Origin: Oscillospiraceae bacterium
GTDB taxonomy: Bacteria; Bacillota; Clostridia; Oscillospirales; CAG-272
Assembly: GCA_015063325.1 (NCBI GenBank)
Contig: SVUK01000017.1
Span: 310,001 to 374,000, forward strand
DNA: 64,000 nucleotides
Reading direction: 5' to 3'
The notes under the pieces are model-generated. The model ran no database searches and had not been told where the DNA came from. It saw nothing but the letters and a program-made list of their open reading frames with translations. A program made the translations under genes and the position numbers. Positions 1 to 64,000 of the stretch are shown here, one piece after another. Positions within the stretch are counted from its first letter, which is position 1; each line of letters opens with the position of its first letter.

Positions 1-222
1 AAGGGCGAAACACCGGTGCAGGTTCACCACTCATTTGACGCTCACACCAAAGCCGTGGTCCTCTTCGGCGGAACGGGTGACCCTCAGGTCACGGCACTGC
101 CATTAGGCAGCCAGAGCAACAGTTTTGTTGTCGTTTATTTTTAAGGTTGGGCAGTTATCGAGTTTACCCGGCTCGCCACGCTTATCATGTGTCAGAATCC
201 CCGTCGAAACCATTGCACCCCC
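1..222 (-). ncRNA. ssrA: tmRNA (ssrA), 3' part outside the window
   Basis: The minus strand begins with the conserved tmRNA 5' end (GGGGGTGCAATGGTTTCGAC), and a short reading frame ending in GCTCTGGCTGCC-TAA lies at 132-103. If translation resumes at GAC, the tag reads DNKTVALAA; its VALAA end is a typical ClpXP/ClpAP-type degron. A pseudoknot-like GC-rich segment follows at about 60-100. The gene runs off the left edge, so the 3' acceptor arm and CCA are not visible. It lies directly downstream of smpB, whose product binds tmRNA during rescue of stalled ribosomes, and it has its own strong promoter. The exact resume codon is inferred by analogy with other tmRNAs. Confidence 0.95.
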
Positions 223-240
223 ATATTCGGGGTAAACCCT

Positions 241-269
241 ATTATAACGGGTTTTGTTTGGTTTGTCAA
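241..269 (-). promoter_or_regulatory. Consensus sigma-A promoter of ssrA
   Basis: On the minus strand TTGACA (269-264) and TATAAT (246-241) are both perfect and are separated by 17 bp. Transcription would start near 234, about 12 nt before the mature tmRNA 5' end, leaving a short leader for RNase P to remove. The promoter sits in the short gap after the smpB stop codon, so tmRNA can be made independently of smpB. Confidence 0.9.
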
Positions 270-282
270 GTATTTTTGCTCG

Positions 283-756
283 TCAATTTTCGCTGTTATC
301 GCCTTTCATCCGGCGCTCCATCATGCGATCTGCCTCGCGTTTAGCGTCGCTTTCGCGTTTATCGTAAATTTTTTTGCCGCGGCAGAGTCCAATCTCCATT
401 TTCGCATAACTTCCTAAAAAATAAAGCGAAAGCGGAACCACCGAAAATCCCTTCTGCTGGACTTTTCCCTGCAATTTGAGAATTTCCCGGCGGTGCAGAA
501 GTAGCTTTTTATCTCGTAAAGGTAAATGATTGAAACGGTTTCCCTGCTCGTAAGGACTGATATGAACGCCAACAGCAAATATTTCGCCTTTCTCAAAAGA
601 GCAATAGGAGTCCTTCAAATTCACTTTTCCTGCCCGTACGCTTTTGATCTCGGTGCCGGTCAAAACAACGCCGGCTTCATAAGTTTCGTCAACGAAATAA
701 TCATGCCACGCTTTTTTGTTTTGGGCGATGATCTTTTTTCCTTTTTCCGCCGCCAT
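283..756 (-). CDS. smpB: SsrA-binding protein SmpB
   Basis: SmpB carries tmRNA into the empty A site of stalled ribosomes for trans-translation. The protein (157 aa) shows the family's N-terminal core (AQNKKAWHDYFVDETYEAG, VLTGTEIKSVRAGKVNLKDS) and a basic C-terminal tail (KKIYDKRESDAKREADR) that mimics tRNA in the decoding centre. The ORF track opens at a GTG (762) that overlaps the GGAGGT ribosome site; the ATG at 756, 4 nt after that site, is the better start. The gene overlaps the end of yabQ by 56 nt and is followed at once by ssrA, its RNA partner. Confidence 0.96.
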   Translation of the reverse strand: MAAEKGKKIIAQNKKAWHDYFVDETYEAGVVLTGTEIKSVRAGKVNLKDSYCSFEKGEIFAVGVHISPYEQGNRFNHLPLRDKKLLLHRREILKLQGKVQQKGFSVVPLSLYFLGSYAKMEIGLCRGKKIYDKRESDAKREADRMMERRMKGDNSEN

Positions 757-1339
757 GGGCACCTCCCTGATTTTTTGGAACTTCTTTTTTCTTCAAAATC
801 GTGCCGTCGGGTAAAAGTCCCGCGGCATTCAACGCAACCAAGCGCAAAAGCCGCTTGGTATTTCTTTTTCTTGCTCCTTTTTCCAGTTGCTTTTGCAAAG
901 CTTTCCAAATTGCTTTCAGAATCCTTTTCGTCGGTTTCCAAACAAGCAAAAACGCTTTGCTGATCACTTTACGAATCCATTTTACAAAAAAACGCAAAAA
1001 TTTGCGAACCCATCTTCCAATCGTTGCCCAATAAAGCAAAAAGCCGGCGAGCAGAATGAGAAAAACGAGCGGACGAATTTTTCCGTTGTTGTGCTCGTAA
1101 AACAAAAGGATTACACAAACGCTTGAGACAATACAAAAAAGAAAATCCTCCAAAAAGACGAAAACACCGGCAACTCGTCTTTTGCGGAGGCTGGACTTTT
1201 TGCCCTCTTTTTTCGGTTCTGCTTCCCGGGTGAACAACAATCTTGGAAAACGGATCAAATCAAAGAAAAGGCCGAGCGAGCCTCCCAAAGCAAGCGCATA
1301 GAAATACAGGAGCGCAATTCCGGATTGAGACAGCAACAT
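701..1339 (-). CDS. yabQ: Spore cortex biosynthesis protein YabQ
   Basis: This 212-aa membrane protein has hydrophobic segments at about residues 8-30, 58-82 and 88-106, followed by a long, very basic C-terminal half (RKFLRFFVKWIRKVISKAF...). Length, topology and position directly after yabP match YabQ, a mother-cell protein needed for cortex formation in Bacillus. It starts 6 nt after the yabP stop codon. Its Lys-rich C-terminus overlaps the start of smpB by 56 nt. In Bacillus divIC follows yabQ; here smpB and ssrA take that place. Identification rests on synteny plus the FFDLIRFPR-type N-terminus. Confidence 0.85.
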   Translation of the reverse strand: MLLSQSGIALLYFYALALGGSLGLFFDLIRFPRLLFTREAEPKKEGKKSSLRKRRVAGVFVFLEDFLFCIVSSVCVILLFYEHNNGKIRPLVFLILLAGFLLYWATIGRWVRKFLRFFVKWIRKVISKAFLLVWKPTKRILKAIWKALQKQLEKGARKRNTKRLLRLVALNAAGLLPDGTILKKKEVPKNQGGAHGGGKRKKDHRPKQKSVA

Positions 1340-1345
1340 AGCGTT

Positions 1346-1642
1346 TTAACGCCCCCTCCGATGAAAAAGACCTCTGCCGCTCTTTTGCTCGTTTTCACGG
1401 TCATCCGCATAGGTCAGCGCCGCAACCGTTCCGTCCACCGAAACAACACCTTCGGCAAGATTCAGAACTTTGATATGTAACTCGTTTCCCTCCACTGTCA
1501 AATTCCCACAAACGGTGGAAAGCTCAATCGTCTCTTCGTCAAAACTGATAACATCTGTAACGCCCCGCATTTCCAGTAAGCCTCGGTCACGCAAAGAAAG
1601 CGTATGCGGCTGTCTGGCATTTTCCTTTTTTTCCGCATTCAT
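1346..1642 (-). CDS. yabP: Sporulation protein YabP
   Basis: YabP-family protein (98 aa, close to the 100 aa of the Bacillus protein), a mother-cell sporulation factor required with YabQ for the cortex. The family pattern is visible: HTLSLRDRGLLEMRGVTDVISFDEETIEL, then LTVEGNELHIKVLNLAEG and GTVAALTY, all expected to form a compact beta fold. The ATG at 1642 follows a GGAGG site by 7 nt; the upstream start at 1657 in the ORF track has no such site. It lies between rqcP and yabQ, the order seen in other spore formers. Confidence 0.92.
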   Translation of the reverse strand: MNAEKKENARQPHTLSLRDRGLLEMRGVTDVISFDEETIELSTVCGNLTVEGNELHIKVLNLAEGVVSVDGTVAALTYADDRENEQKSGRGLFHRRGR

Positions 1643-1714
1643 AGCAAAAACCTCCAAAGATATTTGCTATATCCTATTCGGAAAAGAGGAAAATTATGCG
1701 GGGCGCACGGGTTA

Positions 1715-1957
1715 TCAAGTTATCACTTCATATACGTTTGCGGCTTCCGCCTTTTTCGTATATTCGGGAACATCCAAAACGCGAATCTTCAACGTCCGCT
1801 CACCGAATGTGATTTCCAAAACATCACCAATTTTCACATCATACGATGCTTTTGCAGGACGACCGTTGACCGTTACGCGCGCGTTATCGCACGCGTCGTT
1901 AGCAACTGTCCTACGCTTGATGATACGGGAAATTTTGAGGTATTTATCGAGCCTCAA
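1715..1957 (-). CDS. rqcP: S4-domain RNA-binding protein RqcP (YabO)
   Basis: The protein (80 aa) is little more than one S4 RNA-binding domain: MRLDKYLKISRIIKRRTVA at the start, NARVTVNGRPAKASYDVKIGDVLEI in the middle. RqcP works with RqcH on 50S subunits carrying stalled nascent chains and helps add alanine tails. The start is a TTG whose last two bases form part of the TGA stop of the upstream HU gene (TTGA overlap), so the two are translationally coupled. It lies upstream of yabP as in Bacillus. With smpB and ssrA nearby, the cluster holds parts of two ribosome-rescue pathways. Confidence 0.93.
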   Translation of the reverse strand: MRLDKYLKISRIIKRRTVANDACDNARVTVNGRPAKASYDVKIGDVLEITFGERTLKIRVLDVPEYTKKAEAANVYEVIT

Positions 1958-2223
1958 TTCACCTTATCCTTGATTGCTTTCGCTGCGGAGAAAGAAACGT
2001 ATTTGGAAGCGGGAATTTTAATTGCCTGTTTGGTGCGAGGGTTAATACCGGTGCGAGCGGCTCTGGTCTTTACTGCGAACGAACCAAGTCCGGCAAGCTG
2101 AACGCCGCCTTCAGCAAGTCCTTCAACAAAGGCTTCATAAAGAGCGTCGTAAATTTTTGCGGCTTCCTTTTTGGTAACCTCGGCTTTTGCTGCTGCTTTT
2201 TCAATCAACTGTGTTTTGGTCAT
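1954..2223 (-). CDS. hup: HU-family DNA-binding protein
   Basis: An 89-aa HU/HBsu protein that bends and compacts DNA as a dimer. It has the MTKTQLIEKAAAKAEVTKKEA N-terminal helices, the GLGSFAV turn, and the basic arm with TGINPRTKQAIKIPASKYVSFSA. The ATG at 2223 follows a GGAT-type ribosome site; the ORF track's upstream ATG (2241) would add MKGCSI, which is not part of the family. Its stop codon overlaps the rqcP start. A promoter at 2276-2304 precedes it, so HU probably leads the transcription unit through rqcP, yabP, yabQ and smpB. Confidence 0.95.
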   Translation of the reverse strand: MTKTQLIEKAAAKAEVTKKEAAKIYDALYEAFVEGLAEGGVQLAGLGSFAVKTRAARTGINPRTKQAIKIPASKYVSFSAAKAIKDKVN

Positions 2224-2275
2224 GATGGAACATCCTTTCATTTTTTAATGTCAGAAATTCCTTTCTGCGGTTACC

Positions 2276-2304
2276 ATTTTATCATATTATTGCCAAAAAA
2301 TCAA
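2276..2304 (-). promoter_or_regulatory. Sigma-A promoter upstream of hup
   Basis: Minus-strand TTGATT (2304-2299), 17 bp, TAAAAT (2281-2276). The rest of the gap between hup and spoVB (about 2305-2431) is very AT-rich with several T runs, and I see no gene in it. Confidence 0.65.
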
Positions 2305-2431
2305 GAGGTTGAACAGCTGTTTTTTGGCTTTTTTACCTGTTTTTTTATATTTTTTTTAAAAATTAATTAATAAAATGAATTTTGAGGTCAAAAATCCGTA
2401 TATTTTTAATTTTTGCTTTCTACAAACCTCC

Positions 2432-4090
2432 TCAAGGATTGCTCTCTTTTCTGTCTTTATGATGTCGGATCTTACTCAAAATCGGCAACAAACGTTTGCC
2501 GAACGGCACAGCGGATAGATCGGAATCCGAAATTCCACCACCCAAAACGGCAAGGATAAAATAAACAATCACCATCGTTCCGAGAACGATCAATGTCGGA
2601 ATTCTTCCCTCACCCATGCGATCGACCAGCCATTGATAGAAGCTCCATGCAAAGAATGCTGAAACGGTCGAAAAGAAAAGCGGCTTAGCAAAAATCTTCC
2701 AAAGCGATGGAATCCGACAAAGTCGATCTGCAAAAATCAAATTGAGAAGCACAACTACCGCATTGCAGAAAAAACTGCTGATCGGTGCGCCAATGATTCC
2801 GATTTTCGAATTTCCGATCAAAAAATAGGCAACAAAAATTTTGACAACCGAACCGGCAAGTAAGGATAAAATCGGTCGATTAACCGAACGATAAGCGTGT
2901 AAAACAGAGTTTGTCGCGGTGATCATGCACGAAAGGAAAACCGAAACACCCAAAACGGAAAGTAACGGAGCTGCAGAAAGAACCGCCGCCTCTTCCCCGG
3001 AAAAAAGTAACGAAAGAATCGGTTTGGAAAACACCGAAATTCCGATTGCCGCCGGAATAGCAAAAATAGCAGTAATCCGATAGGAAGCCTGCACCAAAGC
3101 AAGCTGACGTTCCCTGTTGTTTGAGGCAATGGCGGCAGATAACAGCGGAATGAGCGGAAGCGCAATAGAATTGACAAGCGTTGGCAACAATCCGTAAACC
3201 GAAAGTGCCAGCGTTGTATATCCGCCGTATGCCTCGTTCGCAAGAACTTCATTATATCCAATCGATTGCAAGCGACGAAGAATCATCGTCATATCAATCA
3301 ATTTTGTCAGATTGACCGATACTGCCCCAAGCGTAATGGGGACTGCAAGCTTTGCCAAAGAAGCGCAAATAGATCCGATTTTTTCGGTATACAGTGCATT
3401 TTTTGCATTTTGATTCTCCGCTTTTCCCATAAAAGAATTACGGAATCGAATCTTTTCAATAATTAAATAGAGCAAAGAAGCAAATGTTCCAAGCGTCAGC
3501 CCAACTCCTGCCGCCGCGGCAACCTGGTAAGTTGGTCTGCCGGCAAGAAGCGCCGCGCGCGCCAAAAGAAGCCCGAACGTAAGTTTTCCAACCGCCTCTA
3601 TCAGTTGGGAAACAGCGGTTTGCGCCATTTTTCCATATCCTTGAAAATATCCGCGCAACGCGGAAGAAATACAAATGAAAAATACGGTTGGCGAGATGGA
3701 AAGAATCGATAATTTTGCATTCTCACTTTGAATCAAGTCACAGAATTTTCCGGCAAATACAGCCATCAAAATACTGCCCAGCATTCCAATCAGAAAAAAA
3801 GCAACGAGCGCCGCCCGATATAAGCGCTGAACTCTTCCGTTCTCCCCTTTTGCAAGAGCCGCGGAAACCAATACAGAAAGCGCAACGGGAAGGCCGGCGG
3901 TTGCAATCACACAAAAAAAGGCGTATATTTCGTATGCGGAATTGAAATAACCCATGCCTTCCGCGCCAAGATAGGAAAGCATGGGTATTTTGTAAAGCAA
4001 ACCGACGATTTTAACCAAGATCGTTGAAATCGAAAGGAGAAAAACGCCGGATAGAAAGGTTTTTTTAACAGTTTGCGGTTGATTTTGCAT
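2432..4090 (-). CDS. spoVB: SpoVB/MurJ-type polysaccharide flippase
   Basis: A 552-aa integral membrane protein of the MOP/MVF superfamily with about 14 hydrophobic segments. The start (TFLSGVFLLSISTILVKIVGLLYKIPMLSYLGAEGMGYFNSAY) is characteristic of SpoVB/YabM proteins of spore formers, which are thought to flip lipid-linked cell-wall or cortex precursors. In Bacillus, yabM sits upstream of the yabN-O-P-Q genes, and here it lies next to hup-rqcP-yabPQ. The ATG at 4090 follows GGGAGG by about 8 nt and is preferred over the ORF track's 4111. Substrate is inferred; SpoVB and YabM cannot be told apart here. Confidence 0.85.
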   Translation of the reverse strand: MQNQPQTVKKTFLSGVFLLSISTILVKIVGLLYKIPMLSYLGAEGMGYFNSAYEIYAFFCVIATAGLPVALSVLVSAALAKGENGRVQRLYRAALVAFFLIGMLGSILMAVFAGKFCDLIQSENAKLSILSISPTVFFICISSALRGYFQGYGKMAQTAVSQLIEAVGKLTFGLLLARAALLAGRPTYQVAAAAGVGLTLGTFASLLYLIIEKIRFRNSFMGKAENQNAKNALYTEKIGSICASLAKLAVPITLGAVSVNLTKLIDMTMILRRLQSIGYNEVLANEAYGGYTTLALSVYGLLPTLVNSIALPLIPLLSAAIASNNRERQLALVQASYRITAIFAIPAAIGISVFSKPILSLLFSGEEAAVLSAAPLLSVLGVSVFLSCMITATNSVLHAYRSVNRPILSLLAGSVVKIFVAYFLIGNSKIGIIGAPISSFFCNAVVVLLNLIFADRLCRIPSLWKIFAKPLFFSTVSAFFAWSFYQWLVDRMGEGRIPTLIVLGTMVIVYFILAVLGGGISDSDLSAVPFGKRLLPILSKIRHHKDRKESNP

Positions 4091-4155
4091 TTTTTCTTCC
4101 TCCCGAATCATGCAGTTTCGGGTAAATTATATGCGGTTGGAAGAAAGGATATGCC

Positions 4156-5064
4156 TTAAATAAATTCCCGATAGAGGGAGTTCGGGGAAATAAAGTCGGA
4201 ATTGACCGATTCTACATTTTGAAGAGCTGATCGTATTTTTTGAGCCTGACGGTAGAAATGATCGTCAGAATCAACCTCCGAAAGGATTTTCAACAAATAC
4301 GGTTTTAAAATTCCGATTTCATACGGCATGGTAGAATCCACCGTTTCATCGCAATTTTCCAAATACGGAAAAATGTTTTTATCCTCGTTGGAACGAACGT
4401 TTTTCCAAAGTGAAAACGTAAACGAGGCACCGGAACCGCGATAGATCACGTCCCGAACCAACCTGCGTAAAAGACGAATTTCATTTGGCAAAAAGGTTTT
4501 ACCGCCAACGGTAATTGAGGATTGCGGATAAATTGCAATGCTATAATAGGGCGCCTGTTGCAAAATCGAATTCACAGCAGGATAAAGAATTTGAATACCT
4601 TCCAGCAAAAAGAGTTCCCCTTTTTGCGGAATCAATCGAACGCCGCGCTCGCGAAGTCCGGTAAAAAAATTGAAATGTGGAAGAATCGTCGGTTTACCGG
4701 CAATTAGAGAGGACAAGCAAGTTTGCAAAAGATCGGTATCCAGCGTTTTTTCGGAATCGTAATCCAATCCGTCGAATCCGTTTTTTTCGGAAAGCGTTAA
4801 CAGATATTTCTTTTCATAATAGAAATCGTCAATCGAAATTACGTGAATCGTCCGCCCATTCTGTAAGAAACGATCGGTCAGCATCCTTGCGGCAGTGGTC
4901 TTTCCGGAACAGGTCGGGCCGGTCAAACCGATCAAAGAAAGATCTTTTTTATTGCAAAGACGATTTGCAATCTGAAAAAGCGTTCGTTCAAAAGCCGTAT
5001 CCGCCTCAAAAATTCTACTTTTCAGTTCTTCTTCTGAAAGACGATCGGGAAAAATCAGTGTCAC
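4156..5064 (-). CDS. Uridine kinase-like (PRK/URK family) nucleoside kinase
   Basis: A P-loop kinase (302 aa) with Walker A GPTCSGKTT near residue 49, a SIDDFYY motif near residue 76 and a FLLEGIQILYP strand near 150, the arrangement of the phosphoribulokinase/uridine kinase family. Such proteins phosphorylate a nucleoside or sugar with ATP. It is longer than a typical uridine kinase (about 210 aa), and the C-terminal part (about residues 200-302) has no motif I recognise. The start is GTG at 5064, behind AAAGGA. It lies 13 nt after hemZ and is likely the last gene of the long cdaA-relA run. Confidence 0.8.
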   Translation of the reverse strand: MTLIFPDRLSEEELKSRIFEADTAFERTLFQIANRLCNKKDLSLIGLTGPTCSGKTTAARMLTDRFLQNGRTIHVISIDDFYYEKKYLLTLSEKNGFDGLDYDSEKTLDTDLLQTCLSSLIAGKPTILPHFNFFTGLRERGVRLIPQKGELFLLEGIQILYPAVNSILQQAPYYSIAIYPQSSITVGGKTFLPNEIRLLRRLVRDVIYRGSGASFTFSLWKNVRSNEDKNIFPYLENCDETVDSTMPYEIGILKPYLLKILSEVDSDDHFYRQAQKIRSALQNVESVNSDFISPNSLYREFI

Positions 5065-5077
5065 GAAAAAAATCCTT

Positions 5078-6574
5078 TCATTTCAATAACCCCTGCTCGC
5101 GGTAAAATGCCTCCAGCCTTTCGCATTTTTCCTGCGTGCTTTCGTCGCGCAGATATTCATACGGATATTTGGGATAGAACATCCGTTCAATCAGCGGATT
5201 TCCGCCGTTCTGCGGCTGATAATCCACCAATTTGGAAACCGCTCCGGCACCAACCGCAATAATGGAATGAACCTCTTCCATCATATAAATATTATATGCG
5301 GATTCCCTTCCTTCCAGCGCAAATCCAACGTTTTCAAAATTGCCGACTGTATTTTTTTGACGATACATATAATAAGGCTTGTAGCCTTCCTGCTGGGTTT
5401 TGAGCTGGGAATAATCTACGCATTTTCCGGCGTCGCCGCCGCGCAAGGAATAAATATGGCTATCCTGCCGCAAAATATCCGCCGCTTTTTTCACGCAAAA
5501 AGTGTGAACGGTGATATTTTCCGGGCGTAATGCCAAAATCTGATCAAATGTCTTGGAAAACGTTTTAAAATTGTCTCCCGGCAGTCCGACAATCAAGTCG
5601 GTGTTGATCACAGGAATTCCGGAATTCCGCGCAATCTCATATGCACGGAAAAAATCCTCCGCAGTATGGCATCTTCCAACGTTTGCAAGAACTTCATCGC
5701 AAAGCGTTTGGGGATTAACGCAAGTGCGCGTAACGCCGTATTCTTTCGCAACGGCAAGTTTTTCGGCGGTAATGGTATCGGCTCTGCCGGCCTCCAGTGT
5801 AAATTCCTCCAAAGCAGAAACATCGGTCTCTTCGTTAATCAAAGAAAGCAGTTCACGCAACTGATCCGCCGAGAGAATAGTGGGAGTTCCACCGCCGATG
5901 TAAATTGTTTTCAAGCGCAATCCAAGGTTGCGAATCGTTTGAAAATTCGCGCGCAGATCGGCTTTCAGTTTCACCAGATAATCCGGAATTAAATTCAACA
6001 GTTTTTTGGAAGTATAGGAAACGAAAGAGCAATAGGAACAGCGCGTCGGACAGAACGGAATGGAAATATACATACTGCAATCGTGCGCGTCGGGCGTTCC
6101 GATCATCTTTTGCTCGGCAAGCGCCACATCGGTCGCAAGCGCCGCCTTCTTGGGAATAACAAAATACTCGTTCGTCAGAATTCGCTTTGTGCGCGTTTTG
6201 CTAACGCCGTGACGCAAAAGATCTGTTGCAACTTTTGAGGGGCGCACACCGGTCAGCATTCCCCACGACGGACGATAGCCGAGCAGTTCACCCCAAGCCG
6301 AAATAATTGCCGCACCGCAAACCATTTTTGCCGTTTTTTCTTCGGTAAAATAGGGCGAGAAATCAAGCGCACGACTGCAACCCACCTTTTCGCCGTTGAA
6401 TTTCACGGTTACTTTTGCGCTGTACCCTTTTGCACGTTTGGTCAGTTTCAAACAAAGTTCCGGTGCATCCGGCTCGTTTTGTGCCGCCGCTCCGAATTTT
6501 TCTCCGGGGAAAAAGATCATACACAATGTTTGAATATAGTATACGTTGATATCCCCGTCTAAAAACAATTTCAT
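5078..6574 (-). CDS. hemZ: Coproporphyrinogen dehydrogenase-like radical SAM protein HemZ
   Basis: A 498-aa radical SAM protein of the HemZ family. The cluster motif CPTRCSYCSF (about residue 174) follows the CSMYISIPF segment typical of HemN-related enzymes, and GGGTPT lies about 50 residues later. HemZ proteins carry an N-terminal domain of about 160 residues absent from HemW, and it is present here. The classical assignment is oxygen-independent coproporphyrinogen III oxidation in haem synthesis, but no other haem gene is in the window and many anaerobes keep HemZ without the pathway, so the true substrate is open. It lies 40 nt after dtd and 13 nt before the nucleoside kinase. Confidence 0.88.
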   Translation of the reverse strand: MKLFLDGDINVYYIQTLCMIFFPGEKFGAAAQNEPDAPELCLKLTKRAKGYSAKVTVKFNGEKVGCSRALDFSPYFTEEKTAKMVCGAAIISAWGELLGYRPSWGMLTGVRPSKVATDLLRHGVSKTRTKRILTNEYFVIPKKAALATDVALAEQKMIGTPDAHDCSMYISIPFCPTRCSYCSFVSYTSKKLLNLIPDYLVKLKADLRANFQTIRNLGLRLKTIYIGGGTPTILSADQLRELLSLINEETDVSALEEFTLEAGRADTITAEKLAVAKEYGVTRTCVNPQTLCDEVLANVGRCHTAEDFFRAYEIARNSGIPVINTDLIVGLPGDNFKTFSKTFDQILALRPENITVHTFCVKKAADILRQDSHIYSLRGGDAGKCVDYSQLKTQQEGYKPYYMYRQKNTVGNFENVGFALEGRESAYNIYMMEEVHSIIAVGAGAVSKLVDYQPQNGGNPLIERMFYPKYPYEYLRDESTQEKCERLEAFYREQGLLK

Positions 6575-6614
6575 GTTTCAAATCCTTCCGCAATGCCGAA
6601 AAGGCAGTGCCGTT

Positions 6615-7070
6615 TTATTTCTTTTTCAGGGTTTCGGTGTCCAAAAGAATTGTTACCGGACCGTCGTTCACCAAAGTAACCTGCATATCGGCGCCGAAAA
6701 TACCGCATGCGACATTTTCGATTTTTTCCCGAATTTTCTCCTTGAATAATTCATAAAGCCGATTTGCAAGCTCGGGAGGAGCAGATTCCAGGAAATCGGG
6801 ACGATTTCCATGCCGACAGTTTGCCAAAAGCGTAAATTGAGAAACCACCAAAATCTCACCGCCAACATCCAAAATCGAACGGTTCATCTTTCCGTTTTCA
6901 TCCGAAAAAACACGCAATTTCAAAATTTTTTCGGCTAAAATGTCAACCTCTGCCTCAGTATCTCCCCGCGCAACGCCCAAAAGAATCAAAAATCCTTTTC
7001 CTACGGCGCCTACAATTTTTTCCTCCACAACGACATTTGCGTTCAGAACGCGTTGAATCACAGCCTTCAT
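6615..7070 (-). CDS. dtd: D-aminoacyl-tRNA deacylase
   Basis: DTD (151 aa) hydrolyses D-amino acids wrongly attached to tRNA. Signature elements are the N-terminal MKAVIQRVLNANVVV, the SQFTLLA motif near residue 80, and VNDGPVTILLDT near the C-terminus. The ORF track starts 24 codons too early, inside the end of relA; the ATG at 7070 has a GGAGGT site and gives the normal length. It follows relA by 13 nt, the common relA-dtd pairing of Firmicutes. Confidence 0.96.
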   Translation of the reverse strand: MKAVIQRVLNANVVVEEKIVGAVGKGFLILLGVARGDTEAEVDILAEKILKLRVFSDENGKMNRSILDVGGEILVVSQFTLLANCRHGNRPDFLESAPPELANRLYELFKEKIREKIENVACGIFGADMQVTLVNDGPVTILLDTETLKKK

Positions 7071-7083
7071 TGATCCACCTCCA

Positions 7084-9309
7084 TCAAGCAAATCCACGAG
7101 AGATCCGGCGAACGCCGACCAAAGATTGCAAACGGGAAACAATGGAACGATAGTGGTCTGTATTTTTGCATCCGATTTTCAGATTCAAAATAGACCCGTC
7201 CTCGTTTTTGCTGACGGCATTAATCTGCAAAATGGAAACGCGCATTTCCGCCAAAACCGCGGTAATTTCAGCCAAAATACCGATGCGATCGTCCACCCAA
7301 ATTTGCAAAAGTGCCTCGTAAAATCCTGTCTCATTTCCGCCTTCAGCACTCTCCCAATAGGCTTCCTTCCAACGATCTGCATTTTCGGGAACCTGTCTGC
7401 CGGTGATAACGTTCGGACAGTCGATTTTATGAATGGAAATTCCAAATCCTTTGGTGACAAACCCAATGATGGGGTCGCCGGGCAACGGGTTGCAGCATTT
7501 TGCAAACTTGATCATACAGCCGTGTTCCCCGTCCACAACAACGCCGCCGTTCGAATGTACATTATGCGGCTTGCGCACCTGTACCTGTTCCGGCGTCAGC
7601 TCTTCCTTCGGCGTTTCCTCCTCAATATGAACAACCCGGCGGCAATCGTCCGGCAAACGTTTGATAAATTTGGAAATTGCCAAACCGCCATACCCGATCG
7701 CATTGTAAAAATCCTCATTGCTGTTGTAGCCGAAACGCTCGGACAATCCCTTTACAATTTCTTCCCTCTGCGCCTCTGTTACAGGACAACGGCAGATTTT
7801 CCGAATTTCGGTTTCCACCATAGTCTTACCGAGGATCACATTGTCAGTCTTTTGTTCTTTCTTAAACCATGCGCGAATTTTCGAACGCGCACTGCTTGTT
7901 TTTACAATGTTGAGCCAGTCGCGGCTCGGACCTTTTGCCGCAGAAGAGGTTAAAATTTCAACAATCTCTCCGTTTTGAAGCGTGCGATCAATCGGAACGA
8001 TCATGCCGTTGATCTTACCGCCGATCATCTTGTTTCCGACAGCCGAGTGAACCGCGTATGCAAAATCAATCACATTTGCACCGTTGGGAAGCGAGATAAC
8101 ATCTCCTTTTGGAGTGAATACGAAAACCTCATCATGGAACATATCGGTCTTGAAAGCACTCAAAAATTCGTCCGGGTCACGCGTGCTGTCCTCTGCCTCC
8201 AAAAGCCCGGCAATCCATTCAAGCTTGCGGTCAATCTCCTCTTTCGAGGTTGCTCCCGATTTATATTTCCAGTGCGCGGCAATACCGTATTCGGCAATCT
8301 GGTGCATTTCCCAAGTCCGGATCTGCACTTCGAACGGAATGCCGTCCCGTCCGATAACGGTAGTGTGAAGCGACCGGTAAAGGTTTGGCTTCGGCGTAGA
8401 AATATAGTCTTTAAAACGTCCCGGAACCGAATTAAACATTTCATGAATCAACCCAAGCGCGGTATAACATTCCAATTCGGTATCCACAATGATCCGCATG
8501 GCGTAAAAGTCATAGATCTCGTCAAACGACTTATTCTGCGTATACATTTTTTTGTAGATGGAATAAACCGATTTGATACGCCCTTCAAGAGAAAAATGAA
8601 TCTTGTTTTCTTTGAGCTTTTTGGATACTTGCGCACGGATTTTCTCAATAAAATTCAGATTTTCGCCGTATTTTTCTTCAATATATTTCTGAATTTCCCC
8701 ATACCCGATCGGATCGAGATATTGTAAACTCAAACCTTCCAACTCTTGCTTGATACGCTGCATACCAAGCCGATGCGCAAGCGGCGCATACACATGCATG
8801 GTTTCCAAAGCCGTCAGACGGCGTTTCTCATCCGGCTTTGCGTCAAGCGTCCGCATATTGTGGAGCCGGTCGCAAAGCTTAATAAAGATCACGCGAATAT
8901 CGCGCGACATGGCGAGAAGCATTTTGCGCAGGTTTTCAATTTCGGCTTCTTCCTTGTCCTCCACCTGCATGAAAACGATTTTGGTCAAACCATCTACCAA
9001 CTCCGCAACTTCTTTGCCAAAGCGAGATTCAATCTCTTTTAAATTGGTTTTATCGGCACAGTCCTCAACGGTATCGTGCAAAAGCGCGGCACAAATGGAA
9101 TCGGTGTCCAATTCCAAACCCGCAACAATTTCGGCAACGGCAACCGGATGGGAAATATAGGGTGTTCCGTCCGCGCGCATCTGCCCTTCATGCAATTCTC
9201 TGGCATATTCAAAAGCTTTTGTAATTTTTTCGGTATCGTATTTTTTTCCGGTTGCAGCAAGAATACTTAACAGCCGAGTAATATCGGTTCTCACCATCGA
9301 ATCGCTCAT
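7084..9309 (-). CDS. relA: Bifunctional (p)ppGpp synthetase/hydrolase RelA/SpoT (Rel)
   Basis: The full-length Rel protein (741 aa) makes and breaks (p)ppGpp, the stringent-response signal. It shows the HD hydrolase domain (HDTVEDC near residue 80 and CDRLHNMRTL near 145), the synthetase domain with YRSLHTTVIG near 315, a TGS domain near 390-450 (FVFTPKGDVISLPNGANVIDFAYAVH), a zinc-finger-like region (FAKCCNPLPGD) and a C-terminal ACT domain (DRIGILAEITAVLAEMRVSI). Both catalytic domains look intact. The ATG at 9309 follows GGAGGG. It lies between recJ and dtd. Confidence 0.97.
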   Translation of the reverse strand: MSDSMVRTDITRLLSILAATGKKYDTEKITKAFEYARELHEGQMRADGTPYISHPVAVAEIVAGLELDTDSICAALLHDTVEDCADKTNLKEIESRFGKEVAELVDGLTKIVFMQVEDKEEAEIENLRKMLLAMSRDIRVIFIKLCDRLHNMRTLDAKPDEKRRLTALETMHVYAPLAHRLGMQRIKQELEGLSLQYLDPIGYGEIQKYIEEKYGENLNFIEKIRAQVSKKLKENKIHFSLEGRIKSVYSIYKKMYTQNKSFDEIYDFYAMRIIVDTELECYTALGLIHEMFNSVPGRFKDYISTPKPNLYRSLHTTVIGRDGIPFEVQIRTWEMHQIAEYGIAAHWKYKSGATSKEEIDRKLEWIAGLLEAEDSTRDPDEFLSAFKTDMFHDEVFVFTPKGDVISLPNGANVIDFAYAVHSAVGNKMIGGKINGMIVPIDRTLQNGEIVEILTSSAAKGPSRDWLNIVKTSSARSKIRAWFKKEQKTDNVILGKTMVETEIRKICRCPVTEAQREEIVKGLSERFGYNSNEDFYNAIGYGGLAISKFIKRLPDDCRRVVHIEEETPKEELTPEQVQVRKPHNVHSNGGVVVDGEHGCMIKFAKCCNPLPGDPIIGFVTKGFGISIHKIDCPNVITGRQVPENADRWKEAYWESAEGGNETGFYEALLQIWVDDRIGILAEITAVLAEMRVSILQINAVSKNEDGSILNLKIGCKNTDHYRSIVSRLQSLVGVRRISRGFA

Positions 9310-9352
9310 AAAGCGACACCCTCCTTTCCCGATATAGTTATCAGGGTAAATT

Positions 9353-11500
9353 TCATTTCATCATTTCACGTAATTTTCGAAGCAAAGTCGATTGCTCTAA
9401 ATCTGTTTTCACCGGCGACGGATTCCATTCCATCACAAAATAATCCTCGCCAGGCTCGGTAAACGAGCAAAGTTGAAGCTCTTCCAAAATCCGCATGGAA
9501 AAACGGATTTTCGCATATGTAAACGGACTTTCCTGACGATTCAACTGCTCCCGAATCCGTCGAATCGGGAAACACGTCTTTCCGGTCTCCTGTTCTTTTC
9601 GAAAAAATTGATAAATCATTGCAAGATCCTTCCGATCCGGCAAAATACCGTCCGCTTCGGAAAAACGCTCGCCGTTGCAAATCGCTTGATATTTGGCACG
9701 CTCGGAGAGGAAAATCAGTTCTTCGGATTCAGCGTATGCGGCATCCTGTAAAAACATTTGAACACGCACGGTACCGTTGAATTCGTTTGCGTCCAGGCGG
9801 AAGAGAAAATCGGCAAATTCCCCTTCCTCAAACGGCAAATCGGTTATCCCTCTGCCAAACCAAACGGCAACCATCGAAAGTCCGTCCTTTTCCAAATGCA
9901 AACGAACGTGTTTACCGCCGCTCATCGGCGTGATTTTAACAACCTTTGCCTCGCGCAAAAGGAAATTCGGCGTTGGATTGCCGTTTCCGTAAGGTTCCAA
10001 AAGCCGCAGCTCCTCAATCAATCGAATCGTCATTTCGCCGATCCCCATGGTGCAGTCAGCATCTCGCTGTAGAGAAAAATCTCCGGCTGTATGCGTTTCG
10101 GCATAGTCATTCAATCGGCGACGCAGTTGAGAAACGTCCTTCTTTCGGATCGAAAGACCGGCGGCAAGCTCGTGCCCACCGTAACGAAGCAGAAGATCTT
10201 TGCAGGCGTCAAGCGCCTCTACGAGATTCAAACCTTTGACACTTCTGCCGGAGCCTTTCCCGGAGCCGTCCTCCGAACCGTCATAAGAAATCAGAATGCA
10301 TGGCAATCCATACCGCTCGGTAATGCGAGACGCCACAATTCCGATAATGCCTGGGTGCCAATCGTCGTGATCCAAAACAATCACTCTGCGGCGTTCCTCT
10401 TTCGGCATATTTTCAATCATTCGGAAAGCCTCTTCGGCAATTTGGGTCTCCTCTGCCTGACGCGCGGCATTCAATTCGCAAAGCTGATTGGCATAATGTG
10501 CCGCACGTGAATGCGTTTCGGAAAGCAATAACTCCACCGCAATTCCGGCTTCGGCAACCCGTCCGGCTGCGTTGATCCGCGGCGCGATTACAAACCCGAT
10601 ATAGGAAGAGGTAATTTTGCGTTGTTTACTTTTTCCAGGACCTGCGGCGGCATCCATCAACGCGCGCAATCCGGGACGACAATTCGTCTCCATGTCGGCA
10701 AGTCCTTTTGCAATCAACAGCCGGTTTTCATCAATCACAGGCATTACGTCCGCAATCGTTCCAATGGCAACCAGATCCGCATAGGTATTGCTGATCTGTA
10801 AAACCGCTTCTATCGGAGGTTTTCCCTCCTTTTCAAATTGACGGATCTCCATAGCACAAGCAAGTTTAAAGGCAACTCCAACGCCTGCAAGTTCGCAAAA
10901 AGGATAGGAATCATCTGCGCGATGCGGATTGACAACTGCGCAGCATTTCGGCAATTCGGGACGACAGGCATGGTGATCGGTTACGATCGTATCAATGCCT
11001 TTCCGCTTTGCATAATCAATTTCCTCGATTGATGTAATTCCGGTATCCACCGTTACAATTAAGGAAACGCCCTTACCTTTTAGGATATCAATGGCGGCGG
11101 TAGAAAGACCGTACCCCTCCTTGCTCCTGCTGGGAATATAGTAACCAACGTCGGCGCCTTTTTGCGAAAGATAAAGGTAGAGTAAACTTGTTGCGGTAGC
11201 ACCGTCCACATCGTAATCACCAAAAACGGCAATCCGCTCCTTTCGGTCAAGCGCAGTTTGTAAACGATCTACGGCACGGTCCATATCCTTCATCAAAAAA
11301 GGATCGTGCGGAATGATATCCGAAAAATGCAAAAACCGTTCGGCATCGGCTACCGTATTGTATCCGCGCAAACAAAGCAGTTTTGCAGTGGTAGACGTCA
11401 CTTTTAATTTGGAAGAAAGTTCGGAAACGGTTTTATTCAGTTCGACATTTTCCGGGTCAAACAAAACGCGCCATTTCGATTTTTGAACAGCTGTTTCCAT
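9353..11500 (-). CDS. recJ: Single-stranded-DNA-specific exonuclease RecJ
   Basis: RecJ degrades single-stranded DNA 5' to 3' in recombination and mismatch repair. This 715-aa protein has the DHH phosphoesterase motifs: FGDYDVDGATAT near residue 95, TVDTGI near 150, TDHHAC near 173, and a C-terminal DHHA1 domain with YGGHELAAGLSI near 440. The length is above the Escherichia coli protein (577 aa) because of an added C-terminal domain of about 150 residues (from about 560), common in Firmicute RecJ. It is followed 43 nt later by relA. Upstream is a stack of imperfect tandem repeats reaching back into the previous gene. Confidence 0.95.
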   Translation of the reverse strand: METAVQKSKWRVLFDPENVELNKTVSELSSKLKVTSTTAKLLCLRGYNTVADAERFLHFSDIIPHDPFLMKDMDRAVDRLQTALDRKERIAVFGDYDVDGATATSLLYLYLSQKGADVGYYIPSRSKEGYGLSTAAIDILKGKGVSLIVTVDTGITSIEEIDYAKRKGIDTIVTDHHACRPELPKCCAVVNPHRADDSYPFCELAGVGVAFKLACAMEIRQFEKEGKPPIEAVLQISNTYADLVAIGTIADVMPVIDENRLLIAKGLADMETNCRPGLRALMDAAAGPGKSKQRKITSSYIGFVIAPRINAAGRVAEAGIAVELLLSETHSRAAHYANQLCELNAARQAEETQIAEEAFRMIENMPKEERRRVIVLDHDDWHPGIIGIVASRITERYGLPCILISYDGSEDGSGKGSGRSVKGLNLVEALDACKDLLLRYGGHELAAGLSIRKKDVSQLRRRLNDYAETHTAGDFSLQRDADCTMGIGEMTIRLIEELRLLEPYGNGNPTPNFLLREAKVVKITPMSGGKHVRLHLEKDGLSMVAVWFGRGITDLPFEEGEFADFLFRLDANEFNGTVRVQMFLQDAAYAESEELIFLSERAKYQAICNGERFSEADGILPDRKDLAMIYQFFRKEQETGKTCFPIRRIREQLNRQESPFTYAKIRFSMRILEELQLCSFTEPGEDYFVMEWNPSPVKTDLEQSTLLRKLREMMK

Positions 11501-11516
11501 AAAACCGCCCCTTTCT

Positions 11517-11584
11517 GTAAATCGTTTTTAATAAATGTAAATCATTTTTAGTTAAAACAAGTAAATAATTTTTAGTTAAAACAA
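11517..11584. repeat. Imperfect tandem repeat (2 x 24 bp plus a 20-bp partial copy) spanning a stop codon
   Basis: GTAAATCATTTTTAGTTAAA-type units lie at 11537-11560 and 11561-11584 and differ at one base; a shorter diverged copy lies at 11517-11536. The unit at 11561-11584 contains the last codons and TAA stop (Cys-Phe-Asn-stop) of the FAD dehydrogenase gene, so part of a coding end has been duplicated into the gap before recJ. Confidence 0.85.
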
Positions 11585-13218
11585 GATTCGGAAACGCTTC
11601 CGAATTTTTTTATCAGCGCTTCGGCAGAGCGCAGTCCGTCTACCGCCGCACTCGTAATTCCCCCGGCATATCCTGCGCCTTCTCCGCAGGGATAAATCAA
11701 TTCGTGTCCAATGGCTGTACGCTCCTCCGGCAATCGCAAAATGCGCAGCGGCGCAGATGTCCTTGTCTCTGCGGCGGTCAAAATCGTATCCGGCGCGTCA
11801 TACCCCTCCAACTTTTTTCCAAAAGAGGAAAACGCGTACCGCAAAGATTCGGTTATAAAGGTTGGAAAAACGCTACGCAAATCGGTCAAATGAATTTTTC
11901 CGCGCCGGTAAGACGGCAGAACACGGGAAGGCTCGGTTGCCCGATATTCCCCAATCAAATCGCCCAAAGTCATAATCGGGGCATCATAATCGCCGCCCCC
12001 TGCCGTAAAAGCCGCGCGTTCAATCCGGCGCTGAAAAGCAATCGCACCCAATGCAAGACTTCCGTTGATCGGCTCATAATCGGTGCAGGAAATCGAAACA
12101 GCAACCGCGGCATTTGCGTTTTTCCCGTTTCGCGCATGGTTGCTCATTCCGTTGACAACAAGACCACCCTCTTCAGACGCCGCGGCAACGACTTCTCCGC
12201 CCGGGCACATGCAAAAGGTATAAACTCCGCGCGTACCACGGGTATCCGAAAGCGCATATTCCGCAGGACCCAAATTGGGGTGTCCTGCAAGGTCTCCGTA
12301 AAGTGCGCGATCAATTTCACATTGTAAATGTTCGGCACGAACACCGACAGAAATCGGTTTCGCCTCAATGGAAAACTGCTTTTTCAAAAGCAGTTCATAA
12401 GTATCTCTTGCGCTGTGTCCCGGTGCCAAAATCAAAGCGCCGCTACGCAGCTCGCCATAATTGGTGTAAACGGTGACAGAAGCGTCCGCTGATTCGCAAA
12501 AATCGTCCATCCGCGTGCGATAAAGCACCTTTCCGCCCAAGCGCTCGATCTCCGAAAGAAGGTTGGCGATAATCCGGCGCAATAGATCCGTTCCGATATG
12601 CGGTTTTGCCAAAGTTAAAATTTCCTCGGGAGCACCGAAACGGCAAAGCATATGCAAAACATAATTGCAGTACGGATCATGGATGCGCGTAATCAGTTTT
12701 CCATCCGAAAAGGTACCGGCACCGCCGGCGCCGAACTGAATATTGGATTCGGTATCTAAAAAGCCTTCCCGAATAAAACGATCCACCGAAGCAACGCGAT
12801 CGTCAATCGAATCTCCGCGATCGATCAGAATCGGATCGTAGCCGTTTTCCGCAAGCAATAAAGCGGCAAAAAGCCCGGCGGGACCCATTCCGACCACCAA
12901 CGGCGGCGCTTTCAGTCGTGCCTTTCCGCGCACAATCTCCGGAGAAACGTCGATCCATGCGCGCAATCCGGCACGCTTTTGCAAGTCCTCAGGAATAGGC
13001 GATTCCGATTCTACCAAAATTGAAGAAACAAAACGGATTTCCTCTTTACGGCGCGCGTCAACCGAACGTTTATAAAGCCGAAAATGAAGCGACCGAGTTT
13101 GAATTCCCCTGCGCTTCATTTGACGGGCAGCCTCCCTGCAAATCTCTTCGTGATCCGCCGAAATCGACGTTTTGACATCATTCAGCAGATAACGGTAACT
13201 CAACCGGTTATCCGACAT
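11572..13218 (-). CDS. FAD-dependent dehydrogenase (COG2509-like)
   Basis: A 548-aa flavoprotein with the dinucleotide-binding motif VVGMGPAGLFAALLLAENGYDPILIDRG near residue 107 and the pattern GAGGAGTFSDGKL near 160, typical of the COG2509 group of uncharacterised NAD(P)/FAD-dependent oxidoreductases. The C-terminal HELIYPCGEGAGYAGGITSA is the closing FAD contact of this class. No substrate is known for the family. The start overlaps the end of the small CdaR-like gene by 11 nt, so the two are translationally coupled within the cdaA unit. Confidence 0.85.
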   Translation of the reverse strand: MSDNRLSYRYLLNDVKTSISADHEEICREAARQMKRRGIQTRSLHFRLYKRSVDARRKEEIRFVSSILVESESPIPEDLQKRAGLRAWIDVSPEIVRGKARLKAPPLVVGMGPAGLFAALLLAENGYDPILIDRGDSIDDRVASVDRFIREGFLDTESNIQFGAGGAGTFSDGKLITRIHDPYCNYVLHMLCRFGAPEEILTLAKPHIGTDLLRRIIANLLSEIERLGGKVLYRTRMDDFCESADASVTVYTNYGELRSGALILAPGHSARDTYELLLKKQFSIEAKPISVGVRAEHLQCEIDRALYGDLAGHPNLGPAEYALSDTRGTRGVYTFCMCPGGEVVAAASEEGGLVVNGMSNHARNGKNANAAVAVSISCTDYEPINGSLALGAIAFQRRIERAAFTAGGGDYDAPIMTLGDLIGEYRATEPSRVLPSYRRGKIHLTDLRSVFPTFITESLRYAFSSFGKKLEGYDAPDTILTAAETRTSAPLRILRLPEERTAIGHELIYPCGEGAGYAGGITSAAVDGLRSAEALIKKFGSVSESCFN

Positions 13219-13426
13219 TCGAATCCGCCTGCTCGGTCTGTTCCGAATCTTGCCGGAAGAAAGAACTTTTTTTATAATCGCTGTTCGTCAAATTCACAAC
13301 GAGAAGCCAAACGATCACTGCCAAAAGAAAGCAGATCAAAAACGGCAGAAAGCGGAAACGGCGAACCTGATTTTCGGCAGCTTCTTTTTTCTTGTTGTAA
13401 TGCCCTAATGTGTTCTTCGCTTTCAT
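13208..13426 (-). CDS. Small membrane-anchored protein resembling the CdaR (YbbR) N-terminus
   Basis: A 72-aa protein: about 25 mostly polar residues, one membrane helix (FLPFLICFLLAVIVWLLVVN), and a 25-residue polar tail. The helix and the following VVNLTNS closely resemble the N-terminal anchor of CdaR/YbbR proteins, which regulate CdaA and normally follow cdaA. The YbbR repeats that should come next are missing. The start codon lies 2 nt past the cdaA stop codon, and the ribosome site is inside the end of cdaA. Either a reduced CdaR or an unrelated small protein in its place; the position favours the first. Confidence 0.6.
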   Translation of the reverse strand: MKAKNTLGHYNKKKEAAENQVRRFRFLPFLICFLLAVIVWLLVVNLTNSDYKKSSFFRQDSEQTEQADSNVG

Positions 13427-13428
13427 GC

Positions 13429-14439
13429 TTATTTTCCTCCCTTTCTGTTTGCATTTTCGTCATTCAAAAGCTCAGGAATACCGGGTTTCGGCAAAGGCAT
13501 TTCCAATTGCTCGCCCTCGGATCTTTGAAGATCCGAGTCGTTGAAAGAGCGATTGCTGAGCTGCTCAAGGCGTTCCTGGAAGAGCTTTTTGGATTCTTCG
13601 CGACGGCGGCGCAAATAAAGCTCGCCGGCAAGATAGGTCATCAAAATATCTTCCAGCATTTCGCGATCAACGCCGCGCAAAAGTTTTCCCTCCTGCGCAA
13701 CCGAAACTTTTCCGGTCTGCTCGGATACGACGACAACCAAAGAATCACTCACTTCACTGACGCCCACTGCGGCGCGGTGACGGGTTCCTAAATTGCCGAA
13801 ATCAATCGTATTTTTTGCCGACGGAAGAACGACGCTTGCCGCATAAATCCGGAAATCCCGAATCACGACCGCACCGTCATGAAGCGGCGCCTTATCAAAG
13901 AAAATACTGGTCAACATATGCGAAGTGATTCTGGCGTCGACCAATTTACCCGATTCGATATATTCGCCCAGCTTGGTCAAGCCTTCAAAAACAATCAGCG
14001 CACCGGTCTGATTTTCCGACATTTCAAAAACGGCATTGAGCGTTTGTTCGGTGACCTCTTTTGCAAGCGGATAGAGCTTTTTCGGCAAGGTATCGCTGCG
14101 CGGCGCAAACAGGCGCGAATTTGCAATGCGTTCCAAAGCGTCCCGGATTTCCGGTTGAAACAGAACGATGACGCAAAGGAAAAAGAAACCTGCCGCCAAT
14201 CGGATAATATAGGTCAGTGCCGGCAAATTGAATGCGGACACGATCAGACTCAGCAAAACGACGATAAACAAACCCAAAAGAACGCGTCCGGCGCGTCTTG
14301 CCTTTGCAAAGCGATACAACGCGTAAAGAAGCAGGGTTAAAATCACGATATCGGCAAGATCGAAAGGTCCGAAATAACGGAACGGATCTACGATGTATCG
14401 CAGAATAAACGTTTTCATATTTTCCCAAAATTCTAACAT
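13429..14439 (-). CDS. cdaA: Diadenylate cyclase CdaA
   Basis: CdaA makes the second messenger c-di-AMP from two ATP and controls potassium and osmotic balance. The protein (336 aa) has three N-terminal membrane helices (about residues 23-44, 50-68, 72-92) and a DisA_N catalytic domain with both signature motifs, LHDGAVV near residue 191 and GTRHRAA near 221. A charged C-terminal extension of about 60 residues (RRRREESKKLFQERLEQLSNRSFNDSD) goes beyond the usual end. It leads the minus-strand unit, with a promoter at 14521-14549. glmM, a usual downstream partner, is not next to it. Confidence 0.97.
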   Translation of the reverse strand: MLEFWENMKTFILRYIVDPFRYFGPFDLADIVILTLLLYALYRFAKARRAGRVLLGLFIVVLLSLIVSAFNLPALTYIIRLAAGFFFLCVIVLFQPEIRDALERIANSRLFAPRSDTLPKKLYPLAKEVTEQTLNAVFEMSENQTGALIVFEGLTKLGEYIESGKLVDARITSHMLTSIFFDKAPLHDGAVVIRDFRIYAASVVLPSAKNTIDFGNLGTRHRAAVGVSEVSDSLVVVVSEQTGKVSVAQEGKLLRGVDREMLEDILMTYLAGELYLRRRREESKKLFQERLEQLSNRSFNDSDLQRSEGEQLEMPLPKPGIPELLNDENANRKGGK

Positions 14440-14520
14440 GATTTTCCTCCGTCCGAAAATGGTAAAAAATAAATCGAGTTCAAATGTACCTAAAAATGCT
14501 TATAAGAATATACGAAAAAT

Positions 14521-14549
14521 ATTATATCATATGCAATGCTTTTTTCCAA
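14521..14549 (-). promoter_or_regulatory. Sigma-A promoter of the cdaA unit
   Basis: Minus-strand TTGGAA (14549-14544), 17 bp, TATAAT (14526-14521), leaving a leader of about 75 nt before the cdaA ATG. It lies 40 nt beyond the pncB terminator. Confidence 0.75.
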
Positions 14550-14588
14550 TACCTTTTCAAAAAAAAGCCAAAAAAAGTTGAAAAAAAG

Positions 14589-14612
14589 AACAGACCGGCT
14601 TCGGTCTGTTCT
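14589..14612 (-). terminator. Rho-independent terminator after pncB
   Basis: A perfect 10-bp stem (GAACAGACCG / CGGTCTGTTC) with a 4-nt loop is followed on the minus strand by a run of seven T. It begins 15 nt after the pncB stop codon. Confidence 0.92.
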
Positions 14613-14626
14613 CCAAAACTGCGATT

Positions 14627-16093
14627 TTATTGATTTTCCGGTTGATAAACGCCCTTGTTCAAAAGCATATTCTGTTTCAATTTCCAAAGTTTTTCGGAAA
14701 GGTCGACATAGTAGTTATGCGGATTGTTGAAGCGGCGAACCTCGTCCCACATTCCTTCGATCTCGGCTTTGCAATGCGCGCGAATTTCCTCCAACGGCGG
14801 AAGATCATAAACCTGTTTTCCTTGTTTGAAAATCGGAACGAGCAGTTCGGTTGCCGTATAATTTTCCAAAATTTTACGTTTCCAAACGTGTTCGGGATCA
14901 AACAATTCAATCGGCTTTGTATCGTCCACCGATTCGTCATGCAAACAAATCAAATCCGCTTCTGCTTTTCCGGTATCTCTTCCACGTAAACGATAAACCT
15001 TTTTGAAATGCGGCGTTGTAATTTTTCCAACGTTTTCGCTGATCTTAATTTTCGGAATAATCCGCCCCATATCGTCTTCAACGGCACAAAGTTTGTAAAC
15101 GCCGCCGAAAACCGGATCACTTTTAGAAGTAATCAAACGTTCCCCTACGCCGAATGCGTCCACACAAGCGCCCTGACGAATCAACTCTCGAATCAGGTAT
15201 TCGTCAAGTGAGTTGGAAATAATGATCTTACATTCCGTCCAACCGGCGTCGTCCAACATTTTTCGCACTTTTTGCGTCAAATAGGTAATATCGCCGGAGT
15301 CGATCCGAATTCCGCATTTGGTAATGCCAAGCGGCTTAAGAACATTATTAAACGCCCGAATCGCATTCGGAATTCCCGATTCGGTCACATTGTAAGTATC
15401 CACCAAAAGCGTTGCGTTGTGGGGATAGATTTTGCAGTAAGTTTCAAAGGCTTCGTATTCGGAATCAAACATTTGCACCCAGGAATGCGCCATGGTACCG
15501 CTTGCAGGAACACCGTAGATCTCGTCGCTGATCGTGCAGGCGGTTGATCCGCATCCGCCGATATAGGCAGCTCGCGCTCCGAGGATCGCGGCATCGGCTC
15601 CCTGCGCACGTCGTGAGCCGAATTCGCTGACGGCTCTGCCTTTGGAAGCGCGCGTAATTCTTGCCGCTTTTGTCGCAATCAAAGATTGATGATTCAGCAT
15701 CATCAAAATATAGGTTTCCACAAACTGCGCCTGAATTGCAGTCGCACGCACCGTCAGAAGCGGTTCCCCCGGAAAAACGATCGTCCCTTCGGGAATTGCC
15801 CAAATATCACCGGAAAACTTGAAATTTTCAAGATATTGCAGAAAATCCTCCGAAAAGCAGTTCTTTGAACGGAGGTAGGCAATATCGTCCGCGTCAAAAT
15901 GCAAATTGTTGATATATTCAACGATTTGCTCCAAACCGGCAACCACGGCAAAACCGCCGTTATCTGGATTTTGACGATAAAACGCGTCAAAATAAACGAT
16001 TTTATTCTGCATTCCTTTGGCAAAATAGCCGTTGCCCATGGTCAGTTCATAAAAATCGCAAAGCATAGTCAAATTTCGGGAAATATCTTTCAT
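14627..16093 (-). CDS. pncB: Nicotinate phosphoribosyltransferase
   Basis: PncB joins nicotinate to PRPP to give nicotinate mononucleotide in NAD salvage. The 488-aa protein shows the family start (NLTMLCDFYELTMGNGYF), FDAFYRQNPDNGGFAV, the SEFGSRRAQG segment near residue 175, SAR-type GTMAHSWVQ near 212 and GIRIDSGDI near 275. The ATG at 16093 has GGAGG 7 nt upstream and removes nine non-family residues of the ORF-track start. It stands alone, with its own promoter and a clear terminator. Confidence 0.96.
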   Translation of the reverse strand: MKDISRNLTMLCDFYELTMGNGYFAKGMQNKIVYFDAFYRQNPDNGGFAVVAGLEQIVEYINNLHFDADDIAYLRSKNCFSEDFLQYLENFKFSGDIWAIPEGTIVFPGEPLLTVRATAIQAQFVETYILMMLNHQSLIATKAARITRASKGRAVSEFGSRRAQGADAAILGARAAYIGGCGSTACTISDEIYGVPASGTMAHSWVQMFDSEYEAFETYCKIYPHNATLLVDTYNVTESGIPNAIRAFNNVLKPLGITKCGIRIDSGDITYLTQKVRKMLDDAGWTECKIIISNSLDEYLIRELIRQGACVDAFGVGERLITSKSDPVFGGVYKLCAVEDDMGRIIPKIKISENVGKITTPHFKKVYRLRGRDTGKAEADLICLHDESVDDTKPIELFDPEHVWKRKILENYTATELLVPIFKQGKQVYDLPPLEEIRAHCKAEIEGMWDEVRRFNNPHNYYVDLSEKLWKLKQNMLLNKGVYQPENQ

Positions 16094-16129
16094 CTTTGTT
16101 CCTCCGGAGTTCCGAATCATTTTCGTATT

Positions 16130-16158
16130 ATTTTACCACACTTTTCCTTTTTTTGCAA
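16130..16158 (-). promoter_or_regulatory. Sigma-A promoter of pncB
   Basis: Minus-strand TTGCAA (16158-16153), 17 bp, TAAAAT (16135-16130), in the short gap after the sigG terminator. Confidence 0.7.
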
Positions 16159-16171
16159 GTTTTTTAAAAAA

Positions 16172-16197
16172 GAAAAGAGATTAAAAAATCTCTTTTC
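16172..16197 (-). terminator. Terminator after sigG
   Basis: An 11-bp stem (GAAAAGAGATT / AATCTCTTTTC) with a 4-nt loop; on the minus strand it is followed by a T-rich run (TTTTTT). It lies 8 nt after the sigG stop codon. Confidence 0.8.
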
Positions 16198-16205
16198 CGG
16201 CATTT

Positions 16206-16979
16206 TTATAATTCCTTTTTAATTTTTTCCAAGGCAGCTTTCTCAAGGCGCGAAACCTGCGCCTGCGAAATACCAATCTCCCCGGCAATTTCCATTTGCG
16301 TTTTATTCGCATAGAATCGCAGCTGAATAATCTTCTTTTCTCGTTCGGAAAGTTTGTTTACCGCCTCGCGCAAAACCATGTTCTCCAGCCAAGCCTCGTC
16401 GCCGTCCGAAGTATCGGAAAGCTGATCCATTAAATAAAGCGCGTCGCCGCTGTCGTTATAGACCGGCTCGTAGAGCGAAATTGGTTCCACGATCGCCTCC
16501 ATGGCGCGCAGGACGGCTTCCCGTTTTTCTCCCAGACGTTCGGCAATTTCCTCCACCGTTGGTTCGCGCTCCTTTACGGCAATCAGCTCTTCCCTTGTCT
16601 GCAAAGCGCGGTAAGCAAGCTCGCGCACCGATCGGCTGACACGAATGGCATTGTTGTCGCGCAGATAACGACGGATTTCACCGATAATCATCGGCACGGC
16701 ATAGGTGGAAAATCGAACGTCCATTTCCGTATTAAAGTGATCTACCGCCTTCACAAGTCCGATACAACCAACCTGAAATAAATCCTCCATACTCTCTCTG
16801 CGACCGGAAAAGCGTTGAATAATGGAAAGAACCAAACGCAAATTTCCATAAATCAAATCTTTTCTTGCGATTTCATCTCCCGCGCGAGCGCGGCGCAACA
16901 GTTCGCTCTTTTCTTCCTCGGTCAAAACTTTCAGTTCGGAAGTATTTATTCCGCAAATTTCCACTTTAAAGCGATACAT
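16206..16979 (-). CDS. sigG: RNA polymerase sporulation sigma factor SigG
   Basis: Sigma-G drives late forespore transcription (spore protectants, gpr, germination genes). The 257-aa protein starts with the diagnostic KVEICGINTSEL, the element bound by anti-sigma CsfB in Bacillus, followed by region 2 (NLRLVLSIIQRF, LFQVGCIGLVKAVDHF, FSTYAVPMIIGEIRRYLRDNN), region 3 and region 4 (KTQMEIAGEIGISQAQVSRLEKAALEKIKKEL). The IYNDSGD-like VYNDSGDALYLMDQ stretch also matches SigG and not SigF. spoIIGA-sigE is not adjacent. The ATG follows GGGAGC. Confidence 0.96.
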   Translation of the reverse strand: MYRFKVEICGINTSELKVLTEEEKSELLRRARAGDEIARKDLIYGNLRLVLSIIQRFSGRRESMEDLFQVGCIGLVKAVDHFNTEMDVRFSTYAVPMIIGEIRRYLRDNNAIRVSRSVRELAYRALQTREELIAVKEREPTVEEIAERLGEKREAVLRAMEAIVEPISLYEPVYNDSGDALYLMDQLSDTSDGDEAWLENMVLREAVNKLSEREKKIIQLRFYANKTQMEIAGEIGISQAQVSRLEKAALEKIKKEL

Positions 16980-17070
16980 TCTTTGCTCCCTTTTCCTGTA
17001 TTCAAAGAAAGTATTGCCGAAGTTGGAAAGGCTTTATTCAGTTAAAAAAAGACCAGTTTTTGGCAAAAAA

Positions 17071-17099
17071 ATTCGCCGCGGCAGCTTGCCGCGGCGAAT
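17071..17099 (-). terminator. Terminator after the SPFH gene
   Basis: A GC-rich stem of about 13 bp (ATTCGCCGCGGCA / TGCCGCGGCGAAT) followed on the minus strand by TTTTTTT. It lies about 45 nt after the stop codon of the SPFH gene. Confidence 0.93.
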
Positions 17100-17144
17100 A
17101 CAAGATGAGTACAACATTTCACGCATTTTATCGCAAAAAGCGAA

Positions 17145-18092
17145 TCATTTTGCGGATTTTTTACTTGGTTCAACTACCGCTTCCTTCACGCCTGCAATCA
17201 AAGAAGTGACATTCTGAATTTCGGAAGGAATAATAATCTTGGTAGACTGTCCGTCCGCAACCTTTTCCAAAGCCTCCAAACTGCGCAGAGCAATCATGGA
17301 TTCGGTCGGCGCCGCCTCGTTGATCATGCGGATTCCTTCTGCAGTTGCCTTCTGAATTGCAAGAATCGCTTCGGCTTCACCTTCTGCCTCGCGGATCTTT
17401 GCTTCTTTGTTAGCCTCTGCCTTCAGAATTTGCGACTGTTTTTCTGCCTCGGCTTGCAGAATCATGGCTTCCTTATCGCCCTGCGCCACAAGGATTGCAG
17501 AATTCTTTTGACCTTCTGCGCGAAGAATGGCTTCGCGGCGTTCGCGTTCGGCTTTCATCTGCTTTTCCATTGCGTCCTGGATTTCCTTGGGCGGAATAAT
17601 GTTTTTAAGTTCCACACGGTTGACCTTGATTCCCCAAGGGTCGGTCGCTTCATCCAAAATGGCGCGCATTTTGGTATTGATAATATCGCGCGAAGTGAGG
17701 GTGTTATCCAACTCCAATTCACCAATAATATTACGCAATGTGGTCGCGGTCAAATTTTCAATAGCCGTCATCGGCATGGTATGACCGTAGGCATAGAGCT
17801 TGCAATCGGTAATTTGGAAAAAGACGACGGTATCAATCTGCATACGAACGTTATCTTTGGTAATTACCGGTTGCGGCGGAAAATCGGCAACCTGCTCCAT
17901 CAGATTGATGCGCTTTGCAATGCGTTCAATAAAAGGAATCTTCCAGTGAATACCGGTTTTCCAAGTTTGGTGATACGCGCCGAGACGCTCCACAACATAC
18001 GCCTGCGATTGCGGAACAATGTGAATGTTTGCAATCAAAATGAGCAACAGTAAAACAGCAATAACGACCAGTGAAATAATAAGCGGTAACAT
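17145..18092 (-). CDS. qmcA: SPFH/band-7 membrane scaffold protein (QmcA-like)
   Basis: A 315-aa stomatin/prohibitin-like protein: one N-terminal membrane helix (residues 2-23), a band-7 domain (IVPQSQAYVVERLGAYHQTWKTGIH, DNVRMQIDTVVFFQI, VNRVELKNIIPP near 165), then an Ala/Glu-rich coiled coil (AERERREAILRAEGQKNS...) and a C-terminal hydrophobic patch. Such proteins form ring-like oligomers in ordered membrane regions and may assist membrane proteases. It follows nfeD, the standard two-gene arrangement, 69 nt downstream. Confidence 0.93.
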   Translation of the reverse strand: MLPLIISLVVIAVLLLLILIANIHIVPQSQAYVVERLGAYHQTWKTGIHWKIPFIERIAKRINLMEQVADFPPQPVITKDNVRMQIDTVVFFQITDCKLYAYGHTMPMTAIENLTATTLRNIIGELELDNTLTSRDIINTKMRAILDEATDPWGIKVNRVELKNIIPPKEIQDAMEKQMKAERERREAILRAEGQKNSAILVAQGDKEAMILQAEAEKQSQILKAEANKEAKIREAEGEAEAILAIQKATAEGIRMINEAAPTESMIALRSLEALEKVADGQSTKIIIPSEIQNVTSLIAGVKEAVVEPSKKSAK

Positions 18093-18161
18093 AATAATTC
18101 TCCTTTTTTATTTATTTATTTGTTTCTAACTCTTTAGGAATGCTATTTCATTTTATCAGGT

Positions 18162-18620
18162 TCAGATATCTTTTCTGCGTTCGCAAATCAACTTTACACC
18201 CTGAATTTCCCGAATAATAACAACCGATCCTTCCGGAATCTTGTCTCCGTTTGCCGAACGCGCCGTCCAAACAAGCCCTGCAATTTTCACGCTGCCGGTT
18301 TCGGAAATGTTGTCGATCGTTTCCTGAACAACCCCCGTCTTTCCGATCAGGCTATCGGCATTCAGATTGACCTTTTTTGTATCCAGTTTCTTTTTTACGA
18401 GCCCCCGTCCAATTGCAAGAAGCAATATGGAAAGTCCCAAAAAGATAACCACCTGAATCCAAATTGTTTTGACAAACGGTGAAAGGATCATGGCAACCAG
18501 CGCGCTTGGAGCAAACCAGCAGGATACCAACTCCGCAGTCATCGCCTCGATAATCAATGCGAGAACTGCAACGATTGCCCAAAAGATGAATGCACCGTTT
18601 TGGATCAAAAATTCCTTCAT
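18162..18620 (-). CDS. nfeD: NfeD-family membrane protein
   Basis: A short NfeD protein (152 aa, the form without the protease domain) with hydrophobic segments at about residues 10-28, 30-50 and 52-72, and a C-terminal OB-fold domain (LIGKTGVVQETI, GSVKIAGLVWTARS, IPEGSVVIIREIQGVKLICER). These proteins work with SPFH partners such as the one encoded just downstream. The ATG follows GGAGG. A promoter is visible at 18650-18678. Confidence 0.93.
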   Translation of the reverse strand: MKEFLIQNGAFIFWAIVAVLALIIEAMTAELVSCWFAPSALVAMILSPFVKTIWIQVVIFLGLSILLLAIGRGLVKKKLDTKKVNLNADSLIGKTGVVQETIDNISETGSVKIAGLVWTARSANGDKIPEGSVVIIREIQGVKLICERRKDI

Positions 18621-18649
18621 AAAAAAGCCTCCTTTCTCCTGTAAAATAG

Positions 18650-18678
18650 ATTATACCACATTTTGCAAAGGATTCCAA
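18650..18678 (-). promoter_or_regulatory. Sigma-A promoter of nfeD-qmcA
   Basis: Minus-strand TTGGAA (18678-18673), 17 bp, TATAAT (18655-18650), about 30 nt before the nfeD start. Confidence 0.75.
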
Positions 18679-18717
18679 TAATTTTTCCAAATTTTTTCAT
18701 TTTTTTAAAAAAACCTG

Positions 18718-18745
18718 TTGACAAAGTCGAAAAAAGGACTATACT
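18718..18745 (+). promoter_or_regulatory. Promoter of the lysine riboswitch
   Basis: TTGACA (18718-18723), 16 bp, TATACT (18740-18745). Transcription would start near 18752. A 7-bp hairpin (TATCGGT / ACCGATA, 18751-18770) forms the first transcribed element, ahead of the riboswitch P1 strand. Confidence 0.8.
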
Positions 18746-18773
18746 GTATCTATCGGTAACAAAACCGATACCA

Positions 18774-18933
18774 AGATAGAGGTTGCAATTTCAAAAAGTA
18801 ACGCGGAAAAACGTCCGAAGAGGCGCGCGCGAAAGGTGAAATTGCCGAAATTCGATTTTCGTCTTCGCGGACTTCGGGTTGGGACATGTCGAAACACGCC
18901 ATGGACTGTCACAAGAAATTGTGGAGCGCTATC
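18774..18933 (+). ncRNA. Lysine riboswitch (L box)
   Basis: The aptamer shows the conserved L-box landmarks in order: AGATAGAGG (P1 5' strand), AAAGTAACG, GAAAGGTGAAATTGCCGAA, GGACTGTCAC and finally GTGGAGCGCTATC, whose GCTATC pairs back with GATAG(A) to close P1. Length (about 160 nt) is normal. A terminator at 18958-18980 follows, so lysine binding should stop transcription of the transporter gene downstream. The control direction (off with lysine) is family knowledge. Confidence 0.95.
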
Positions 18934-18957
18934 GAAATACATCCCTTTTGTATTTTG

Positions 18958-18980
18958 CGCCTCCAATGGAGGCGTTTTTT
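18958..18980 (+). terminator. Riboswitch-controlled terminator
   Basis: CGCCTCC-AAT-GGAGGCG followed by six T, placed between the L-box aptamer and the ribosome site of the transporter gene. An upstream pair (AAATAC / GTATTT, about 18935-18956) could act in the alternative antiterminator fold. Confidence 0.85.
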
Positions 18981-19000
18981 ATTTCAGGAGGAAAATAAAA

Positions 19001-20668
19001 ATGTCAAAAGGAAGAAAAATCACACTTGCCGTTTTCCTTGCCGTCATCGTCGTTTTATTGATCGTTGCGGTAACGACCGGCACCGTAGACTCAAGGGTTC
19101 CCTGCCCGGATTGCGACGGGACCGATGCAGCCTGCGAAACCTGCGGCGGCGAAGGAACCGTCATCGGCAGCGCATGGGCGCTCCTGCCACCGCTGATCGC
19201 CATTGTTTTGGCACTGATCACCAAAGAAGTTTACAGCTCGTTGTTTGCCGGAATTATCTCCGCCATCATTCTGGTTGCGAAATTCAAGCCCGTTGGAATT
19301 GCCGACGGATTGAACAGCGGATTTATTTCCAGTCTTGCCGATGAATGGGATGTCGGAATATTGATCTTCCTCGTTCTGCTCGGCATTATGGTTGCGCTGG
19401 TCAACAAAGCCGGCGGCTCAGTCGCGTTCGGAAAATGGGCAAACAAAAAGGTCAAGTCTCGTGTGGGCGCCCAGCTTGCCACCTTCGTACTCGGCGTTCT
19501 GATTTTTGTAGACGACTATTTTAACTGCCTGACGGTCGGCTCAGTCATGCGTCCCATTTCGGATACGCACAAAATATCCCGGGCAAAACTCGCCTATTTG
19601 ATTGATGCAACGGCAGCTCCCGTTTGTATGATTGCGCCCGTTTCTTCTTGGGCAGCGGCAGTCGCAGGCGTTGCAACCACACTGGGAATGAACGGTATTC
19701 TCTTGTTTGTCAAGGCAATTCCCTATAACTACTATTCTCTTTTGACCATCGTTATGATCATTACCATTTCGCTGATGAAGTTTGATTTCGGTCCGATGAA
19801 ACGCCACGAACAGAACGCATTGAACGGCGACCTGTTTACCGAAGGAGACCGGAACGAATCCGAATTGAAAAACGAATCCGTCGGAAACGGAAGAGTAATT
19901 GATCTTCTTTTGCCCGTGGTCGTCCTGATCGTATGCTGCGTTCTCGGCATGGTATACACCGGCGGGCTTTTCTCCGGCGAAAGCTTTATTGACGCATTTG
20001 CAAACTGTGACGCTTCGGTCGGTCTTTCTTGGGGTGCGCTGATTGCAGTTATCTTTACAGTTATCTACCTGATTGCGCGGAAAAAGGTCAATTTCAACGA
20101 TGCAATGGCTTGCATTCCGAAAGGCTTTATCGCCATGGTACCGCCCATTCTGATTCTGACGTTTGCCTGGACGCTCAGCGGTGCAACCGGTGCGCTCGGT
20201 GCAAAATACTTTGTGTTTGATTTGATGAGCGGATCTGCCGAAGGTCTTAAAATGATTCTGCCGGCAATCATCTTTGCCGTTGCGCTCTTCCTTGCTTTCT
20301 CTACCGGTACCTCTTGGGGAACCTTCGGTATTCTCATTCCGATCGTTGTTGCCGTTTTCCCTGCAAACAGCGAATTGCTCATCATCGGCATTTCCGCTTG
20401 CCTTGCCGGCGCCGTTTGCGGCGACCACTGCTCCCCCATTTCGGATACCACCATTATGGCGTCTGCCGGCGCGCAGTGTAACCATGTCAACCACGTTTCC
20501 ACGCAGTTGCCCTATGCGCTGACGGTTGCAGGAGTCTCTTTCGTTTGCTTCATTCTTGCCGGACTGATCAAAAACTGGATCATCATGCTTCCAATCTCGA
20601 TCGCACTGATGATCGGCACCTTGTTCCTCATCAAACTTATTGCAAAGAAAACGCAAAAAAGCAACTGA
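19001..20668 (+). CDS. NhaC-family transporter under lysine riboswitch control (putative lysine transporter)
   Basis: A 555-aa membrane protein of the NhaC Na+/H+ antiporter family with about 12 hydrophobic segments; family landmarks are DDYFNCLTVGSVMRPI near residue 170, ALAFSTGTSWGTFGI-like segments near 430 and CGDHCSPISDTTIMASAGAQCNHVNHV near 475. The riboswitch in front argues for lysine import rather than plain sodium export, like the lysine-linked NhaC homologues described for L-box regulons. Unusually, the loop after the first helix holds two CxxC pairs (CPDC, CETCGGEG) like a DnaJ zinc motif. The ORF track starts inside the riboswitch; the ATG at 19001 follows AGGAGG. Cytoplasmic or exterior placement of the loop is not proven. 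Confidence 0.88.
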   Translation: MSKGRKITLAVFLAVIVVLLIVAVTTGTVDSRVPCPDCDGTDAACETCGGEGTVIGSAWALLPPLIAIVLALITKEVYSSLFAGIISAIILVAKFKPVGIADGLNSGFISSLADEWDVGILIFLVLLGIMVALVNKAGGSVAFGKWANKKVKSRVGAQLATFVLGVLIFVDDYFNCLTVGSVMRPISDTHKISRAKLAYLIDATAAPVCMIAPVSSWAAAVAGVATTLGMNGILLFVKAIPYNYYSLLTIVMIITISLMKFDFGPMKRHEQNALNGDLFTEGDRNESELKNESVGNGRVIDLLLPVVVLIVCCVLGMVYTGGLFSGESFIDAFANCDASVGLSWGALIAVIFTVIYLIARKKVNFNDAMACIPKGFIAMVPPILILTFAWTLSGATGALGAKYFVFDLMSGSAEGLKMILPAIIFAVALFLAFSTGTSWGTFGILIPIVVAVFPANSELLIIGISACLAGAVCGDHCSPISDTTIMASAGAQCNHVNHVSTQLPYALTVAGVSFVCFILAGLIKNWIIMLPISIALMIGTLFLIKLIAKKTQKSN

Positions 20669-20715
20669 TTCTTGATTTTTGCGGTACTTTTGCACAAATC
20701 ACATAAAAACCTCTT

Positions 20716-20757
20716 GTCGGGGGCAGTTCAAAAAGTCGAATTGCTCCCGGCATTTTT
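20716..20757 (+). terminator. Terminator after the NhaC-type gene
   Basis: A stem of about 9 bp (TCGGGGGCA / TGCTCCCGG, with G-U pairs) and a long A-rich loop, followed by TTTTTTATTAT. The rest of the gap to 20883 is AT-rich and contains a possible promoter (TTGTTT, 17 bp, TATAGT) for the next gene. Confidence 0.7.
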
Positions 20758-20883
20758 TATTATCTTTTTTTTACTTTGTATCTTGTTTTTCTTTTTGAAG
20801 TATGATATAGTATAGGAGTAAATAAAAATATTCATAAAAAACTTGTTTTGTATTGAAAACAACATCAAAAAAAGAGGTGCCCC

Positions 20884-22122
20884 ATGAAATATCTTGTTTT
20901 GATCCCCGACGGAATGGCAGATGAAAAAATTGAAAAAATCGGCAACCGCACTCCGATGGAAGCCGCAAAAAAGCCGATGATGGATGCGCTTGCAAAAACG
21001 GCGCTGGTAGGCACGGTTTCCAACGTACCGGAAGGAATGGTTCCGGAAAGCGACACGGCAAATATGGCAATTCTATCCTTCAATCCGCGCATTTATTCCA
21101 AAGGACGCTCACCTTTGGAAGCTGTTAGCATGGGAATTAAAATGCAGGCGGACGAAACCGCCTATCGTTGCAATGTTGTCACACTGACCGACAACGGCGA
21201 AGACTATGACGACAAAATTATCCTTGATCACAGCGCCGATGAAATTTCTACGCCCGAAGCCGCCGAATTGATTGCCGCTCTTCAGGAAAAGCTCGGAAAC
21301 GATGTTCGTAAATTCTATCCAGGTATCAGTTATCGCCATTGCCTGATTTGGAAAAACGGAAACGACCAATATCCGTTTGCGCGTCCGCATGATATTTTGG
21401 GTAGACGCATCGGCGAATATCTGCCGAAAAAAGAAAACGGGGGCGAAGAATTCTATCGTTTAATGCGCGATAGTTTTGCAATTCTAAATCACCATCCCGT
21501 TAACGAAGCGCGCCGCGCGCGCGGACTGAAGCCGGCAAACTCTGCCTGGCTTTGGAGTCCCGGAAAAAAGCCGCAGCTGCCCAACTTCCGCGAAAAATGG
21601 GGGCTGAACGGCGCCGTAATCTCTGCAGTTGACCTCATCAAAGGAATCGGACTTTGCGCTGGAATGAAATCGATTGACGTTCCGGGTGCAACCGGAAATG
21701 TTCACACCAACTACAAGGGCAAAGCCGATGCCGCCATTGCCGCCTTCCGCGACGGATACGACTATGTTTACATTCATGTAGAAGCGCCGGACGAATGCGG
21801 ACACCGCGCAGAACTGGAAAACAAAATTCTTTCGGTTGAAAAAATTGATTGTGAAATTCTCAAACCCGTCTACGAATATCTCCTTTCCACCGGCGAAGCA
21901 TTTCGCGTGATGGTCCTGCCCGATCATCCAACGCCCATTCGCCTGCGGACGCATACCATCGATCCGGTTCCTTTCCTTATCTACTCTTCCGATTGCAAAA
22001 AGGAAGGCGTTGCAACCTTTAACGAAGAAACCGCCGCCGCAAAGAAGTTCTATCTCCCCTGCGGTCACCGTTTGATGGATCTGTTGCTGGATCCCGAAAA
22101 GAAGCTCTCGGATCTCTCCTAA
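20884..22122 (+). CDS. ApgM-family phosphotransferase: phosphoglycerate mutase or proposed homoserine kinase
   Basis: A 412-aa alkaline-phosphatase-superfamily protein of the archaeal-type cofactor-independent phosphoglycerate mutase group: metal-binding LIPDGMAD at the start, the nucleophile region PESDTANMAILSF near 58, HVEAPDECGH near 297 and LPDHPTP plus TIDPVPF near 345-365. Length matches the ApgM family. A subgroup has been proposed to act as homoserine kinase where ThrB is missing. Threonine synthase lies 3.5 kb downstream on the same strand, and a lysine-controlled transporter is immediately upstream, which supports the homoserine kinase reading. Sequence alone cannot settle it. Confidence 0.75.
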   Translation: MKYLVLIPDGMADEKIEKIGNRTPMEAAKKPMMDALAKTALVGTVSNVPEGMVPESDTANMAILSFNPRIYSKGRSPLEAVSMGIKMQADETAYRCNVVTLTDNGEDYDDKIILDHSADEISTPEAAELIAALQEKLGNDVRKFYPGISYRHCLIWKNGNDQYPFARPHDILGRRIGEYLPKKENGGEEFYRLMRDSFAILNHHPVNEARRARGLKPANSAWLWSPGKKPQLPNFREKWGLNGAVISAVDLIKGIGLCAGMKSIDVPGATGNVHTNYKGKADAAIAAFRDGYDYVYIHVEAPDECGHRAELENKILSVEKIDCEILKPVYEYLLSTGEAFRVMVLPDHPTPIRLRTHTIDPVPFLIYSSDCKKEGVATFNEETAAAKKFYLPCGHRLMDLLLDPEKKLSDLS

Positions 22123-22166
22123 TTTTTGTAACAAATTTTCGCCACAAAATGAAAGGAAATTTGCAT

Positions 22167-22802
22167 ATGAACGATCAGCAATTTACTCCGAGCGAGCCGC
22201 TTGCCGTACCGGCGCAACAACCGCCCGGCAAAAAATCGCGTTCGGTTTCGGAAGTTCTGTTTGACTACGTTGAAATGTTCGTTTGGGCGGTCTTTATCGT
22301 TATGGTCGTCTTCACGTTCGGATTCCGTATCTGCCAAGTGGAAGGACCTTCCATGGAGGACACCCTGCAGCAAGGTCAGCGTCTGCTTTTGCGCTCGGCG
22401 TTCTATACGCCCAAGCAAGACGATATTATCGTATTTCACATGACGACGAACGGCTATACCGGCAACGAAAAAACGCTTGTCAAGCGCGTCATTGCACTGG
22501 AGGGGCAGGAAGTTATCATCGATACAAACTCCAAAACCATCACCGTAGACGGCGTTCTTTACGAGGACTCGCACCGGTATTTAAAGGATTATAACGATAG
22601 TTACAACAAAGACTATTTTCGATACGATTTCGATTGGTCAACCGGCATTTTTAAAACAACTGTTCCGGAAGGTTGCGTATTCGTCATGGGGGATAACCGC
22701 AACCACTCCTCCGATAGCCGAAACACCTCAGTCGGATTTGTTGACAAAAATTGCATTCTCGGCAAGGTCGTTCTCCGCTTCTCTCCGTTTACCTTCCTGT
22801 AA
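22167..22802 (+). CDS. lepB: Signal peptidase I
   Basis: Type I signal peptidase (211 aa) that removes signal peptides outside the membrane. After a 30-residue cytoplasmic start there is one membrane helix (YVEMFVWAVFIVMVVFTFGF). The catalytic Ser is in VEGPSMEDTL (about residue 64), the catalytic Lys in TLVKRVIALEG (about 107), and the closing GDNRNHSSDSR box is present. The ATG at 22167 follows AAAGGAA; the ORF-track start at 22149 lies upstream of the ribosome site. It is followed 14 nt later by rbgA, the lepB-ylqF-rnhB order of Firmicutes. Confidence 0.95.
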   Translation: MNDQQFTPSEPLAVPAQQPPGKKSRSVSEVLFDYVEMFVWAVFIVMVVFTFGFRICQVEGPSMEDTLQQGQRLLLRSAFYTPKQDDIIVFHMTTNGYTGNEKTLVKRVIALEGQEVIIDTNSKTITVDGVLYEDSHRYLKDYNDSYNKDYFRYDFDWSTGIFKTTVPEGCVFVMGDNRNHSSDSRNTSVGFVDKNCILGKVVLRFSPFTFL

Positions 22803-22816
22803 AGAAAGGATCCAGT

Positions 22817-23716
22817 ATGGCTTTTGAACAAATTCAATGGTTTCCCGGGCACATGGCAAAAACGCGGCGGATGATTTCAGAAAATTTGAAAAATGTCGAT
22901 CTCGTCATTGAGCTGTTGGACGCACGGATTCCCGATTCCTCGCGCAATCCCGAAATTCTGCGCCTGACAGATGGAAAACCGCGTTTGGTGCTTCTGAATA
23001 AGTGCTTGCTCTCGGATCCGGCGCAAAACAAAATATGGCTCTCGCGTCTTGCCGAAAAAGAGGTTTTTCCAATTCTGACCGATTGCGTTAGCGGCGAAGG
23101 AATCAACAAAATTGAAGGCGCAGTAAAAAAACTGCTTGCCGAAAAGTTGGAACGCTATCAAGAGAAAGGAATGTCCGGTCGGCGCGTCCGCGCCATGGTG
23201 CTGGGAATTCCGAACGTCGGAAAATCCTCGCTCATCAACCGCATTTCGGGCAACAAAAAAGCAAAAGTGGAAGACCGACCGGGAGTGACGCGCGATAAGC
23301 AGTGGGTAACAACCTCGATCGGCGTCGATCTTTTGGATATGCCCGGCATTTTGTGGCCGAAATTTGAGGACCAGCGCGTTGGAGAAAATCTTGCGCTGAC
23401 CGGAGCAATCAAAGATGAAATTTTGGATACAGAAGGTCTTGCCGTTCTGCTTTGTAAAAAACTGCGTTTCCTTTATCCGGAACTGTTTTTTACAAGATAT
23501 AAACTTGCAAATGAAGATCTTGTGCTCTCCGACTACGAACTCTTTTTGAAAATCGGAAAAAAGCGAGGTTTTTTGGTCAGCGGAGGCGAAATCAATACCG
23601 AGAGAACCGCCGCGGTTCTCTTGGATGAATTTCGTGCCGCAAAAATCGGAAAGATCACGCTGGACCGTGTTCCAAAAAAGCAAGGAGGGGCGCCCAATGC
23701 TGGAACAAACGATTGA
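22817..23716 (+). CDS. rbgA: Ribosome biogenesis GTPase RbgA (YlqF)
   Basis: A circularly permuted GTPase (299 aa) for late 50S assembly. Motifs occur in permuted order: G4 LLNKCLL (near 58), then G1 [12 protein letters not shown] (near 132) and G3 DMPGILWPK (near 174). The N-terminal [12 protein letters not shown] is the RbgA signature. The true start is the ATG at 22817 with AAAGGA upstream; the ORF track begins inside lepB. Its end overlaps rnhB by 20 nt. Confidence 0.96.
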
Positions 23717-24311
23717 AAATGAACTGCGCGAGAAAGGATTTTCGGCAATTTGCGGCGTGGATGAAGCCGGGCGCGGTCCTCTTTGCGGTCCGGTGGTCGC
23801 CGCCGCTGTTATTCTGCCGCCCGACATTGTGATCGAAGGCTTGAACGACTCCAAAAAACTGACGCCGAAAAAACGCGACATTCTTTTTGACGAAATTCAA
23901 AATAAAGCGCTCGCCTTTTGTATTGCGGAAGCAAGCGTGGAAGAGATTGACCGTTTGAATATTTTGGAAGCAGATCTGCTCGCCATGCGCCGCGCCATTG
24001 CCGGCTTGCAAATTCCTGCCGACTATGCGCTGATCGACGGCAATATTGCACGCGACTTTCCCATTCCGGCGCGCGCCGTGATTCACGGCGACGCCATTTC
24101 CCCGAGCATTGCGGCGGCTTCCGTTCTTGCAAAAGTTCACCGTGACCGCCTTTGTGAGGAATTGGATCGCACTTATCCGCAATACGGTATTGCAAAACAC
24201 AAGGGTTACGGCACAAAAGCACACATGGATGCGCTTCGCAAATTCGGTGTTTCTCCGATTCACCGGAAACTTTTCGTCCGCTTTTTGAATGAAGAAAAAC
24301 ATGGGACGTGA
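23697..24311 (+). CDS. rnhB: Ribonuclease HII
   Basis: RNase HII (204 aa) cuts RNA in RNA-DNA hybrids and single ribonucleotides in DNA. The active-site motif [19 protein letters not shown] (near residue 20) gives Asp and Glu; LIDGN near 115 and [15 protein letters not shown] near 140 supply the rest. The ATG at 23697 follows GGAGGGG inside the rbgA end, so the two are coupled; the ORF-track start at 23625 is within rbgA. Confidence 0.97.
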
Positions 24312-24717
24312 TTTTTCCAAACCGACAACAAAAGAGATCGGCAATTTGGGCGAGCGAAAAGCCGCCCGTTATCTGATGCGCCGCGGATATTGTATCAAAG
24401 CGCGGAATTTTCGCGCCGGGAAATATGAAATTGATTTGATTGCCGAATCGCTCTTCTCGGTTGTTTTTGTAGAAGTGAAAACGCGAAACTACCGCGAAAA
24501 GGATTTGATCGATCCCATTCGCCCGGCGCACGCCGTGGACGAGGAGAAAATCAAGTTCCTCCGGCGCGCGGCATTTCAATATCTGCGCCAATATCCAACG
24601 TGGAAAAAGACAAGAATAGACATCGTCGAAGTGTGGATGAAGGAAAACAAGGTCTTTCGGATTAACCGGATCAAGGACGTGAAACGCATTGAATTCTCCT
24701 ATGGAGGTACGAAATGA
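24289..24717 (+). CDS. YraN/UPF0102-family nuclease-like protein
   Basis: A 142-aa protein with the PD-(D/E)xK-like core of the YraN family: [15 protein letters not shown] near residue 20, KYEIDLIAE near 45 and VVFVEVKTR near 58, in the order E-D-ExK. Members have a resolvase-like fold, and their physiological role is unknown. It overlaps the end of rnhB (23 nt) and the start of the dipeptidase gene (ATGA). The rnhB-yraN order is common. A second possible start is the ATG at 24301. Confidence 0.88.
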
Positions 24718-25643
24718 ACCTTTCGCTTTTCGATTTTCACTGCGACACCGCCTCGGTCATGTTAGCCAAAGGGCAACCGTTGGCAAGAAATGATTTTCAT
24801 GTTTCGCTGGAAAATACCGCGAATTTCAAGCAGTATATTCAAGTAATGGCGTTTTTTACATCTCCGAAATTGAGCGATGAAGAAGGCTGGAACCGATTTC
24901 TTGCCATGCGGCAGAACCTGTGTGCCGATTCTTCCGTCGTTTCGGGAATTGCAAAAATTGTCACTACTTGTCCGCCGCGCGGTTGCGGAACTTCCCTTTT
25001 CTTCGGCATTGAGGATGCACGCATTTTTGCAGGAAAGATCGACCGAGTGAATGAAGCCTATCGCCTCGGCATTCGCATTCTGACCCCTCTTTGGTCGAAA
25101 GAAACCTGTATCGGCGGCTCGCACGACACAACCGCCGGTCTGACCCCTTTCGGTCGGCGAGCGATTCAAAAAGCGATTTCGCTGGGTATGATTCCAGATA
25201 TTTCCCATGCTTCAGTCAATTCGGCGGACGAAATCTTTGACCTTTCCGCCGCACAAAAGCGCCCGGTTATCGCGTCGCATTCCAATGCGGCTAATGTTTG
25301 TCCTGTCTCGCGAAACCTCTCCCGCGAACAAATCAAAAAGATTCTTGCGTCGGACGGCGTGATCGGGTTGAATCTTTACACCGCTTTTTTAAAGGAAGAG
25401 GGCGAAGCGCATCTTTTCGATCTGATTCCTCATATCGAATCCTTTTTGGAACAAGGCGCAGAAAACGCGCTTTGCCTCGGTGCGGACTGGGACGGAGCCA
25501 ACCTTCCGCCCGAAATCAAAACCGTTCAAGATATTTTCAAACTTGCAGAGCTCCTGCTTTCCCGAAATTATTCGGAAAAACTCGTTCAAAAAATCTTTTT
25601 TGAAAACGCCTATTCTTTTGCTGAAAAATACATAACAAAATAA
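24714..25643 (+). CDS. Membrane dipeptidase family (M19) peptidase
   Basis: A zinc dipeptidase of family M19 (309 aa). The metal-binding start FDFHCDTAS (His-x-Asp) is at residues 7-15; GIEDAR near 100, ISHAS near 162, VIASHSNAANV near 183 and GADWDG near 255 complete the site. M19 enzymes cleave dipeptides, some with D-residues. No signal peptide is present, so it is probably cytoplasmic. Translationally coupled to yraN through ATGA and 28 nt upstream of thrC. Confidence 0.92.
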   Translation: MNLSLFDFHCDTASVMLAKGQPLARNDFHVSLENTANFKQYIQVMAFFTSPKLSDEEGWNRFLAMRQNLCADSSVVSGIAKIVTTCPPRGCGTSLFFGIEDARIFAGKIDRVNEAYRLGIRILTPLWSKETCIGGSHDTTAGLTPFGRRAIQKAISLGMIPDISHASVNSADEIFDLSAAQKRPVIASHSNAANVCPVSRNLSREQIKKILASDGVIGLNLYTAFLKEEGEAHLFDLIPHIESFLEQGAENALCLGADWDGANLPPEIKTVQDIFKLAELLLSRNYSEKLVQKIFFENAYSFAEKYITK

Positions 25644-25670
25644 ATATTCCCTCAAGGAGGACCATTCCTT

Positions 25671-27149
25671 ATGAACTTTATCAGCACGCGCGGACACGCC
25701 CAAAAAGTAACCGCCGCACAGGCAATTGCACGGGGACTTGCACCCGACGGCGGCTTGTTCGTTCCGGAAACCATTCCGCAACTGACAGAAAAAGATATTT
25801 CCGCCCTTTGTAAAATGTCCTACCCCGAAAGAGCCGCAAAAATTCTTTCGCTGTATCTTTCTGACTACACCGAAGAAGAGCTTTTGGAGGATTGCCGCGC
25901 CGTTTACGCGGAAACTTCCTTTGTCGGCGGCGCCGCGCCGCTGGTGGCTTTGGACAATACCCTGAACGTACTCGAACTCTGGCACGGTCCCACCGCCGCT
26001 TTTAAAGATATGGCTTTGCAAATCATGCCGCGTCTGCTTTCCCGCGCCTTGAAGAAAATTGGTGAAAAGCGCACGGCGCTGATTTTGGTTGCCACCTCGG
26101 GCGACACCGGCAAAGCCGCGCTGGAAGGCTATCGTGATCTCGATCAAATCAAAATCATCGTTTTCTATCCCGTTGACGGCGTGAGCAAAGTACAGAAACT
26201 GCAAATGGCAACGCAGCTCGGCGATAATGTTTCGGTCTGCGCCATTCGCGGCAACTTTGACGATGCGCAAACCGGTGTGAAAAAGATTTTCGGAAACGCC
26301 GAAATCGCCGCAAAGCTGAATGAAAAGGGCTATTTCCTTTCCAGTGCCAACTCGATCAACTGGGGGCGTCTCGCTCCGCAGATCGTTTATTATGTCTCGG
26401 CATACTGCGACCTGATCAACGCCGGCAAACGCAAGCCGGGAGAGCCGTTCAATGTCTGCGTTCCAACCGGCAACTTCGGCAACATTTTTGCCGCTTACCT
26501 TGCCAAACGCATGGGACTGCCGATCGGCAAATTGATTTGCGCTTCCAACTCCAACAATATTTTAACCGATTTTCTGACCACAGGCGTTTACGACCGCAAC
26601 CGTTCGTTCTATCTGACCATGTCGCCGTCGATGGATATTCTCATTTCCAGCAATTTGGAACGTCTGCTTTGGGCAACCACCGGAACCGAAAAGACGGCGG
26701 ACTATATGAAACGCTTGAACGAAACCGGCAAATATACCGTGGAATCCGACACACTTGCAACCATTCAAAAGGATTTTGCAGGATACTTTGCAAATGAGGA
26801 TGAAACGGCTGCCACTATTCTCAAATTCTGGAATGATGACAACTACCTTGCCGATCCGCACACGGCGGTTGCCCTTTCCGCAGCGCAAACCTATCTCAAA
26901 GAAACGGGCGATACAATCCCCATGGTGGTGGATTCCACCGCAAGCCCCTACAAGTTTGCAAACAACGTTTTCCGTTCGATTGCAAAGAAAGAGCCGAGCG
27001 GAGATCTGGAGGCGCTGGACGAACTGACCGAACTGACCGGCGTTAAAATCCCCTATCCGCTTGCCGGGCTGAAAAACAGAACGGTTCGTTTCCGCGAAGT
27101 TTGCGATCCCGACGAAATGCCCGACCGCGTTTTACAATTTGCCGACTGA
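25671..27149 (+). CDS. thrC: Threonine synthase
   Basis: A PLP enzyme (492 aa) that converts O-phosphohomoserine to threonine. It starts with the family pattern NFISTRGHAQKVTAAQAIARGLAPDGGLFVPE; the PLP lysine is in HGPTAAFKDMALQ (near residue 112), the phosphate loop in CVPTGNFGNIFAAYLAKRMGLP near 265. It is the long, bacterial-type form. The ribosome site is AAGGAGG. No hom or thrB lies next to it, but an ApgM-family gene that may supply homoserine phosphate lies 3.5 kb upstream. Confidence 0.95.
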   Translation: MNFISTRGHAQKVTAAQAIARGLAPDGGLFVPETIPQLTEKDISALCKMSYPERAAKILSLYLSDYTEEELLEDCRAVYAETSFVGGAAPLVALDNTLNVLELWHGPTAAFKDMALQIMPRLLSRALKKIGEKRTALILVATSGDTGKAALEGYRDLDQIKIIVFYPVDGVSKVQKLQMATQLGDNVSVCAIRGNFDDAQTGVKKIFGNAEIAAKLNEKGYFLSSANSINWGRLAPQIVYYVSAYCDLINAGKRKPGEPFNVCVPTGNFGNIFAAYLAKRMGLPIGKLICASNSNNILTDFLTTGVYDRNRSFYLTMSPSMDILISSNLERLLWATTGTEKTADYMKRLNETGKYTVESDTLATIQKDFAGYFANEDETAATILKFWNDDNYLADPHTAVALSAAQTYLKETGDTIPMVVDSTASPYKFANNVFRSIAKKEPSGDLEALDELTELTGVKIPYPLAGLKNRTVRFREVCDPDEMPDRVLQFAD

Positions 27150-27173
27150 CAAAATCCGAAAAGAGGGTAAAAA

Positions 27174-27890
27174 ATGGAACCGCTTGTTTTGAACTCCCCT
27201 GTTAGTTGGATTCTCTTTCTGCTGGAAGGGCTTGGCGCAATCTCGTTTGCCGTTTCGGGAACTATCATTGCAATCAAAAAGCGGAACGACGCGGTTGGTG
27301 CGGTCATTTTTGCACTTGTAACGGCGTTTGGAGGTGGGGTAATTCGTGATCTTGTCATTGGAAGAACACCGCCGGCATTGTTTTCAACAGTGGAATCCGC
27401 CGTTCTTGCCGGTTGTTGCTTTCTCGTCTCCTTTACCATGTTTTGCGTTTCCTTTATCGGAAAAACTGCAACCATCCTGACTGAGCGCATGCACAACGTG
27501 CTGCTGGAAGGATCGGATATGATCGGTCTTGCGCTGTTCTGTGTCCTCGGTGTAGATTCGGCGGTCAACTTTCTCGGAGCGAATGTTAATCCGGCATTGT
27601 TAATTTTCTGCGGTTGTATCACCGGTATCGGCGGCGGTATTCTGCGCGACATTTTTTCCGCGCAAATTCCACTGGTATTCCGAAAGCACATCTATCTTAT
27701 TCCTGCATTGCTCGGAACAGGGTGTTACGTATTGCTCCTGCCGCATCTGCCCCGACTTGCATCAATTTTGATCTCGGTCTCAATCATTCTCGCCATTCGC
27801 ATCCTTGCCATTTGCTTTCAATGGAACCTCCCGACGCCACTTGGAAAAATACCGAAGGATACATCCGCCGAAAGTCAAAACGGCAAATAG
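27174..27890 (+). CDS. TRIC/UPF0126-family membrane protein (YadS/YicG-like)
   Basis: A 238-aa protein with seven hydrophobic segments and the doubled UPF0126 pattern: FAVSGTIIAIKKRNDAVGAVIFALVTAFGGGVIRDLVIGRTPP in the first half and GCITGIGGGILRDIFSAQIPLVF in the second. The repeat of GGG-RD reflects the internal duplication of the trimeric intracellular cation channel fold. Roles proposed for bacterial members include cation or small-solute flux. It follows thrC by about 24 nt and is probably in the same unit. Confidence 0.88.
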   Translation: MEPLVLNSPVSWILFLLEGLGAISFAVSGTIIAIKKRNDAVGAVIFALVTAFGGGVIRDLVIGRTPPALFSTVESAVLAGCCFLVSFTMFCVSFIGKTATILTERMHNVLLEGSDMIGLALFCVLGVDSAVNFLGANVNPALLIFCGCITGIGGGILRDIFSAQIPLVFRKHIYLIPALLGTGCYVLLLPHLPRLASILISVSIILAIRILAICFQWNLPTPLGKIPKDTSAESQNGK

Positions 27891-27953
27891 CCCCTGTAAA
27901 TATATAACATTACAGTAAAAAACGTGAAAAATACCGCAAAATCACAATAAAAA

Positions 27954-27997
27954 GGCGTTCCGCCTGAATGTCTGCAAACAGACAAAGACGAAACGCC
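27954..27997 (-). terminator. Terminator after the DUF1540 gene
   Basis: Outer stem GGCGTT / AACGCC with an inner GTCTG / CAGAC stem, followed on the minus strand by TTTTTATT. It serves the leftward DUF1540 gene. A 6-bp hairpin (CTGTAA / TTACAG, about 27894-27915) lies between it and the TRIC gene and lacks a T tract. Confidence 0.8.
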
Positions 27998-28020
27998 ATA
28001 ATTCGTGATTGTAGAGAAAA

Positions 28021-28212
28021 TTACCCTTGTGCGCCTTCCTTGGGTTTGAACGTAGAGCAAACCGTCTCGTCCGAACAATGGGCGCAATCCGGTCCAACCG
28101 AGATTTCGTTCGCCGTGCAGTGGGTCTCGGCGTCGTGATAGTAGCAGTTTTCCACATTGCAGTGAATTCCTTCAATGCAGTGTTTTCTCTTGCGGTCAAA
28201 TTCTTTTTCCAT
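28021..28212 (-). CDS. DUF1540 cysteine-rich small protein
   Basis: A 63-aa protein with eight cysteines (positions include CIEGIHCNVENCYYHDAETHC and CAHCSDETVC), the DUF1540 pattern of small metal-binding-like proteins common in Clostridia and spore formers. The role is unknown; zinc binding is inferred from the cysteines. The ATG at 28212 is chosen because the family starts there and a GAGGG site precedes it; the ORF track adds 13 residues. It is divergent from the metallophosphoesterase gene. Confidence 0.85.
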   Translation of the reverse strand: MEKEFDRKRKHCIEGIHCNVENCYYHDAETHCTANEISVGPDCAHCSDETVCSTFKPKEGAQG

Positions 28213-28336
28213 CTTTTTTCCCTCTCTTTGTTTTGAATTCCGAAGGGGCAATTCCCTTCAATCCGTATCATTCCCTGAAAATTCCTTTTTTATTCATCTT
28301 CAGCAGAGATATTCAACAGAAAGGAGCCTGACTTCC

Positions 28337-29065
28337 ATGTCGCTTTTCGTGATTGCCGATCTGCATTTGTCCTCCGATCAATCCAAATCCATGGAAGTTT
28401 TCGGGGCAAGATGGACGGATTATATGAAAAAGCTGGAAACGAACTGGAATGCCGTCGTGTCTCCAACGGATACCGTGGTTTTGCCCGGCGATATCTCGTG
28501 GAGTTTGCACCTGAAAGATTCAGAAGACGATTTTCGCTTTCTTGATTCGCTCAACGGGCAAAAACTGGTCGGCAAAGGAAATCATGATTTTTGGTTTTCC
28601 ACCAATGCAAAGGTAACAGCCTTTTGGCGTGAACACGGATTTGACAGTTTGCATATTCTTTACAATAACGCTTTCTTGACCGATTCCTGCGTTGTTTGCG
28701 GCTCTCGCGGCTGGTTTACCGAAGAAGAACAGCAAAAAACAAAGGACGTTGTCGATTATGCAAAAATTATCAATCGCGAGGTCATTCGTTTGCGAATGAG
28801 CTTGAAAGAGGCAGTCAGATTACAGAAAGAAGACGGGAAAGGTTTGCCTCTTGTTGCTTTTTTGCACTTTCCGCCGGTTTGGGGGGAGTTCGTCTGCCGC
28901 GAAATTTTAGACGTTCTGCACGAATTTAATATCAAAACCTGTTATTTCGGACATATCCACGGCGCCTATGCCGCGCCGCAAAAAACCACCTTTGAAGGAA
29001 TTGAATTTACCCTTTGCGCCGCAGATTATTTGAGATTTACACCGATTCCGGTTTCAATTTCCTGA
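28337..29065 (+). CDS. Metallophosphoesterase
   Basis: A calcineurin-like phosphoesterase (242 aa) with the five metal-site blocks: IADLHLSS (residues 5-12), LPGDISW near 49, GKGNHDFW near 78, LHFPPVW near 178 and GHIHG near 206. The lack of a signal peptide points to a cytoplasmic enzyme; the substrate is unknown (the group is often annotated as Ser/Thr phosphatase-like). The ATG at 28337 follows AAGGAG; the ORF track begins 54 codons upstream, across the divergent promoter region. Confidence 0.9.
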   Translation: MSLFVIADLHLSSDQSKSMEVFGARWTDYMKKLETNWNAVVSPTDTVVLPGDISWSLHLKDSEDDFRFLDSLNGQKLVGKGNHDFWFSTNAKVTAFWREHGFDSLHILYNNAFLTDSCVVCGSRGWFTEEEQQKTKDVVDYAKIINREVIRLRMSLKEAVRLQKEDGKGLPLVAFLHFPPVWGEFVCREILDVLHEFNIKTCYFGHIHGAYAAPQKTTFEGIEFTLCAADYLRFTPIPVSIS

Positions 29066-29081
29066 ATTTTACAAAAAAGCA

Positions 29082-29110
29082 TTGACAAAAGTAGAAAAAA
29101 TAGGTAAAAT
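29082..29110 (+). promoter_or_regulatory. Sigma-A promoter of tig
   Basis: TTGACA (29082-29087), 17 bp, TAAAAT (29105-29110), about 40 nt before the tig start codon. Confidence 0.85.
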
Positions 29111-29149
29111 AAAGTCTGTATGGAAAAATTTCTTTGGAGGAAATAAAAA

Positions 29150-30442
29150 ATGAGTCTGATCAAATCCGAAAAATCCAAAAAGGAGAAAAACGTTTACACG
29201 CTCGAATTCTCCGTTGATCAAGAAACCTTTGCAAAAGCGGTTTCCAATGCATACCACAAAAAGGTTGCAAACATCAACGTTCCCGGGTTCCGCCGCGGAA
29301 AAGCACCGCGCGCCGTCATTGAAAAAATGTACGGGAAAGGATTTTTCTACGAAGATGCTTTTAACGATGTTCTCCCTGCCGCTTGGGAAGAAGCTTCCAA
29401 GGCAAGCAAGCTGGAAATCGTCGGTCAGCCCGAATTTGACGTTGTTTCGGTCAATGAAGGTGAAAACGGCGTTGTTTTCTCGGCAAAAGTGTATGTCAAA
29501 CCCGATGTGAAACTGGAAGGCTATACCGGTATTGAAGCAGAAAAGAAGGTTGAGCCTGTCACCGATGAGGAAATTGACAACGAGATTAACACGATTCGCG
29601 AGCGCAATGCGCGCGAAACCGAAGTCACCGACGGCGTCAGCGTCATGGGCGACATTTGCCATATCGACTATGAAGGATCGGTGGACGGCGTTCCCTTTGA
29701 CGGCGGAAAAGGAAGCGATTATCCCCTTAAGCTCGGCTCGGGCAACTTCATTCCCGGTTTTGAAGAACAGGTTGCCGGACATAAACTTGAGGAAGAATTC
29801 AATGTTAACGTTACCTTCCCCGAGGACTACCACGCAAAGGAGCTTGCAGGCAAAGATGCTGTCTTTAAGACCGTGATCCATAAGATCCGCCATGTTGAAT
29901 TACCCGAAGCAGACGACGATTTTGCAAAAGATGTTTCCGAATTTGATACATTTGCTGAATATCGTGCCGATATGAAGGCAAAAATTGAAAAGCGGCACGA
30001 AGAGGAAGCGGATAAAAAATTTGAGGAACAATTGCTGGATGCGCTGATTGAAAAAATGAAAGCCGACATTCCGGAAGCAATGTTCACCGCCGAAACCGAT
30101 AATTTCGTGCGCGATTACGAAAATCGTCTGCGGATGCAGGGATTGGATCTTGAAACCTACTTCAAATATACCGGCATGACCATCGACTCTTTGCGTGAAC
30201 AACTCCGTCCACAGGCAGAAAAGCAGGTTAAATTGCGTCTTGCATTGGAGAAAATTGCAAAGGCAGAAAAAATCAAAGTCGGAAAGAAAGAAATCGACGA
30301 AGAAATCAAACGCATCGCCGATGCTTATCAAATGGATTCCGAGAAAGTACGCGAGATCATTCCCGAAGAATCGGTTGCAGAAGATCTGAAAGTCAAAAAA
30401 GCAATGGATCTTGTCAAAGCGCAGGCAGTTGTTAAAGCCTGA
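29150..30442 (+). CDS. tig: Trigger factor
   Basis: Ribosome-associated chaperone and prolyl isomerase (430 aa). The N-terminal ribosome-binding domain has the signature VPGFRRGKAPRAVIEKMYG (near residue 44); the FKBP-type domain spans about 150-235 (GDICHIDYEGSVDGVPFDGGKGSDYPLKLGSGNFIPGFEEQVAGH); the rest is the alpha-helical substrate arm. The ribosome site is TGGAGG. It heads the conserved tig-clpP-clpX order linking folding at the ribosome to ClpXP degradation, though a terminator follows it. Confidence 0.97.
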   Translation: MSLIKSEKSKKEKNVYTLEFSVDQETFAKAVSNAYHKKVANINVPGFRRGKAPRAVIEKMYGKGFFYEDAFNDVLPAAWEEASKASKLEIVGQPEFDVVSVNEGENGVVFSAKVYVKPDVKLEGYTGIEAEKKVEPVTDEEIDNEINTIRERNARETEVTDGVSVMGDICHIDYEGSVDGVPFDGGKGSDYPLKLGSGNFIPGFEEQVAGHKLEEEFNVNVTFPEDYHAKELAGKDAVFKTVIHKIRHVELPEADDDFAKDVSEFDTFAEYRADMKAKIEKRHEEEADKKFEEQLLDALIEKMKADIPEAMFTAETDNFVRDYENRLRMQGLDLETYFKYTGMTIDSLREQLRPQAEKQVKLRLALEKIAKAEKIKVGKKEIDEEIKRIADAYQMDSEKVREIIPEESVAEDLKVKKAMDLVKAQAVVKA

Positions 30443-30474
30443 GTTTTCCCCACCGAATTCAAACGGCAATTTCG

Positions 30475-30512
30475 GAGCCGGAAACGCACGTTCCGTTTTC
30501 GGCTCTTTTTTT
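30475..30512 (+). terminator. Terminator between tig and clpP
   Basis: GAGCCGGAAACG paired with CGTTTTCGGCTC around a 7-nt loop, followed by seven T. It should reduce read-through from tig into clpP. Confidence 0.9.
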
Positions 30513-30544
30513 CAAACGATCACAAAGAAAGGAGATTGATCAAA

Positions 30545-31159
30545 ATGTTCAATCAATCACAAAATATGGATCTGCGCAACGCGCTTGTTCCTATGGTCAT
30601 CGAGCAGACAAACCGCGGCGAACGCTCCTATGACATTTTCTCCCGTCTTTTGAACGACCGTATCGTTTTTCTCTCGGATGAGGTCAACGATACCACCGCG
30701 TCGCTCGTTGTTGCGCAAATGCTCTTTTTGGAAGCGCAGGACCCCGATAAGGATATTTCCTTCTATATCAATTCCCCCGGCGGCTCTGTTTCCGCAGGCA
30801 TGGCGATTTATGATACCATGCAATTCATTAAATGCGATGTTTCCACCATCTGCATCGGTATGGCGGCAAGCATGGGCGCTTTCCTGCTCTCTTCCGGAAC
30901 GAAAGGCAAACGCATTGCGCTTCCGCATAGCGAAATTATGATTCACCAGCCTTTGGGCGGAGCAAGAGGGCAAGCAACCGATATTCAAATTCAAGCCGAG
31001 CAGATTCTGCGTATCAAGCGTACCTTGAATGAAATTCTTGCCGCAAATACCGGCAAACCGTTGGAAATCATCGAAAAGGACACCGACCGCGATAATTACA
31101 TGACCGCACAACAGGCGCTTGAATACGGTCTGATCGATCAAATTCTGACGCATCGGTAA
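30545..31159 (+). CDS. clpP: ATP-dependent Clp protease proteolytic subunit ClpP
   Basis: ClpP (204 aa) forms the barrel protease used by ClpX. The triad is visible: Ser in [15 protein letters not shown] (near 98), His in [13 protein letters not shown] (near 123), Asp in [11 protein letters not shown] (near 172). The ATG at 30545 follows AAAGGAG by 10 nt; the ORF-track TTG (30536) overlaps that region. clpX follows 39 nt later. SsrA-tagged proteins from the tmRNA locus at the left end of the window are its likely clients. Confidence 0.97.
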
Positions 31160-31198
31160 TTTCCGAAAATCCGAAAAAAAGGAGATCTCCGTTCCATT

Positions 31199-32545
31199 AT
31201 GGCAAACACGAATAACAGCGGAAGAGGTTTGCGCCATTGCTCCTTTTGTGGGCGAAATGAACATCAGGTCAATTTTTTGATTCCTTCGCCCACAGGCGCA
31301 TACCTTTGCGACTTCTGCATTGAAGGGTGTAACCGCATTATTTATGAAAATGAAGAGGAACAACGCCGCGAAGAACGTTTCACACTAAACGATCTTCCCC
31401 GTCCGGCACAAATCAAAGCCTCTTTGGATCAGTACGTGATCGGACAGGACGAAGCAAAAATTGCCCTTTCCGTAGCGGTTTACAATCATTATAAACGCAT
31501 CCTTTCCAAAAATGAAAGCACTACCGCGCGCCGCAAAAAGAACGCAAAAGCCGAACAACCAACCGACGATGTCGAACTGCAAAAAAGCAATGTCCTGCTC
31601 ATCGGCCCCACCGGTGTTGGCAAAACCTATTTGGCGCAAACGCTTGCGCGCACGATGAAGGTTCCATTTGCCATTGCCGACGCAACAACCTTGACCGAAG
31701 CCGGATATGTTGGCGAAGACGTTGAAAATATTCTCCTGCGCCTGATCCAAGCGGCTGACTACGACGTGGAGCGCGCCGAACGCGGCATCATCTATATCGA
31801 CGAAATTGATAAAATTGCGCGCAAAAGCGAAAACCGATCCATTACGCGCGATGTTTCGGGCGAGGGCGTTCAACAAGCACTTTTGAAAATTTTGGAAGGA
31901 ACCGTAGCAAATGTTCCTCCGCAGGGCGGCAGAAAGCATCCCAACCAGGAATTCATTCAAGTGAATACACAGAATATCCTGTTTATTTGCGGTGGCGCAT
32001 TCGACGGACTGGATCAAATCATTGAGAAGCGCAAAGGAAACTCCACCATCGGCTTTGGCGGCGAAATTCTGACAAAAACCGAAAAGAAGGATTTGGGCGT
32101 TTTTAAGGATGTCATTCCGCATGATATCGTCAAATTCGGTCTGATCCCCGAAATGGTAGGACGCATTCCCGTTATCGTTCCCCTTTCCGATCTTGATCGA
32201 GATGCGCTCGTCCGTATTTTAACAGAACCGAAAAATTCACTTATCAAGCAGTATCAAAAACTGTTTCAAATGGACGGCGTAGAGCTGATCTTTTCGGATG
32301 AAGCACTGCAAGCCGTTGCCGATCTTGCCATCGAGCGCGGAACAGGCGCGCGCGGACTGCGAGCAATTCTTGAAAAAGCGATGACGAAACTGATGTACGA
32401 AGTTCCCTCGCGCCGCGACCTTGCAAAACTGGAAATCACGCCGGAATGCATTCGCGGAACCGGAGATTGTAACTATACCCTGTTGCGCGATCTTCCGCAG
32501 GCAGAGTTTGCACCGAAAGAATCCGACAAAAAGCAGGGTGCTTAA
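31199..32545 (+). CDS. clpX: ATP-dependent Clp protease ATP-binding subunit ClpX
   Basis: AAA+ unfoldase (448 aa). The N-terminal zinc-binding domain carries CSFC (residues 14-17) and CDFC (36-39); Walker A is GPTGVGKT near 143, Walker B is [11 protein letters not shown] near 203, and the IGF loop appears as TIGFGGE near 282. The C-terminal domain has [13 protein letters not shown], the usual sensor-2 region. It unfolds substrates into ClpP, encoded just upstream. The ribosome site is AAAGGAG. Confidence 0.98.
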
Positions 32546-32585
32546 TAGAAAAGCACACAAAGTACCGAAAAAAAGCAAAAAATGT

Positions 32586-32640
32586 AGGTCAATCCAAAAG
32601 AAGATTCCAAAGGAATTTTCCAATGGATTGACCTTTTTTA
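32586..32640. terminator. Bidirectional terminator between clpX and the cysteine-rich gene
   Basis: AGGTCAATCC and GGATTGACCT pair over 10 bp with a further internal TTCC / GGAA pair. On the plus strand TTTTTT follows; on the minus strand TACATTTTTT follows. It can serve both convergent genes. Confidence 0.85.
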
Positions 32641-32654
32641 AACCGACTGAAAAA

Positions 32655-33500
32655 TCAGCCGCCGCAACCGCAGTGCCGATCAGGGCGAGGCGGTTCCGGT
32701 TGATATCCCTGTGAGGAAAATTCACTCATCGGGAACGGCATACTCTTGAAAATGCGGCAAGGATTATCCTCTTCGGCGGCAACGCATTCCTTTTCGGGAA
32801 TAGCATACTCCGCCGCCTGAACAAGATACTGTGCCGGACGAACAATCCGTACCACCGAGAAAATGCCGAGGGTAACCGTCAGGAAGCGATCTCTGCGATC
32901 ATCGTCGTCAAAAACGACGGGTGCCTGTAGCTCTGCAAGCAGATGATCCGGAATCTCACCGTCGCGGCAGCACGGGCAGCAGCAGGGACGATCCTTCTTT
33001 TCCACAACGCGCGAGCCGAGCAAAACGGGATCCACCACTTCCACAACCGCCGTGGGCAGGTTCCGGCTTCCCTCTCCGGGTTCACCCAACGAGCAAAAGC
33101 TATCGTTTTTGGAACTGCGGAAAGTCATCGTGCCATTCTCGCCGCCGTAAAGGATCACGCGTTTTTCCAGCACGGCAAGACCTTCAAATTCCTGCGGTTG
33201 AACACCACGACCGGGTCCGTGACCCACGCAGGCTTCACAGTCTACGCGGATATAAAAGCGAATATTAACCGCGTAAAAGCCGCGATTGAAAGCAATCGGA
33301 TCAATGGTAATGTTGGTCCAAAGGATCTCCGCGTTCTTTGCGCGAACTGCTCCGGCGTGTTCTAAAATCTCGTTTCCAAAATCGGAAAGATAGACGCGAA
33401 CATTTTCAAAGCAATCCCGATCGCGGCAGGAATCCAGTACACGATTGGTTTCAATGCAAACCGTTTCCCGGGGTAAGTTCGGGAATCTGTTTTCCCCCAT
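32655..33500 (-). CDS. Conserved cysteine-rich protein, possible spore-coat or mother-cell protein
   Basis: A 281-aa soluble protein with cysteines in clusters: VCIETNRVLDSCRDRDCFENV at the start, DCEACVGHG near 117, RPCCCPCCRDGE near 172, and HCGCGG at the very end. No signal peptide or membrane segment. I do not recognise a named domain, though the CIETNRVLDSCRDRDC opening is of a kind I associate with conserved hypothetical proteins of Clostridia. The upstream region has a CATACAAT box like mother-cell sigma-E/K -10 elements, which together with cysteine richness suggests a coat-type role. Function is inferred only. Confidence 0.75.
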   Translation of the reverse strand: MGENRFPNLPRETVCIETNRVLDSCRDRDCFENVRVYLSDFGNEILEHAGAVRAKNAEILWTNITIDPIAFNRGFYAVNIRFYIRVDCEACVGHGPGRGVQPQEFEGLAVLEKRVILYGGENGTMTFRSSKNDSFCSLGEPGEGSRNLPTAVVEVVDPVLLGSRVVEKKDRPCCCPCCRDGEIPDHLLAELQAPVVFDDDDRRDRFLTVTLGIFSVVRIVRPAQYLVQAAEYAIPEKECVAAEEDNPCRIFKSMPFPMSEFSSQGYQPEPPRPDRHCGCGG

Positions 33501-33559
33501 AACCGTAAATCTCCTTTTAATAAAACAGAATTCTGAAGGAGAATCCTCTCCTCGCTATC

Positions 33560-33567
33560 ATTGTATG
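33560..33567 (-). promoter_or_regulatory. Possible sigma-E/sigma-K type -10 element
   Basis: CATACAAT on the minus strand, about 60 nt before the cysteine-rich gene, matches the -10 pattern of mother-cell sigma factors. The -35 side is less clear (GTGTGTCA or GTCAAAAA at off-optimal spacing), so this is a candidate only. Confidence 0.4.
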
Positions 33568-33635
33568 ATCAGCGCCTTTTTTTGACACACTTTTCCCTCT
33601 TTTTACATTAAAATTACATATAAAGCAGCATAGAA

Positions 33636-33661
33636 AAAGCGCTCCGATATCGAAGCGCTTT
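33636..33661 (-). terminator. Terminator after the XRE-S24 gene
   Basis: AAAGCGCT and AGCGCTTT form an 8-bp stem with a 10-nt loop, followed on the minus strand by TTCTATG after the A/T stem edge (TTTTT). It lies 9 nt after the stop codon. Confidence 0.75.
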
Positions 33662-33670
33662 CAAAATTCA

Positions 33671-34486
33671 TCAATTATATTTTCTACGTAAACGACCGAT
33701 CACCCGACCGCGGCACTGGACATCTGTAAAATCTTTGAGCAGGATGGGACCGTAATCGGGATTGAGCGAGATCAAACGATCTCCGCCGTAAATCTTGAAA
33801 AATCCGTTACCGTCCAAGAGGAAAATTCCGGTCTCCCCAACCTCCACGGATTCGGCGTTCTGCACCAGTAAAACGTCGCCGTTGTGAAATTTCGGCTCCA
33901 TACTGTTGCCGCTGATCCGCAAGGCGTAATCGGCTTCCATCGTCTTCGTATTGTTGGGAACGCTGACGCGTTCGGCTTTACTGCCGTCGAGATAAACGCC
34001 GGTTCCGGCAGATACGGGCAGCTCATAAAGCGTCAACATTCTTTTTCCTGTTTTCGTCTGCGCACCGGCGTATCTTCCGGCAGATTGTTTTGGATAAAGA
34101 ATCTTTGCTTTTTCCTGCGGTTGTTGAACCGATAATTTTTCGCGCTCGGCGTTTTCGGAAACGCGTTTTTCCTCGTGCGCAATAACAGCTTCGGTCAACT
34201 TCTTTCCCCAAATGTCCAAATTTCGATATTGCTCAATCAATTGAATTTCCTCTGCGGAAAGAGTAAAATTGTTTGTGTTTTCCGGATTGCCGGTAATGAT
34301 AAAATCAACGGAACAATCCAGCGCGTTGCAAATGGCAACGATATTGGAAAGCTTCGGCGATTCGTTCATTCCTGCCATCAATTTGCTCAAGGTGCCAAGC
34401 GGAATGCCGGAGCGCTCCGAAAGGCGCTCGTTTGTCATCTTTCGCTCGGTTTTCATCCACTTGATTCGATCGATATAGGTTTCCAT
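33671..34486 (-). CDS. XRE-family repressor with S24 (LexA/CI-like) peptidase domain
   Basis: A 271-aa regulator: N-terminal helix-turn-helix (residues 6-65; LSERSGIPLGTLSKLMAGMNESPKLSNIVAICNALDCSVDFIIT), a charged linker (about 90-140), and an S24 domain with the catalytic Ser in RISGNSMEPKFHNGD (near 200) and Lys in NGFFKIYGGD (near 230). A LexA-like Ala-Gly cleavage site is visible in PVSAGTGVYL. The architecture is that of phage CI-like repressors and HdiR-type stress regulators. No phage genes are nearby. Start at ATG 34486 behind GGAGGG. A perfect inverted repeat covers its own -10 box. Confidence 0.9.
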   Translation of the reverse strand: METYIDRIKWMKTERKMTNERLSERSGIPLGTLSKLMAGMNESPKLSNIVAICNALDCSVDFIITGNPENTNNFTLSAEEIQLIEQYRNLDIWGKKLTEAVIAHEEKRVSENAEREKLSVQQPQEKAKILYPKQSAGRYAGAQTKTGKRMLTLYELPVSAGTGVYLDGSKAERVSVPNNTKTMEADYALRISGNSMEPKFHNGDVLLVQNAESVEVGETGIFLLDGNGFFKIYGGDRLISLNPDYGPILLKDFTDVQCRGRVIGRLRRKYN

Positions 34487-34510
34487 AAACGCCCTCCTTT
34501 TTCCGAATTT

Positions 34511-34545
34511 GATATGATTATACCATATCTTTTTGCGTTTGTAAA
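34511..34545 (-). promoter_or_regulatory. Promoter with an overlapping palindrome upstream of the XRE-S24 gene
   Basis: Minus-strand TTTACA (34545-34540), 17 bp, TATAAT (34522-34517). The inverted repeat GATATG-N7-CATATC (34529-34511) brackets the -10 box and is a likely operator for autorepression. Confidence 0.7.
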
Positions 34546-34584
34546 GTATTTTTTGCAAATTTCTTCTATTTTCGGAAAAATAAT

Positions 34585-35604
34585 TTAAAATTCGGAAAAA
34601 ATTTTGACAAGTGATTTTGCAATTTGTTCGCCGGTTTGCGCCGCCTCTTTGGGAGAATTGCCGCCGCTGCCAATCAACAAAGAAAGCGATAACGGCGCAA
34701 ATTGCTGATTTTGCGGCGTGGATTTTACCCGAATCCCACGAAAGATCCCGGGCGTTTCCTTTTCAGCCACCGCCTGCAACCTTTCGGCAAAACGCAAATT
34801 ATCCTGCCATAAAGGCGAAGGAATTCCGCTCTCCTCGCTTCCGACAATTGCCAAAACCTGAGCCATTGCACTTGAAGAATCGTTTGTCACCGTTTTGATG
34901 TAGCACCCATCATCATCGATTATCGAATCCCTGCTGATCTCGATCACAAGGGAGATTTGCGGATACTCGGAAATTGCTTTTTGAATCAGCGTTTTTGCGC
35001 GTGCCGAGCTGCCCAAATAGCCGTCCCCTTCTTCCGTCTCCCGATAAATGGCGGAAATCCCGTTTTCGTTCAGAACGTTTAGCATTTTTTTAGCAACGGC
35101 ACAAACGGTTTGGGATGAATCGTCTGAAAAAAGAACCTCATTTGCTTTTCCTTGCTCACTGCCGGAAAGATACGCCTCTTTAGGATTGGAGCAATAGATA
35201 AAAACAAGAGGTTCTCCTTCCAATCGAAGCGCATCCTGCTCGGAAAAATCCAAATTCGTTTTGTTTGTTTCAAACAACGTTTTTGCAACGATCGGAATTG
35301 CGTTTTGCCACGTTTCGGAAGGCTGTTCGGATTTAATTTCCGAATCGGATGTCGTCGGTGAGGCTGAGTCTTTCTGTCCATTTTTTTCGTTTGTTACACG
35401 ATCACGGCGAAATACGCCGTCAAAAAAAGTTTGAACAGGTTCCGAAAAAGAGGACCAGATTCCACTGACAGCAAAAGCGGCAACCAAAACCGCGACGCAA
35501 ACAAAAAAGGAAAGCAAAACAAACAGCTTGCGCCCAATGGGTTTGGCAAGCTTAACGCGTTCCGGCGGAATAGGCAGTTGTTCTTGAAAATCCCTATGCT
35601 TCAT
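34585..35604 (-). CDS. SpoIIP-like protein with substituted catalytic residues
   Basis: A membrane-anchored protein (339 aa): basic N-terminus, one helix at about residues 27-48, a low-complexity linker (70-100) and a SpoIIP-type amidase/endopeptidase domain. Its neighbour gpr supports the family call, since gpr-spoIIP is a conserved pair. Where SpoIIP normally has IYHTHTxEx, this protein has IYCSNPKEAY (138-140); where DLHRD is expected it has EISRD (223-226); and the usual LLIExG is SLLIGSG (308-313). Both histidines and one glutamate of the metal/catalytic site are gone, while the fold-defining segments (GSSARAKTLI, MAQVLAIVGS, WQDNLRFAERLQ) remain. Probably catalytically inactive. ATG 35604 follows GGGGAG. 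Confidence 0.75.
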   Translation of the reverse strand: MKHRDFQEQLPIPPERVKLAKPIGRKLFVLLSFFVCVAVLVAAFAVSGIWSSFSEPVQTFFDGVFRRDRVTNEKNGQKDSASPTTSDSEIKSEQPSETWQNAIPIVAKTLFETNKTNLDFSEQDALRLEGEPLVFIYCSNPKEAYLSGSEQGKANEVLFSDDSSQTVCAVAKKMLNVLNENGISAIYRETEEGDGYLGSSARAKTLIQKAISEYPQISLVIEISRDSIIDDDGCYIKTVTNDSSSAMAQVLAIVGSEESGIPSPLWQDNLRFAERLQAVAEKETPGIFRGIRVKSTPQNQQFAPLSLSLLIGSGGNSPKEAAQTGEQIAKSLVKIFSEF

Positions 35605-35676
35605 AACTTTTCTCCCCGTTTTTTGTTTCATTTTATGCAAAATACGGAGATTTTATGTGAATTGGAATGACGCGTA

Positions 35677-36576
35677 TCATTCAGCCAACCTTCCCAAGAA
35701 AGCAAGTGAAATGGCGCGCGAAAAAATGATTGAAATCTGCTCGGTCACCGTATCACACTCTTTTAACGAAACGAAAAAATCACCTCCGCTCTGCAGCAAA
35801 GACCGCATGCGCTCGTCCGGTTCCCCTGCTCCTGCCTTTGCAAGCGTATGCCAAACCAAGGTAGACGTCGAAACAACGGTTGGAACTCCAAGCGCCAAAA
35901 CCGGAACACCAATCGTTTCCTTCGTCAATCCGCTGCGGTGATTTCCAATTCCGGAACCTGGAATAATTCCGGAATCGGACAACTGAACGGTTGAAGCCAA
36001 TCGTTCCAGATCTCTCGCGGCAAGTGCGTCAATAGCAACGATCAAATCCGGCTTGCATTCACGAACCACCGCGCGAATAATCTCCCCTGCCTCCATTCCG
36101 CTCTGCCCTAAAACGCCGGGTGCAAGCATGGAAACCGAGCAACATTCCAAATCCGAAAAAAGCATAGGATCATGCTCTTTTAAGTGCGCGGTGGCGTTCA
36201 AGCGCCGAAGGGTAAACGGTCCGATCGCATCAGCGGTCAGAGAGGCATTCCCGAGACCGACAAGAAAAACAGAGAAAGAGGAGTCCACGCTTCGGCGACA
36301 AACCCTTTCGGCAAATCCACGTAATTCGCCGGACAGGAGCCGAGCAAGTGTTTCCCGATCCTCATCGCATAAATGATCTGCCCTGCCGCATTCAATGGTC
36401 AGATAATTTCCAATCGGCTTTCCTATCGATTGTGCCGCCTCAGGCGTAAGAACCTGAACGGTATCAATCAAAAAGTCGCCGCATTTTCGCGTCTTTTGAA
36501 GGATTCCTTGGTCAATTTTTCCCGTATCCGGAATACATTCTTTTGCTAAATCACTCTGCCAGTATCGCTCTTTCAT
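35677..36576 (-). CDS. gpr: Germination protease GPR
   Basis: GPR (299 aa) degrades small acid-soluble spore proteins during germination. Family landmarks: the N-terminal propeptide-cleavage context QSDLAKE (residues 7-13), LTIECGRADHLC near 64, VFLVGLGNASLTADAIGP near 104, MLAPGVLGQSGMEAGEII near 150, and LIVAIDALAARDLERLASTVQLSDSGIIPGSG near 178. It is shorter than the Bacillus enzyme (368 aa) but has the main blocks. It lies upstream of the SpoIIP-like gene. In other spore formers it is made in the forespore under sigma-F/G; sigG lies about 20 kb away in this window. Confidence 0.93.
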   Translation of the reverse strand: MKERYWQSDLAKECIPDTGKIDQGILQKTRKCGDFLIDTVQVLTPEAAQSIGKPIGNYLTIECGRADHLCDEDRETLARLLSGELRGFAERVCRRSVDSSFSVFLVGLGNASLTADAIGPFTLRRLNATAHLKEHDPMLFSDLECCSVSMLAPGVLGQSGMEAGEIIRAVVRECKPDLIVAIDALAARDLERLASTVQLSDSGIIPGSGIGNHRSGLTKETIGVPVLALGVPTVVSTSTLVWHTLAKAGAGEPDERMRSLLQSGGDFFVSLKECDTVTEQISIIFSRAISLAFLGRLAE

Positions 36577-36672
36577 TCCTAATAAACCTTTCTATCATCC
36601 CTTCTATGGAGGTTTTACGCCTACTTTTCCATGTTTTTTCACAAAATATGCACGAAAATCTCATCTTTTCTC

Positions 36673-36701
36673 TTGCAATTCTCAATATTTTATGGTATGA
36701 T
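36673..36701 (+). promoter_or_regulatory. Sigma-A promoter of the OppA-like gene
   Basis: TTGCAA (36673-36678), 17 bp, TATGAT (36696-36701), about 65 nt before the start codon. Confidence 0.7.
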
Positions 36702-36767
36702 ATGTTTGTATATTTTTATAAGGGTTCGTTTCATTTTTTTCGGTATCAAGGAGGTTGATAAACCATT

Positions 36768-38903
36768 ATGATGAAAAAGATTCTTGCCCTCTCTCTCTGC
36801 CTTGCCATGTTCGTTGGCATTCTTGCCGGGTGTGGGGGACTGACCGGAAACGATAAAGGCGCGTATATTCCGGTATCGCTGAATGCGGAAACTTTTGATT
36901 TTGACCCTGCAAACGCATATCACAATACCGATAGCCTGAATATTTTGGGATTGATGTATGAGCCGTTGTTCACGCTGGACGCCAACGGAAAAATCAAACC
37001 GGCACTTGCCAAAAGTTACAAAACTTACACCGACGACGAGGGTGTCCATATGGATATCACCATCAACTATACCTCCTGGAGCGACGGTACTGCGTTGACG
37101 GCAAACGATATTGTTTTTGCATGGACGCGGCTCTTGGATCCGAGCAATCGGTTTCCGGCAGCTTCCCTGCTGTTCGATATTAAAAATGCGCGCGCTTATA
37201 ATAGCGGATTAACGACCGACCTTTACATTGAAGCAATCGAACAGCAAAAAATCCGTCTCACTTTTGAGGGTCCGATTGACGAAACCGCATTCCTGCTGAA
37301 TTTAACAAGTGTTGCAACCGCTCCGCTGTACGAGTATGCCGTTCTGAACAATCCCGACTGGGCAAAAAGCAACTCTGATATTTTAACAAACGGTCCGTTT
37401 AAACTGGTTGCCATTGAGTATGAAGACGATTTGGATGAAAACGAATTTTCCTTCACCGTTTCGGACGACTACATTTTTGATTCTAAGGGCAACCGCATTC
37501 TCAACGAGGACGGAACGCCGAGATCGGCAAAATCGACGGCAAAAAGAATCCGCAATTTCGTTTTGGAACGCAATTCCTACTATTATCGCGATACCGAGCG
37601 CGACGCGTTGGATAAATACGTAAAACCGTATCGTATTTTGGTCGATTGCACCAAGAGCGATAGCGAGATCTTGCAGGAATACCAGGAAGATAAGCTCTTC
37701 TATGTCGGAACTATTCCGCTTTCTCTGCGTAAAGACGACAGTCTTACAAAACAAGCCTCGGTAAAATATGCAATTTCCACCTTCGTTTGCTATCTGAATG
37801 AAACGGCAACCATCGGCGGAACCGAACTGTTTGCCGATGTCCATGTTCGCCGTGCCCTCTCGCTTGCAATCGACCGCGAAGCCATTGCAAATGAAATCGT
37901 ATTTGCCGAAGCCGCAACAGCACTTGTCGGTCCCGGCGTATTTGAAAAAGGAACGACCGGCTCCTTCCGCACCTCGGGCGGCGCACTGCTGGCAACAAAA
38001 GCAAACTTGGAGGAAGCCGCCGCAGAATTGGAAAAAGTTGAAATTCCCGGTTTCCGTCCATCGAAATATTCCTTTACGATTAAGGTTGCAAGTCAGGACG
38101 AAGTGCATGTCCGCATGGCGGAAATGATTGCCGATGTATGGAATGAACTCGGTTTCTTCGTCACCGTTCAAAAAATGTACGCCATTGAAAACAACGACTA
38201 CATTGATGAGGACGGCAAAGAAGCAAAAAAGACAAATGTTTGCGACAATCTTTTTGAAGAAGCGTTGCAAAGAGGCAATTTTGAAGCCATTGTCTTCGAT
38301 TACAATGCCTATACGCCATCGGCATACGCTATGCTCTCCTCGTTTGCAACCGGTTTTGCCGGCGGTTGCGATCGAAACGACGAGGGCGATTATTCCATGA
38401 TCTCCCATATCACCGGATTTAATAATGCAGAATATAATGACCTCATGGACGCCATCTATCTGCTCCCCTATTATGCAGGAATGAAGGCAGATCCCGATCC
38501 AAAGATCTTTGCCGATCCCGATAAAAACCCCTACCTCGGTTTCGGATTTGAAACCTATGCAGATTACATTCGCACCTATAAAGCAGTAACACAAATCTAT
38601 GCAAAATACAAAATTGAGCCAACCGAAAACTCGGGCGACTGGGAATGGCAAAAAGCCGTTTTGCTCCATGCGGCAGAAAATCTCTTAATGGAAGAATTGC
38701 CGGTAATTCCGATCGTCTTTAACAAACAGGCAACGCTCACGAATAAAAAGCTTTCCAAGCTTTCGGATAACTACTATATTCCCACAATCTTTACAAATGC
38801 AAAAATGAAAGATTATAAAAAGTATATTTACGTTTTCTATAACTTCCCCAAATCGGTCAACTGGGATAACTACGGATTAACCGAAGAACCGAAGAAAAAG
38901 TAA
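36768..38903 (+). CDS. Extracellular solute-binding lipoprotein, OppA/SBP_bac_5 family
   Basis: A 711-aa lipoprotein: signal peptide of about 23 residues ending in the lipobox GILAGC, then the family-5 binding fold. LAKSYKTYTDDEG, WSDGTALTANDIVFAWTRLLDPSN near 110, DVHVRRALSLAIDREAIANEI near 360 and ELPVIPIVF near 650 are typical of peptide-binding proteins. Several long insertions (about 220-270, 470-520) make it larger than usual (about 540 aa). No permease or ATPase genes flank it, so either it supplies a transporter encoded elsewhere or it acts as a sensor. Strong AAGGAGG ribosome site; own promoter. Confidence 0.9.
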   Translation: MMKKILALSLCLAMFVGILAGCGGLTGNDKGAYIPVSLNAETFDFDPANAYHNTDSLNILGLMYEPLFTLDANGKIKPALAKSYKTYTDDEGVHMDITINYTSWSDGTALTANDIVFAWTRLLDPSNRFPAASLLFDIKNARAYNSGLTTDLYIEAIEQQKIRLTFEGPIDETAFLLNLTSVATAPLYEYAVLNNPDWAKSNSDILTNGPFKLVAIEYEDDLDENEFSFTVSDDYIFDSKGNRILNEDGTPRSAKSTAKRIRNFVLERNSYYYRDTERDALDKYVKPYRILVDCTKSDSEILQEYQEDKLFYVGTIPLSLRKDDSLTKQASVKYAISTFVCYLNETATIGGTELFADVHVRRALSLAIDREAIANEIVFAEAATALVGPGVFEKGTTGSFRTSGGALLATKANLEEAAAELEKVEIPGFRPSKYSFTIKVASQDEVHVRMAEMIADVWNELGFFVTVQKMYAIENNDYIDEDGKEAKKTNVCDNLFEEALQRGNFEAIVFDYNAYTPSAYAMLSSFATGFAGGCDRNDEGDYSMISHITGFNNAEYNDLMDAIYLLPYYAGMKADPDPKIFADPDKNPYLGFGFETYADYIRTYKAVTQIYAKYKIEPTENSGDWEWQKAVLLHAAENLLMEELPVIPIVFNKQATLTNKKLSKLSDNYYIPTIFTNAKMKDYKKYIYVFYNFPKSVNWDNYGLTEEPKKK

Positions 38904-38914
38904 AAAAAGTAAAC

Positions 38915-38955
38915 GGTTGTCCGGTACTTTGATTTCAAAAAAGCACCGGACAACC
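38915..38955. repeat. Perfect 11-bp inverted repeat without a plus-strand T tract
   Basis: GGTTGTCCGGT pairs with ACCGGACAACC, with a second inner CTTT / AAAG pair. On the plus strand A runs lie on both sides, so it does not look like a normal terminator for the OppA-like gene; on the minus strand GTTTACTTTTTTT follows. It may act as a Rho-dependent or 3'-protecting hairpin. Confidence 0.6.
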
Positions 38956-38974
38956 AAAAAAAATGAAAAACCTC

Positions 38975-39003
38975 TTGCAAAACGAAAAAAAGAGTGTTAT
39001 ACT
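38975..39003 (+). promoter_or_regulatory. Promoter of the pheST T-box leader
   Basis: TTGCAA (38975-38980), 17 bp, TATACT (38998-39003). Transcription would start near 39010, just ahead of the T-box stem I. Confidence 0.8.
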
Positions 39004-39017
39004 GATCGTAGCAGAAT

Positions 39018-39272
39018 TGAAAAATGCGAAGATGAAGGCAGCAATCCGCTAAAACGAACTTTCAGAGAGCCGCGCCAAGGCTGAAAGCGCAGCAGTCGGG
39101 GCGGAACGCATTTCCCTTCGGAGCAGGTCGGATGAGCGGAATGTTTTCCGTAGTCCTTCCCGGCAAGGCACCGTTATCCGCCGTCAAAGTGTTGGCTTTG
39201 TGCCGAAATGTGGGTGGTACCACGGGATCGCTTTTGCGTCTCGTCCCAGGTGTATGGGATGGGACTTTTTCT
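39018..39272 (+). promoter_or_regulatory. T-box riboswitch controlling pheST
   Basis: The leader has AGAGAG (39065-39070) followed by a CCGCGCC...GGCTGAAAGCG stem I apical segment, a TTC phenylalanine codon at the specifier position (39112-39114; another TTC is at 39117), the GGAGCAGG region after it, and the T-box core GGGTGGTACCACG (39212-39224). A terminator GTCCCA / TGGGAC with TTTTT ends at 39272. Uncharged tRNA-Phe should bind and permit read-through into pheS. The choice between the two TTC codons is not certain. Confidence 0.93.
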
Positions 39273-39312
39273 TTTGGAAATTATTCAATATCATTTGAGA
39301 AAGGAAATACAA

Positions 39313-40329
39313 ATGAAGGAAAAATTGCAACAGATCAGCGATGAAGCATTGCAGTCCATCGAAACTGCAAACGAATCCTCGCTGGAGCAAATCAAAATCA
39401 AATACCTTGGAAAAAAAGGTGAACTGACAGCCGTTTTGCGCGGCATGGGAGCCCTCTCTCCCGAGGAACGCCCAAAAATCGGGCAACTTGCAAACGAGGT
39501 TCGCGAAAAAATCGAATCTGCCATTGCAAAAAAGGTCCAGCAAACGAAATCAAAAGCACTGGAGCTGAAGCTCAAAGCTGAAAAAATTGACGTAACTATG
39601 CCGGGCACCGCTCTCCCTGCCGGACATATCCATCCGCTGACGAGTGTTCAGCGCGAACTGGAAAACATCTTTATCGGTATGGGATTTGAAGTTGTCGAAG
39701 GTCCCGAGGTAGAGCTGGATTATTACAATTTCCAGGCTCTGAACATTCCGGAAAACCATCCGGCACGCGATACGCAGGATACCTTCTATATTACCGATAA
39801 AATTTTGTTGCGCTCACAAACTTCTCCCGTGCAGGTTCGCACCATGGAACATCGCAAACCGCCCATTCGCATCATCTCTCCCGGACGCGTTTACCGTTCC
39901 GATGCACTGGACTCCACCCACTCGCCGCTGTTCCATCAGCTCGAAGGGCTCGTCGTAGATAAAGGCATTACCATGGGCGACCTGAAAGGAACACTGGAAA
40001 CCTTTGCAAAAAAAATGTTCGGCGAGGATACCCGTATACGCTTCCGTCCCCACCACTTCCCCTTCACCGAGCCTTCCGCCGAGGTTGACGCCTCCTGCTT
40101 TGTCTGCGGCGGCAAGGGATGCCGCCTGTGCAAAGGCGAAGGCTGGATTGAAATTTTGGGAGCCGGAATGGTGCATCCGTTCGTGCTCTCCAACTGCGGA
40201 ATCGACCCCGAAGAATATTCCGGTTTTGCATTCGGTTTGGGAATTGAACGCATTACCATGATTTCTCGCGGAATCGACGACATTCGACTCTTCTATGAAA
40301 ACGATCAACGTTTTCTGGACCAATTCTAA
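39313..40329 (+). CDS. pheS: Phenylalanyl-tRNA synthetase alpha subunit
   Basis: The alpha subunit (338 aa) holds the catalytic core of PheRS. Seen are the N-terminal coiled coil (residues 1-85), motif 2 region [38 protein letters not shown] (near 175-215) and motif 3 [11 protein letters not shown] (near 310). The tetracysteine stretch [17 protein letters not shown] near 260 is also found in PheS of many Firmicutes. The ATG at 39313 follows AAAGGAA; the ORF-track start lies inside the T-box. It is followed by pheT after 18 nt. Confidence 0.97.
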
Positions 40330-40347
40330 GAAAGGAGAAACAAAACC

Positions 40348-42747
40348 ATGAATCTTTCCAGAAATTGGCTGCAAGATTTTGTAGATGTAAAAGATATTGA
40401 TAACCATAGCTATTGCGACAGGCTGACAGCAACCGGTTCAAAAGTAGAAGGCTTTGAAGTGCTGGGCAACGATATTGAAAACGTCGTCGTCGCGAAAGTA
40501 ACCGCAATGGAACGCCATCCGGACTCGGATCACCTTTGGATTTGCCGACTGGACGCAGGCGACCGCGGACACGATATTCAAATCGTAACCGGTGCACAAA
40601 ACGTATTTGTCGGTGCACTCGTTCCTGCCGCACTGCCGGTGGCAAAACTGCCCGGCAACGTTGTCATTAAAGCCGGAAAATTGCGCGGTGTGGAATCCGC
40701 CGGAATGCTCTGCTCCATGGGAGAACTCAAACTCACCGCGCATGATATGCCCGGAAAAGAAGAAAACGGCATATTGATTCTGGACGAGGATTGTGCCAAC
40801 AAACTTGGCGCCGATATTCGAGACGTTCTCATGCTCAAGGATACCGTCGTTGAATTTGAAATCACATCCAACCGTCCCGATTGCCTTTCGGTCATCGGAC
40901 TTGCAAGAGAAACAGCCGTATCCTTTGATCGTCCTTTCAATGTTCCGGAACCGAAGGTTACCGGTGCAAAAGACGGCGATAAAATCGACAATTACCTTAA
41001 TGTTTCCATTGACGCGCCCAACCTTTGCTACCGCTATGCCGCAAGGGTAGTTAAGAATGTCAAAATTCAACCGTCACCGCTTTGGATGCGCATGCGCCTG
41101 CGCGCTGCAGGCGTTCGCCCGATCAACAATATCGTTGATATCACCAACTACGTCATGTTGGAATACGGTCAACCGATGCACGCATTTGATTACACCTGTC
41201 TTGACGGTTCGCAAATCCGCGTTCGTCGCGCCAAAGACGGCGAGGCTTTCCGTTCACTTGATGACATTGATCATACGCTGGACTCCTCTATGCTCGTGAT
41301 TGCCGACGAAAAAAAAGCCTGCGCACTTGCAGGCGTTATGGGCGGTGCAAATTCCGAAATCAAGGAAAACACCGCAACGGTCGTATTTGAATCGGCTTGC
41401 TTCAACGGTGCTTCTGTCCGTGTAACCGCAAAAAAGAACGGAATGCGCACCGAATCATCCTCCCGGTTTGAGAAAGGATTGGATCCCGAAAATTGCCTGC
41501 CCGGCTTACAACGCGCCTGCGAGCTGGTAGAATTGTTGGGAGCCGGCGAAGTTGTGGACGGAATTATCGACGTCTATCCCGAAGCAAAACCGCTTACCGT
41601 TCTTCCCTTCACGCCCGACCGCTACAATCAATTCCTCGGCACAAAAATTCCAAACGAACACATGATTGCAACGCTGACCGCTCTCGGATGTAAAATTGAA
41701 AAGAATCAAATCATCGTTCCGTCATGGCGCGCCGACCTCGGCTGTATGAACGACATTGCCGAAGAAGTTGTCCGCATTTGGGGATATAACAAGATCGAAT
41801 CCTCTCGTATGAACGCCGAAACAACGCTTGGCGGTCGCTCTGACAGAATGAATTACGAAATTGAGCTGGAACGCCAGCTGACAGGACTTGATCTTTCCCA
41901 AATTCACACCTTCTCCTTCATCAGTCCCAAATACTACGATAAAATCCGTCTGCCTGCCGAAAGTCCGCTTCGCCGCTCGGTCAAAATTTCCAACCCACTC
42001 GGCGAGGACACCAGCGTCATGCGGACAACCGCCCTTCCTTCCATGATGGAGGTTTTGGCTCGAAACAATAACTTCAACAACGAGAATATCCGCCTGTTTG
42101 AAATTGCAACCGTTTATCTGCCCCATGAAAGCGCAGACGAACTACCGGACGAAAAGAAAGTGGTCACACTCGGGCTGTACGGAAATGCAGATTTCTATAC
42201 GGCAAAAGGCGTTTGTGAGGCCATTTTGGAGCGTGCCGGCATTGAAGCTGAATTTACCGCTGAAACTGAAAATCCATCCTACCATCCCGGTCGTACGGCA
42301 AAAATCATTGCCGAGGACGGCGCAATTCTCGGTATCGTCGGTCAGGCGGATCCGCGCATGGCGGCAAACTATGGCTTCACCCAGCCGGTCCTGATCGCTG
42401 AGCTCTCGTTTGATGAACTCTTCCGCCATATCAATCCGCGCAAGAGCTATCACCCCCTGCCGAAATACCCGGCAACCACGCGCGATTTTTCCTTTGTTTG
42501 CGATGAAGAGGTAGAAGTCGGCGCCATCGAAGGCATTATGAAGCGCGCCGGCGGCAAGCTGGTGGAGGCGGTATCGCTCTTTGATATTTACCGCGGCGAA
42601 CAGGTTGGCGGGGGCAAAAAATCGGTTTCCTTCCGCATCGTTTTCCGTGCGGCAGACCGAACCTTGACCGTGGAGGAGATCGACAAACTCTGCAAAAAGA
42701 TTTTGAGCGACCTCAAATTCAAAATGAATCTGACCCTTCGTTCATAA
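40348..42747 (+). CDS. pheT: Phenylalanyl-tRNA synthetase beta subunit
   Basis: The beta subunit (799 aa) gives structural support, editing and tRNA binding. Domains in order: N-terminal OB/tRNA-binding domain (about 40-150; VVVAKVTAMERHPDSDHLWICRLDAG), B3/B4 editing domain (about 200-370; NIVDITNYVMLEYGQPMHAFD), B5 (about 400-470), the catalytic-like domain (about 480-680), and the C-terminal anticodon-binding FDX-ACB domain (KYPATTRDFSFVCDEEVEVG). Full length. Ends at a long palindromic terminator. Confidence 0.98.
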   Translation: MNLSRNWLQDFVDVKDIDNHSYCDRLTATGSKVEGFEVLGNDIENVVVAKVTAMERHPDSDHLWICRLDAGDRGHDIQIVTGAQNVFVGALVPAALPVAKLPGNVVIKAGKLRGVESAGMLCSMGELKLTAHDMPGKEENGILILDEDCANKLGADIRDVLMLKDTVVEFEITSNRPDCLSVIGLARETAVSFDRPFNVPEPKVTGAKDGDKIDNYLNVSIDAPNLCYRYAARVVKNVKIQPSPLWMRMRLRAAGVRPINNIVDITNYVMLEYGQPMHAFDYTCLDGSQIRVRRAKDGEAFRSLDDIDHTLDSSMLVIADEKKACALAGVMGGANSEIKENTATVVFESACFNGASVRVTAKKNGMRTESSSRFEKGLDPENCLPGLQRACELVELLGAGEVVDGIIDVYPEAKPLTVLPFTPDRYNQFLGTKIPNEHMIATLTALGCKIEKNQIIVPSWRADLGCMNDIAEEVVRIWGYNKIESSRMNAETTLGGRSDRMNYEIELERQLTGLDLSQIHTFSFISPKYYDKIRLPAESPLRRSVKISNPLGEDTSVMRTTALPSMMEVLARNNNFNNENIRLFEIATVYLPHESADELPDEKKVVTLGLYGNADFYTAKGVCEAILERAGIEAEFTAETENPSYHPGRTAKIIAEDGAILGIVGQADPRMAANYGFTQPVLIAELSFDELFRHINPRKSYHPLPKYPATTRDFSFVCDEEVEVGAIEGIMKRAGGKLVEAVSLFDIYRGEQVGGGKKSVSFRIVFRAADRTLTVEEIDKLCKKILSDLKFKMNLTLRS

Positions 42748-42753
42748 GCAAAA

Positions 42754-42802
42754 AACGACAAAAGAAAAGGGACTGCGGTGCAGTCCCTTTTCTTTTGTCG
42801 TT
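42754..42802. terminator. Bidirectional terminator between pheT and fba, perfect 23-bp stem
   Basis: A 23-bp perfect inverted repeat with a GGT loop (stem core GGGACTGC / GCAGTCCC with A/T-rich shoulders) sits between the two convergent stop codons. Both shoulders give T-rich tails in each direction. Confidence 0.9.
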
Positions 42803-42809
42803 GATTGAA

Positions 42810-43673
42810 TTATGCTTTGTCCACCGATCCGAAAAGCTCCATCTTTTCGCGAACGGTCGCTTTGATGGCCTCCACACCGGGAGCCAACAGTTTGCGAGGG
42901 TCAAAGCCCTTGCCCTGCAGATCTTTGCCTTCCTCAACGTATTTGCGAACGGCGGCGGCAAACGCCAGCTGGCATTCGGTGTTGACGTTGATCTTGGAAA
43001 CGCCCAGCGAGATCGCCTTGCGGATCATATCGGAGGGGATTCCCGTTCCGCCGTGGAGAACCAGCGGCATTTTGCCAACCTTTTCGGAAATGGCGGCAAG
43101 CGTTTCAAAGGAGAGTCCCGGCCAGTTTTCGGGATATTTACCATGAATGTTACCAATTCCGGCGGCAAGCATGGTAACGCCGAGATCGGCAATTTGTTTG
43201 CACTCATCGGGATCTGCGCATTCGCCCATACCGATCACGCCGTCTTCTTCGCCACCGATGGCGCCGACCTCAGCTTCCAGCGAAAGTCCTTTCTCTGCGC
43301 AAACGCGAACCAATTCTTTGGTTTTTTCAACGTTCTCGGCAATCGGATAATGCGAACCGTCGAACATAATGGATGAAAATCCGGCTTCAATGCAACGGTA
43401 GCAACCCTCATAGGTACCATGGTCAAGGTGAAGCGCAACCGGAACGGTGATCTTCAATTCGTCGATCATCGCTTTAACCATATCGGTCACCGTTTTAAAG
43501 CCGCACATGTACTTTCCTGCGCCTTCGGAAACGCCGAGGATCACGGGGGAGTTCAGCTCCTGCGCGGTTTGCAGAATTGCCTTCGTCCATTCCAAATTGT
43601 TAATATTGAATTGACCAACGGCATAGTGACCTGCTTTTGCTTTTACAAGCATTTCTTTTGCGGAAACAAGCAT
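42810..43673 (-). CDS. fba: Class II fructose-bisphosphate aldolase
   Basis: Zinc aldolase of glycolysis (287 aa). Visible: GQFNINNLEWTKAIL near residue 19, catalytic/zinc region VPVALHLDHG near 76, SVMFDGS-like SSIMFDGSHYP near 98, the GGEEDGVIG block with zinc ligand near 130-140, and LHGGTGIPSDMIRKAI near 207. The ATG at 43673 follows AGGAGG by 7-8 nt; the ORF track begins 8 codons upstream of the ribosome site. Stands alone with its own promoter. Confidence 0.96.
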   Translation of the reverse strand: MLVSAKEMLVKAKAGHYAVGQFNINNLEWTKAILQTAQELNSPVILGVSEGAGKYMCGFKTVTDMVKAMIDELKITVPVALHLDHGTYEGCYRCIEAGFSSIMFDGSHYPIAENVEKTKELVRVCAEKGLSLEAEVGAIGGEEDGVIGMGECADPDECKQIADLGVTMLAAGIGNIHGKYPENWPGLSFETLAAISEKVGKMPLVLHGGTGIPSDMIRKAISLGVSKINVNTECQLAFAAAVRKYVEEGKDLQGKGFDPRKLLAPGVEAIKATVREKMELFGSVDKA

Positions 43674-43711
43674 TTTCAAAACCTCCTGAATGTCCATTTT
43701 TTGACAATTTT

Positions 43712-43740
43712 ATTATAAACCATTTCTGCGGAAAAATCAA
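43712..43740 (-). promoter_or_regulatory. Sigma-A promoter of fba
   Basis: Minus-strand TTGATT (43740-43735), 17 bp, TATAAT (43717-43712), about 40 nt before the fba ATG. Confidence 0.8.
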
Positions 43741-43833
43741 GCCGTTTTTTGGGAAATCTCACGCTTTTTTATGATTTTTTTTTTTTTGTGCAATACTGAA
43801 AGCAAGAAATCCGAAAAAAAAGAGGAACCGCAA

Positions 43834-45186
43834 ATGGAAGCAATGGATCGCACGCATCAAAAAATGACCGCGGAATCGCTGCCGCGCCTTTTATCAAAGC
43901 TTTGTGTTCCCACCGTACTTTCTGCACTTTTACCGCCGTTTACCGCAATTTTTGAAGCATGGCTTGCGTCAAATGTCTCTCCCGATGCATGCGGCGCTTT
44001 GGGAATCGTCTTTCCCATTCACGCGCTCATTCAAACCATCGGCTTCGTTTTCGGTACCGGCGCCGGCAGTCTCGTTGCGAACGCACTCGGAAAAAAAGAT
44101 GTCCAAAGCGCGCGTCAGTTGGCATTTGGCGCACTTTTTTGTTCCATTCTTCTCTCAACCTGTCTTACCATTTTCGGATTGCTTTTCCAAAGTCCTTTGC
44201 TGAATCTGTTGGGAGCAAGCCGCGAAACCGTAGCGCTTGCAAAACCTTATGCCGTTTGTTTGCTCTCGTCGGCACCGCTAATGTGCGCGTGTTTCGTATT
44301 CTCCAATCTCCTGCGTGCCGAAGGAAAAACAACACGCGCCATGCTGGGGCTTGCCGGCGGCAATCTTTTTTGTGTCATCTTTTCAGCAATTTTCGTTTTT
44401 TTCCTCGATTGGGGAACACTCGGAATCGGTTTCTCCATTCCGATCGGTTATAGTTTTGCATTTTTTATTTTATTTTTCCCCTATTGGAAGAAGCGAACGC
44501 TTGTAGCGGTTGCGCCGATTTTCGGAAAACCGCTTTGGAAAAGCGCAAAAAAAACGGCAATCAACGGCATGCCATCCCTTTTTCGGCAGGGGCTGACCGT
44601 CGTCGCCGTAATCCTATCCAATCACGCGGCAAGACAGTTCGGCAATTCAGCAATTACCGCCGTCGCCCTCTCTTCGCGCATTTTTCTTCTTTGCTATGCC
44701 GTTCCCCTCGGCATCGGGCAAGGAATGATCCCTGCCGTCGGATTCAATTACGGAAACGGCAATCTCAAACGCACGAAAGAAATTTACAAATTCTGCATTG
44801 TCGTTTCAACCGTTATTTTGGTCGTGTTGGCAGTTCCAACGGCATTTTTTGCCGATTCTATTTTACAATTGTTCGGGCGCGGAGACGAACAATTGCAATT
44901 CGGCATGCCGTTTTTACGTTCCGTTTGCGCAATTTTACCCCTCCACGGACTGATCGCCATTACCAACCTGCTTTTGCAGGTTCTGAAAAAACCAATTTCC
45001 GCATCGGTTCTCGCCGCGGCAAGACAGGGAATTTTCTTTTTGCCGTTGATTTTTCTGCTGCCATCGATTTTCGGATTCACCGGCGTTTGGCTAACGCAAA
45101 CAATCGCCGACGCACTAACCTTTCTTCTTGCCTTATTTTATGCAATCAGGTTTATGAAAGCAATAAAAAAGAAGCGACCCGGTTAA
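43834..45186 (+). CDS. MATE-family efflux transporter
   Basis: A 450-aa multidrug/toxin extrusion-type protein with 12 hydrophobic segments. Its first half carries LCVPTVLSALLPPF, the ALGIVFPIHALIQTIGFVFGTGAGSLVANALGKK pattern and LLRAEGKTTRAML; the second half repeats the arrangement (AVPLGIGQGMIPAVGFNYGNGNLKRTKEI). These proteins exchange cations for drugs or metabolites; the substrate is not predictable. The start at 43834 follows AGAGGA. A run of 13 T lies just upstream (43775-43787). Confidence 0.9.
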   Translation: MEAMDRTHQKMTAESLPRLLSKLCVPTVLSALLPPFTAIFEAWLASNVSPDACGALGIVFPIHALIQTIGFVFGTGAGSLVANALGKKDVQSARQLAFGALFCSILLSTCLTIFGLLFQSPLLNLLGASRETVALAKPYAVCLLSSAPLMCACFVFSNLLRAEGKTTRAMLGLAGGNLFCVIFSAIFVFFLDWGTLGIGFSIPIGYSFAFFILFFPYWKKRTLVAVAPIFGKPLWKSAKKTAINGMPSLFRQGLTVVAVILSNHAARQFGNSAITAVALSSRIFLLCYAVPLGIGQGMIPAVGFNYGNGNLKRTKEIYKFCIVVSTVILVVLAVPTAFFADSILQLFGRGDEQLQFGMPFLRSVCAILPLHGLIAITNLLLQVLKKPISASVLAAARQGIFFLPLIFLLPSIFGFTGVWLTQTIADALTFLLALFYAIRFMKAIKKKRPG

Positions 45187-45200
45187 TCCGCGTCGCTTCT
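45170..45200. terminator. Bidirectional terminator between the MATE gene and htrA
   Basis: AGAAGCGAC pairs with GTCGCTTCT over 9 bp; CTTTTATTTT follows on the plus strand and TTTTTATTG on the minus strand. The left arm lies in the last codons of the MATE gene. Confidence 0.85.
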
Positions 45201-45203
45201 CTT

Positions 45204-46457
45204 TTATTTTCCATCCGGTTTGTATTCCTGCAAGGTGATTTCTACCGTTCCGGTTATCGTATTGTTGCGCGAATAAAAAATGGTGATCACATCGCCGATC
45301 TTGCATTTGCCAAGCTCCGCGTCGTATTTTTCCAAGGAATTCACTTCAACGCCGTTGATGGAAAGAATGCGGTCATCCACCTGCAACTGGTCGGTAAATT
45401 TGGAGGAATTGACGTAAATTCCTTCCGCCAACTGCGAGAAGAAGCCGTAATTGTAATAGCGATAGCCAAGCTCCAATCCGTCGTCCACTCGACCGCGCAC
45501 GTAGCCGTATTCGATCAAATTCATCTCGATCGGATATGCCGTATCAATCGGAATGGCAAATCCAAGCCCTTCCACACCGGCTTTGGCGTATTTTGCGTTC
45601 ACAATTCCGATCAGCTCGCCGTTCAGATTGAACAATCCGCCGCCCGAGTTGCCCGAGTTGATTGCCGCGTCGGTTTGCAGAAGAGTCATCAAGGTCGTGC
45701 TTCCGTCGTCGTTCGTAATTTGAATCTGCCGTTCGGTGGCGCTGATGATCCCCTGCGTCACACTGCCGCCCAGCGTTCCGAGCGGATTGCCGATGACAAC
45801 GACGTATTCGCCGGCGACCAACCCGGCGCTCTTTCCCTGCACGGCTTGGGTCAACGGACGGGATTCATCGGGCTCGATTTTGACAACGGCAAGATCGGTG
45901 GCGGCGTCCGCCCCGACCAGCGTTGCTTGGTATTGGGTGTTGTCCGAAAGCTCCACAACGATTTTGGTTGCGCCGGAAATCACGTGATTGCAGGTCAAAA
46001 CGTATCCGTGATTTTTCGAAACGATCACACCGCTTCCGGCAGAGGTTGCGCCGTAGGAGCCGGTGGAGGTGTAGATTTGAACCACCGAATCCTGCACCTT
46101 TTTGACCACCTCGGAAACAGCAAAGGGCTGGTCGCCAGCCGATCCGTGCTCGGTGGGTTCGGTGTCCGACTGCGTGATAATCTCTTCCGCGTCCGGAAGG
46201 TGCACGTCCGGATCGTCCGCAGGATCGGGATCAATTTGCGGCGTGGTACCGCCGTTTTGCCCGTTTTCGCCGGGTTTTGGAGTTTCGTTATTCTGCGTAG
46301 TTCCGTTGTTTTGCGAGGATTCCGTCGTTTGCCCCGCGTTCTGCGTTGCGTTTTTCAAAAGAAACACGGCAATACTTTGGCAGGAACAAAGCGAAAACGT
46401 CAAAATCAAAGCCAAAACCAAGAACGCGATCTTAAAAAAACGGTTTTTCCGATTCAT
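45204..46457 (-). CDS. HtrA/DegP-type serine protease, membrane- or lipid-anchored
   Basis: A trypsin-like protease with PDZ domain (417 aa). The N-terminal hydrophobic stretch (residues 8-25) ends in LCSCQS, a possible lipobox with an unusual Cys at -2; a Pro/Asn/Gly/Gln-rich linker covers about 35-100. The triad is His in TCNHVISG (near 160), Asp in AATDLAVVKI (near 190), Ser in INSGNSGGGLF (near 270). The PDZ domain follows (about 315-405; ILSINGVEVNSLEKYDAEL). It handles misfolded exported proteins. ATG 46457 follows GGAG; the ORF-track start is 20 codons upstream. Confidence 0.94.
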   Translation of the reverse strand: MNRKNRFFKIAFLVLALILTFSLCSCQSIAVFLLKNATQNAGQTTESSQNNGTTQNNETPKPGENGQNGGTTPQIDPDPADDPDVHLPDAEEIITQSDTEPTEHGSAGDQPFAVSEVVKKVQDSVVQIYTSTGSYGATSAGSGVIVSKNHGYVLTCNHVISGATKIVVELSDNTQYQATLVGADAATDLAVVKIEPDESRPLTQAVQGKSAGLVAGEYVVVIGNPLGTLGGSVTQGIISATERQIQITNDDGSTTLMTLLQTDAAINSGNSGGGLFNLNGELIGIVNAKYAKAGVEGLGFAIPIDTAYPIEMNLIEYGYVRGRVDDGLELGYRYYNYGFFSQLAEGIYVNSSKFTDQLQVDDRILSINGVEVNSLEKYDAELGKCKIGDVITIFYSRNNTITGTVEITLQEYKPDGK

Positions 46458-46557
46458 AAAACCATCTCCTTTTCTTTTTCCAACTTCCATTATATAATCG
46501 AAATGTAAAAAAAGCATGAACGAATCATTACATATTGGGATTCTTCGGCAAAAAATA

Positions 46558-46586
46558 TTGTTTTTCCAATTTCAGTATGTTATAAT
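46558..46586 (+). promoter_or_regulatory. Sigma-A promoter of the QueG-like/addBA unit
   Basis: TTGTTT (46558-46563), 17 bp, TATAAT (46581-46586), about 50 nt before the QueG-like start. It probably also transcribes addB and addA, which follow with minimal gaps. Confidence 0.7.
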
Positions 46587-46640
46587 TATAAAAGATAAAA
46601 CTTAAATGAACTTAAAAACGTTGAAAAAAGGAGCGCCGGA

Positions 46641-47468
46641 ATGCTGAATTTTCTTTCAGAACTTTTTTCCGAATATCAAATCGACCTCTACTCTCCGATT
46701 CCGCTTTCCGCCTGCGAAATTCGCAAGCCGTATTTGCTGGAGCGCGAGGGCATTTCGGAAGGCACCGCCGTTTTGATCGCCGTTCCCTATTTCACGCGCG
46801 CCTGTCTTTCGCCCAATCGCAATCTCTCCGCCTATGCCGTTTCGCGCGACTATCACGGATTTTTCAACGCTTTTTTTGAAGACCTGCTCCCCCTCTTGCG
46901 CGAAAAATATTCAACAGAACGCTTTGCCGGGTTCGCCGACCATTCCCCCATTGCCGAATTGCAGGCGGCGGCGCACGCCGGATTGGGCGTGATTGGGAAG
47001 AACAGCCTGCTCATCACCGAAAAATACTCGTCGTATGTGTTTTTGGGCGAATTGATCACTACCGCCCGACTGTCGGCAAAAATACAACCACTTCAATCCT
47101 GCGTCGGGTGCAACGCCTGCAAAAAAAATTGCCCGATGGACAAGATCGGAACCTGTCTTTCCGCACTGACGCAAAAGAAAGGCGAACTAACCCGGGAAGA
47201 GCAGGATTCCCTGCTTTCTTTCGGCTCAGTTTGGGGATGCGACCTATGCCAGGAAGTTTGCCCTTATACGAAAAAAGCAATTCAAACGGGAAGCGTATTT
47301 TCCCCAATTCCCTATTTTCAAAAGAACTGTATCTCACATATGACCTTGAAAGAATTGAACGAAATGTCTGATGAAGAATTTTCGCGGCGTGCCTATTCCT
47401 GGCGCGGCAGAGAAACCATTCGGCGGAATCTTCAAATAATGGAAAAACGCCAAGAGAAAGGAGATTGA
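46641..47468 (+). CDS. QueG-like (epoxyqueuosine reductase-related) double 4Fe-4S protein
   Basis: A 275-aa protein with the DUF1730-like N-terminal part (LIAVPYFT, NLSAYAVSRDYHGFF, LQAAAHAGLGVIGKNSLLIT) and two 4Fe-4S motifs, CVGCNACKKNCP (near 153) and CDLCQEVCPYT (near 200). QueG reduces epoxyqueuosine to queuosine in tRNA with cobalamin. This protein is shorter than typical QueG (310-380 aa) and lacks the C-terminal HEAT repeats. It might keep the activity or do a related reduction. It lies 4 nt upstream of addB. Confidence 0.8.
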   Translation: MLNFLSELFSEYQIDLYSPIPLSACEIRKPYLLEREGISEGTAVLIAVPYFTRACLSPNRNLSAYAVSRDYHGFFNAFFEDLLPLLREKYSTERFAGFADHSPIAELQAAAHAGLGVIGKNSLLITEKYSSYVFLGELITTARLSAKIQPLQSCVGCNACKKNCPMDKIGTCLSALTQKKGELTREEQDSLLSFGSVWGCDLCQEVCPYTKKAIQTGSVFSPIPYFQKNCISHMTLKELNEMSDEEFSRRAYSWRGRETIRRNLQIMEKRQEKGD

Positions 47469-47472
47469 CGCC

Positions 47473-50400
47473 TTGTTAAATTTGATCTGCGGTCCATCCG
47501 GTTCGGGCAAAAGCGCCCAAATTACCGATTGGATCCGCCGCGACGTAGAAAATCAAAAACGTTGCTATTTGCTCTTGCCGGAACAACAGGCCTACATCAG
47601 CGAGCGCGATCTGCCCAAAAAGCTACCCGAAAACGCAGGCTTGTATTTCAAAATCGTCAATTTTTCGGGGCTTTGCGAGGATGTTTTTCAAAAATTCGGA
47701 GGCTCCGCCGATCTCTCCCCCGATCAAACCGGCCGCGCAGTTCTCATGTGGGAAACGCTTCGTTCCCTTTCCGGCGTGCTGAAACGATATGCAAAATCAG
47801 CAAAATCCGATACAGCGCTAACCGAAACAATGCTTGCAACGATTGAAGATCTGCAAAACAACGGTATCGGAAGCGAAAAGTTGGAAGGAATCGCCGCAGA
47901 TTTACCGCAAAACGCACAGCTTTCAGAAAAGTTGTACGATCTTTCTCTTGTCAGCGCAACCTACTCCATGCTGGTAGAACAGCGTTTTGGGAAAAGTCTG
48001 CCCGACCGCTTTTTTCAACTTGCAAAAACGCTGGAACAACACGATTATTTTTCAGGTGCAAATCTCTACATTGATTCTTTTACAAGCTTTACGGCGCCGG
48101 AATACGCTGTTTTAACTGAATTGATCCGCCAATGTAGCTCGGTAACGATCGGTTTATGCCTCGATTCCTTTCAAGCTCCTTCGGTTCAATTTCACTGTGT
48201 GAACGAAACGGCAAAACGACTTATAAAATGCGCCAATAAAGCCGATTCTCCAATCAAACGAATCATTTTGACCAACGAGGAAAACTGCCGTCCGCAGGCA
48301 CTTCGGCTCTTGGAACGTGATCTGTGGAACTTCGGCATTACAAAGAAAACCAAAGATCCAATCCCAAAAAAAGACGTGGATTGTATTTCTCTGCTTGCCT
48401 GCTCCAACCTCTACGAAGAATCCGAAGCAGCCGCACTCAACATCTTGGAACTCGTTCAGAATGGAATGCACTACGGAGATATCGCCGTATTCGTCCGCGA
48501 CCCGGAACAGTACCGCGGCATTTTGGACGCGGCGTTGGAGCGGCACGGCATCCCCGTGTTCTTCTCCGAACGCACGAATCTCGCCGCAAAACCCCTGGCA
48601 AGACTTGTTCTCTCCGCTCTGCGTGCCGTCAACGGCAATTATCGAATGCAGGACGTTATCTCGCTTGTCAAAACGGGACTTTGCGGTGTTACCGAACGGG
48701 AAGCGTCTTTGTTTGAGGAATATTGCGAAACATGGCGTATTTCAGGCAAACGTTTTCTTGACAACGTTTGGAATATGAATCCGGACGGATTGGAAGCCAA
48801 AGAAAGAATGGACGGTATGAGCGAACGCGCCGCCGAAATTTTGGAAACGGCAAACCGCGTCCGTAAAACCGTCATTCTCCCCTTGCAGTTGCTACAGGCG
48901 GACCTGCGCGGCTCAAAACAACTTCCTGACCGTTGCCGCGCCGTTTACGACTATCTTTGCCACATTGATCTTGCAAAAAAGCTTTCGGCGCTTGCCGAAA
49001 AAGAACTTGCGCTCGGGCAGGTACGGGAAGCAGGCGAAAGCGTACGACTTTATGACCTCGTAAAAGATTCTCTCGTCCTGCTTTGCCGGCTGTTGCCGGA
49101 ATCAACCGCAACGGCGGAAGAATTGCAAACGCTGTTAGAAATTGTCTTTTCTCACAGTGATCTCGGATCGGTCCCCGGCGTTCACGATTGCGTTTTGATT
49201 GGTTCCGCCGCAACCGCGCGCGCCGAAGGCGTTCGAGCCGCATTCCTTTTGGGATTGACCGAGGGGGATTTTCCGAAAAGCGTTCAAAAATCCGGCATCC
49301 TCTCGGGGGCAGAACAAAAGGTTTTGCAAAAATACGGACTTGATCTCGGGACCGATGCCGATCAACAATTCTCTCAAGAGCTTTTTTACGTTTATCGAGC
49401 AGTTACAAAGCCACTGGAAAAACTGTTTCTTTCCTATCCCATGATTGCCTCAGGAGGAGAAACTAAAACGCCGTCGCAGGCGTTTCGGCGTGTTTGCTTT
49501 TTAACGGATCGTAAACCTGAGCTCTTTCATCTTCCTCGCTTTTCGCAACATTTTGCGGAAAATGCCGAGAAAAGCAACGAAAAATACCATGTTTCGCCAT
49601 GGAAAAATGAAACGGAGCTTTATCTTTCCAAAACGAAAATCAACACCTTCGTCAAATGCCCATATTCCTATTACTGTCAATATGTTTTGAACCTGCGCGA
49701 TAAAAAGGAATCGCTACCTTCCCGAAAAGACGACGGAACATTTATCCATTATCTTTTTGAAAAGTTTTTAAGCCGAATGGCGGAAAACGGAAATGCCGGA
49801 TTTCCAACGGAGAAAGCCGAAGTGGAAAAAATCGTCGGCGAACTGGTTTTGGACTATTTGCACACCGTTTGCCCCATTCCGCTTTCGGAAATGAACGCAC
49901 GACTTTTACATCTTTTTTCAAGACTGCAATCCATCTCGGTTGCCATGCTGATGGATATGATATCCGAAATTAAAAGCGGAAATTTCAAACCGAAACTTTT
50001 CGAAGCTAAGATCGGCAAAGAAATTCCGGCGCTTGCGCTTCCCCTTTCTCAAGGACGCGTGGTTCATCTTTCCGGAAGTATCGACCGCGTCGATCTTTAT
50101 AAACAAGAAGAACAAACCTTTGTCAGGATTATAGATTACAAAACCGGATCAACCGGGTTTTCCCTAAAAGACGTCAAAAGCGGAAAGGATATGCAGCTCG
50201 TTTTCTATCTTTACGCCGCGCTCAAGCTGGATCCTGCACATTTCGTCCCGGCAGGCGCATATTACCTGCGCGTCGATCAATCGGGCGAACAGCTTTCCTC
50301 ATTCAAAAGCGGTTTTACCAGAAAAGAACTTCAATCGGAAGGCGAAAACGGTTCCAAAGCCGAAAAAGGAATGAAGGAAATGACCGGTATCGAAATTGAC

Positions 50401-50553
50401 GAACTGATCGAAGAGGTTTGCGAAAAAGTCGTAGAGATTTCCGAGGAGATTCTATCGGGGCGCGCCGAAAAAACAGAATCCGAAAATGCCTGCCGGTATT
50501 GCATTGTCCGGGAAAATTGCAACCGGGTAGAAAAAGCAACCTTCAAAAAATAA
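47473..50553 (+). CDS. addB: ATP-dependent helicase/deoxyribonuclease subunit B (AddB)
   Basis: AddB (1026 aa) pairs with AddA to process double-strand breaks, replacing RecBCD. Walker A-like GPSGSGKS is at residues 7-14; SYPMIASGGE near 655 belongs to the helicase-like core; the C-terminal nuclease is seen in VRIIDYKTGS (near 892). The Fe-S staple cysteines are present: one in FVKCPYSYYC (near 730) and three in CRYCIVRENC (near 1011). The start is a TTG at 47473 behind AAAGGAG that overlaps the end of the previous gene. addA follows after 15 nt. Confidence 0.95.
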   Translation: MLNLICGPSGSGKSAQITDWIRRDVENQKRCYLLLPEQQAYISERDLPKKLPENAGLYFKIVNFSGLCEDVFQKFGGSADLSPDQTGRAVLMWETLRSLSGVLKRYAKSAKSDTALTETMLATIEDLQNNGIGSEKLEGIAADLPQNAQLSEKLYDLSLVSATYSMLVEQRFGKSLPDRFFQLAKTLEQHDYFSGANLYIDSFTSFTAPEYAVLTELIRQCSSVTIGLCLDSFQAPSVQFHCVNETAKRLIKCANKADSPIKRIILTNEENCRPQALRLLERDLWNFGITKKTKDPIPKKDVDCISLLACSNLYEESEAAALNILELVQNGMHYGDIAVFVRDPEQYRGILDAALERHGIPVFFSERTNLAAKPLARLVLSALRAVNGNYRMQDVISLVKTGLCGVTEREASLFEEYCETWRISGKRFLDNVWNMNPDGLEAKERMDGMSERAAEILETANRVRKTVILPLQLLQADLRGSKQLPDRCRAVYDYLCHIDLAKKLSALAEKELALGQVREAGESVRLYDLVKDSLVLLCRLLPESTATAEELQTLLEIVFSHSDLGSVPGVHDCVLIGSAATARAEGVRAAFLLGLTEGDFPKSVQKSGILSGAEQKVLQKYGLDLGTDADQQFSQELFYVYRAVTKPLEKLFLSYPMIASGGETKTPSQAFRRVCFLTDRKPELFHLPRFSQHFAENAEKSNEKYHVSPWKNETELYLSKTKINTFVKCPYSYYCQYVLNLRDKKESLPSRKDDGTFIHYLFEKFLSRMAENGNAGFPTEKAEVEKIVGELVLDYLHTVCPIPLSEMNARLLHLFSRLQSISVAMLMDMISEIKSGNFKPKLFEAKIGKEIPALALPLSQGRVVHLSGSIDRVDLYKQEEQTFVRIIDYKTGSTGFSLKDVKSGKDMQLVFYLYAALKLDPAHFVPAGAYYLRVDQSGEQLSSFKSGFTRKELQSEGENGSKAEKGMKEMTGIEIDELIEEVCEKVVEISEEILSGRAEKTESENACRYCIVRENCNRVEKATFKK

Positions 50554-50568
50554 GAAAGGAGACCGAAT

Positions 50569-53500
50569 ATGCCAAATTTGACGCAAGCGCAAAAAGAAAA
50601 CGTCAAGCAGCCGAAATGGACAGACGCGCAAAAAACAGCAATTCAACTGCGTGATCAACTGATTTTGGTCTCCGCCGCGGCAGGTTCCGGGAAAACAGCC
50701 GTACTCACAGAGCGCGTGATTCGACGGATTTTGGATGCGAAATCGGGAGTTAAACTAACCGATCTGCTCATCGTCACCTTTACGCGCAGTGCCGCCGCCG
50801 AGCTGAAAAGCAAAATTGCAAAGGCAATCGAAAACGAAATTGCAAAAGAGGATTTAGAAAGCGCTGCAAAAGATAAATTAAGAGATCAACTTTTGCAGCT
50901 CGGAAACGCGCAAATTTCCACCATCGACTCCTTCTATCTGCAAATCGTAAGGGATCATTTTGATCAATTGGGATTGCCGGCAAACTTCCGTTTGGCGGAT
51001 GAGAACGAGTTGCGCGTCCTATCGGAAGAAATTTTGGATGACTTGATTCCGGAATACTATAACAAATATGAGATACAAAACGCGTCTTCGGAAGAAAACC
51101 CTTTCACAAAAATCCGAAACAATTTATTTGCCGACTGCGTTGACCATATTTTCGACGGCACCTCGTCCAGCAATCTGAACGACATTTTTTTGAGGTTTTA
51201 CGAAAGCTTTGCGCGCGTAAAAGGCGGTATCAATGCTTTGAGCGAATCCGCAAACCTTTTGCGCGCCGAATCGAAACTCCCCTTTTTGCAAACGCATTTC
51301 GGAAAAATCTTTCTTTCGCGGTTTAAGCCATTCCTTCTCTCCTATTGCCGGATTTTAGAGGAGGTTAAAGCGCACCACCAAACCGACCCGAAAGCCGAAC
51401 AAAAACAAGGCGGTATTCTTGCGGACGACCGCTTCCATTGCGAGTCTGCCTTAGAAGCGATTCGGGAAAAAGATTGGGAACGCCTGCAAGGCGCTCTTTC
51501 TGCATTCGTATTCCAAAGGTTCCAAAGCGTTTCCGGTAAGCCCGAATGGTCGGAGCGATATCACAACGCAAGAAATGCTTTCAGCAAGGAAATCCAAAAA
51601 TATACAGTTTTGGCAAATGCAATTACCCCGGTTGAACAAGAGAACACCTTCTTAAAAACCGCAGAATTTGCCGATTTGCTTTACCGATTCTATTCGGATT
51701 TTCAAAAGCGTTACCGCGCCGAAAAAATCAAACGCGGAGTGCAGGATTTCAACGACGTGCGCGACGCCCTGTATCAGCTGTTAAAGGATCCCAAAAACGA
51801 ATCTCTTGTTCAATCGATTCGCGATACCTACAAAGAAGTTTATATTGACGAATATCAGGACGTCGACGAAATCCAGGACGAGATTTTCGCCAAAATCGGC
51901 GGTCGGAATCGTTTTATGGTCGGCGATATCAAGCAAAGTATCTACGGCTTCCGCGGAAGCGACCCGTCCGTTTTTGCAAACTACCGGAATACCATGCCGC
52001 TTGCACCCTCTCCCGAAAGCAAAAAAGCCGATTCGGTGTGTGTATTTATGTCGGATAACTTCCGCTGCGACCGCCCGATTGTCGATCTGACAAACGCTGT
52101 CTGTCCGTTTCTTTTCTCCGCGTCTCCCGAAAGCATTCATTATTTGCCGGAGGACGACCTCAAATGTTCCAAACCACCGCTGGAAGATCGAATTTTTGAG
52201 CCGGCGCCCATCAGTATTCGCATCTTTGAAAAGCCGCCGCAAAAAAACGACAAAAACAACACCGAAAAAACCGAGGAATCCGAAAAGGCAGGGATAGCGG
52301 AACTGCACTGGGTCGCCGAGGAAATCGGACGACTTTTGCGCGAAGGCAAAAATGACAACGGATCAAATATTAAGCCAAGCGATATTGCAATTCTATCAAG
52401 AAAAAAAGATTCGCTCGCCCAATTTCAAAAGGAACTGGAAACGAACGGAATCCCCGTGGTCAACATCAGCGGCAATCCCGTTTCACGTTCGCCGCTGTTC
52501 GTCGATCTTTTCAATTTGCTGAGAATTGTGGATAACCCATACCGTGATCTTCCCCTCTCCGAGTACCTGCTTTCCGATTTCGGCGGATTTACGCTGGAGG
52601 ACATCCGTATGCTCCGCGCCGATTTCTCGATCGAAAAATCCCTCTACGACGCGATGATCAGCGCCGCAGAATCCGATCATCCGCTTTTCAAAAAGACTTC
52701 CGCATTCGTTGGCTGGTTGGAGCGATATCGCGGCATTGCCGCCGTTCAGTCAGCGGATCGTTTTCTGCGCATTCTGTATGAGGATCAATTATTCCGCCCC
52801 TATGCCTTCTCGCCTGAATTTCTAACCATTTATGAACAGGCAAGGTCTTATCAACAATCCTCTTGGTCAGGGCTATACGGCTTTTTGAACCAGCTGGATC
52901 GACTTGTGCAGGCGGATAAACTGGAAAGCGGTTTTCGCAAAACTGAAAACGCCGTCAACGCCATGACCATCCATGCTTCCAAAGGCTTGGAATTTCCGGT
53001 TGTCTTCTTGGTCGACTGCGGCAGATCCATGCAAACGGATTCCCATAAACCGCGGCTCATCTATCGCAAAGAGATCGGGTTTGCTTCCAATCTTTACGGC
53101 GAGGAAACCGAACTATCCTGCCCGTCTTTTTTGAAAACGATTGCCGATTCTGCAGTAAAAGACGCCGAAATTGAAGAGGAAGTGCGCCTGTTCTATGTTG
53201 CCGTCACACGCGCACGGGAAAAATTGTACATAACAGCAACCCCAACGCGTAAAATGGAAAGCTTCATTGCAGAAGCCTCCCTCATTCGCAAGAACGATCG
53301 CTATTCAATCCTATCCGCAAAAAGCTATATCGACTGGATCTACGGCGCACTTTATCGTTCAAGCGCGGCGCTTGGAAATTTCGATCTTCAAACGGTTCCC
53401 TTTTCACTTTCTGCACCGGAAGATGCCCCTTCTGCGCCGGAAGAAATGCCCGTAGAAAAAGATTATCAAAATCCTGTTTTCAAAACACCTTTTCAATCGG

Positions 53501-54291
53501 CGCAACAGGATAACCCAACCGCTGAACACTATCAAACTATTTTGGAAAGATCAAAAACGTTTGTCTATCCGCTGGACGCTCTGCAAGGTATCCCAACGAA
53601 AGCCGCCGCCTCCAAACTGCAAAAAAATCTTTTGGACGTTTTGAAGGGCGAGGACGAGCAAAAGGCGATTGCAGAACGCTTAAAACTGATGAACGATGGG
53701 CAACTGAGCTTTCAGGGACTGTTGGATGCGCGCAAAAAGCCGACAGCGGCAGAAATCGGTTCGGCAACCCATGCATTTTTAGCGCTCTGCAATTTTGAAA
53801 ATCTTTCCGCCGCAGGCGCCGAAGAGGAGCTTAAGCGTCTGCACGAGCAAAAATTCATTTCCGAAGAAACGGCAAAAATTGTCAATCTGCACGCAATCAA
53901 ACGCTTTGCGGAAAGCGAGCTGATAAAAAAGATTCAAACTGCAAAAGAGGTCTACCGCGAGCAGCAGTTTTCCCTGTTTGTTCCGCTGGAGGAACTGACG
54001 CAAAACCGCGAACTTGCCAATGCCCTTGCCGGGCAGGAATTGTTCGTGCAGGGTTCCATCGATCTGCTTCTCGTCGGCGAGGATGGTCGGATCGAACTAT
54101 ACGACTACAAAACCGACCATATCACCGATGAAGAACAGAATAACCCTGCTCTGCTGAAAAAACACCTGCAGGATCGCCACGGAAATCAGTTGGAAATCTA
54201 CGCGCGCGCCGTGGAAAAGCTTTTCGGAAAATGCCCGGACCGCATTTCGATCTTTTCGCTTTCCATCGGCAAAATTATTGAACTTTTTTGA
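50569..54291 (+). CDS. addA: ATP-dependent helicase/nuclease subunit A (AddA)
   Basis: UvrD-type helicase plus nuclease (1240 aa). Motifs in order: Q motif and Walker A VSAAAGSGKTAVLTERV (near 35-50), Ia LIVTFTRSAAAELKSKI, motif II VYIDEYQDVDEIQDEIF (near 425), motif III MVGDIKQSIYGFRGSDP (near 450), motif V MTIHASKGLEFPVVFLVDCG (near 800), motif VI VRLFYVAVTRAREKLYIT (near 870), and the C-terminal PD-(D/E)xK nuclease IELYDYKTDHI (near 1175). Both active sites look intact. With AddB it starts recombinational repair. Confidence 0.97.
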   Translation: MPNLTQAQKENVKQPKWTDAQKTAIQLRDQLILVSAAAGSGKTAVLTERVIRRILDAKSGVKLTDLLIVTFTRSAAAELKSKIAKAIENEIAKEDLESAAKDKLRDQLLQLGNAQISTIDSFYLQIVRDHFDQLGLPANFRLADENELRVLSEEILDDLIPEYYNKYEIQNASSEENPFTKIRNNLFADCVDHIFDGTSSSNLNDIFLRFYESFARVKGGINALSESANLLRAESKLPFLQTHFGKIFLSRFKPFLLSYCRILEEVKAHHQTDPKAEQKQGGILADDRFHCESALEAIREKDWERLQGALSAFVFQRFQSVSGKPEWSERYHNARNAFSKEIQKYTVLANAITPVEQENTFLKTAEFADLLYRFYSDFQKRYRAEKIKRGVQDFNDVRDALYQLLKDPKNESLVQSIRDTYKEVYIDEYQDVDEIQDEIFAKIGGRNRFMVGDIKQSIYGFRGSDPSVFANYRNTMPLAPSPESKKADSVCVFMSDNFRCDRPIVDLTNAVCPFLFSASPESIHYLPEDDLKCSKPPLEDRIFEPAPISIRIFEKPPQKNDKNNTEKTEESEKAGIAELHWVAEEIGRLLREGKNDNGSNIKPSDIAILSRKKDSLAQFQKELETNGIPVVNISGNPVSRSPLFVDLFNLLRIVDNPYRDLPLSEYLLSDFGGFTLEDIRMLRADFSIEKSLYDAMISAAESDHPLFKKTSAFVGWLERYRGIAAVQSADRFLRILYEDQLFRPYAFSPEFLTIYEQARSYQQSSWSGLYGFLNQLDRLVQADKLESGFRKTENAVNAMTIHASKGLEFPVVFLVDCGRSMQTDSHKPRLIYRKEIGFASNLYGEETELSCPSFLKTIADSAVKDAEIEEEVRLFYVAVTRAREKLYITATPTRKMESFIAEASLIRKNDRYSILSAKSYIDWIYGALYRSSAALGNFDLQTVPFSLSAPEDAPSAPEEMPVEKDYQNPVFKTPFQSAQQDNPTAEHYQTILERSKTFVYPLDALQGIPTKAAASKLQKNLLDVLKGEDEQKAIAERLKLMNDGQLSFQGLLDARKKPTAAEIGSATHAFLALCNFENLSAAGAEEELKRLHEQKFISEETAKIVNLHAIKRFAESELIKKIQTAKEVYREQQFSLFVPLEELTQNRELANALAGQELFVQGSIDLLLVGEDGRIELYDYKTDHITDEEQNNPALLKKHLQDRHGNQLEIYARAVEKLFGKCPDRISIFSLSIGKIIELF

Positions 54292-54349
54292 AATTTTTTT
54301 GCCGAAAAAGCATTTTCATATTGCTTTTTATTCCCTGTTATGCCTGTTA

Positions 54350-54358
54350 TGTTATAAT
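54350..54358 (+). promoter_or_regulatory. Extended -10 promoter of the secreted esterase gene
   Basis: TGTTATAAT is an extended -10 element (TG-N-TATAAT); no good -35 is visible. Just upstream lies a 9-bp tandem repeat (CCTGTTATG-like). The stem AAAAAGCA / TTGCTTTTT (about 54305-54330) after addA may terminate the previous unit. Confidence 0.55.
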
Positions 54359-54383
54359 ATAAAAAAAGCAGGAGGAAAAAAGA

Positions 54384-55421
54384 ATGAAACGATTGATCGC
54401 AATCTTCTTGTTTCTTGTTCTTTGCATCACGACGTCTTCGGTTCTTGCTTCAGCAGAAACCGACGATCAACCCAAAACAGAGGAGCCTATCAACATGACT
54501 GAGCTTTTTGAAGCAAAATCCTTTACATCGTCAAAAGGAACCAAAATCAACTACCGCATTTTCTTCCCCAAGGACTACAATCCGCAAAAGAAATATCCGC
54601 TGATCCTCTTTTTGCACGGGCTTGGTCAACGCGGAAGCGACAACTCGTCGCAATTAAATCTCGGAATCTGCGAGCCATTCAAGAATCCGAATTCCGAAAT
54701 CTATCAGTGCATCGTTGTCGCGCCGCAATGCCCGGGAGACGCCCTGTGGGTAGATACCAAACAAATGTGGGATGTTTACTGCGATTATGATTCCACCAAA
54801 GTTGCCGAAACGGCGCCTCTTGCCGCAATGGTCGAGCTTTTCCGTAAAACGCGCGACGAAAACGCGGTGGATGAAAACCGGGTCTACGTAACGGGAATCT
54901 CGATGGGCGGTTTCGGAACGTGGGACCTTCTCGTTCGCCATCCCCTGCTCTTTACGGCGGCAATGCCCCTTTGCGGCGGCGCCGACTACCGCAAAGCAAG
55001 CGTCGTCAAAGATATTCCCATTTGGACCTTCCACGGTCAAAAGGACGCCGTCGTTCCCTGCCGCGGAACCGAAAAAATGGTTGCCGAGCTGGAAAAAATC
55101 GGCGGAAATATCACTTATACCCCCTATCCGGAACACGGACACAACATTTGGGAAGACATTTATAAAAGAGACGACATTTTCCCGTGGCTGTTGAGCCAAA
55201 AATTCTCCGACCGCTTCCCGGATCAATACGAGGAATATAAAGAGCCGGAAAAAGAGACAGAAAAAGAACCGACCGGGCAAGAAGATCCTCAAAATCTTGT
55301 TCCCGAACCGGAAATCAAAAAATCTTCCTGCCAATCCACAGCCGAAGGCATTGCTCCTGCAATCCTGACAGCTTCCGCCGCGGCTCTCGCTCTGCGGAAA
55401 AAGAAGAAAGAAAAAGAATAA
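54384..55421 (+). CDS. Secreted, surface-anchored alpha/beta hydrolase (esterase family)
   Basis: A 345-aa protein: signal peptide (LIAIFLFLVLCITTSSVLASA), catalytic domain (about 45-280) and a C-terminal tail. PLILFLHGLGQRG near 72 is the oxyanion region; the nucleophile is in VTGISMGGFGTWDL (near 174); Asp in GQKDAVVP near 225 and His in EHGHNIW near 254 complete the triad. The family includes dienelactone-hydrolase-like and feruloyl-esterase-like enzymes for polysaccharide-linked esters. The end, CQSTAEGIAPAILTASAAALALRKKKKE, is a Cys-hydrophobic-basic tail of a kind often seen on exported Clostridia proteins and may anchor it. Confidence 0.85.
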   Translation: MKRLIAIFLFLVLCITTSSVLASAETDDQPKTEEPINMTELFEAKSFTSSKGTKINYRIFFPKDYNPQKKYPLILFLHGLGQRGSDNSSQLNLGICEPFKNPNSEIYQCIVVAPQCPGDALWVDTKQMWDVYCDYDSTKVAETAPLAAMVELFRKTRDENAVDENRVYVTGISMGGFGTWDLLVRHPLLFTAAMPLCGGADYRKASVVKDIPIWTFHGQKDAVVPCRGTEKMVAELEKIGGNITYTPYPEHGHNIWEDIYKRDDIFPWLLSQKFSDRFPDQYEEYKEPEKETEKEPTGQEDPQNLVPEPEIKKSSCQSTAEGIAPAILTASAAALALRKKKKEKE

Positions 55422-55439
55422 AAGATAAAAGCAAAAAAA

Positions 55440-55481
55440 GAAACGATCCCGACGAAACAAAGTCGGAATCGTTTCTTTTTT
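55440..55481. terminator. Bidirectional terminator between the esterase gene and guaB
   Basis: GAAACGATCCCGAC and GTCGGAATCGTTTC pair with one mismatch; TTTTTTG follows on the plus strand and TTTTTTTGC on the minus strand. Confidence 0.88.
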
Positions 55482-55486
55482 GTTTT

Positions 55487-57097
<1,611 letters not shown>

Positions 57098-57131
57098 TTA
57101 AAAACGAAAGAAACAGGAGCGAACAGAATCA

Positions 57132-57851
57132 ATGTTTCAAAGGGTCATACTCCCCTTTTTCCTTGCGGTTTCCTTGCTTGCCGCAATCGCTATGTATTTT
57201 GCCGGTGAAAATAATGCCGAAAAAAAGACAACCGGAACCATCGTTCCGCCAACTATTGTCCTGGATGCCGGACACGGCGGCGAAGATGGCGGCGCAGTCA
57301 GCCAAAGTGGGATTTTGGAAAAGGAAATCAATCTCTCCATTGCCAAACGATTGGAAGCTTTGCTCACGGCAAACGGCTTCCGCGTCGTTATGACGCGTAC
57401 AGAAGATGAACTGCTTTATGATAAAAACACCGACTACCAAGGGCGTAAAAAATCGCTCGATCTTGCCGCGCGCCGAAAGATTGCAGAGGAAACGCCAAAT
57501 TGCATTTTCGTCAGCATTCATATGAATTCCTATCCCGACGCACGTTACAACGGTCTGCAAGTCTGGTATTCGCCCAATAATCCATCTTCAAAAGTCATTG
57601 CCGATACCATACAGGAAACGATTAAAACCAATTTACAACCGGAAAACGACCGCAAAACGAAAGCGGCAACCAGCGCCATTTATTTATTGCATCATCTGAC
57701 CGTTCCTTCCGTTTTGGTAGAATGCGGTTTTCTTTCCAACTCCGAGGAAGCGGAAAAACTGAATACACCGGAATATCAGGAACAGCTTGCGCTTGTTCTG
57801 TCCTTAGCTATCGGAAATGCCTGCAAAAATCCAAGCATTGCAAATCAATAA
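57132..57851 (+). CDS. cwlD: N-acetylmuramoyl-L-alanine amidase CwlD
   Basis: A 239-aa Amidase_3 enzyme: N-terminal membrane helix or signal anchor (residues 4-24) followed by the zinc amidase domain. Zinc ligands and the general base appear as DAGHGGEDGG (near 46), ILEKEINLSIAKRL (near 63), FVSIHMNSY (near 129) and VLVECGFLSNSEEA (near 194). Length and anchor match CwlD, which makes the muramic-lactam precursor of spore cortex that germination lytic enzymes recognise. The sporulation role fits the other genes in the window but is not proven by the local context. Confidence 0.9.
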   Translation: MFQRVILPFFLAVSLLAAIAMYFAGENNAEKKTTGTIVPPTIVLDAGHGGEDGGAVSQSGILEKEINLSIAKRLEALLTANGFRVVMTRTEDELLYDKNTDYQGRKKSLDLAARRKIAEETPNCIFVSIHMNSYPDARYNGLQVWYSPNNPSSKVIADTIQETIKTNLQPENDRKTKAATSAIYLLHHLTVPSVLVECGFLSNSEEAEKLNTPEYQEQLALVLSLAIGNACKNPSIANQ

Positions 57852-57866
57852 CTTCTTTTGCCCCAC

Positions 57867-57895
57867 TTGATTTTTTCAAAGAGGTATGATATAAT
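57867..57895 (+). promoter_or_regulatory. Sigma-A promoter of the CNNM/CorC pair
   Basis: TTGATT (57867-57872), 17 bp, TATAAT (57890-57895), about 60 nt before the first gene of the pair. Confidence 0.8.
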
Positions 57896-57958
57896 CTAAA
57901 TATGAAAAATAATTCTATCAAATCGTATTTTGAATGAAAAAGGAGTTGGTCTTTCTTT

Positions 57959-59362
57959 ATGGACACGGACGGGAACATACGGAGTTTCTTATCTGCACCC
58001 TCTTCTGCGACCGGTATTGACTTGTCGCAAAACTGGCAGGGCATTTTGTGGTTAACTCTGTTGTTCGTCATCTTTGTCATTGCCGGCGGCTTTTTCGGAG
58101 CAGCCGAAAGCGGTTTTTCCGCAATGAATAAAATTCGCATCAAGGCAAAAGCAGAGGACGGAAATCGCCGCGCAAAACGCGCGCTGTATGTGGACGAGCA
58201 TTTTGAAAAAGCGCTCACCACCCTTCTCATCTCCGGCAACATTGCTCATATCGCCGCCGCCGCACTTGCAACGGTCATCGCAACGCGATTGTTCGGCGAA
58301 AGCGAAACCGTCACCGTTCTCACAACGGTAATCACAACGGTGATCGTTTTTTTGTTCAGCGAGATGATTCCAAAAAGCTTTGCAAATGACCGCAGCGAAA
58401 CCACCGCGCTCTCGCTCGGCTGGCTGGTCATTTTCTTGATGCGCTTTTTTTATCCTCTCGTTTGGTTCTTCACGCTTATTTCCAAGGGATTTTCCAAATT
58501 CATTTCTCTGTTCGTAAAAGTGGATAAAGAGCCTTCCATCACCGAGGACGAACTCTATGACATCATCGACACCATCGAGGAAGAAGGCGTTGTAAACGAG
58601 GAGCAAAGCGATCTTCTCAAATCGGCACTTGATTTTTCTGAAACCTACGCCAAAGATGTCATGACCATGCGCGCCGATATCTGCGCACTGGATTCTGCAC
58701 TATCCAACACGGAAATTCTGAAAATCATCAAAAAAACAACGCATAGCCGCCTTCCCGTTTACGAGGGTGACCTTGATCATATGATCGGCACATTGCAAAT
58801 TCGCACCTTTATACGAGAATACCGTAAAAATAATACGGTCGATCTGCGCAACCTTCTGATTCCGCCTTTCCATGTGGACCCGAACGCAAAAATCGACGAT
58901 CTTCTTTCGGTTATGCGCCAGCATAAGTGTTATCTTGCCATCGTTTCGGACGAGGAGGGGCATACGCAGGGGCTCATCACCATCGAAGACTTTTTGGAGG
59001 AGCTGGTCGGCGAAATTTGGGACGAAGATGACGTGGTGGACAAAAACTTTGTCAAACTCGGCGGCAACCGATTCCGCGTCAACCCACGTATGACGATGGG
59101 CGAAGTCTGCCATCGCATCGGCATTAAACCGCCGGATAAACGCCGCGCGGCACGCCCCCTGCTTTCCATCATTTTGGAATATTTCGGAAGAATTCCCGAG
59201 GAGGAAGAAATCTTTACCCTCGGAGAACTGGAAATCACGATTGAAGAGGTAGAAGAAAATAAGATTACTGCGGTGGATGTGCATCTTCTATCTCCCGAAA
59301 CAACACCGGACGCACCCGATAATCTCCATGCAGAAGACGAGGAAGGGGGTGCCGCAGAATGA
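57959..59362 (+). CDS. CNNM/CorC (hemolysin C-like) family membrane protein, first copy
   Basis: A 467-aa protein: a CNNM (DUF21) transmembrane domain (about 25-185; GGFFGAAESGFSAMNKIRIKAKAEDGNRRAKRAL, SEMIPKSFAN), a CBS pair (about 215-340; SRLPVYEGDLDHMIGTLQ, CYLAIVSDEEGHTQGLITIEDFLEELVGEIWDEDD), and a C-terminal CorC/HlyC transporter-associated domain (about 350-440). Family members transport or sense magnesium and other divalent cations. Stop and start overlap (ATGA) with the second copy. Confidence 0.92.
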   Translation: MDTDGNIRSFLSAPSSATGIDLSQNWQGILWLTLLFVIFVIAGGFFGAAESGFSAMNKIRIKAKAEDGNRRAKRALYVDEHFEKALTTLLISGNIAHIAAAALATVIATRLFGESETVTVLTTVITTVIVFLFSEMIPKSFANDRSETTALSLGWLVIFLMRFFYPLVWFFTLISKGFSKFISLFVKVDKEPSITEDELYDIIDTIEEEGVVNEEQSDLLKSALDFSETYAKDVMTMRADICALDSALSNTEILKIIKKTTHSRLPVYEGDLDHMIGTLQIRTFIREYRKNNTVDLRNLLIPPFHVDPNAKIDDLLSVMRQHKCYLAIVSDEEGHTQGLITIEDFLEELVGEIWDEDDVVDKNFVKLGGNRFRVNPRMTMGEVCHRIGIKPPDKRRAARPLLSIILEYFGRIPEEEEIFTLGELEITIEEVEENKITAVDVHLLSPETTPDAPDNLHAEDEEGGAAE

Positions 59363-60666
59363 CCGCAGTCCCCTATCTTATTATTGCCTTGATGGTGGTT
59401 CTGTCCGCCTATTTCTCGGCGTCGGAAATCTCCTTTAATGCGGCAAACAAAATGCGGCTGAAAAAAGCGGCGGAAGGCGGCGATAAGCTTGCCGGGCTTG
59501 CTTATAAAATCAGCGAGGACTTTACCTCCGCGCTCTCGGCAATTCTCATCGGTAATAACCTCGTCAACATCGCCGCTTCCACAACGGCAACCGTTGTTGC
59601 CATGCGGCTATTGCTGGGAAAAGCGTCGGATACGATAGCTTCCCTCCTCGCAACGGTTGTAATGACCTTGATCATTCTCGTTTTCGGCGAAATTCTGCCT
59701 AAAATTTTCGGTAAAAATTATGCCGATAAAGTCGTTCGAGTCTTTGCCATTCCAACGCGCATTCTCACATTTATTCTCTATCCGGTCGTCTGGCTTGTCA
59801 TGCTGCTCATTCGACTGCTTTCCCGTATTTGGGGCAAAGATTCGGAAGACGCCCCAACCGTCACCGAGGAAGAACTTTCCTCCATCATTGACATCATCGA
59901 GGAAGAGGGCGTCATCGATGAAGAAAAAAGCGAACTGCTGCAATCCACGCTGCAATTTCGTGATACCAACATCGAGGAACTGATGACGCCGCGGATTGAT
60001 ATGCTTTCCTTTGATATCAACGCCGATCGGAAAAAGATTAACGATCTGTTGGAATCCTCGCGTTATTCGCGTATTCCCGTTTATGAAGATTCCATCGACA
60101 ATATCATCGGCGTTCTTTATCTCAATCGCTACTACCGCGCACTGATCGACCAACCGGATCCTGCAAAACTGGATTTGCGCGGCATGCTGATGCCGCCCTG
60201 CTTTTTGCATAAAACCATGAAACTTCCGGCGGCATTATCGGTTTTGCGAGAACGGAAAACACACCTCGCCATTATCGTAGACGAATTCGGAGGAACACAC
60301 GGAATCGTTACCATGGAAGATATTTTGGAAGAACTCGTCGGCGATATATGGGATGAATCCGACGAGGTCGTTTCGGAACTGACGCAGACAGGCGAACACA
60401 CCTACGAAGTTTCGGGCGATATGAATATTGACGATTTCTTCTCCGAAGTCGGATTTGAGCCAAAGGATTTTGAATGCGAATACACAACCGTTGGCGGTTG
60501 GGCAATCGAGCGGCTGGATGCTGATCCGCATGTAGGCGATTCCTTTACCGAATCGGACGAAAAAACCGAGCTTTGCGCCGTCGTTTCCGAAATGGACGAT
60601 ATGCGCGTCACCAAACTCACCGTCCTTTGCAATGAAATCCACCCCGAAGAAAAGGAAGAAGAATAA
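59359..60666 (+). CDS. CNNM/CorC (hemolysin C-like) family membrane protein, second copy
   Basis: A 435-aa paralogue with the same order: DUF21 domain (about 1-165; AYFSASEISFNAANKMRLKKAAEGGDKLAGLAYKI, FGEILPKIFGKNYADKV), CBS pair (about 195-315; SRIPVYEDSIDNIIGVLYLN, HLAIIVDEFGGTHGIVTMEDILEELVGDIWDESDE) and CorC domain (about 330-425). Translationally coupled to the first copy, so the two may form a heteromer. It ends at a strong terminator. Confidence 0.93.
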   Translation: MTAVPYLIIALMVVLSAYFSASEISFNAANKMRLKKAAEGGDKLAGLAYKISEDFTSALSAILIGNNLVNIAASTTATVVAMRLLLGKASDTIASLLATVVMTLIILVFGEILPKIFGKNYADKVVRVFAIPTRILTFILYPVVWLVMLLIRLLSRIWGKDSEDAPTVTEEELSSIIDIIEEEGVIDEEKSELLQSTLQFRDTNIEELMTPRIDMLSFDINADRKKINDLLESSRYSRIPVYEDSIDNIIGVLYLNRYYRALIDQPDPAKLDLRGMLMPPCFLHKTMKLPAALSVLRERKTHLAIIVDEFGGTHGIVTMEDILEELVGDIWDESDEVVSELTQTGEHTYEVSGDMNIDDFFSEVGFEPKDFECEYTTVGGWAIERLDADPHVGDSFTESDEKTELCAVVSEMDDMRVTKLTVLCNEIHPEEKEEE

Positions 60667-60676
60667 AAAAAAACAG

Positions 60677-60718
60677 AAAGCCGACCGCCTCTGCATTGCA
60701 CAGAGGCGGTCGGCTTTT
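60677..60718. terminator. Bidirectional terminator between CNNM2 and the DUF1508 gene
   Basis: A perfect 17-bp GC-rich stem (core GCCGACCGCCTCTG) with a 7-nt loop; T-rich sequence follows in both directions, with GTCTTCTTCTG on the plus side and TTTCTGTTTTTTTT on the minus side. Confidence 0.93.
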
Positions 60719-60729
60719 GTCTTCTTCTG

Positions 60730-61758
60730 TCAATCTTCCGAAACGACGATCGAAGCGGTCACAATGAATTTTTTGACCGATTCAATACTGCTTTCACAGC
60801 TTTGACGGCTGGTGTAGGATTCGCCGATAAAACTCGGCGCCGAACCAATATTCTTCAGAACGTAGCGATAGTTCCCGAACTTGTCGCAATCCACAAAAAA
60901 GTTACCAATGTAAACTGCTTTCTTAAAGGACTCAACGCCTTTGCGGCAGGCGGCTTCATTGGAAAAATATCGGCTGGAATAAAGAATATGTCCATTGTTA
61001 GCCAAAAGATAGAAACAATACTCTTCTCCTTCGCGGCAAATCTCAAATTTTCCTGTCTTTTCAGCGCTTGCTTCGGCTTTTTCAATTTTTGCCCAGTTTA
61101 CCGAGTCTGGAGATTTCAATGACTTTTTGGCTTTTTCAAAGGCGCGAAGCGCTTCTTTACCGGGAGAGTAGGGAATGATCCGCGCACAATCGGCAAAATT
61201 CTGAACCGATTCTACCGCGTTAATGCACATGTCGCGCGAGGGATAATTTTCGCCGTAATATTTGTTGGCAAGAATAAAGCGGAACCGCTTGTATTTGTCC
61301 GCTTTCACAACAAACGGCTCCAAAGCAACCGCTTTCTGAAAGGTTTTAATCCCGTTCAAAGCGCCAAGGAGAGTCGTAAACGCAGGACTATCCAAAAGGA
61401 GTTGCCCATTGTTCGCCGAAAGATAAAAATGGTAACCGTCAATCTGCAATTCAAATTCGTATTTACCAAATACTTTGGCTTTGGAGGAGGTAATTTTTGC
61501 GTCTGCCGCGGCAATCGCTTTTTGGAATGCCGCTTCCACTTCCGCGTCGGTCACAAGAAATGCAGGACGAATTGCAGAAATCGTTTTCTGGTCGGAAATC
61601 GCCTTTTTCGCAGGAGTAGATTTCTTAGCAGGAATTTCTTTTTTGAGAGAAACGGTTTTCTTTGGAGCGGCAGTTGCCTTTCCTTTCCCGGCAGATGCCA
61701 TCTTCACAGCAGGCGTTTTTTTTGAGGATACAGCTTTTGTTTGCTTGTCGTTTGCCAT
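60730..61758 (-). CDS. DUF1508 (YegP-like) repeat protein with histone-like Lys/Ala tail
   Basis: A 342-aa protein. Residues 1-60 are rich in Lys, Ala, Pro, Thr and Ser with repeated PAKK/KKT units, like bacterial histone H1-type tails. The remaining part holds DUF1508 modules: YEFELQIDGYHFYLSANNGQLLLDS (near 98), RFRFILANKYYGENYPSRDMC (near 160), KFEICREGEEYCFYLLANNGHILYSS (near 240) and YRYVLKNIGSAPSFIGESYTS (near 298), each followed by an amphipathic helix. The role of DUF1508 is unknown. A nucleic-acid-binding role is inferred from the tail. Start ATG 61758 behind GGAGG. Confidence 0.85.
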   Translation of the reverse strand: MANDKQTKAVSSKKTPAVKMASAGKGKATAAPKKTVSLKKEIPAKKSTPAKKAISDQKTISAIRPAFLVTDAEVEAAFQKAIAAADAKITSSKAKVFGKYEFELQIDGYHFYLSANNGQLLLDSPAFTTLLGALNGIKTFQKAVALEPFVVKADKYKRFRFILANKYYGENYPSRDMCINAVESVQNFADCARIIPYSPGKEALRAFEKAKKSLKSPDSVNWAKIEKAEASAEKTGKFEICREGEEYCFYLLANNGHILYSSRYFSNEAACRKGVESFKKAVYIGNFFVDCDKFGNYRYVLKNIGSAPSFIGESYTSRQSCESSIESVKKFIVTASIVVSED

Positions 61759-61901
61759 AAATAAATACCTCCGAAAAACAAATTAAGTGCTTTTAGTTTT
61801 ATTGTAGCATATTCCACCTCTTTTGTCAACCGATTTACAAGTTTTGAAAGGTTTGAAGAAAGTTTTTCGGAAAAAAATAAAAAGAAAAACTGAAATTGGT
61901 A

Positions 61902-61930
61902 TTGACAAAAAACAATGATTATGATATAAT
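61902..61930 (+). promoter_or_regulatory. Consensus promoter of the tRNA operon
   Basis: TTGACA (61902-61907), 17 bp, TATAAT (61925-61930), perfect in both boxes, about 28 nt before tRNA-Gly. Confidence 0.93.
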
Positions 61931-61957
61931 AACCGAGTAAATGAAATACAGAATGAT

Positions 61958-62031
<74 letters not shown>

Positions 62032-62087
62032 AAGGATTCTGCTTCTCGAAAAACCCGGGGAGCAGAGCCCTTTCCTTGTTGGAGGAT

Positions 62088-62164
62088 GTGCCTTTAGCTC
62101 AGTAGGATAGAGCAACTGCCTTCTAAGCAGTAGGTCGAGGGTTCGAATCCCCCAAGGCACGCCA
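62088..62164 (+). tRNA. tRNA-Arg (TCT)
   Basis: Acceptor stem GTGCCTT / AAGGCAC, anticodon loop CTTCTAA closed by ACTGC / GCAGT, anticodon TCT (reads AGA/AGG). Encoded CCA at 62162-62164. The 56-nt spacer after tRNA-Gly can form a small TCTGCT / AGCAGA hairpin. Confidence 0.96.
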
Positions 62165-62187
62165 TCAACAAAACAATTGAATATTAT

Positions 62188-62265
62188 GGAGGGATTAGCA
62201 CAGTTGGTTAGCGCGTCAGGTTGTGGCCCTGAAGGTCGTGGGTTCGAGTCCCATATCTCTCCCCA
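62188..62265 (+). tRNA. tRNA-His (GTG)
   Basis: The extra 5' G (G-1, 62188) pairs with C73, as expected for tRNA-His; acceptor stem GAGGGAT / ATCTCTC with one G-U pair; anticodon loop TTGTGGC gives GTG. CCA is encoded (62263-62265). Confidence 0.95.
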
Positions 62266-62266
62266 G

Positions 62267-62297
62267 AAAAAACCGTTCCTCTCGGAACGGTTTTTTC
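62267..62297 (+). terminator. Terminator of the tRNA operon
   Basis: AAAAAACCGTTCC-TCTC-GGAACGGTTTTTT directly after the tRNA-His CCA. Confidence 0.92.
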
Positions 62298-62300
62298 AGT

Positions 62301-62473
62301 TATATTCGCCTTCGGCGAGTGATATTGGGCTTCACCCAGTGATATTCGCTATGCGAGTGATATTGCGCTCCGCGCAGTTTGGAAGGCGAATATAATATCA
62401 CTTTGCGGCACCGCCGCAAAATATCACTGTGCCGTAAGGCACAATATCACTGTTGTTATTAGTGGCATACCAC
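62301..62473. repeat. Modular array of short hairpins with conserved AGTGATATT / AATATCACT spacers
   Basis: The left half has three AGTGATATT spacers (62318-62326, 62338-62346, 62356-62364) separated by different short hairpins (CGCC-TTC-GGCG, TGGG-CTTCA-CCCA, TCGC-TAT-GCGA, TGCGC-TCC-GCGCA). The right half has the complement, AATATCACT, three times (62394-62402, 62420-62428, 62443-62451) around TTGCGGC-ACC-GCCGCAA and GTGCC-GTAA-GGCAC. An outer 13-bp inverted repeat, TATATTCGCCTTC (62301-62313) and GAAGGCGAATATA (62382-62394), frames the left half, and AGTGG-CATA-CCACT closes the right end. So spacers are fixed while stems vary. It lies upstream of the promoter of the four-helix-bundle gene. 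I see no other copy in this window. Confidence 0.85.
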
Positions 62474-62502
62474 TTGAAAAGCCCCAGCTTGTATGCTATA
62501 AT
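62474..62502 (+). promoter_or_regulatory. Sigma-A promoter of the four-helix-bundle gene
   Basis: TTGAAA (62474-62479), 17 bp, TATAAT (62497-62502). The start point would be near 62509, leaving a leader of only about 12 nt that holds the GAGGTG ribosome site. The -35 box abuts the last hairpin of the array. Confidence 0.8.
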
Positions 62503-62520
62503 TGATTCGAGGTGATGACA

Positions 62521-62877
62521 ATGGCAGACAGCGTTCTTCGCGAGAAATCTAAAGATTTTGCGAAACAAATCGTTCTCCTTTGCAGAAATATGAAGCAGGA
62601 ACACCGCGAATCAGTGCTAACAAATCAATTACTCAGAAGCGGTACTTCGATAGGTGCGAATATTCACGAGGCACAGTACGCACAAGGTACAAAAGATTTT
62701 ATTTCAAAGTTTGAAATATCGCTGAAAGAGGTATATGAAACCGAGTACTGGCTTGAATTACTGTTTGAAACCGGATATATAGACGAACAGACATACAAAC
62801 CGATACAGAACGATTGCGGCGCGATCAGACGTATGCTTATTTCATCCATAAAAACCATGAAAGAAAAGAGCGAATAA
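62521..62877 (+). CDS. Four-helix-bundle protein (S23/Avd-like)
   Basis: A 118-aa all-helical protein of the S23 / TIGR02436 group: SKDFAKQIVLLCRNM, then QLLRSGTSIGANIHEAQYAQGTKDFISKFEISLKEVYETEYWLELL, the family's most conserved stretch. Relatives include proteins encoded by intervening sequences in 23S rRNA genes and Avd, the nucleic-acid-binding partner of reverse transcriptase in diversity-generating retroelements. Here there is no reverse transcriptase and no rRNA; the gene sits beside an array of palindromic hairpins after a tRNA operon, so it looks like a mobile or acquired unit. ATG 62521 follows GAGGTG. Confidence 0.88.
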   Translation: MADSVLREKSKDFAKQIVLLCRNMKQEHRESVLTNQLLRSGTSIGANIHEAQYAQGTKDFISKFEISLKEVYETEYWLELLFETGYIDEQTYKPIQNDCGAIRRMLISSIKTMKEKSE

Positions 62878-62961
62878 AACAGGTTTACATCAAAAACATG
62901 AAACGCTGGTAATTTTTTAGAGTTCTAATGCAGAAAAAAGAGAGGATGCAAGCAAGAAAGC

Positions 62962-63423
62962 ATGAAAATCCACATCATCGGCGGTCCGGGAAGCGGAAAA
63001 ACCTACCTTGCCAATCAGCTTGCAAAAGAACTTGCCATTCCCCACTACGATCTGGACGACCTCCAATGGGATAACCAAGCAAACGATTACGGAACCAAAC
63101 GGGATTCCAAAGAACGCGACGAACTGCTCCGGCAAATTCTCACGCAAAGCGATTGGATCATCGAAGGCGTTTATTACGCATGGTGTGGACAATGCTTTGA
63201 AGAAGCAGATCGGATTTATCTTTTGCAAGTTCCGCGCCGCAAATACCGGTACCGCATCATTCGCCGCTTTATCAGAAGAAAGCTCGGACTGGAAAAAGGA
63301 AAAAAGGAAACCTTCAAATCTTTATCCGATCTCTTAAAATGGGCAGACAAATTTCAAGCCAAAAATTTGCCCGAAATTCAAAAACTCCTCGAAAAGTACC
63401 GCGAAAAAGTCGTTTTTCAATGA
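62962..63423 (+). CDS. Small P-loop kinase/ATPase (FlaR/adenylate-kinase-like)
   Basis: A 153-aa protein with Walker A IIGGPGSGKTYLANQLAKEL (residues 5-24), HYDLDDLQWD (near 28) and WIIEGVYYAWCGQCFEEADRIYLLQVP (near 67-93), the pattern of proteins annotated as DNA topology modulation FlaR-like or adenylate kinase-like. The C-terminal half is very basic (RRKYRYRIIRRFIRRKLGLEKGKK). The ATG at 62962 lies 84 nt after the four-helix gene; a ribosome site is weak (GAGAGGATG). The actual substrate is unknown. Confidence 0.82.
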   Translation: MKIHIIGGPGSGKTYLANQLAKELAIPHYDLDDLQWDNQANDYGTKRDSKERDELLRQILTQSDWIIEGVYYAWCGQCFEEADRIYLLQVPRRKYRYRIIRRFIRRKLGLEKGKKETFKSLSDLLKWADKFQAKNLPEIQKLLEKYREKVVFQ

Positions 63424-63424
63424 G

Positions 63425-63465
63425 AAAACCCGCGCCGATCGAAGAATGCGATCGGCGCGGGTTTT
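63425..63465. terminator. Bidirectional terminator between the P-loop gene and the lipoprotein gene
   Basis: A 17-bp perfect stem (AAAACCCGCGCCGATCG and its complement) with a 7-nt loop sits between two convergent genes; T-rich edges are present on both sides. Confidence 0.88.
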
Positions 63466-63478
63466 CCGTTGCTTATTA

Positions 63479-63697
63479 TCAATGGTCGTTCCAACCCTCC
63501 TGCCATTCGGCTTCGTTGTCGCCGTCGGCTAACGGATCGTCCGGCTGATTGTTTTGCTGACCAGGAGTTTCCGGCATTTGACTTTCTGGCGTTTGATTCC
63601 CCGGTTCGCTCGCCGGTTCCGGATTGCATGCCACCAACAGAACGACGGCAAACGACAGAACAAACAAAATCAACATAACCAAAAACGACCGTTTCAT
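63479..63697 (-). CDS. Small lipoprotein with acidic, Pro/Gln-rich tail
   Basis: A 72-aa protein: KR-containing start, hydrophobic core (FLVMLILFVLSFAVVLLVAC) with lipobox LVAC, and a mature part of about 48 residues rich in Pro, Glu, Gln, Asn and Asp, without a recognisable domain. ATG 63697 follows AAAGGAG; the ORF-track start at 63742 lies upstream of that site. It may be cotranscribed with the sugar permease gene upstream (right). Confidence 0.75.
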   Translation of the reverse strand: MKRSFLVMLILFVLSFAVVLLVACNPEPASEPGNQTPESQMPETPGQQNNQPDDPLADGDNEAEWQEGWNDH

Positions 63698-63738
63698 TGG
63701 AAAACTCCTTTCAAACAGAACCAAAAAGTCCTCTTGCC

Positions 63739-63773
63739 GCAACCCCGAAGATCCCTTCGGGGTTGCTTTTTTT
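63739..63773 (+). terminator. Hairpin with T tract on the plus strand, between lipoprotein and permease genes
   Basis: A perfect 12-bp stem (GCAACCCCGAAG / CTTCGGGGTTGC) followed by TTTTTTT in the plus direction. Both neighbours are on the minus strand, where the hairpin is followed by GGCAAGAGGACTTTTT. It could still attenuate leftward transcription, but its T tract faces the other way. Confidence 0.6.
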
Positions 63774-63783
63774 GCGGTAAAAA

Positions 63784-64000
63784 TCAGTTTGCCAAACCGG
63801 ATTGCTCAATGCCCTGCACCAAGAAACGCTGCAGGAATACATAGAGAATCACGAGTGGGAAAATGATCATCAAACCGCCGGTATTGGCAATTGCCGATTC
63901 ATACAGTCTCTGTCCGGCATAATCGGTATCCAGCGATTTCGGAATCGCACCAACCAGCTTGTAAAGCGTTTGTGCTTTGCCCGTCGGGAAGAACAGGCTG
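63784..64000 (-). CDS. Carbohydrate ABC transporter permease, C-terminal end (partial)
   Basis: The minus-strand frame ending in TGA at 63784 is open to the window edge and reads ...GLMIIFPLVILYVFLQRFLVQGIEQSGLAN. The final membrane helix followed by QRFLVQGI is typical of MalG/UgpE-type permeases. The remaining part lies to the right of the window. The ORF track omits it because no start codon is in view. A sugar ABC transporter operon is therefore expected upstream. Confidence 0.8.
   Translation of the reverse strand, partial: SLFFPTGKAQTLYKLVGAIPKSLDTDYAGQRLYESAIANTGGLMIIFPLVILYVFLQRFLVQGIEQSGLAN

Follow-up and report, generated by a model that had tools for sequence, protein, structure and literature searches.

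SpoIIP, the amidase/endopeptidase of the SpoIID/M/P complex, cleaves peptidoglycan so that one cell can engulf another during spore formation. It is regarded as an essential engulfment enzyme, and according to earlier reports both of its histidines are strictly conserved in Bacilli and Clostridia. The spoIIP gene described here raises the question of whether such a protein can outlive its own chemistry, and if so what it might still be kept for. The gene occupies positions 34585–35604 (minus strand) of the window, by which we mean the whole 64,000-nucleotide stretch that was analysed, and it encodes a 339 amino acid protein, a catalytically degenerate SpoIIP (a pseudo-amidase).

Identity and catalytic sites of the window SpoIIP

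The protein matches the Pfam SpoIIP family (PF07454) with an E-value of 2.9e-31 and 109 bits (cut-off 24.4), and it scores 101 bits against the NCBIfam model TIGR02867, which is under that model's subfamily cut-off of 123 (123.15). A membrane segment is predicted near its N-terminus at residues 28–46 (35467–35523, minus strand; the hydropathy peaks at 2.98 over 19 residues). Its immediate upstream neighbour on this strand is an intact gpr gene, which encodes the germination protease (35677–36576, minus strand; TIGR01441, 248 bits with a cut-off of 120, and Pfam Peptidase_A25); this synteny, already pointed out in an earlier reading made from the sequence only, is also kept in the relatives with dead SpoIIPs discussed below. 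On the other side, 26 bases downstream of spoIIP and on the same strand, is a gene for an XRE-type regulator whose C-terminal part is LexA-like (33671–34558, minus strand), and the diadenylate cyclase CdaA (TIGR00159) is encoded elsewhere in the window at 13429–14439 (minus strand). We take the window protein to be a SpoIIP homologue, likely an orthologue, without the status of a functional SpoIIP enzyme.

Alignment with its relatives shows three altered sites. CSN replaces HTH at residues 138–140 (35185–35193, minus strand; codons TGC TCC AAT), changing H140 to N; the literature motif HTH equates this site with C. difficile H142 (PMC6934232). EISRD replaces DLHRD at residues 222–226 (34927–34941, minus strand; the published motif is DxHRD, PMC6934232), changing H224 to S, and residues 223–226, ISRD, are encoded by ATC AGC AGG GAT with R225 and D226 retained. 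Finally, SLLIG replaces LLEIG at residues 308–312 (34669–34683, minus strand; codons TTG TTG ATT GGC for the last four), changing E310 to L. G312, the invariant glycine of the family, is retained at this last site, and the alignment of dead members shows G312, N316 and E320 (34645–34671, minus strand) as conserved residues that persist past the lost glutamate. In our first alignment the 55 intact relatives show 100% conservation of the H140, H224 and E310 columns. Codons and alignment bear out the two histidine replacements as the sequence-only reading gave them (CSN for HTH and ISRD for LHRD); its third motif, LLIG for LLIE, was right in that the glutamate is gone but placed the site two residues off, as the Glu column is L310 and G312 is the invariant glycine. 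The single histidine of the entire protein is H3, ahead of the membrane segment, so a metal site shifted to some other part of the protein is impossible, and the catalytic-site loss first proposed from the bare letters stands, with the replacements H140N, H224S and E310L. The description of SpoIIP as zinc-dependent that accompanied it is doubtful, as ICP-MS found no bound metal in C. difficile SpoIIP (PMC6221140), although H142 and H222 are essential there.

The assignment of the glutamate deserves comment. In C. difficile, sporulation requires H142, H222 and E309 of SpoIIP, amidase activity requires the two histidines, and the H142R, H222R and E309A proteins do not complement (PMC6221140, PMC6934232); among the orthologues surveyed earlier, both histidines are reported as strictly conserved and the glutamate as highly conserved (PMC6934232). 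H222 and E309 are 87 residues apart in C. difficile, and in the window protein position 224 is 86 residues from 310 and 96 from 320. The LLEIG...N of SpoIIP matches LVECGFLSN of the window's CwlD protein (below), with the E310 column under the VE of CwlD. Glu-to-Asp swaps have been reported at E309 (PMC6934232), and they occur at the E310 column in genera g90 and g82. From this spacing, the CwlD match and the swaps we infer that E310 is the catalytic glutamate. The printed motif GgxxNxxxE (PMC6934232), taken literally, would fit E320, which is retained in the window protein; the loss of both histidines stands whichever glutamate is catalytic.

The AlphaFold2 model of window residues 102–339 has a mean pLDDT of 89.9 (95.0 for the model of an intact relative). 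Foldseek places both models closest to Amidase_3 enzymes, and the best PDB matches of the window model are AmiC2, Ami1, CwlV and CwlD, with global TM-scores by query length that are modest at about 0.4–0.5; searches of the PDB by sequence and by fold turned up no SpoIIP structure. The window SpoIIP is predicted to be an Amidase_3-type amidase in fold still. In sequence and model the protein has lost the catalytic His, His and Glu but still has its membrane anchor, its amidase fold and most of the other residues conserved in the family, from which we infer that the protein is almost certainly enzymatically dead.

The same loss in related species

Among the 35 genomes of the genus, most that have SpoIIP carry intact HTH/DLHRD/LLEIG motifs. 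The altered forms are CAN/GRD/LLIG in G016 and G028, CTY/GRD/LEIG in G018, HTC/RRD/LRIG in G030 and VTR/GRD/LKVG in G031, and G033 shows a partial loss with HTH retained beside QRD/LVIG. A gpr tree built with FastTree, which is independent of the SpoIIP sequence, unites the window genome and five of these relatives (all but G033) in one clade with support 0.97; G033 joins this clade at a weak support of 0.32. Pairwise identity among the SpoIIP domains of the clade's six is 35–59%; therefore the dead form has outlasted several speciations. The catalytic loss most likely goes back to the common ancestor of this clade, which comprises at least six species. A single-protein search of the contig collection found no close relatives, and a search with the alignment of nine intact genus members gave 80 named loci, identified at best as "Clostridia" or "Oscillospiraceae" MAGs, many of them from ruminant hindgut.

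These relatives bear on two alternative explanations. The window genome consists of 24 contigs, and its relatives were assembled from metagenomes, so an assembly or sequencing error or a misalignment might be suspected. Such an artefact is scarcely credible here: the gene is in frame inside a 410-kb contig beside an intact gpr, the domain has no histidine elsewhere, and the same positions are altered in independent genomes, six other MAGs of the genus, which disposes of the sequencing error that the sequence-only reading had allowed for. It is also very unlikely that the protein is still catalytic by way of a re-invented active site, in which Cys138, an Asp, a Glu or some other residue would stand in for the histidines. 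C. difficile SpoIIP shows activity although no metal was detected in it (PMC6221140), which leaves its chemistry unsettled, and four genus-clade members share C138. However, G030, G031 and G033 lack C138, and all three essential positions are altered without any replacement common to the lineages (N/Y/C/R, S/G/R/Q and L/R/K/V, respectively).

Selection on the dead gene

The columns scored here are those conserved in intact relatives. Across the seven dead proteins the catalytic trio survives in only 2 of 21 cells, as against 197 of 252 cells in the other columns. R225, D226, A248, Q249, G255, W266, N269, R289, N299, G312, N316, E320 and A321 are present in all seven dead genus-clade proteins. 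No frameshifts or stops were seen in the dead clade genes, and in a neutral simulation at 10% divergence the frame stayed open in 1.8% of cases. Differences at codon positions 1, 2 and 3 are about 0.36, 0.24 and 0.60 within the clade, where dN is 0.34–0.49 and dS about 1.5–3; the resulting dN/dS of about 0.13–0.28 is a rough guide only, as dS is saturated. By these sequence statistics the dead SpoIIP is retained under purifying selection across several species. The protein is accordingly a pseudoenzyme in the usual sense, with catalytic residues lost, a fold that is predicted to be kept and purifying selection over several species. In the clade the ratio of SpoIIP dN to gpr dN is 1.5–2.2, compared with about 0.8–1.2 in most intact pairs; the intact pairs G011/G021 and G020/G034 reach 1.7–1.9, so that constraint on the clade SpoIIP is likely relaxed and the contrast with intact pairs is not clean.

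Engulfment partners and other sporulation genes

The earlier suggestion that another paralogue might carry out hydrolysis at engulfment fares poorly. The genome search found one SpoIIP copy in the window genome (1.68 Mb, 95.6% complete) and no second one with intact HTH/LHRD. A parallel search for its partners was also negative, as SpoIIM was found in 0 of the 35 genus genomes and canonical SpoIID in none of them, the window genome included; thus, as far as detected, the SpoIID and SpoIIM partners of a SpoIID/M/P complex are not encoded. A 479 amino acid protein of this genome (L105:944-2383, contig C18) has a weak SpoIID domain (31 bits in the genome search) and three PG_binding_1 domains. 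We rejected it as the SpoIID, since its counterparts across the order occur beside canonical SpoIID; it is a candidate for an unrecognised wall enzyme. Compensation by an extra amidase was likewise rejected, as Amidase_3 counts within the genus are alike (1–2 in genomes with dead SpoIIP, mostly 1–3 in those with intact SpoIIP).

The window also encodes a CwlD-like Amidase_3 protein, the cortex amidase, which serves as an internal control (57132–57851, plus strand; TIGR02883, 209 bits, just under the cut-off of 221.6), and all of its motifs are intact (DAGHGG, the E in LEKEINL, VSIHMNS and LVECGFLSN). A single M23 protein was found in the genome (L310:1423-2280, contig C11). It is SpoIIQ-like, with a membrane segment and intact HxxxD/HxH motifs; among NCBIfam models it matches SpoIIQ best (E 3e-19, under the model's cut-off), and its PDB matches include SpoIIQ. 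It is the obvious candidate for whatever wall cutting is left at engulfment. SpoIIIAH is present in 34 of the 35 genus genomes. Most of these genomes, the window's included, have SpoIVA; it was not found in G028, a member with dead SpoIIP. SASP is present in the window genome, which that search covered.

These genes bear on the quite improbable explanation that sporulation has been lost and that the whole programme is a relic of which SpoIIP is one decaying piece. Sporulation loss is common among gut Clostridia, the window genome is a small gut MAG, and its DMP genes are missing; on the other hand the genome encodes full-length, well-conserved SpoIVA, SpoIIIAH, SASP, GPR and CwlD, and SpoIVA is widespread in the family (below). 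DMP components are absent in about 24 confirmed spore formers (PMC7924749), and Lachnospiraceae lack SpoIIM (PMC3416734).

Variation across the family

The family sample comprises 254 genomes that are at least 85% complete, of which 148 have SpoIIP, 88 a strong SpoIID-domain match and 219 SpoIVA. At least 68 of them have SpoIVA without detectable SpoIIP or SpoIID, although badly diverged copies could escape detection. Genera g67 (G144-G152), g85 (G241-G245), g23 (G270-G302) and others keep SpoIVA with no SpoIIP and no strong SpoIID match, and the engulfment hydrolases have apparently been lost altogether in such genera. Among the SpoIIP-bearing members, nearly all of whose motifs were read, at least one catalytic residue is replaced in 36 family genomes (Glu-to-Asp was not scored as loss, and G162, whose gene is at a contig end, was excluded). 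H224 is absent in 28 of the 33 dead members outside genus g60. A second whole genus, g76 (L199-L202, L212-L216), also has its catalytic histidines replaced (HFS/HSS..., SRD/SRG), with R225 present in 9 of 9.

The dead family members form nine groups in the gpr tree when G162 is set aside; the deep nodes of this tree are weak, and for that reason we reduce these to a safe count of at least four independent catalytic losses. The losses in g1 and in g69 (G167) stand out most clearly, since each of these genera also has intact members. Canonical SpoIID, judged roughly by open-frame length and match length, is found in none of the 36 catalytic-loss genomes as against 23 intact ones that have it (Fisher p 0.0025, relatedness ignored).

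This variation could reflect a slow decay, an unlikely but serious alternative in which SpoIIP became dispensable once SpoIID and SpoIIM were lost, its active site was the first part to drift and the gene is now being lost, held for a while by its gpr-operon position or by some weak residual use. The loss comes in graded stages in the family (only the glutamate in g7; H224 and E310, but not H140, in G033 and G167; all three in the window genome), SpoIIP evolution outpaces that of gpr, and the 68 SpoIVA-bearing genomes without detectable SpoIIP belong to related genera. Decay sits less well with a frame that has stayed open and a codon-position bias that is strong between species with domains of just 35–59% identity, with the lack of any observed frameshift or stop, and with the pattern of spared residues: G312 is present in 33, N316 in 28 and E320 in 29 of the 33 dead members, and R225, Q249, G312 and A321 are spared near-perfectly in them. 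Thus the sequence-only reading's other suggestion, that the protein is evolving toward loss, finds support in the faster rate and the related genera without detectable SpoIIP, and is opposed by the frame and the codon bias.

A possible role for a dead SpoIIP

We favour the explanation, at a probability a little under 0.6, that once the SpoIID/M/P machine had been taken apart the pseudo-amidase was retained for engulfment or wall binding in a role without catalysis. Thinning of the septum and migration of the membrane would no longer depend on the SpoIID/M/P peptidoglycan-cutting motor, and engulfment would be driven by the SpoIIQ-SpoIIIAH zipper together with wall synthesis, with the SpoIIQ-like LytM endopeptidase perhaps supplying what little cutting is needed. 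The dead SpoIIP might then sit at the leading edge and, by binding the wall or a partner, position or anchor other proteins. Wall-stripped B. subtilis still engulfs through the SpoIIQ-SpoIIIAH zipper (PMC4214620), and a scaffold role would fit the retained fold and the purifying selection. Several observations weaken this explanation: the faster evolution of SpoIIP than of gpr in the clade is also compatible with slow decay, the at least 68 SpoIVA-bearing genomes without detectable SpoIIP or SpoIID suggest that the protein is dispensable in relatives, C. difficile catalytic mutants form no spores, and the organisms of the clade are uncultured, with SpoIVA not found in one of them (G028). A broader idea, which we put forward tentatively and at somewhat less than even odds, is that this family of gut Clostridia makes endospores by an engulfment that does without the SpoIID/M/P motor, zipper and wall synthesis driving the process with the wall present, and that SpoIIP has repeatedly become a non-catalytic factor of engulfment and has been dropped in other genera.

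A catalytically dead SpoIIP appears to be new as a variant, because a full-text literature search for SpoIIP with "pseudoenzyme", most subscription papers being outside its scope, returned nothing and both histidines are called strictly conserved (PMC6934232). A lineage that has the protein and lacks the chemistry sets what SpoIIP does as a structure apart from what it does as a catalyst, and such lineages are natural cases for testing whether engulfment needs SpoIID/M/P wall hydrolysis. The retention of the dead gene in related species suggests that spore engulfment there proceeds without SpoIIP activity. It is also a warning for the prediction of sporulation from MAGs, as a spoIIP profile match is not the same as a working engulfment enzyme.

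Comparison with known systems

The window protein shares with SpoIIP of C. difficile and B. subtilis its family, its N-terminal membrane segment, the amidase fold (predicted here), the gpr-spoIIP pair, and the retained RD past the lost histidine, AQ, GxxxN and E320 positions; it differs from them in that the catalytic His, His and Glu are all replaced and that the SpoIID and SpoIIM partners were not found in its genome. A parallel is Bacillus SpoIIQ, a LytM protein with a degenerate metal site that acts as a zipper rather than an enzyme (PMC6934232), in which a hydrolase fold was kept for structural work in this same process after the site was lost. The parallel is between different families, however, and here it is the SpoIIP amidase that is dead and the SpoIIQ-like LytM protein whose site is intact. 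Finally, the predicted fold is that of the Amidase_3 enzymes (CwlV, CwlD, AmiC, LytH), and unlike the CwlD of the same window, which has every catalytic motif, the window SpoIIP has none.
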